From a virus, in the IMG/VR virus record IMGVR_UViG_3300000235_000024, positions 1-23,318 of that record: DNA of 23,318 nt, one strand, 5' to 3'. Positions within the stretch are counted from its first letter, which is position 1; each line of letters starts with the position of its first letter. Positions 1 through 23,318 of this stretch are shown in pieces. A model generated the notes under the pieces. That model was not told the DNA's origin and did no database searches. It saw only the letters and a program-made list of their open reading frames with translations. The translations under genes were made by a program, and so were the position numbers.

Positions 1-2
1 AA

Positions 3-704
3 GTTGGTGATAGAGTAAAAATTTTAAGCGATGACCGTAGTGTTATAACACAGGGTGTGAAATCAGCTATAGGAGAAATCGGCGTAGTTAATAGTACTAG
101 TGGGTGTCGTCTTTATTATGTAAAAGATTTACCTCAGGAGTGTTATGTTGAGGGTAGTTTTACATGGTGTTATTGTGAAAATCAATTAGAGTTAGTAAAG
201 GAAGAAGAAATGGAATATCAAGAAATTACAATAGATAATATTAAAGATGTGTTAAAGCACAATGGTTATCACTTAGCGTTTGGTGGTATATGTGAGGGTG
301 AAAATGTCTCTAAATATAAAAATGATAATCGCCTAGTTTCTTTTATTAACAATTATGGTGATGGTAATTCTTTTATTATTCAGATAGGCGGGAGCTGGAG
401 TTTTAAAAATTACGATATTAATGAGTTTATCGAAATGGCGATTAAGAAACTAGAGCTTAAACCGTTGCCGATTTTTGATTTTGTTCAATATTTATTGGAT
501 AATGGGTTTACTAAAAAGGGTGACCTTATATATAATGATGCAGACTATAAAAATTCCACCGTTTGGTTTAACACTATTTCAAACAAAGTAAATAGTGATG
601 TAGAAATAGAACTAACGCAAGCTAATGCAGACAAACTTATTGAGGCATCAAAAGTGCTGAATAGTCTTGAACTAAATAAAGGAATAACATATTATTTAGA
701 ATAA
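3..704 (+). CDS. Hypothetical protein, N-terminally cut by window edge; SH3/KOW-like N-terminus
   Basis: The frame is open from the first bases of the window to a TAA at 702-704, so the true start is probably upstream. An internal GTG at 57 is a possible start, but the residues before it (VGDRVKILSDD) look like the first strand of an SH3/KOW-like beta barrel and argue for a longer protein. The visible N-terminal part, to about residue 65, is beta-rich. The remainder is an acidic alpha/beta region I do not recognise, containing a GGSW turn and FDFVQYLLDNGF. It is the only rightward gene at this end and converges on the lysis cassette, sharing its terminator. It may be the last gene of an early or middle operon. 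Function unknown. Confidence 0.75.
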   Translation, partial: VGDRVKILSDDRSVITQGVKSAIGEIGVVNSTSGCRLYYVKDLPQECYVEGSFTWCYCENQLELVKEEEMEYQEITIDNIKDVLKHNGYHLAFGGICEGENVSKYKNDNRLVSFINNYGDGNSFIIQIGGSWSFKNYDINEFIEMAIKKLELKPLPIFDFVQYLLDNGFTKKGDLIYNDADYKNSTVWFNTISNKVNSDVEIELTQANADKLIEASKVLNSLELNKGITYYLE

Positions 705-728
705 AAAAGGGGTAATTCCCCCTTTTTT
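703..728. terminator. Bidirectional Rho-independent terminator
   Basis: An A6-G4 / C4-T6 inverted repeat with a 6-nt loop gives a hairpin flanked by A and T runs on both strands. It lies between two convergent genes and overlaps both stop codons (TAA at 702-704 on plus, TAA at 727-729 on minus), so one element can end both transcripts. Confidence 0.9.
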
Positions 729-1344
729 ACATTACAAGCTTTTTGTACTTAGCCAATGCTAATTTTTGTTCTGTTAATCCATTTGTACCGCCGTTTATAG
801 CTTTACAAACACCAACTACGTCATCTTTTCTAGCTGGAATACCACAGCCTTTATACAACCAGTACCACACAGCACTAATTACAGCACCATTATGTGTACG
901 CACCCAATCATCAACTGTATCAATAGTTAGATTAAGCTGTTCACCACGTGAGTGTAGCCAATTTAGAAACTGTAGATACATACCTTGTCCAGTTAACTGG
1001 GTCAATCCACCTCCTCGATACTCAAATCCGTCATCATCTTGAGTTCCGTCCATTTCATTACCCATGCGTGTACCATACACTAGATTAGCAATAGCGACTT
1101 GATTTGCTGGGTGGTCTTTTGTTCGTCCGATTTTGTTTGCTAGTTCTGGTGTTACACGTTTTGGAAACATTTTTATTAATGCTTCTGCACTATAATTGAA
1201 GCTCTCGCTTAATCGCTCAAAGTCTCCCGTCTCTACTGAAAATCTAGCTAACATATGCGCTAATTCAAGCTTGTTAGTAATTCCAAATTCACCTGCTAAC
1301 TCAATTGCTTGTTGAGCGAGGGGTTTTAGTTTTGTTAAATCCAT
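727..1344 (-). CDS. GH19 chitinase-like endolysin
   Basis: A 205-aa phage lysin of the glycoside hydrolase 19 (lysozyme-like) superfamily, expected to cut the glycan strands of peptidoglycan at the end of infection. The first catalytic Glu is in LARFSVETGDF (E38 from this start). A second acidic candidate is in ERLSESFNYSAE (E47). The family signature RGGGLTQLTG lies at about 110-119, and a Trp/Tyr-rich C-terminal helix (SAVWYWLYKGCG) follows. There is no signal peptide and no separate cell-wall-binding domain, so release should need a holin. I chose the ATG at 1344 with GGAA six bases upstream; a TTG at 1356 would add four residues but has no ribosome site. The start lies 2 nt after the stop of the small lipoprotein gene, suggesting translational coupling. 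Confidence 0.9.
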   Translation of the reverse strand: MDLTKLKPLAQQAIELAGEFGITNKLELAHMLARFSVETGDFERLSESFNYSAEALIKMFPKRVTPELANKIGRTKDHPANQVAIANLVYGTRMGNEMDGTQDDDGFEYRGGGLTQLTGQGMYLQFLNWLHSRGEQLNLTIDTVDDWVRTHNGAVISAVWYWLYKGCGIPARKDDVVGVCKAINGGTNGLTEQKLALAKYKKLVM

Positions 1345-1346
1345 TT

Positions 1347-1493
1347 TTAATTCCAATTCATGTTAAAAGTAGTCTGACTCGGTGACCAATTCACACTAGC
1401 AGAGTCAGGCATTAAAGCTTGAGCATTGTAGTATCCTTGTTGCGTTGCACAACTGCACAACGCCACTACGCTAATTAATATCAGCTTTTTCAT
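1347..1493 (-). CDS. Small lipoprotein, o-spanin (Rz1)-like candidate
   Basis: A 48-aa protein beginning MKKLILISVVALCSCATQQG: basic n-region, hydrophobic h-region, then the lipobox L-C-S-C with the modified Cys at about residue 15. The mature part is only about 34 residues and Ser/Asn/Gln-rich (YYNAQALMPDSASVNWSPSQ), ending NWN. A tiny outer-membrane lipoprotein directly beside an endolysin is typical of the o-spanin of Gram-negative phages, which joins an inner-membrane i-spanin to disrupt the outer membrane. The spanin role is inferred from position and lipobox; Rz1-type proteins are usually Pro-rich and this one is not. The stop is 2 nt before the endolysin ATG and the start is 3 nt from the end of the sponge gene. 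Confidence 0.75.
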   Translation of the reverse strand: MKKLILISVVALCSCATQQGYYNAQALMPDSASVNWSPSQTTFNMNWN

Positions 1494-1495
1494 AA

Positions 1496-1723
1496 CTAAT
1501 CCTTGAATGTTAATAGTTTAACGCTTATCATTTGTGCTTGTAGAATATCATGTAGTGCCATTTGAAATAATCCAGTTTTTATTTCACTATCAGGATTTGA
1601 TTCAATTAAAATATCAATCACTTCTGCCATTTTTTGTTTAATTTGATTAATTTTATCATCACCGCTTGGATTAAAAGTTATACCTACCATTTGAGCACCA
1701 AAAGTTTTCATTGTTTCATTCAT
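1496..1723 (-). CDS. Acb2/Tad1-like cyclic-nucleotide sponge (putative anti-CBASS/anti-Thoeris)
   Basis: A 75-aa, two-helix, cytosolic protein. The pattern GITFNPSGDDKINQIKQ, then KMAEVIDILIE, then a second helix AxxxILQAQMxSVKLLT, matches what I know of the Acb2/Tad1 helical hairpin family (formerly a DUF in many phages). Such proteins form oligomers that bind and sequester cyclic di- and trinucleotide or gcADPR signals, blocking CBASS or Thoeris defence. The FNPSG motif is at 17-21, the conserved IK at 28-29, and the AQM/VK motif at 63-69. The length fits the short members. The ATG has a good AAGGAA site. It sits between the holin candidate and the lipoprotein, a location in which short members of this family are often found. 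Family call from memory of motifs, not a search; which signal it binds cannot be told. Confidence 0.72.
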   Translation of the reverse strand: MNETMKTFGAQMVGITFNPSGDDKINQIKQKMAEVIDILIESNPDSEIKTGLFQMALHDILQAQMISVKLLTFKD

Positions 1724-1759
1724 TTTATTTAATTCCTTATGTTTGTTAATATAACCATA

Positions 1760-1780
1760 CTGTTCGGGATTTTGGAACAG
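1760..1780. repeat. Inverted repeat ahead of the sponge gene
   Basis: CTGTTC / GAACAG, a perfect 6-bp inverted repeat with a 9-nt spacer, lies just after the stop of the holin candidate and upstream of the sponge gene. There is no T-run, so it is not a standard terminator. Immediately downstream on the minus strand is TGGTTATAT, a weak extended -10. It could be an operator or an mRNA hairpin; the evidence is only the symmetry. Confidence 0.4.
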
Positions 1781-1993
1781 TTAAATTTTACCGTTACCTA
1801 TTTTGTTATTAATACCAAAAAGTACACCTGATGCGGTGAATAAAGGCATAGCTTCAGCTGCTTTACCCTTCAAATACAAGTAAATAGCAAATGCACCGAC
1901 TCCAGCACCCACCCAGTTGGTAGGTGTAAATACAGCTTTAACTAACTTAACTAAACCATTGTTTAGCTCTTGTTTTACTTCATTATTAATCAC
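1781..1993 (-). CDS. Small two-TM membrane protein, holin candidate
   Basis: A 70-aa protein with an amphipathic, charged N-terminus (NNEVKQELNNGLVKLVKAV), a hydrophobic segment WVGAGVGAFAIYLYL at about 27-41, a short polar turn KGKAAEA, and a second hydrophobic segment MPLFTASGVLFGI at about 49-61. The Gly/Ala-rich segments, small size and position in the lysis cassette fit a class II-like holin that would release the signal-less endolysin. It starts with GTG at 1993, which overlaps the TAG stop of the preceding gene by one base (TAGTG), with AAGGAT upstream, so translation is probably coupled. No family-specific motif identifies it; a structural membrane protein is the alternative. Confidence 0.65.
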   Translation of the reverse strand: MINNEVKQELNNGLVKLVKAVFTPTNWVGAGVGAFAIYLYLKGKAAEAMPLFTASGVLFGINNKIGNGKI

Positions 1994-2283
1994 TATTTAT
2001 CCTTTTTTAATTGTGTTTTGATATCTGTTAAATCTGTCTGAATAGCAGTCATTTGCACCTGTAAAACAGCCCATCTTGTATCACTGTCTGTTTTTGCATG
2101 TTCCAGTGCTGTAACACGTGTATCTAGTGCTGTAACACTACTTACAATTGCAGTTGATGTCTTGTCTTGCAGTTCGTCATGAGCGTTTTTATTCGCATAC
2201 CATAAAATCCCTGTCACAGTTGCAAACGCTATACCTACAATCATTGACCAGTTGCTTGAGATTTTTTCTATTGTTTTTTCCAT
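1993..2283 (-). CDS. TM plus coiled-coil protein (i-spanin or holin candidate)
   Basis: A 96-aa protein: short cytosolic N-terminus, one TM helix (WSMIVGIAFATVTGILWYA, about 12-30), then a predicted coiled coil with heptad-like V/L/I spacing to the C-terminus (VTALDTRVTALEHAK, VLQVQMTAIQTDLTDIKTQL). A single N-terminal anchor with a periplasmic coil is the layout of Rz-type i-spanins, which would pair with the small lipoprotein nearby. Some phage holins also have one TM and a charged coil, so I leave both options open. I chose the ATG at 2283 because GAGG sits 7-8 nt upstream; the ATG at 2322 would place that site inside the gene and overlap the fibre fragment upstream. Confidence 0.65.
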   Translation of the reverse strand: MEKTIEKISSNWSMIVGIAFATVTGILWYANKNAHDELQDKTSTAIVSSVTALDTRVTALEHAKTDSDTRWAVLQVQMTAIQTDLTDIKTQLKKDK

Positions 2284-2315
2284 TTTTTGCCCTCTATCCA
2301 ATGTACCAAATATCT

Positions 2316-2669
2316 TTACCAAAAAATATCTGTAGCAGTTTCTGTTGCTTTATAACCAGTACATTCCACTTAAAAATGCCATATTCGCTAATCCAGTGTT
2401 GCTTGATGGTCGCAATCTATCATACTGTTAGAAGCGTTGATATAGCCATTTATCTTACCATTGCCGTTAGCTATTACAGGTATCATGCTATCACTACCAA
2501 ACAAAGCTGGTGTTTTTATTTTAATTGCATTATTGCAAGCGGGTGCTGGTAACTGAACTAATATATCAACATTAAAATTACTAGTGCATCTGTTGTCAAT
2601 GTTATAGTTTTTACCTTTTTCAGTAGTAACGACTGGTAGCATATATACTGATGAGTTAGTAAATGTCAT
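2316..2669 (-). pseudogene. Small fibre-like gene broken by about three 1-nt deletions
   Basis: It starts with ATG at 2669, overlapping the TAA of the preceding fibre gene (TAATG). The first 80 or so residues (MTFTNSSVYMLPVVTTEKGK to YINASNS) are beta-rich, with Asn/Ile/Thr. The annotated frame then runs into a TAG at 2388. A coherent C-terminus can be recovered only by changing frame near 2424 (to YDRLRPSSNT), again near 2402 (to AISEYGIFK), and again near 2380 (to ECTGYKATETATDIFW, stop TAA at 2316-2318). The recovered string aligns with the end of the neighbouring fibre gene (SSNTAIN-YGFFKC). Each change equals one missing base and three restore the original frame. If it is not decayed, the functional product is a protein of about 93 aa ending at 2388. 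Confidence 0.55.
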
Positions 2670-3989
2670 TAGCCAATTGTTATTTTACCTTCTTTGGTGA
2701 TTGGAACTGTAACTAATCCACCGTACGCATCACGAGTTAATAAATTAATGGCAGTGTAGGTAGTTGATGCACTATACTCATTAGGGCACTTAAAAAAGCC
2801 ATAACAATTAATCGCAGTGTTGCTGGAGCGATAAACATATTCATGATATATGATGTATGTCTATGTGGTAACTTGGCTCACTTGCGTAATGAACACCATT
2901 AAATACGCATATATTAAGAGATAAATTATTGTGCCAAGTTGTGTTAGTTGTTAATATATTAAACATACTTAACCAATCCCACTCAAGTACATACCCCCAC
3001 GCCGTTATTGCGTGTATCTTGAATAACTGCCTCATATCTACTTAATTCAGTGTTGTATCCAATACATTTTACGGTTGATAAGTAACTATTCACATTAGGT
3101 AAGTTATGATACACCCACGTTCCGCTTGTACGTTTTTTATGTAACACACTTGGTTGTGCTTGTTGATAAGTTGTTACACTGTAAACAATCATATTTAACA
3201 TTGGTTCGTACCACGCCATACAGCTATTAGTAACACTTCCGCATGGGAAATTATCATAAAGCAGGCTATAATCTACACCATTACTATAGTACCATAATTT
3301 AGCTGGTGAGCCAGACGCTTGTTGCATTACTAGCCAAACATCGCCACTTGCTGTTTTGTGATTGAATCGTACGGTTGATATGTCCACGTAGTGTTTAGCG
3401 CAGGTGTAAACGTGCATTCAACCCAATCTCTAGCGTTGCTAGTTGTGATAACTTTACATACGTTATTAGTTAATTTTAGAGTTAATGTCGCTCTCGTACC
3501 ATCTACATTATCAGCCACAGAACTACCCAATATTGACGTTCCAGCAACTACGCCACTTGGTAGTGTGGTTGGTGTGGTTGGTGCAAAATTAAAACCTAAC
3601 TCTAGTGTCGGGTCTAGGTCGATATTCTTGAATGTTAAATCGGTTTTGCCAATCTGAACTAAGTTACCAGCTTTAAAGGTAACTACGGTCGCAACTGGTG
3701 ATAGTGTGTTGGTTGCACTACCTGTGAACGAAATGCGGTTAGGGCTGTATGGCGTAACAGAACCGAATGAATTTTGTGTTTTAAGTTTATCAGAATTAAT
3801 TGATAAATTAACCAATTCAGTATTATCAACTACAACGCTCCCAACACCAGCAGAGTTAGCTTTTTGCTGGAAGCTACTATTTGAAATATTTGATAAATCT
3901 TTATCCGCTTTATTGTCCCAATATGTTTTGTTCTCTGCAATTTTTACTATGTCATTGTTGTGTTGTGTTGGGTCTTTTGCTAATGGCAT
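2669..3989 (-). pseudogene. Tail-fibre-like gene with about three frameshifts
   Basis: ATG at 3989 has AGGA seven bases upstream. The first part (MPLAKDPTQHNNDIVKIAEN, then NKTYWDNKADKDLS) resembles the N-terminus of the next upstream gene (MPLA, WD). A beta-rich Thr/Asn/Val region follows. The start frame stops at 3330, but reading on by re-using one base at the A4 run near 3354-3357 gives SITK then TASGDVWLVMQQ and WYYSNGVDYSLLYDNF. Skipping one base in the G5 run at 2994-2998 gives NNGVGYVLEWDWLSMFN. A last shift near 2846-2855 gives YHEYVYRSSNTAINCYGFFK to a C-terminus ending EGKITIG at 2669. The whole recovered product is about 440 aa. The clean coherence across three frames makes a once-intact gene near certain. 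Whether it is now dead, phase-variable or mis-sequenced is open. Confidence 0.65.
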
Positions 3990-4001
3990 AATATTTTCCT
4001 A

Positions 4002-4030
4002 TAAAAAACCCACCCACTAGGGGTAGGTTT
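4002..4030 (-). terminator. Rho-independent terminator (minus strand)
   Basis: Read on the minus strand, AAACCTACCC pairs with GGGTGGGTTT around a short loop, and a T-run follows. It lies directly after the 210-aa gene and before the frameshifted fibre gene, so the latter may be expressed only by read-through or from its own promoter. Confidence 0.75.
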
Positions 4031-4050
4031 CCGTAAAACATAATTAACTA

Positions 4051-4683
4051 CTACTGTTTAGCTAGTTCTTGAGTTAATTCTTTCAACTGAGTAATAGCTA
4101 CTGCAACATCAGTATTAGTTGGCTCTTGAGCCAATGCAGCGGCATCAATTGCTTCACCTTTTGCAGTAGCAACTTCAACTTTAGTAGCTAAAGGTGCTAC
4201 AGTAGTAGATACCAACGCCTCAACGTCAGCTTGTACAGCTAATGGTGCTACAGCTTGTCCAACCAGTGCATTAATTTTAGCTGAATCCAAGCTCTCTTGA
4301 GCTGAGTATTCAAAACCAACATTAAATAAGTTTGGCACTTGGAAATCAGGAGTACCAACATAGTTAGTAATGCTAGTGTTGTAAGCGATAGCAATTACAT
4401 TGCCTTCATCGATAATGTAAGCTGGTGTAACACCGCTTGACAAGAAACCGTCATAGTTGAAACCAGCAGCAGCTGTTTCAAAATCAGCTTTAGTTAAGAA
4501 TGAACCAAAGAACTTGATTGCACCATTTAAGTTTAATAATTTATTTTCAGCTGTATCTAAGCGTGATAATGATGTTTGTACATCAGATGCAACGGCTGTA
4601 ACGCCGTCCCATTTAGATTTATTCGCTTGAGCCGTCGCTAATGCTGCGTTAAATTCCGCTGTAGAGAATGCTAATGGCATCAT
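4051..4683 (-). CDS. Fibre-associated structural protein
   Basis: A 210-aa acidic protein rich in Ala, Val and Thr. The N-terminus (MMPLAFSTAEFNAALATAQA) is helical. The middle (about 50-125) is mixed, with FFGSFLTKADFETAAAGFNYDG and VTPAYIIDEGNVIAIAYN. The C-terminal 80 residues form a long Ala-rich helix with repeating VAPLA/ALV motifs (VGQAVAPLAVQADVEALVST, VAPLATKVEVA), likely a coiled-coil trimer stem. The start at 4683 (tandem ATGATG) has AGGA upstream; the longer in-frame start at 4716 would overlap the preceding gene and has no better site. The shared MPLA opening with the next gene hints at a common virion-attachment segment. A small fibre, tip protein or fibre chaperone are all possible. 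Confidence 0.6.
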   Translation of the reverse strand: MMPLAFSTAEFNAALATAQANKSKWDGVTAVASDVQTSLSRLDTAENKLLNLNGAIKFFGSFLTKADFETAAAGFNYDGFLSSGVTPAYIIDEGNVIAIAYNTSITNYVGTPDFQVPNLFNVGFEYSAQESLDSAKINALVGQAVAPLAVQADVEALVSTTVAPLATKVEVATAKGEAIDAAALAQEPTNTDVAVAITQLKELTQELAKQ

Positions 4684-4699
4684 AATATTTTTCCTTTTT

Positions 4700-7144
4700 T
4701 TAATTAGTAAGACCATCGTATTGAGCTAAACGTGCTTGTAATTGTTTTATAGCTTTGAAAATGTCGCCAGTATTACTATCGACAACATAATCAACAACTG
4801 ATAGAGTTCCCTCGGTCGCTGTTGTGCTATAACTCAATTGCAAGTAACATTTACCAGTAGGGATTATACCACCCCAGACCACACTTGGCAAAATAAAATC
4901 AATTTTATTAAGCTGTGTTTTATTTAGTGTGATTGTTTGTACAGTACCAAACTGTACCTTATAATATCCGCTTGTACCCATTGCCACCAACGAGTAACTA
5001 ATATCCACATCTATATCTAATTCTAGCTCCGTTCGAGCTAACATAGCTGTAATCTGAATATTTGTCAATTCATTAGGGTTTGTAATCGCTTGACCTAAGT
5101 CGATGTTAATCGTTTTATCAACGTTGATGTCGTGGTTGGTTGGTACATCAATTACCGCTTCACTCAAATTAGTAGTGTAGAGCTGTTGCGTGGTAAGTGG
5201 TGTTGGGTTATACCCGCCAGTAATGAACCAAGCACTAGAGTTACTTGTTAATGTGTAGCTTTGGTATGGCTTTAATGGAATAGGTGCTGAAGAACCACTA
5301 ATAGTACTTGCTGAATCAATTGTACAGGTATTAGCTGAGGTATCTGTTCTGGTAATTGTGATGACACAATTACCTGCAATGTTTGCGGTAGGTAATGTAG
5401 CCGCTACTTTATTGGTTGTAGCATTAAGTAGCGAAAGTGAATCGCTTACATTAATAGTTGGGGATACGGTAGTATAAGTATTTAAACTTGAAATTACATT
5501 TGCATCAACCCATTTAGGTGCGAAACTTGAACCTTGCGAGAACAAAATTTGATTTGTTGCTGAAAAAGCAGACACACTGCCAAAAGATACAGCACCACTA
5601 GAATTGAAAGCAATACGAGGTAAACCAGTTTGTCCAGCTAAAACAGTAAAATTAGTTAAAGGAGTGGTTGGTATATAGTTACCAATAAATGTGTTACCAG
5701 TACCAGATAAAGCTGTTGCCTTAGCACCAAATAATGTATTACCAGTTGCAATACTTGGAGTTGCACCAAGCAATAAGGATAATTTACTACGTGTGCTGTT
5801 GCTGGAAGCGTAGAATGCATTACCATCATACTCAATCAATCCGTCTTGAATAGTTGATACTAACGTTTGAGGGCTTAGTTTTGGAGATGTTAAAGGTGCA
5901 GATAATGCACCAGCACCGCCATTAAGAGTATTTGCGAACAATACTCCTGTATTAATAAAACCAACGTCTCCATGAATAAATCCACCAGTACCATCCACTG
6001 CATTTGTTGCGGTTGAGTTAATAACACAGCTATTCAGCGAGCTAATACCAGTTGATGTTGTATTGAATGCTGGATTTGCACCGCTATCAAAATGAACAAA
6101 AGTACCAGTGTATGTTGATTTGTCACTAATGAGAATTAAACCTCTTATATTATCATATGTATGAATAATATTTAATCCACCAGCTATTGCAATAGCATGA
6201 CAATCAACCGAACCAGCTTTTATTGACAAATCTCTAAAATGAAGCGTACCAGCTGAATCTGATGATGATGAAACTATAGCATAATTAATTTCACTTTTAC
6301 TATTCCAAGCTCCACCATTTACAAGCATCTTAGACTCTACACTGGTATTTATCCAGTTCAATATTCTACCGAGAGTTGAGTTGAAATAACTGGATTCACA
6401 ACAGACTGAATTAAACTGTATATTTACTGCATTAGTTCCACTAACCGTAATTAAATTCTCACCCTTTGCTGATAAATCCAAATCTACCCAACAATAATCA
6501 CCATCACCGCTAAATGTATGGCTACCATCAATAAACACAGTTTTAGGTGCAAATGCTTGTAATGTAATTCCAGCTAATGCCGTAATGTTCTCAGTGTAGT
6601 TACCAGCTAATACTGTAATTACTTTCTTAGGCGTTGTACCATTTGCGATAGCGTATGCTTTATTAATTGAGGCATATGGTTTAGTAATCGAACCATCACC
6701 AGTTGTGTTGTTACCTGTCGTTGCTACATACAACACGTTAGGCATAACCACATCAGATGTTGTTGGTGTAGTAGTTGGTGCTTTCCAAACAGGTAACAAC
6801 GTGGTTGGGTCGATTGTTAATACTTGTCCAGTTGTACCTTTAGCTAAACTAACAGGAGCACCGCCAGTACCACCTATAATCATATCACCTGCGGTCGTCA
6901 TCGGATTAGTCATGCCACCTCCGCCACCTCCGCCACCCTCAGTAATACCTATTAATTCCCAGTTAGCATCTTGGTCTGGTGGTAGTGTTACTATTCCAGT
7001 TTGAACATAATACTTACCTTTATATGTTACGCTGTGTGTGGTTGATTGGCGGAGTATCTCAAATGGATAATCCCCCTCAGGTAGCCACTCCTTGTTAAAT
7101 TGTGCTGGTCCTATATTTGGGACTGAAACTCCGTTGATATTCAT
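4700..7144 (-). CDS. Tail fibre/tailspike-like protein with beta-helix region
   Basis: An 814-aa virion protein. Residues 1-70 are a compact head (GPAQFNKEWLPEGDYPFEIL, then GKYYVQTGIVTLPPDQDANW), followed by a run of eight Gly as a flexible hinge and the common phage-fibre motif MTNPMTTAGDMIIGGTGGAP plus GTTGQVLTID. From about 135, NVLYVATTGNNTTGDGSITK, PYASINKAYAIA and VITVLAGNYTENI match the start of parallel beta-helix (pectin-lyase-like/DUF1565) domains of tailspikes. That region continues with regular short strands to about 400, then a fibrous region with SSNTRSKL and GNTLFGAKATALSGTGNTFI. The last 130 residues are a beta domain ending in a helical tip (IFKAIKQLQARLAQ). No depolymerase active site can be assigned. 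Start supported by AAAGGAT. Confidence 0.82.
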   Translation of the reverse strand: MNINGVSVPNIGPAQFNKEWLPEGDYPFEILRQSTTHSVTYKGKYYVQTGIVTLPPDQDANWELIGITEGGGGGGGGMTNPMTTAGDMIIGGTGGAPVSLAKGTTGQVLTIDPTTLLPVWKAPTTTPTTSDVVMPNVLYVATTGNNTTGDGSITKPYASINKAYAIANGTTPKKVITVLAGNYTENITALAGITLQAFAPKTVFIDGSHTFSGDGDYCWVDLDLSAKGENLITVSGTNAVNIQFNSVCCESSYFNSTLGRILNWINTSVESKMLVNGGAWNSKSEINYAIVSSSSDSAGTLHFRDLSIKAGSVDCHAIAIAGGLNIIHTYDNIRGLILISDKSTYTGTFVHFDSGANPAFNTTSTGISSLNSCVINSTATNAVDGTGGFIHGDVGFINTGVLFANTLNGGAGALSAPLTSPKLSPQTLVSTIQDGLIEYDGNAFYASSNSTRSKLSLLLGATPSIATGNTLFGAKATALSGTGNTFIGNYIPTTPLTNFTVLAGQTGLPRIAFNSSGAVSFGSVSAFSATNQILFSQGSSFAPKWVDANVISSLNTYTTVSPTINVSDSLSLLNATTNKVAATLPTANIAGNCVITITRTDTSANTCTIDSASTISGSSAPIPLKPYQSYTLTSNSSAWFITGGYNPTPLTTQQLYTTNLSEAVIDVPTNHDINVDKTINIDLGQAITNPNELTNIQITAMLARTELELDIDVDISYSLVAMGTSGYYKVQFGTVQTITLNKTQLNKIDFILPSVVWGGIIPTGKCYLQLSYSTTATEGTLSVVDYVVDSNTGDIFKAIKQLQARLAQYDGLTN

Positions 7145-7171
7145 AATATTATCCTTTGTAAAAGTTACCGT

Positions 7172-7180
7172 ATATTATCA
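7172..7180 (-). promoter_or_regulatory. Extended -10 promoter overlapping a stop codon
   Basis: TGATAATAT on the minus strand (in context AGTATGATAATATACG) matches TGn plus a TATAAT-like box and sits across the TGA stop of the upstream giant fibre gene, with the start of the 814-aa fibre about 28 nt downstream. It shares TATGATA with other sites in the window. Confidence 0.5.
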
Positions 7181-10100
7181 TACTGGCAGTGCTATTTGTA
7201 CTAAAATTCCATCTTGAAGGTAGAAATAAGTATCATTCACTGCATCATGATATAGGTGTGTTTTTTGAGCTAATCGTGATACAATTTCATATAATGCTTT
7301 ACGTCTTAACGTTAAAGGCTCTTCTGATAATGTTACCGCTTGAGTTTGGATATTTAGTATCATTATTTGCGTAAATCCTGAATTAAATCCTCCGTTTGGA
7401 TTAGTATATTCTGCAACACAATGAATACTGAGCGGTGTTGATGGTGTTCCGTATTTTGGGGTAAATGTCCCTACAATGTGGTTTCCTTGTGTAGTTACCG
7501 CTGGTACACCTCCAGAAGCCATCCATATTGTTATTAAACTTTGTCCGTTAGGCAATATAATGTCTAAGGCATTAAATGTAACAATTCCACCAACTTCACC
7601 TTGAGCACTACCACCATTATTACTGTTGTTCCAGCGTGTACCCGTAAAAAAACATTCCACTGTTATGGTATTTCCAACTTGATATGTTGATATACTAAAA
7701 CTCGCTGTTCCACTACAAGCAGTTGTAGCAGTCGCATTAACATTACCATTGCCCCACCATACTACACCACCTGTTGTATTATGACCTTTATAATCACCAG
7801 GGAAATTAGTGCCTGACGTTTCCTGATAAGTAGGTTCACCTTGCATCACCAACGGAGCAAATGAGTAGTTGCGAATAGCATAAGCATCAATAGCACCACA
7901 AACATAAGCCGTAGTAGCTAACAACGTAGATTTATCCGCTGTTGCAGGTGTTACGCCGTGTGTGTTTGCTGGTAAATTTGCACTATTCGTTACAGTTAAT
8001 GCATCAGTATTTATGCTATTAGTAACATTCAAACCATTACCCATAGTAACAAGACCATTTGTTAATTTTATACTAAATGGACGTAGGGCATTATAATCAC
8101 CATCAGGTTGATTAGAATTAGTTAATAATAACCAAAAATTATTACCATCATTACGTTGAATAACGGCTGGGTCTGGGGCTGTACTATTTTTTATACGTAT
8201 TGCATTCGTAGATAATGTAACAATATCACTAGTAACTATATTAGTTGTATTTACCGTAGGTGCGGTTACGCTTTTAACTTGTAATGTATTTGTCACTGTT
8301 AGTGAGTATGCGCTGATATTACCTGCTGATATTATAGACTTAAATTTAGCATCTAATAAAGTTCCATTAGTGATATCACCTATTAAAGCAAAGTAATTAC
8401 TATCAGTTTGGTTTGTTGTATTTATAGTTACTCTTGGTCTATATAAAAACGTACTTGGTTTGTCTGAATTTGCAACTAATGGCCCCTTGGTTAAAATAAA
8501 ACCACCTGTACCAGTATATGTCAATGATGTATTAACATCTGACCCTGCCGATATTAGATTAGGGTAATAGTTACCTGCGTGAGTCATCGACTGCACCACG
8601 AATTTAGTCGTCGCTATTTGGTCTGTATCAGTACCGACTATAGCCGTTGGTGCGGTTGGTGTACCTGTAAAATTAGGTGAGTCTGTTGATACAGTAGCCA
8701 CCCAATCACTCCATTCGGTATTAAAAGTTCTTCTAGTGTACATGTCTTCTGAAGTAATGTACTGTTGCGACACAACGCCACCAGCTCCGATAACCTGCAA
8801 CGTACCAACTTCTAGTATAGGAAAATTCTCACCTGTTGGTGTAGTGTTTTGTGTAAATCCGCCTGTTTTTATGTAGTCATCTAAATTAGCATTATTAGGT
8901 AATGCTTCAGTAGGGAACAGACCACTCAACATATCCTGATTAACTATCTCACTACCTTTATATTGTATTTTTTGTCCATCAAATAATAGGTCTATATGTT
9001 CTTGAGTCGTTTCGTCTGTGTAGTACCTTAATGCCCCCATGTTCCAGTCGTCGTTTATCGTTGGATATAATCTAAACTGTCCGCCTTTATTTAAGCTGTT
9101 GTCGTCATATGCACTAGCCATAAACGAGTATTCATTTAAGTCTGGTGTAAATGCTCCGAGTACTTGCGTAGTGGTTAGCATGTTCAATATAGCCAAGCCA
9201 TTAGGTATATTTATATTACCGTTTATAGTAACATCTTTACCAAACACTGCATTATCTGTTACTGTTAAAGTATTTATACTCAACGAGTTACTAGGTATCC
9301 ATTTACTATCGCTATATGTCATAACGTTGTTGTTTTGAGCATTGGCTAAGTTAGTTCCATACAAATCAGCCAGTGCAATGGAAACAACACCAGTTTGACC
9401 ATTTACCGACAACACTTTACCTACTGTATTATTACTCCACAAAACACCTGTAGTAGTTAAAGCAAAGAACGTTGTGCCAGAATAACTTGCGGATACTAGT
9501 GTACCAGTTGTTTGATTAGATAAAGCCCACTCATTACCATCTATCGACCACCAGAGTCCAGAGTCGCTTCCTCCAGCTACCCAGTAGCCATTACCGAACA
9601 TTGCATATTGCAAGTTATTGCCATTAAGTGCGGTATTCCATGTTACGCCGTTAGTTGTCCAGATAGGCTTATTACCTGTTGATAAAGCGAGTGTTAATCC
9701 TGCACTGTTTACAACGTGTGTGAAATCACCATCTTTTATTTTAAAATATGTACCAGATACGGTTGTCATGCTAAATAAACCTACTGATGTAGCTAATAAC
9801 CACTGACCGTTAAATACTTCTATATCTCGTATAAATCCTGTAAAAGGGATAGATGTAAAGCTGACCGCATCATTAGTTGAGTAAGCTAAAGTATTAGTAC
9901 CACCAACTAGCCACGATGTTCCAGAATACATTGATGTTGCGTATTCTCCACTAGATATAGGTTTAGTAACTGTTCCGTTAGTGTCCATAACTGATACACC
10001 GTTACTTTGTATAATCACCATTTTTTTTGTACTAGCCATATCAACTCTACAACTTGGGTCTGTTTCGCTTGTTTGAGTCCACGTTATACCGTTTGTAGAT

Positions 10101-10786
10101 GATAACACCCCAGTTGAACCTGCTGTATATAGCTTATCACCAAACTGGATTACGCTATACCAGTTACCAGTTGTAATATTAGTTTGTTGTAAGTCAATCC
10201 CGTTATTTGAGTAATATAAACCTTTAGCTTTCGTGGTGAATGATGTAACAGTACCTAGAGTATATGAAGATACAAAAAATCCGCTAACATTTTCACAAGG
10301 AGTCCACAACATACTAGCCAAACCTTGTGTAGGGTCATAGGCAACGTTAGTCCACTTGTTTAATCGGCTATTCCACCCCAGTATGTCGTTATTAGGGGTT
10401 GGGGTAGTTACGCTAACATCTGACATGTTATTAAGTGTTAAATTGTCCTGTAGCGGTAAATTTATCCACTGGTAGCCATTATAATACAGTACATCTTTTG
10501 GATTAGGATTAGTAATCTTAGTATCATCTAAGTTATTCACTCCTACTTTTACTTGCCCAGTCATGCCATTCACAGACTGCACCGCATAGTTTTCAAAAAA
10601 AGATTTACGTAAATTATCCACAGTTATCTGACTAGTTATACCGTTTGTTTGAATAATCATTAAATCGTTAGGTAGTGTTAGGTATGCATTAGGTAGTAAG
10701 CCTATTTGTGTGGTGCGTTGGGCTGGTGCATAAGGCTGTGTTGCTGAGCCATTATAGCCTGTAGGCTTTATGTTATCTTGTGGCAT
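7178..10786 (-). CDS. Giant tail fibre with Asp-box propeller-like region
   Basis: A 1202-aa virion fibre. The start at 10786 (MPQDNIKPTGYNGSATQPYA) is chosen over an upstream ATG at 10855, which would run into the divergent adaptor gene; AAAGGA lies about 12 nt upstream. After a Gly/Asn-rich head come fibre motifs VNGMTGQVKVGVNNLDDTKI, LYYNGYQWINL and LTLNNMSDVSV. At about 170-450 there are repeats of the Asp-box type (SSTNGITWT, TTNGVTWN, SIDGNEWA) within LYYSNNGI/WLLATS strands, suggesting a sialidase-like beta-propeller. VNGQTGVVSIALADLYGTN follows. At about 700 DSPNFTGTPTAP and TDQIATTKFV are the classic long-fibre repeat, and a second copy (TPATADKSTLLATTAYV) lies further on. The C-terminal domain carries WWGNGNVNATATTACSG and a helical end (KALYEIVSRLAQ). 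Receptor binding is inferred. Confidence 0.85.
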   Translation of the reverse strand: MPQDNIKPTGYNGSATQPYAPAQRTTQIGLLPNAYLTLPNDLMIIQTNGITSQITVDNLRKSFFENYAVQSVNGMTGQVKVGVNNLDDTKITNPNPKDVLYYNGYQWINLPLQDNLTLNNMSDVSVTTPTPNNDILGWNSRLNKWTNVAYDPTQGLASMLWTPCENVSGFFVSSYTLGTVTSFTTKAKGLYYSNNGIDLQQTNITTGNWYSVIQFGDKLYTAGSTGVLSSTNGITWTQTSETDPSCRVDMASTKKMVIIQSNGVSVMDTNGTVTKPISSGEYATSMYSGTSWLVGGTNTLAYSTNDAVSFTSIPFTGFIRDIEVFNGQWLLATSVGLFSMTTVSGTYFKIKDGDFTHVVNSAGLTLALSTGNKPIWTTNGVTWNTALNGNNLQYAMFGNGYWVAGGSDSGLWWSIDGNEWALSNQTTGTLVSASYSGTTFFALTTTGVLWSNNTVGKVLSVNGQTGVVSIALADLYGTNLANAQNNNVMTYSDSKWIPSNSLSINTLTVTDNAVFGKDVTINGNINIPNGLAILNMLTTTQVLGAFTPDLNEYSFMASAYDDNSLNKGGQFRLYPTINDDWNMGALRYYTDETTQEHIDLLFDGQKIQYKGSEIVNQDMLSGLFPTEALPNNANLDDYIKTGGFTQNTTPTGENFPILEVGTLQVIGAGGVVSQQYITSEDMYTRRTFNTEWSDWVATVSTDSPNFTGTPTAPTAIVGTDTDQIATTKFVVQSMTHAGNYYPNLISAGSDVNTSLTYTGTGGFILTKGPLVANSDKPSTFLYRPRVTINTTNQTDSNYFALIGDITNGTLLDAKFKSIISAGNISAYSLTVTNTLQVKSVTAPTVNTTNIVTSDIVTLSTNAIRIKNSTAPDPAVIQRNDGNNFWLLLTNSNQPDGDYNALRPFSIKLTNGLVTMGNGLNVTNSINTDALTVTNSANLPANTHGVTPATADKSTLLATTAYVCGAIDAYAIRNYSFAPLVMQGEPTYQETSGTNFPGDYKGHNTTGGVVWWGNGNVNATATTACSGTASFSISTYQVGNTITVECFFTGTRWNNSNNGGSAQGEVGGIVTFNALDIILPNGQSLITIWMASGGVPAVTTQGNHIVGTFTPKYGTPSTPLSIHCVAEYTNPNGGFNSGFTQIMILNIQTQAVTLSEEPLTLRRKALYEIVSRLAQKTHLYHDAVNDTYFYLQDGILVQIALPV

Positions 10787-10790
10787 GATG

Positions 10791-10799
10791 TGGTATAAT
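10791..10799 (+). promoter_or_regulatory. Extended -10 promoter for the adaptor gene
   Basis: TGGTATAAT is a perfect TGn-TATAAT extended -10 on the plus strand. It sits in the 43-bp gap between the divergent fibre and adaptor genes, about 30 nt upstream of the adaptor ATG. No convincing -35 is present. It is the only such site pointing right, matching the only rightward structural gene. Confidence 0.65.
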
Positions 10800-10829
10800 C
10801 CTTTAGATTGTTTTATAAGGTATTTTATC

Positions 10830-11864
10830 ATGAATGAAGTTATTAGCATAGACAAAATAATAAGCCATGCTGTACGGAGATGTGGCGTAACATCTCCTAC
10901 GCTAACACCTGAACAAATTGATATGGCAAAGAATAACTTACGCTTTACTTTAATGGATTTACATAACCGAGGTATCCCTATTTATCGTGTTGAGTCAACT
11001 TTTCTAGGTTTTAAGCCTTACAAGTGGGAATACACTTTACCTCAAGACGTGTATGACATTACCAACATTAACTGGCGTAGAGTATCATTTTTACCTTCTT
11101 TAGCTACTGGAGGTATTGACCCAGAATTTTTAGGTATGCAGGACTGGAACACATGGGGTGAAACTACCGATAAATTTACATTAACAACATCTCAAGTATT
11201 TTTTTATGATGGATATGGTCTTTGTTTCAAAGGTAATCAAACGGTTAGTTTCGATATTGAAAATAGTATAGATGGTATTAACTGGAATATTATCAAGTCA
11301 TACCCATTAGCTCTATATGAAGATGGGCAATGGATATGGGAAGAATTAGGTACGCCAACCGAGGGCAACCAAATAAGATTAACTCTCAAAAACGGAGATA
11401 AGATTTCTTTAAGGTTCTGGCAAATTACCCAACCAACGTCATCGTTTGAACAAGTAGTTACCAGAATGAATAGGGACGATTTCTTTAGTCAACCTCAAAA
11501 GGGGATTATCGGGTCGCCTTGGAACTGGTACTTACAAAAGACAGTTGACCCTGTGTTAATGTTGTGGCAAAGCCCTGCTGAGTCTAACGTGTTTTCTTGG
11601 ATATATCACATCTACTACATTAAAGCACCTAATTTTGATAAGCTAAGCCTACCCTCTAATATTCAAGTGCCGTTGTGGTTCGTTGATGGTATTATCTGGA
11701 AGTTAGCTAGTCGCATGGCTTGGGAATTACCTCAAATTGACCGTGCTAACATAAATCTGTTAGAGCAAAAAGCTGAACAAGCATTAAATGAAACAGAAGC
11801 TTCTAACTCTGACCTATCAGGTACTAGTCTTATTGGTAACGTGTTATCCGCATACACTAGATAG
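10830..11864 (+). CDS. gp4-like head-tail adaptor (tail accessory) protein
   Basis: A 344-aa protein. The N-terminal helical part (IISHAVRRCGVTSPTLTPEQ, IDMAKNNLRFTLMDLHNRGI) followed by YTLPQDVYDITNINWRR, and the C-terminal part (WFVDGIIWKLASRMAWEL, LLEQKAEQALNETEASNSDL) match the organisation of P22 gp4/T7 gp11-type adaptors that seal the portal and join it to the tail. Between them, about 105-195, is an inserted beta domain (SFDIENSIDGINWNIIKSYP, NQIRLTLKNGDKISLRFWQI) resembling a discoidin/jelly-roll fold, which explains why it is longer than usual gp4 proteins. The start at 10830 has AAGG upstream; an earlier ATG at 10770 lies inside the divergent fibre gene. It is the only structural gene read rightward and has its own promoter and terminator. 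Confidence 0.65.
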   Translation: MNEVISIDKIISHAVRRCGVTSPTLTPEQIDMAKNNLRFTLMDLHNRGIPIYRVESTFLGFKPYKWEYTLPQDVYDITNINWRRVSFLPSLATGGIDPEFLGMQDWNTWGETTDKFTLTTSQVFFYDGYGLCFKGNQTVSFDIENSIDGINWNIIKSYPLALYEDGQWIWEELGTPTEGNQIRLTLKNGDKISLRFWQITQPTSSFEQVVTRMNRDDFFSQPQKGIIGSPWNWYLQKTVDPVLMLWQSPAESNVFSWIYHIYYIKAPNFDKLSLPSNIQVPLWFVDGIIWKLASRMAWELPQIDRANINLLEQKAEQALNETEASNSDLSGTSLIGNVLSAYTR

Positions 11865-11865
11865 T

Positions 11866-11898
11866 AAAAAGGGTACATCTAAAATGTACCTCTTTTTT
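11866..11898. terminator. Bidirectional Rho-independent terminator
   Basis: A5-GGGTACAT / ATGTACC-(T)C-T6 inverted repeat with a short CTAAA loop, placed 2 nt after the adaptor stop and facing the convergent small membrane protein gene, so it can serve both strands. Confidence 0.85.
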
Positions 11899-11931
11899 AC
11901 TTTTTGGAGAAAAATCCACGCAGTAGTTATT

Positions 11932-12114
11932 TTAACCTAAGTTGGCTATATATGCAACGATTAACATAATCACGCCCAACATCGCCAACGATAATAAACC
12001 TAGAAACATTACTTTAACAATTGAAACACCTGTATCTTGAGTTAGTCGTTTCTGGATATGTAGCTGTTTAGTTTGTCTTTTCTTATTATAATATTCTTTT
12101 TTGTTACAAATCAT
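11932..12114 (-). CDS. Small membrane protein, basic N-terminus
   Basis: A 60-aa protein with a strongly basic N-terminal half (NKKEYYNKKRQTKQLHIQKR) followed by a single hydrophobic helix at about 34-57 (VMFLGLLSLAMLGVIMLIVA). The positive-inside rule puts the N-terminus in the cytosol. It overlaps the end of the preceding gene by 11 nt and is the last gene before the bidirectional terminator. A second holin/pinholin or a membrane-attached morphogenesis factor are conceivable; nothing identifies it. The ribosome site is weak, so translation is probably coupled. Confidence 0.6.
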   Translation of the reverse strand: MICNKKEYYNKKRQTKQLHIQKRLTQDTGVSIVKVMFLGLLSLAMLGVIMLIVAYIANLG

Positions 12115-12307
12115 TTGCGTACTTATCTTTATCTAATTGTTGTATCACTGATAATATATCAAGACAGGCAAATCTAAAACCACGTAATTCATAAAATTTA
12201 TTACCTAATTCGTTTTGTGTAGCTATAGCAATTAATCTATCCTGTTCCATCTTCGTTATTTCTTCATGTAATTTTTCTAACGTAGTATCTCTAAATTTAT
12301 AGCTCAT
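12104..12307 (-). CDS. Small helical protein, unknown
   Basis: A 67-aa, charged, largely helical protein (TLEKLHEEITKMEQDRLIAI, FACLDILSVIQQLDKDKYAN) with no TM segment. Two ATG codons precede it; I take the one at 12307 because AGAG lies six bases upstream, whereas for the ATG at 12313 the same site abuts the start codon. The alternative start overlaps the TGA of the zinc-ribbon gene (ATGA). It reads like a small coiled-coil accessory protein; no family recognised. Confidence 0.6.
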   Translation of the reverse strand: MSYKFRDTTLEKLHEEITKMEQDRLIAIATQNELGNKFYELRGFRFACLDILSVIQQLDKDKYANDL

Positions 12308-12309
12308 TA

Positions 12310-12702
12310 TCATCTCTTTAATCTAGGTGGTAAGTATTCTTCTCCGTCTAATGGTGGTAGTTGCACCTCGTTAGGTAACGGTGGGTCGTTAGATGGAGGT
12401 GCAATGTTACCCTTAGCTAGTACATATTCCTGTGTGTCCTGATTAGGGGATAGAGGTGTAAACTTGTTCTGGTACGGTGATAACACTGGAGTACCCTCAT
12501 TCACATAAATAGGGGGTACTATTGATGTTAGTGGGCGTGTCCAAGGTAGTGCAATAGGGTCTGGTTTACGTGGTGGGAGACGGTAGGGGTTAATGTTATC
12601 TCTACACTCACGGCATACCCTAAGACCAGGAGTATTACCATCTTTTACTAGTTTTTTTCGCTTAAATGTTAAGCGACATCTATCGCAAATTGCTAATGTC
12701 AT
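12310..12702 (-). CDS. Zinc-ribbon protein with proline-rich tail
   Basis: A 130-aa protein. CxxC at 6-9 and CxxC at 30-33 (ICDRCRLTFKRKKL, LRVCRECRDNINPYRLPPRK) form a treble-clef/zinc-ribbon-like knuckle. The rest is a low-complexity Pro-rich tail with repeated PP and PL motifs (RKPDPIALPWTRPLT, SNDPPLPNEVQLPPLDGEEY). I recall similar small CxxC proteins near the capsid genes of many podophages, without a proven role; virion assembly or head-tail joining is a guess. AGAGGTGT precedes the ATG. It is followed by two tightly overlapping small genes. Confidence 0.7.
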   Translation of the reverse strand: MTLAICDRCRLTFKRKKLVKDGNTPGLRVCRECRDNINPYRLPPRKPDPIALPWTRPLTSIVPPIYVNEGTPVLSPYQNKFTPLSPNQDTQEYVLAKGNIAPPSNDPPLPNEVQLPPLDGEEYLPPRLKR

Positions 12703-12732
12703 GTTACACCTCTAGGCATTATTATAAACTAT

Positions 12733-12925
12733 TTATATCAGTGTATATATTTCTTTTTCATTATAAAACTCTCCTCGTAAATCACTATCATGATTAACAA
12801 AACAAACGCATGTATCAGTTTGATTTATCCAGTCGCAACAATTAACACTATTGCTATTACAACAAATTAAATCATCTAACTCATTTTTTCTCTGCGTAGT
12901 CGCAGTTCTTACAGATTGGTTTCAT
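12733..12925 (-). pseudogene. Cys-rich small protein, frame broken at an A6 run
   Basis: From the ATG at 12925 the frame reads MKPICKNCDYAEKK and stops (TGA). One base further, the next frame continues without interruption: NELDDLICCNSNSVNCCDWI, then NQTDTCVCFVNHDSDLRGEF and YNEKEIYTLI, to TAA at 12733-12735. Joined, this is a 63-64 aa protein with about nine Cys, like the small CxxC-containing phage proteins. The break is in the run of six A (plus strand T6 near 12884-12889). One extra A, or a +1 shift at AAA-UGA, would explain it. Whether the gene is dead, programmed or mis-sequenced is open. Confidence 0.55.
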
Positions 12926-12961
12926 TTTTAATTTTATTAATTTTGTTTTAATAATGGCATT

Positions 12962-12970
12962 ATTATATCA
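12962..12970 (-). promoter_or_regulatory. Extended -10 promoter (TGATATAAT)
   Basis: A perfect TGn-TATAAT on the minus strand in context CTTATGATATAATAATG, about 37 nt upstream of the Cys-rich ORF start and immediately after the terminator of the capsid operon. It would restart transcription for the 11932-12925 block. No -35 match. The core is identical to the sites at 22946 and 17622. Confidence 0.65.
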
Positions 12971-12979
12971 TAAGTTTAA

Positions 12980-13011
12980 TAAAACCCCTACATGTTTGTA
13001 GAGGTTTTATC
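12980..13011 (-). terminator. Rho-independent terminator after the capsid gene
   Basis: On the minus strand AAAACCTCTACA pairs with TGTAGGGGTTTT (one G-T pair) around a 4-nt loop, followed by a T-rich stretch. It starts within 6 nt of the major capsid stop and closes the long operon beginning at the terminase. Confidence 0.85.
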
Positions 13012-13015
13012 AGTC

Positions 13016-13954
13016 TTATTGACCACGATTTCCATAAATACCACGTGGGTCTACCCAACCAAAACGGTATCGCATTGATGATTTGAACTGCACTGTTGAA
13101 GTATTAAAATCTTCTTGAGTGTCTTTCTGTAAGTTGCGTCTATTAAAACGAACTAAACCTTTATCACCTCTAGCGTTTAAGTCTGTAGTTACATACCATG
13201 CTGCATTACTTGTTAAACGTGTAATAACTTGGCTACCTTTTTCCAACATACCTAGCGCATTTACAGGATTGATTGCATTTGAGCCGTTTACGTCTGGATT
13301 TAAGATAGATTTCAACACTACCGCAGCTTGAAAACGATTAGCTGGTGCAACAACTAATTGTTCTGGAGTTAAGCGGATTGGTTTACCTTTTGGGTCACGA
13401 GCCAAGCTTATTTGGATTAACATTTGTTCTAAGCTAGTCAATGATAATGATGCTGGTGTACCCATATTTGAAAACACATCACCATCTGCCATACCATGAT
13501 TATCTGAAAACAACGGTTGCATATCTCCACCAAATTGTGTGTATCCTGCATTAAAACCAAAATTTAAAATATTAGCTGCTAAAATCTCTTGTGTTTCATA
13601 CAATGATTGTGCTAAATGACGACCGAAAATACTCGCTGAGTCCATGTGCTCCGAGTCTTCCATAGCCATTAGCGTAATACCAAAACCTAATGCAATTTGG
13701 TCATAAGGGAATGATATATTCCACATTGTACCACCAGTGTCGTAAGTTATTGGTTCGCCGTCACCAGTTACAGGTGCATTACCAAAACCATATAATACAA
13801 TTTCATTATGTGAAGAGCGTTTTAAGCCTTCTTCTTGTTTAAAAATAGGTTTCCACTCGTCTCTTCGTTGTTCGTACACTGAGTCGAACATTTTATTCAT
13901 TATCGGTTCTACTGCTTCCCGTAACGAACTTAGCGTAATTGGTGCTGCTGCCAT
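13016..13954 (-). CDS. Major capsid protein (HK97 fold, Mu gpT-like)
   Basis: A 312-aa shell protein. Family-like features are the N-terminal helical arm (LREAVEPIMNKMFDSVYEQR), the E-loop region (TYDTGGTMWNISFPYDQIAL), the spine helix (FGRHLAQSLYETQEILAANI), PLFSDNHGMADGD, and the A-domain strand RLTPEQLVVAPANRFQAAVV followed by a tip loop. It ends FGWVDPRGIYGNRGQ. This resembles Mu gpT-like HK97-fold capsids as found in podophages. There is no fused protease or scaffold domain, consistent with a separate scaffold gene upstream. AAGGAG lies upstream of the ATG. It is the last gene before a strong terminator, consistent with high expression. Confidence 0.85.
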   Translation of the reverse strand: MAAAPITLSSLREAVEPIMNKMFDSVYEQRRDEWKPIFKQEEGLKRSSHNEIVLYGFGNAPVTGDGEPITYDTGGTMWNISFPYDQIALGFGITLMAMEDSEHMDSASIFGRHLAQSLYETQEILAANILNFGFNAGYTQFGGDMQPLFSDNHGMADGDVFSNMGTPASLSLTSLEQMLIQISLARDPKGKPIRLTPEQLVVAPANRFQAAVVLKSILNPDVNGSNAINPVNALGMLEKGSQVITRLTSNAAWYVTTDLNARGDKGLVRFNRRNLQKDTQEDFNTSTVQFKSSMRYRFGWVDPRGIYGNRGQ

Positions 13955-13966
13955 TGTCTACACTCC

Positions 13967-14554
13967 TTAAATAATGTTATTTTTACGGACTTTTACTACT
14001 GTAAATGCATCACCCCAAGTATTATCTGGTAGGTTAGCTAATTCAGTTACAATCCATTGTCCGCCTTGTGCATCTATTGGTGTTTTATTTAGCATAGTTG
14101 CTGATTGTCCAATTGCAGAAGCGTTGCCGATTGTTGTAATATCCGTGTTAAATGTTTGTCCAATTGCTGAACGTGCTAGTGGTCCATTGGCTTGAACAGT
14201 GTACTCAATAACATCATCTTGGTAAACATAAACATTTGTTACGTCTGCATATGCGCTACCATTATTTGTATCAGCTGAACCCGTACTAAACAATGGAGTA
14301 CCTGCTAAGATATATCCTAATTGTTTAATCTGACCGTTAGGCATTACAGCTTCCAAACCTGCAAATACACCAAATACTTCATCAGTTACTTTAGAAACTG
14401 GTTGTAAATTACCATTTGCGTCCATAACTACAGGTTGATTTGTGTATAATGAATGAGTTGGTTGAGATGTAACTACACCACCTTGTTGTCTTGGATTTCC
14501 AGAACCGCTTGGGTGAAAGCTAGGACGAAAACCGAAAGGCATTTTTGTTTTCAT
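13967..14554 (-). CDS. Capsid cement/decoration-like virion protein
   Basis: A 195-aa beta-rich protein. Opening PFGFRPSFHPSGSGNPRQ, then LYTNQPVVMDANGNLQPV, FGVFAGLEAV, YVYQDDVIEYTVQANGPLA, and ending NTWGDAFTVVKVR, match a protein family I recall beside the capsid gene in many podophages, thought to be a head decoration or second major head protein. It is 12 nt upstream of the capsid gene and has its own AAAGGA site. No signal peptide or TM. Confidence 0.75.
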   Translation of the reverse strand: MKTKMPFGFRPSFHPSGSGNPRQQGGVVTSQPTHSLYTNQPVVMDANGNLQPVSKVTDEVFGVFAGLEAVMPNGQIKQLGYILAGTPLFSTGSADTNNGSAYADVTNVYVYQDDVIEYTVQANGPLARSAIGQTFNTDITTIGNASAIGQSATMLNKTPIDAQGGQWIVTELANLPDNTWGDAFTVVKVRKNNII

Positions 14555-14571
14555 TATCTATTCCTTTATTG

Positions 14572-15246
14572 TTAAATGTCAAACCTAGGTATAACACGTT
14601 TTACACCGTCTCTACCTTGCGTGATAATACCAGTTGCTTTAGGGTTTTGCGTGTCTTTGTTGCTGACAAACCGTCTGTCGCTATCTAAAACTTCCGCATC
14701 AGTTGAAAATACAACCTTATTCCCTCTCTCCTGAATAGCACCCTTAAAGTTACGGTACACATCTCTAGCCATTTGGTTTGGCTTAATATGATGGTCTGTC
14801 GTCACAATTAACTCTAAGTCTATTTTGTGAATTTTACATAGTACCATTTCTTTGAAGACTATAGCATCAGATGATAAACTAGTATCCATAGTTTTATAGA
14901 CATATTTTGCCATCTCAGGTAGTTCCTCTATAGTAACCACCGTATAACCACGTCTACCTAATGCTTCTGTTAGGTGAGGAATTGCTCTTGAGTCTGTACT
15001 TAACCATATATATGAATAATCAGGGTGTCCATTCTCAGGTAATTGCAAAGCTCTTGTATCTATCTCTTCCAACATATCAGCTGTTAATTTGGGACCTTGA
15101 TAAAACTTATTAACCTCGGTTTCGAGCCGACTTCGTGATAAATGCGAAGTAGATGCGTCTTTACTAACCTTGCCACTCGTCGCTAAATTATCTGATTTCT
15201 GCTCTTTTGTTGATAAATTATCTAATCCTGTATCTTTCGTACTCAT
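14572..15246 (-). CDS. Head-module protein of unknown function
   Basis: A 224-aa protein. The first 50 residues are disordered and Ser/Lys/Asp-rich (STKDTGLDNLSTKEQKSDN). A folded alpha/beta region follows, about 50-200: PDYSYIWLSTDSRAIPHLTE, ALGRRGYTVVTIEELPEMAK, SDAIVFKEMVLCKIHKIDLE. The tail is basic. It lies between scaffold and decoration genes, so it is probably a head or assembly protein. I recognise similar proteins only as a head-region hypothetical. It has AAAGGA upstream of the ATG and a good promoter just before it. Confidence 0.65.
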   Translation of the reverse strand: MSTKDTGLDNLSTKEQKSDNLATSGKVSKDASTSHLSRSRLETEVNKFYQGPKLTADMLEEIDTRALQLPENGHPDYSYIWLSTDSRAIPHLTEALGRRGYTVVTIEELPEMAKYVYKTMDTSLSSDAIVFKEMVLCKIHKIDLELIVTTDHHIKPNQMARDVYRNFKGAIQERGNKVVFSTDAEVLDSDRRFVSNKDTQNPKATGIITQGRDGVKRVIPRFDI

Positions 15247-15270
15247 AATGTTAGTTCCTTTATAGTTGTT

Positions 15271-15300
15271 ATCTTATCATACCGTTATAAACGAGTACAA
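15271..15300 (-). promoter_or_regulatory. Promoter with -35 and extended -10
   Basis: Minus strand TTGTAC (15300-15295), 18 nt, then TGA-TAAGAT (-10 at 15276-15271). The intergenic position, just upstream of the 224-aa gene and inside the capsid operon, suggests extra transcription of the capsid genes. It shares TATGATA with the other sites. Confidence 0.6.
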
Positions 15301-15302
15301 TA

Positions 15303-16277
15303 TTATTTTTGTTTGTTCCAAAAGTTATAATAATACTTAATATCAGCTTCCTTGCCCTTTACTGGTTGGTTATTATCATCTAATAATCCTTGGTGGCGTA
15401 GCACTTCTTGTTGATTTGCATTGAAACGCATACGTACCGTAGTACCTGCTGTACTTCCACTAGCACCGCCACTACCTGCAACCACTGGTTCTTGTTTTAC
15501 TGGTGGTTGTTTGTTTTGTTTTGTTGGGGGTGGGGTGTATTCGTCATCGGATAACATATAACCATATTCTGAGGATTTTACACGTCTATCTAGTTCTCTC
15601 CAGTATTCAGGAGTTGTTGAGTTCCACCCCTCACGGTGTAACGACTCATCAATAGCTGTAATCGCTTGTTGCTCTTCAGAATATTCTGGTCTGCCCCACC
15701 AATCATTTTTTTGTAACCATTTACGTTGCAATGATAAACGTTTTTCTTCTTGCAAAAAAATAGCTGGATTGATATTTTCAGAAGTCTTTTTATACTCGTC
15801 TTTTTCTCTTTCAAGTGTAGAACGTTTTGTACTCTCTTCCTGAATAACTTTATCAATCTGACCAACTTTTGCAAAATCACCTGAAGCGTAAGCTTCTTGA
15901 CGCTGTTCCTCGTACCATCTTAATATTTTTTCAGTTTCAGATATTTTATCTTGCAATGACGACGACTGCCATTGCGCCGCAGTCTTCTGGAACTTAGCTA
16001 ATTCAGATTTATTATAAGCATCACGTTCACGTAATTCCTCAATCTGCTTATTTAACTCATCTAACTGCTCATCTTTACGCATACGTGCTTGACGTTGACG
16101 TTGTGAGCGTGTTAAACGTTCTTCACGACCCTTTTTACGTCTAGTTTCCACATCTTCATCACCATAGTCTAATGGTTCTACATCGTGGGGCAGAGTTTTT
16201 GTAGTGGATTTGTCGTCCTCAATAGATACATTAATATCCTCTATCCTTGTATCAATCTCTAAGTTTTCATCTGACAT
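15303..16277 (-). CDS. Putative scaffolding protein
   Basis: A 324-aa, highly charged protein. The N-terminus is acidic (1-45), followed by a very basic stretch (RRKKGREERLTRSQRQRQAR) and a long coiled coil at about 68-170 (DELNKQIEELRERDAYNKSE, ISETEKILRWYEEQRQEAY). A compact region has WLQKNDWWGRPEY and EYWRELDRRV; a Pro/Gly/Ser linker then leads to a basic C-terminal segment (KGKEADIKYYYNFWNKQK). Acidic, coiled, with a basic C-terminal capsid-binding tail and placed before the capsid genes: typical of a scaffold. Perfect AGGAGG seven to eight nt upstream. No protease motif seen. Confidence 0.72.
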   Translation of the reverse strand: MSDENLEIDTRIEDINVSIEDDKSTTKTLPHDVEPLDYGDEDVETRRKKGREERLTRSQRQRQARMRKDEQLDELNKQIEELRERDAYNKSELAKFQKTAAQWQSSSLQDKISETEKILRWYEEQRQEAYASGDFAKVGQIDKVIQEESTKRSTLEREKDEYKKTSENINPAIFLQEEKRLSLQRKWLQKNDWWGRPEYSEEQQAITAIDESLHREGWNSTTPEYWRELDRRVKSSEYGYMLSDDEYTPPPTKQNKQPPVKQEPVVAGSGGASGSTAGTTVRMRFNANQQEVLRHQGLLDDNNQPVKGKEADIKYYYNFWNKQK

Positions 16278-16288
16278 GTTATAACCTC

Positions 16289-16672
16289 CTAAAATTCAAA
16301 TTGACTAAAACCATCTAATGATTTTAATACCGCTTTTATCTGTGTATCTTCTAACATCACAAAGTGATAACGTTCATCATTTATCTCTTTACTTAATCGA
16401 CTACCTGAGCGTGGCATAAACACATAATCACCAACCTCACACCAGTTACCCTCTTTGTATGGCTCTAACGTTTCTTTGTTTTTATAAGCTAATGGTCCCA
16501 TCGCTACAATCTTACCAATAACAATATCATACGTTTCTGATTGACGTAAATCATCATGTAAAATAATCCCACTTTTTGTAGTAGATGGAATAAATTTACC
16601 TTGGATTAATACAGTTCCACCAGTAGGTACAATACCATGATTAACGTCTGGAAAAAATTTATCATAACTCAT
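16289..16672 (-). CDS. GroES-like co-chaperonin (phage Cpn10)
   Basis: A 127-aa protein with the Cpn10 order: VPTGGTVLIQGKF (first strand), a mobile-loop-like segment STTKSGIILHDD at about 30-41 whose I-I-L corresponds to the I-V-L that GroES presents to GroEL, GKIVAMGPLA, EVGDYVFMPRSGS, and a final strand-helix RYHFVMLEDTQIKAVL. About 30 residues longer than bacterial GroES, with an insertion at 64-78 (KNKETLEPYKEGNWC). By analogy with T4 gp31 it would replace host GroES so that GroEL can fold the capsid protein. It lies in the capsid operon just upstream of the scaffold gene. Start has AAGG upstream. The mixed insertion makes it a distant relative, but the fold-level match is good. Confidence 0.78.
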   Translation of the reverse strand: MSYDKFFPDVNHGIVPTGGTVLIQGKFIPSTTKSGIILHDDLRQSETYDIVIGKIVAMGPLAYKNKETLEPYKEGNWCEVGDYVFMPRSGSRLSKEINDERYHFVMLEDTQIKAVLKSLDGFSQFEF

Positions 16673-16705
16673 TTTATATACCTTTTATAATATTAAAGTA
16701 GCATA

Positions 16706-16711
16706 ATTATA
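16706..16711 (-). promoter_or_regulatory. -10 promoter box before the co-chaperonin gene
   Basis: TATAAT on the minus strand directly after the TAG stop of the preceding gene (context TATAGTATAATTATG), 33 nt upstream of the co-chaperonin ATG. No TG extension and no good -35, so weaker support than for the other sites. Confidence 0.4.
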
Positions 16712-17101
16712 CTATAACTTAGCCATAAATATGGTACTTTCACTTAGTTTATAATTTCTCCATAATCTACGATATAAGCGATTATGTGCTGGTGTATCAG
16801 ACCTAAACTCCATTTGTACACACGCTAATTCATTCTTAACATATTCACAAAATTCACTAATATTAGTAGCTAAGTTTTTTCCACTACACCAATACATGAA
16901 AAAAGTTCGTTTCAAACCATTGCGGTAAATCATTCCAACCGCTTCAACTTCTCCATTAACATCAAAAACAACATACTCACCACGATACACTTTATCTATA
17001 ATAATATCGACTGGTGTATCAAATAAGTGATCGTATTTGCTTAATGTTTCATGAAGTTTTACAACCCACTGAGGATTGTCCAATTTTTTTACATTAACCA
17101 T
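16712..17101 (-). CDS. Possible GNAT-like phage structural/accessory protein
   Basis: A 129-aa alpha/beta protein. Order: N-terminal helix (QWVVKLHETLSKYDHLF), strand YVVFDVNGEVEAVGMIYR, strand KRTFFMYWCSGKN, helix ISEFCEYVKNELA, strand CVQMEFRSDTPAHNRLYR, last strand. This order recalls a reduced GNAT fold such as that of T7 gp13-type internal/assembly proteins, though the acetyl-CoA loop (Q/RxxGxG/A) is not visible. It overlaps the Ala/Gln-rich gene by 8 nt. The functional call is tentative: a non-catalytic structural or assembly role is as likely as an enzyme. Confidence 0.45.
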   Translation of the reverse strand: MVNVKKLDNPQWVVKLHETLSKYDHLFDTPVDIIIDKVYRGEYVVFDVNGEVEAVGMIYRNGLKRTFFMYWCSGKNLATNISEFCEYVKNELACVQMEFRSDTPAHNRLYRRLWRNYKLSESTIFMAKL

Positions 17102-17417
17102 ATGGACTCTGTGATAATCCTGCTACCGATAATGATGGTAGTAGTGAGTTAAGTTGTGCTACAGCATTAGGATTAGCCTGACTTGCCTGATTACTCATTT
17201 GAGCGTCCATACCCATTTGTTGTTGCGTCGCCTGTGCTTGTTGCGCCTGTGCTTGTTGCGATGCTGCATCACCTGCACCTAGAATATGCATAATACCCCC
17301 ACCTACCGCTAAAGGTATTGCAACTGGTGCGGCGGCAGCTCCACCAGCCAATGAAGCAACTGAACCTGCTGTACTAAGTCCACTTCCTACATTTGATTTA
17401 GTGTTACCACCTGCCAT
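17094..17417 (-). CDS. Ala/Gln-rich internal (ejection-type) virion protein
   Basis: A 107-aa protein. A Gly/Ala-rich hydrophobic segment at about 13-48 (AGSVASLAGGAAAAPVAIPL, AVGGGIMHILGAG) is followed by a Gln-rich helix (SQQAQAQQAQATQQQMGMDA), then NPNAVAQLNSLLPSL. This composition resembles short internal core or ejection proteins (T7 gp14-like) that leave the capsid and enter the envelope at DNA injection. Evidence is composition and location near the portal. The preceding gene ends 2 nt before the ATG. Confidence 0.55.
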   Translation of the reverse strand: MAGGNTKSNVGSGLSTAGSVASLAGGAAAAPVAIPLAVGGGIMHILGAGDAASQQAQAQQAQATQQQMGMDAQMSNQASQANPNAVAQLNSLLPSLSVAGLSQSPYG

Positions 17418-17419
17418 AA

Positions 17420-17572
17420 TTAACCTCGTTTTTTCTTATCATACGTATTAGGATTTTTACCTACCGCTGGTGTTACACCTGTTGCCATAGAATAACGTAA
17501 TGGTAACGGTTTTGGTTGAGCTTCCTTAATGGTTTTAGGCGTTTGTCCTGTCTTCATTTTTGGTACTGCCAT
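17420..17572 (-). CDS. 50-aa basic protein, unknown
   Basis: A small ORF with an excellent ribosome site (AAGGGAG, 8-9 nt before ATG) filling the gap after the portal. The sequence is MAVPKMKTGQTPKTIKEAQP followed by KPLPLRYSMATGVTPAVG and ends DKKKRG. Basic, Pro-rich and probably without a stable core. The stop is 2 nt from the next ATG, so the three genes are likely translated together. It could be a minor virion or DNA-binding protein; no family recognised. Confidence 0.65.
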   Translation of the reverse strand: MAVPKMKTGQTPKTIKEAQPKPLPLRYSMATGVTPAVGKNPNTYDKKKRG

Positions 17573-17621
17573 AATATCACTCCCTTAAAATTTCAGTTAT
17601 AAAGTAATTCTTTAGAACTCG

Positions 17622-17630
17622 ATTATATCA
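17622..17630 (-). promoter_or_regulatory. Extended -10 promoter across the portal stop codon
   Basis: TGATATAAT on the minus strand (context GCGTGATATAATCGAG); the portal TAA stop is within the -10. The 50-aa gene starts about 50 nt downstream. Identical 9-bp core to the sites at 12962 and 22946. No -35. Confidence 0.55.
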
Positions 17631-20211
17631 CGCTAGGTGTATTTATATTAGCCAATATCTTATCTTGTTTGTGTCCAATTTCTTGACCTCGTATGTTATG
17701 TTCTAAAGTATCTTTATGAATACTCATATCCATCATCATACGTTCTACATCTCTAATCTGGCTGTGAATTGCTGTGAATTGTTTTATACCAACTTCTTTA
17801 TTTGTCGCATCTATTTCTGCTATTGCTTTTAGTTTTGCTATAGCAACTTTCATTTGCTCTATTTGCAATTTAGCACTATCACTTTGTTGTTGCATTGCTA
17901 TTTCACTTTGCATCATTTGTTGTTTGCTTTGCAATTCAGCTTGTTTTATAGCATTATCCTGTTGCGCCTGTTGCGCTTCATTTTGGATTTTTTGTTGCTC
18001 AACTTGGATTTTAGCCATTTGAGGATTATTCTGCTGTGATTGTTGCGCTTGTTGTTGTTGCAACTGCAACACGTAGTTAAGTGCTGGTTGGAATGGTGCT
18101 AAGCTTGATTGTATATAAGCATCAGCGGATTGGGATAAATCAACCAATTCAGTATCCATACTTTTTGTTAGTTTAGGGTCGTTTATAATATCATCAAGTC
18201 CTTGTTCTTGTCCCAATGTCAAATAAACTTGGCTATAAAAATAAGCTAGGTGGTCTTTAATATGGTTAGCCATCAATATAGCTTTATCTTGGAATAGTGG
18301 ATTTTTACCATAAACTTCATTCATTAACCAAGAAACGTGCAATTTTATATGGGCTAAGTGGTCTTGGTCTGTGAATGCTCCAATAGCTCCGCCTAATGTT
18401 AGAGATGTATTCTCCATTACTGGATTAGCTCTCGATATTTGGTTTGGTATTGTTAATAGTAACTCTGGGTCTGGTATTTGTGCCAACACTAGTGTACGTT
18501 TAACCAACTCTTGTCTATTAATTAAATCTGGATTATCTTTAGCTAAGCCACTTAGCATTTGTATCTGAGCATAACGTTGTGTGCCTGTCATGATGTTAGG
18601 GTCGGATACTGGAATAATATCAGAAGTTTTTTTATACATTTCACGTGATACATGTAAATCAGACAATATGTCGTCTGGATATCCATCTGGGTCGAAAAAA
18701 TCCGCAAGTAATCTTGATATAATCTTAAAGCATTTCGCTTGTGCAAAGTGAAGTCGTTGATGTATTGAACTCTGTGTAGTTGAGTTCTGTTCTATCATTG
18801 CCAATGATGTACTAGCAGGGGTTCTGTCTCCCATACTATCCAAGCCACCATCAGGCATTTTAACTAATCGTCCTGATGCGTCTGATAACCATTCTAGCAA
18901 TTGAAATAATACTGGAGATGGTGGATTAAACGGTAGTGGCATAATCAGTTTACGAATATCGCCATCAAATCCAGCTGGCCCCTCAATGTAAGTCATACCA
19001 CCAACATTTACGTCCATAGTTTGTCCTGCCATCTTCATACCTTTTTGCGCTAACACAGTCGGTATGTTATTAATATGTGCCGCATCAAGCAAAGCACGTA
19101 ACGACCCAGTCGCCGCAACACTCAACGACCCAATAATTTGCCCTAAACCTATACCATACGCACCACGCCACGGAATAAAATCAAACATAACTATATGGTC
19201 TAATTTTATCATCTTGTCGTCGCCATTACTCCAGTTACGATATATTGATAATACCTCTTCCGTATCTTCTTTAATAGTAACGATATATGGTGCATAACAC
19301 CCCTTAGATATCTCATCTTCTGGAAGTTGTAGGTAAGTGTATATTTCAAGTAAATCAACGTAACCTTGGTCTGTTGATGTGTCTTCTTTAGTTTTACCCT
19401 CTATGACATTATTCGTTTGTTCTGTTTTACTAGTATCTAATGATAACGCCCTATTAATTTCCTCGACATCTAAATACATTCCACTATCTACACGTCTCCA
19501 AAACTCAACCTCACTTAGTGTCAAGCGAACAGTTACTCTATCCGCTGTGTAAAAATCACTACAAGCAAAAGGAATAAATACTTTATCTATCGGTAAGAAC
19601 TCACACATCGGACGTTTTAAATGGTTGTCGTGCCAGAACTTAATAAACTGACTTCCGCCCAGTGGGAGTTGAGATAACATGGTTTCCATAACTGAGCGAT
19701 AAGGTGTGTATTCAGTACAGATTAAATTCATAAAATCAACTTTACGTTGACTTAATTCTACTTTATCCGTTGATGCATTACCAATAATTTTTGCTTTTAC
19801 TGGACCATTAGGAGGTATTAACTCTTTTATCTCACGACCAGCGAAGTCTATACATCCCTCTGCAATCATTGGGTGTACTACTTTACTAGCACCCTCAAAG
19901 TCTGCGCCGTCTGGTGAAGCATCTTCATCAAGCCCAGCACGAGTAAGACCCTCATTATATTGCTCATCTCTACGTTTACGGCTCTCCCTGTCTTCCTCAA
20001 ATCTATCTAATAAGTCCACTGCAATGTCATCAATGTCATCAATGCTCATTACTAAATTACGAGCAAATTTTCCAGAACTTTCCTGTGGAACTACAACATC
20101 AATACCTTCTTCATCAAGTGCAATTTCCAGTATTTCATTTTCTGGTTGATACAATTCATCAATAGAATTTTCTTTATCCAATTGTGTTTGAATACCATCT
20201 GTAATTTTCAT
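17623..20211 (-). CDS. Portal protein (P22-like, long form)
   Basis: An 862-aa protein forming the dodecameric DNA gate at the capsid vertex and the docking site for terminase. Typical features are an early helical region (FARNLVMSIDDIDDIAVDLL), SPDGADFEGASKVVHPMIAE, LPLGGSQFIKFWHD, IMFDFIPWRGAYGIGLGQII, and the conserved helix after VKMPDGGLDSMGDRTPASTS (LAMIEQNSTTQSSIHQRLHF). From about 713 to 800 the chain becomes a long Gln-rich coiled coil (YVLQLQQQQAQQSQQ, IQVEQQKIQNEAQQAQQ), like the C-terminal barrel of P22-type portals. The length matches long podophage portals. The ATG overlaps the transglycosylase TAA by one base. Confidence 0.85.
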   Translation of the reverse strand: MKITDGIQTQLDKENSIDELYQPENEILEIALDEEGIDVVVPQESSGKFARNLVMSIDDIDDIAVDLLDRFEEDRESRKRRDEQYNEGLTRAGLDEDASPDGADFEGASKVVHPMIAEGCIDFAGREIKELIPPNGPVKAKIIGNASTDKVELSQRKVDFMNLICTEYTPYRSVMETMLSQLPLGGSQFIKFWHDNHLKRPMCEFLPIDKVFIPFACSDFYTADRVTVRLTLSEVEFWRRVDSGMYLDVEEINRALSLDTSKTEQTNNVIEGKTKEDTSTDQGYVDLLEIYTYLQLPEDEISKGCYAPYIVTIKEDTEEVLSIYRNWSNGDDKMIKLDHIVMFDFIPWRGAYGIGLGQIIGSLSVAATGSLRALLDAAHINNIPTVLAQKGMKMAGQTMDVNVGGMTYIEGPAGFDGDIRKLIMPLPFNPPSPVLFQLLEWLSDASGRLVKMPDGGLDSMGDRTPASTSLAMIEQNSTTQSSIHQRLHFAQAKCFKIISRLLADFFDPDGYPDDILSDLHVSREMYKKTSDIIPVSDPNIMTGTQRYAQIQMLSGLAKDNPDLINRQELVKRTLVLAQIPDPELLLTIPNQISRANPVMENTSLTLGGAIGAFTDQDHLAHIKLHVSWLMNEVYGKNPLFQDKAILMANHIKDHLAYFYSQVYLTLGQEQGLDDIINDPKLTKSMDTELVDLSQSADAYIQSSLAPFQPALNYVLQLQQQQAQQSQQNNPQMAKIQVEQQKIQNEAQQAQQDNAIKQAELQSKQQMMQSEIAMQQQSDSAKLQIEQMKVAIAKLKAIAEIDATNKEVGIKQFTAIHSQIRDVERMMMDMSIHKDTLEHNIRGQEIGHKQDKILANINTPSVI

Positions 20212-20942
20212 TAAAACACCCCTTTAGTTATATCATCGTCACTACCCATTATTTGCGACATCTTATTTTTTAACTCGTCCATCTTGTTGTGATACTCTTC
20301 ACTTATCAGATTACCAGCACTACTATCAGTAGGACTGCTATCTCCTAAGTCTGGTGTAGTATATGCACCTGTCAAACCTGATGTAGGTTGTGAATTAGGA
20401 GTTCTGTCGTTATTAATAACTGCACCAACTTTTGCCTTAGGGTCGTAGTTACCATTTAACAATCTATCTGAGTCTGCACCCCACTTAGATACTAAACCAG
20501 CCACGTCCCCAACACCAGCTACACTATTATCACCTCTTAAATATCTGTGATAACCTCCCTCGCCAAGTAAATACGCTTTTTGGGCTTCAACTGGGTCGGT
20601 GATACCATCAGATTTTAGCTTAGATAAATAACGTGCCGCACCAAGTATTGACTGCTCTGGGTCGTATGGGTTACGTACACCAAACGTTTTTTGTGCATTG
20701 TTGGTCATTTGAGTTAATCCAGCCGCTGAACTAGTTGATGATTTAGCATTTGGGTTAAAACTAGATTCCCTTGATATCGTCTGGAATAGCTCATACGGTT
20801 GTACGGTATTACCTGTTGCTTGTACCGCTTTTTGAATAATCGGTATATACGCACCTTTACCAATGCGTTGTAATGTGTTATATGCGTTTGTATTTAGTAA
20901 GTTTATTCTATCATTACCCGTTAGCGGTTTTACATTCGCCAT
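20211..20942 (-). CDS. Virion-associated lytic transglycosylase (SLT domain)
   Basis: A 243-aa protein with a Slt/lysozyme-like domain at about 35-145. The catalytic Glu is E59 in ISRESSFNPNAKS; SSAAGLTQMT (about 71-80) is the second family signature; PEQSILGAARYLSKL and AYLLGEGGYHRYLRG follow. The C-terminal 80 residues are Gly/Ser/Asp-rich and probably disordered. Placed between large terminase and portal, it is most likely a capsid-borne peptidoglycan hydrolase that opens a local hole for DNA entry, distinct from the GH19 lysin used for release. There is no signal peptide. Short-spaced AAGGA before the ATG. Confidence 0.85.
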   Translation of the reverse strand: MANVKPLTGNDRINLLNTNAYNTLQRIGKGAYIPIIQKAVQATGNTVQPYELFQTISRESSFNPNAKSSTSSAAGLTQMTNNAQKTFGVRNPYDPEQSILGAARYLSKLKSDGITDPVEAQKAYLLGEGGYHRYLRGDNSVAGVGDVAGLVSKWGADSDRLLNGNYDPKAKVGAVINNDRTPNSQPTSGLTGAYTTPDLGDSSPTDSSAGNLISEEYHNKMDELKNKMSQIMGSDDDITKGVF

Positions 20943-20973
20943 GTCCTTACACCCTATAATTTTTTATTTGCAT

Positions 20974-20982
20974 ATTTTACCA
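20974..20982 (-). promoter_or_regulatory. Weak extended -10 before the transglycosylase
   Basis: TGGTAAAAT on the minus strand in the 43-nt gap between large terminase and transglycosylase. One mismatch in the -10 and no clear -35, so weak. Confidence 0.3.
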
Positions 20983-20985
20983 CAT

Positions 20986-22488
20986 TTATTGCATATATGG
21001 GTTAGGTCGTTTACTTGATATATAAACTCTATCATCGTCTTCATCAACTCTACGAGTAGTTGCACTCTCTAACAGACCACCTTTTGTTAGCAATATTATT
21101 ACTTGCGTAGTGGCGTCGACCATGTCGTCGTGGCGTGTTAATGGAAAGTTGGTTAATTGCTCCACATACTTTTCTAAATACGAAACAAAGTTACCACGTT
21201 TTTTTCTCGACTCAGGTATATAAAATTTACCGTCTTTGAAGAACCAGCTCACTGCATGAGCTCGTTCTATTTTACCAGTACTATGTGGGTTGTACCGAAT
21301 TATATTTACTCCTGTTTGTGCCATATCTCGCACCAATGCAGAACCAGAACCTTTTGTCTCGACTACTGCACCATCTGGTTTACGTTTATTATCTCCATCT
21401 CCAAATTCAGTTTCCCAGTCTATCATTAACTGAACTTTCAAATCTGGATAGTCTATATGCTCCGCCCACGCATCTAGCAATATAACTGAATACTCATCAT
21501 CTATATCTTTAAATACACCAATACATACGTATCCAGTTGGGTCGTTTTCTTTCTTGTCCGTAAATGCTGTATCATATGACAGGAATACATGCTCAAGTCG
21601 TGGGAGTGGTTGGTCTGCTGGATAAAGTCTAATCCATGACCGTTTAATAATACCTGCACCATCTCCGCCTAGAATTTCTGCATGGATTTCTTGGCGACCT
21701 ATTTCAGTGCCCTCATACTTTTGTATTTCTCTAAACATCGTTTCAGACAAGTTAGCTTTATTGTCGTATGTACTACCTTTAGTAACTAAAATACGTGAGT
21801 TTGGTTTAGATGCTTGTTTCAGATTATCACGCAAAAACTCATACGGTTTTGGTGTGGTTGTCATGAATTTTTTAGCAGGTATACCATTTGGTAATTTCAA
21901 TCGTAGGCACATTGCAACCTGTAACAGTATAGCATCAGGGTCTGGATAACCTGCTACCTCATCTAACCAGCATAAATGCCACTGACTACCCCTTAAAGCT
22001 TCTGCATCGTCTGCTGAATAAAATGTTATCTCACTTTGGTAATCAGTACCCTCATTAAATACAATTTTACGCTTTGTTGCGTAGTAAACTGCTTTTTCTC
22101 GCTCCCATGGTGCTAATGAATGCCAAACTCCTGAGTCCCCGAATGCCACCACGTTTTCTATATCTGAAAATCTAGGCGTGATACAACCTATGCGTAATGG
22201 GAAGTTTGGAAACAAGTCAAATACAAAGTGCCTAACTAACTCCGCACCTGCTTTAGTTTTACCAGAACCACGACCAGCTATGTAGTCCCATTCGTCCCAC
22301 TCGTCAATACCGCAAAAATAGTAAGGGACTTGCTCATCTCTAGCCCATATCTCTAACCAGTTGTAGGCTAGTGCTGCCTTTTCTTCTGGTGTACCATTTT
22401 TATTTATCTCTTCAACAAAGGCTAGTTTTTCTTGGGGTGTAAATCTACGGTTTGCTGACTCAATCTTAAACTTTTCAAAGTCTATCAT
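20986..22488 (-). CDS. terL: Terminase large subunit
   Basis: A 500-aa DNA-packaging motor. Walker A is AGRGSGKT at 71-78; Walker B is LCWLDE at 172-177 (catalytic E177); the coupling motif is TTTP at 210-213. The C-terminal RNase H-like nuclease has acidic residues in FLSYDTAF (D306), VVETKG (E377) and HDDMVDAT (D454/D455/D458). Together with the small subunit it cuts concatemeric DNA and pumps it through the portal. The start codon overlaps the small subunit stop (ATGA). The ribosome site is weak, so coupling is expected. Length is normal for the family. Confidence 0.95.
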   Translation of the reverse strand: MIDFEKFKIESANRRFTPQEKLAFVEEINKNGTPEEKAALAYNWLEIWARDEQVPYYFCGIDEWDEWDYIAGRGSGKTKAGAELVRHFVFDLFPNFPLRIGCITPRFSDIENVVAFGDSGVWHSLAPWEREKAVYYATKRKIVFNEGTDYQSEITFYSADDAEALRGSQWHLCWLDEVAGYPDPDAILLQVAMCLRLKLPNGIPAKKFMTTTPKPYEFLRDNLKQASKPNSRILVTKGSTYDNKANLSETMFREIQKYEGTEIGRQEIHAEILGGDGAGIIKRSWIRLYPADQPLPRLEHVFLSYDTAFTDKKENDPTGYVCIGVFKDIDDEYSVILLDAWAEHIDYPDLKVQLMIDWETEFGDGDNKRKPDGAVVETKGSGSALVRDMAQTGVNIIRYNPHSTGKIERAHAVSWFFKDGKFYIPESRKKRGNFVSYLEKYVEQLTNFPLTRHDDMVDATTQVIILLTKGGLLESATTRRVDEDDDRVYISSKRPNPYMQ

Positions 22489-22916
22489 ACATCTATCACT
22501 TCAGTAAATTTTTTCATATTCTGCATTTTCTCTTTGAGGGTTTCATTAGCGTCTTGAATTGTTTTAGTGATATTTACTTCAACTTTTTCTGGTGCATTCA
22601 AACCAAGTAATTTTGCTTGTGCTTCAACTATGCGAACCAAGGTATTTGCTGTTTTAGCATCCATCTCGTCAGCATCGTCATGTAGTTGCGATGATACTGC
22701 ATCTAGTCTATCCATAAGAAGTTGTCGCATCATGTCTTGATTATCTATTGCCGTGTCTTTGTTGCATTGTATAACTAGCTTTAACATGTAGTCTAGTTCT
22801 TCTATTGAATACTGTCCACCAAATATTGTGTATATCCTAGATAATGAATATCCTTTACATTTGTATTGTGCAACTTTCCACGCATCAGGCTGTACTTGTA
22901 ATAATGCTTTTGTCAT
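22485..22916 (-). CDS. Terminase small subunit
   Basis: A 143-aa protein. The N-terminal helix-turn-helix-like part (VQPDAWKVAQYKCKGYSLSR, IYTIFGGQYSIEELDYMLKL) is followed by a helical oligomerisation region (MMRQLLMDRLDAVSSQLHDD, ANTLVRIVEAQAKLLGL) and the common ending NAPEKVEVNITKTI. This matches small terminases that bind the packaging site and hand DNA to the motor. I chose the ATG at 22916, with GAGG 5 nt upstream; the ATG at 22937 has no site. It is the first gene of the long operon. Confidence 0.85.
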   Translation of the reverse strand: MTKALLQVQPDAWKVAQYKCKGYSLSRIYTIFGGQYSIEELDYMLKLVIQCNKDTAIDNQDMMRQLLMDRLDAVSSQLHDDADEMDAKTANTLVRIVEAQAKLLGLNAPEKVEVNITKTIQDANETLKEKMQNMKKFTEVIDV

Positions 22917-22945
22917 GTTGTCCTCGTTGTTTATCATATATCAGT

Positions 22946-22954
22946 ATTATATCA
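22946..22954 (-). promoter_or_regulatory. Extended -10 promoter of the terminase operon
   Basis: TGATATAAT, a perfect TGn-TATAAT, in context CGATATGATATAATACTG, 29 nt upstream of the small terminase ATG. The -35 position (AAATTT) is not a match, so recognition would rely on the extended -10 or a phage factor. Confidence 0.7.
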
Positions 22955-22982
22955 TATCGAAATTTGCTAAATTTTTTTTTCC

Positions 22983-23007
22983 AAAAAAATCGAGAGGTTG
23001 ATTTTTT
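22983..23007. repeat. A/T hairpin
   Basis: AAAAAATC pairs with GATTTTTT around the 8-nt loop GAGAGGTT. A potential DNA-unwinding or regulatory element upstream of the terminase promoter. Confidence 0.45.
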
Positions 23008-23030
23008 AAAAATTTGTGGTCGTCGGTGGC

Positions 23031-23047
23031 GTTGCTATACTAGCAAC
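23031..23047. repeat. Perfect 7-bp inverted repeat
   Basis: GTTGCTA-TAC-TAGCAAC: perfect symmetry with a 3-nt centre. Its GTTGCT half matches part of the 8-bp unit of the array downstream. A candidate protein-binding operator or hairpin. Confidence 0.55.
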
Positions 23048-23062
23048 AAAGAGACATATTTT

Positions 23063-23078
23063 GGGGTCCCCCTAGGGG
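23063..23078. repeat. Overlapping G/C palindromes
   Basis: GGGG-T-CCCC (23063-23071) overlaps the perfect palindrome CCCCTAGGGG (23069-23078). The two hairpins share C bases and are mutually exclusive. Very G/C-rich for this AT-rich sequence. Confidence 0.55.
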
Positions 23079-23096
23079 TAGATTTTTGGAGCTGAT

Positions 23097-23110
23097 GGGG
23101 TTTTAACCCC
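23097..23110. repeat. GGGGTT/AACCCC hairpin
   Basis: A 6-bp stem with a 2-nt loop. Its C-strand end (23107-23110) is also the first C-run of the adjacent G-quadruplex motif, so the two structures compete. Confidence 0.55.
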
Positions 23111-23123
23111 ACCCACCCACCCC
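23107..23123 (-). repeat. G-quadruplex motif, 1-nt loops
   Basis: On the minus strand GGGGTGGGTGGGTGGGG: four G-runs separated by single T loops, the pattern of the most stable parallel quadruplexes. It is on the same strand as the terminase operon coding sequence but upstream of its promoter. The plus strand is the matching C-rich i-motif sequence. Confidence 0.75.
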
Positions 23124-23135
23124 ATTACAAAATTA

Positions 23136-23205
23136 ACAGTGTTAGGTAAATACGAATAAAAAAATCCCATTATAACTTACTAGGTTAATTTGTTTACAGT
23201 GTTAG
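23136..23205 (+). repeat. Direct repeat pair ACAGTGTTAG
   Basis: Two identical 10-bp copies at 23136-23145 and 23196-23205, exactly 60 bp apart in an AT-rich stretch. Two copies alone do not make an iteron array, but they could be binding sites for a replication or packaging protein. Confidence 0.5.
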
Positions 23206-23212
23206 TTGAATA

Positions 23213-23228
23213 TGTTTCATGTGAAATA
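23213..23228. other. parS-like palindrome
   Basis: TGTTTCATGTGAAATA matches the chromosomal ParB site consensus (TGTTTCACGTGAAACA, from memory) at 14 of 16 positions, with both half-site cores TTTCA and TGAAA intact. It lies a few bases before the octanucleotide array. No parA or parB gene is in the window. Confidence 0.4.
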
Positions 23229-23236
23229 TAGTATAG

Positions 23237-23318
23237 GTTGCTTCGTTGCTTCGTTGCTTCGTTGCTTCGTTGCTTCGTTGCTTCGTTGCTTCGTTGCTTC
23301 GTTGCTTCGTTGCTTCGT
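23237..23318 (+). repeat. Octanucleotide tandem repeat (GTTGCTTC)n
   Basis: Ten perfect copies plus two bases of GTTGCTTC, without a mismatch, running off the window edge. The plus-strand frame has no stops (period VASLLRCF), and 8 is not a multiple of 3, so changes in copy number would shift a reading frame if the array lies in a gene. Perfect identity suggests recent or ongoing slippage; an assembly artefact at a contig end is also possible. Confidence 0.95.

Follow-up and report, generated by a model that had tools for sequence, protein, structure and literature searches.

We conclude that a 75-aa minus-strand ORF in the lysis cassette of virus record IMGVR_UViG_3300000235_000024 is a genuine gene and that its product is very probably, by transitive evidence from the sequences of its relatives, a member of the Acb2/Tad1 hairpin superfamily. 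Acb2 is a protein that soaks up alarm molecules that bacteria make during infection. Homology to this superfamily is established at the level of family profiles, and the assignment of the protein itself holds because of this family-level comparison, its own Pfam score being below the curated cut-off. We favor as its probable function a hairpin-only Acb2-type sponge that takes a cyclic di- or trinucleotide ligand and acts against CBASS or cA3-dependent effectors. The stretch of DNA analyzed, here called the window, has 23,318 nucleotides and is nearly the entire 23,329-base record. The original prediction, made from the letters of the window, read the gene as a cyclic-nucleotide sponge against CBASS or Thoeris, and this interpretation is partly supported overall.

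The ORF starts with ATG, has 75 codons, and fills the minus strand exactly from 1723 to 1496; the protein sequence is MNETMKTFGAQMVGITFNPSGDDKINQIKQKMAEVIDILIESNPDSEIKTGLFQMALHDILQAQMISVKLLTFKD. No upstream start is present within its 94-codon open frame, and the ATG is preceded by a ribosome-binding site (see the table). One protein-query scan of IMG/VR recovered 18 viral relatives that align along almost the entire protein at 38-49% identity, and a scan with the family alignment pattern recovered 508. Relatives are also carried, as hypothetical proteins, by the annotated phages Enterobacter EcP1, Providencia PS3, Pasteurella Pmp11, DSL-LC05, and Flavobacterium FCV-1. Relatives of the ORF are under strong purifying selection, because pN/pS is 0.05-0.25 in pairs of close relatives. 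The ribosome-binding site, the relatives, and the purifying selection together confirm a genuine gene and rule out a chance ORF. Around the gene, matches to consensus promoters and terminators were about as numerous as in shuffled sequence. Between the holin stop codon and the acb2-like gene, the minus strand contains an inverted repeat (CTGTTC-N9-GAACAG, window 1760-1780) that the terminator scan did not call.

Features of the lysis cassette and of the acb2-like gene (window coordinates)
Feature	Position	Strand	Evidence
Membrane-anchored coiled-coil protein, spanin/haemolysin-like	1993..2322	-	phrog_1193 and phrog_736, weak Rz-like matches
Small holin-like membrane protein	1781..1993	-	Hydrophobic ORF in holin position; no family match
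Ribosome-binding site AAGGAAT	1732..1738	-	8 nt upstream of ATG of acb2-like gene
acb2-like gene, 75-aa hairpin-only cyclic-nucleotide sponge candidate	1496..1723	-	ORF; at least 508 viral relatives; PF24729/phrog_717 via relatives; hhalign to Acb2 92%
FNPSG motif, residues 17-21	1661..1675	-	F17-S20 invariant in first relative set (A1)
K29	1637..1639	-	Invariant in 50/50 relatives, outside search pattern; register from alignments
AQMISVK, residues 63-69	1517..1537	-	Q64, M65, V68, K69 invariant in 50/50; hhalign register
48-aa lipoprotein, lipobox LCSC, possible outer spanin	1347..1493	-	ORF; near-identical in L117
Endolysin	727..1356	-	phrog_181, E 1.3e-45

The only Pfam match of the protein is PF24729 (Acb2_Tad1_hairpin), in register across 51 of 58 positions, with 13.9 bits (E = 0.065) against a curated cut-off of 27. 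Relatives that are 31-47% identical to it exceed this cut-off: L003 (40.1 bits), L015 (45.7), Pmp11 (42.5), EcP1 (37.5), DSL-LC05 (40.4), and FCV-1 (51.4). Known Acb2 proteins score 71 bits (T4 Vs.4) and 66 bits (PaMx35 Acb2). Among 50 family members, 20 matched PF24729 at E = 0.01 or better and 12 matched phrog_717, which served Jenson et al. as their source of Vs.4 homologues (PMC10097602). A family HMM made without the window protein gave it 96 bits and FCV-1 58 bits, and a sub-HMM of the W-type members gave T4 Vs.4 18.2 bits, where shuffled sequences reached at most 8.5. Aligned by hhalign with eight Acb2-family proteins (T4, RB68, KpF2, fHe-Yen9-01, PaMx35, JBD67, Vibrio D305, and a Rhizobium phage), the family profile matched at 92% (E = 6e-7, score 38.5); in a control in which the Acb2 alignment columns were permuted 200 times, the best score was 20.4. 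With 98 Acb2-family proteins, the score was 40.8 (93.9%) for the family and 58.9 (97.3%) for the W-type members. Against single Acb2 sequences, hhalign aligned the last helix alone with a probability of 1-3%, which rose once a profile of multiple Acb2 proteins was used. Thus, the profile search proposed in the original prediction was positive at the level of the family, through its relatives and hhalign, and negative for the window protein alone.

An amphipathic helical hairpin that resembles Acb2 by chance would account for the sub-threshold Pfam score, and helical proteins do match spuriously: a PDB sequence search with the window protein, the family profile, and the FCV-1 relative returned designed helical repeats and unrelated proteins and no Acb2. 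An HMM of classical Acb2 proteins scored the window protein (6.8 bits) no higher than shuffles (11.1). Such a coincidence is opposed by the relatives with Pfam scores above the curated threshold and by the profile-profile alignment, which scored about double the best permuted control. Chance resemblance is largely excluded by these sequence comparisons, and we regard it as very improbable.

The 75-aa helical hairpin described in the original prediction, with FNPSG and downstream IK/AEVID and AQM-VK helices, was borne out by the ORF and by an AlphaFold2 model, which places helices at residues 8-13, 23-41, and 47-72 (mean pLDDT 93.1); IKQKMAEVID spans residues 28-37. This predicted monomer agrees in architecture with Acb2, described as a short N-terminal helix followed by two long antiparallel helices (PMC10419184), and like Acb2 (T4 Vs.4, PaMx33-PaMx35; PF24729, phrog_717) it is a stand-alone short phage protein. 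Acb2-family proteins of 74 aa are numerous, so that the short hairpin and turn lie inside the Acb2 length range. Invariant in an alignment of 50 members (A2) are G9, V13, G14, F17, N18, P19, S20, K29, Q64, M65, V68, K69, and T72. The search pattern fixes VGx[TSN]FNPS in this alignment, so the independent invariant positions are G9, K29, Q64, M65, V68, K69, and T72. FNPS is also invariant in set A1, for which relatives were gathered by six separate peptide patterns and by tblastn against annotated phages.

Foldseek comparison of the window AlphaFold2 model with the PDB returned no Acb2 among 34 matches. This negative carries weight because a control model of a classical 74-aa Acb2 found both solved Acb2 structures, 8H2J (49% identity) and T4 Vs.4 7UQ2 (24-26%). 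On these models, the predicted monomer of the window protein appears to be further from the solved Acb2s than they are from each other. The mismatch is probably due to the first long helix, which is predicted to begin 6 residues ahead of the conserved Lys rather than 10, and is preceded by the FNPSG loop. In the BFVD collection of predicted viral structures, the two best matches were both named 'Acb2/Tad1 hairpin domain-containing protein'; this is not independent support, because the first of the two is a sequence relative of the window protein.

T4 Vs.4 forms a hexamer that binds cGAMP at about 30 nM, with base stacking by Y8 and F82, polar contacts by H11, K23, and R79, and an interface that includes A66, A73, A77, and L29 (Jenson et al., PMC10097602). 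When the window AQM..VK is set on the T4 ASM..CR, the alignments give as counterparts M65 for M75, A63 for A73, A56 for A66, K69 for R79, and K29 for K23; K29 is also aligned to K26 of PaMx35 Acb2. By alignment, we propose the conserved F17 as the nearest counterpart of the base-stacking Y8. The interface residues A66, A73, and A77 correspond to A56, A63, and S67. By this alignment, a conserved aromatic, two basic residues, and Met and Ala positions are in register with Acb2. By contrast, the window protein offers no similar residue for H11, S74, or F82: the invariant Q64 stands at the position of S74, and T72, with F73 beside it, at that of F82; R79 is replaced by Lys. PaMx35 Acb2 likewise lacks F82. 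The N-terminal region also differs, being FG..VG.TFNPSGD in the window protein and IKGYxx(T/S)xEEI in Acb2. Compared residue by residue, the nucleotide pocket appears recognizable but altered relative to Vs.4.

These differences bear on which nucleotide would be bound. A sponge of the same superfamily might take another ligand, such as a cyclic trinucleotide alone or another defence-derived nucleotide, and no cGAMP-type dinucleotides. FNPS, Q64, and T72 are conserved yet unlike the pocket residues of Vs.4, and the lack of a Foldseek link to the solved Acb2s that the control matched implies that pocket geometry and ligand may differ; moreover, the dinucleotide and trinucleotide sites of Acb2 are separate (PMC12043709). 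However, the window protein does have residues that correspond to the basic positions and to one aromatic position of the dinucleotide pocket, and ligands are not distinguishable from sequence alone. We consider such a change of ligand unlikely, although it is the alternative to which we give the most weight.

The anti-Thoeris half of the original prediction did not hold. PF24729 spans both Acb2 and Tad1, and through it we found the SBSphiJ7 Tad1, which shares the hairpin domain with the window protein and has a similar last helix (AITKLEEALMWLNKRT). However, this Tad1 is a 142-aa protein with about 85 residues ahead of the hairpin, where the window ORF has only 16 ahead of FNPS. The Tad1 pocket for gcADPR is formed partly by loops of the N-terminal beta-domain (PMC12043709), and a domain of this type is absent from the 75-aa ORF, which has no upstream start to add one. 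In addition, the family HMM scored Tad1 at the level of shuffles, and the W-type HMM scored it slightly above (10.2 vs. 6.8). The anti-Thoeris reading was therefore rejected on architecture, and a protein that binds gcADPR as Tad1 does is highly unlikely.

The gene lies in a minus-strand late operon that encodes the terminase large subunit, a transglycosylase, portal, capsid, and tail proteins, with the lysis cassette last. Its predicted location between a holin candidate and the lipoprotein and endolysin genes was confirmed by the ORFs and by phrog_181. The nearest related phage found, L117 (IMGVR_UViG_3300043411_001027), has an endolysin 91% identical to that of the window and shares the spanin-like, holin, and lipoprotein genes. 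In the interval between its holin and lipoprotein genes, in place of the acb2-like gene, L117 carries a 501-aa terminase-large-subunit-like gene (1339-2844), and its possibly incomplete record of 30.6 kb yielded no acb2-like gene. DNA identity between the window and L117 is 90% and breaks off exactly at the lipoprotein ATG, base 1493. The GC content of the acb2-like gene is 28% compared to 37% for the window. This low GC content and the homology break at 1493 with another gene in the relative are consistent with an accessory gene whose slot is exchangeable.

Elsewhere, the neighbors of about 40 relatives are GroEL, GroES, PhoH, terminase, a MazG-like pyrophosphatase, and unnamed families, and no lysis family is among their 25 most frequent neighbor families. 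The PS3 homologue is flanked by internal virion genes and the DSL-LC05 homologue lies between terminase and portal; the PF24729 gene of JBD67, which comes after a capsid-like gene, is a precedent for the late region. Location in the lysis cassette is thus real for the window and is not a family trait, and varying genomic sites are a further likeness to Acb2. The proposal that the sponge is expressed together with late genes when the signal peaks is speculation, because lysis-cassette location is no family trait and the gene appears to occupy a variable slot in this phage.

The same neighborhoods were weighed for descent from the Acb2/Tad1 hairpin with a non-immune role, such as a small accessory protein of the virion or of lysis whose partner is a neighboring phage product. 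The lysis cassette of the window, the virion and terminase-portal settings in PS3 and DSL-LC05, and the weak score of the window protein alone to Acb2 are compatible with such a role. Against it, the relatives have no constant partner among their varied neighbors, and the gene is missing from the available record of the nearest related phage. We judge a non-immune role to be improbable.

The reading that we prefer remains an accessory counter-defence gene whose product would belong to the Acb2/Tad1 superfamily as a divergent form made up of the hairpin only. The protein would oligomerize through its Ala-rich long helices, possibly as a hexamer like that of T4 Vs.4 and Acb2. In paired protomers, the FNPS loop near the N terminus, K29, and the QM..VK helix near the C terminus might then enclose pockets that would capture immune signals, presumably cyclic di- or trinucleotides, without cleaving them. 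CBASS or cA3-driven NucC effectors, the putative targets, would be kept off while the phage finishes its cycle.

Among the closest known proteins are those of FNPS type in PS3, FCV-1, Pmp11, and EcP1, named as hypothetical or as 'Acb2/Tad1 hairpin domain-containing' proteins, which are direct relatives in the same alignment (35-37% identical). All four carry W after M65 (AQMW or ACMW), as does Vs.4, whereas the window protein has I, and they score 24-51 bits to PF24729 compared to its 13.9. FNPS-type relatives occur in Flavobacterium phages (146 records), including FCV-1 (2992-3216; L024), whose type bridges to classical Acb2 with its 51 bits to PF24729, and also in genomes or MAGs of Bacteroidota and Betaproteobacteria. 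This clade numbers at least 508 in IMG/VR, and at E = 0.01 Pfam misses three fifths of its 50-member sample. Published work (PMC11722364) describes Acb2 as relatively rare and confined to certain phage groups. A limited literature search turned up no paper on a tested FNPS-type member. Proteins of this kind are known already, and the FNPS clade appears to be under-annotated. A large clade that the curated model largely overlooks would extend the known reach of signal-sponging counter-defence. We raise only tentatively the idea that this clade is a widespread, largely unrecognized sponge sub-family whose altered pocket takes a signal that classical Acb2 does not; if true, Acb2-type counter-defence would be far commoner than reported. 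The compact 75-aa protein and its conserved positions make the pocket predictions directly testable.

Several observations concern other parts of the window. At the small-terminase position, 22485-22937 matches phrog_645 'Rnase E' (1.9e-12), a PHROG name that is probably misleading. The record closes, at 23237-23318, with an 8-base unit (GTTGCTTC) repeated ten times without a mismatch, which may be a genuine terminal repeat or may stem from assembly. On the plus strand, opposite to the late operon, 10770-11864 contains a 364-aa ORF with no PHROG match, the start of which overlaps the 5' end of the ORF of a 1225-aa tail protein. Finally, the minus strand at 2388-3989 has short ORFs of 219, 144, 64, and 93 aa that lie in different frames and resemble one tail-fibre-like gene split by frame shifts or assembly errors.
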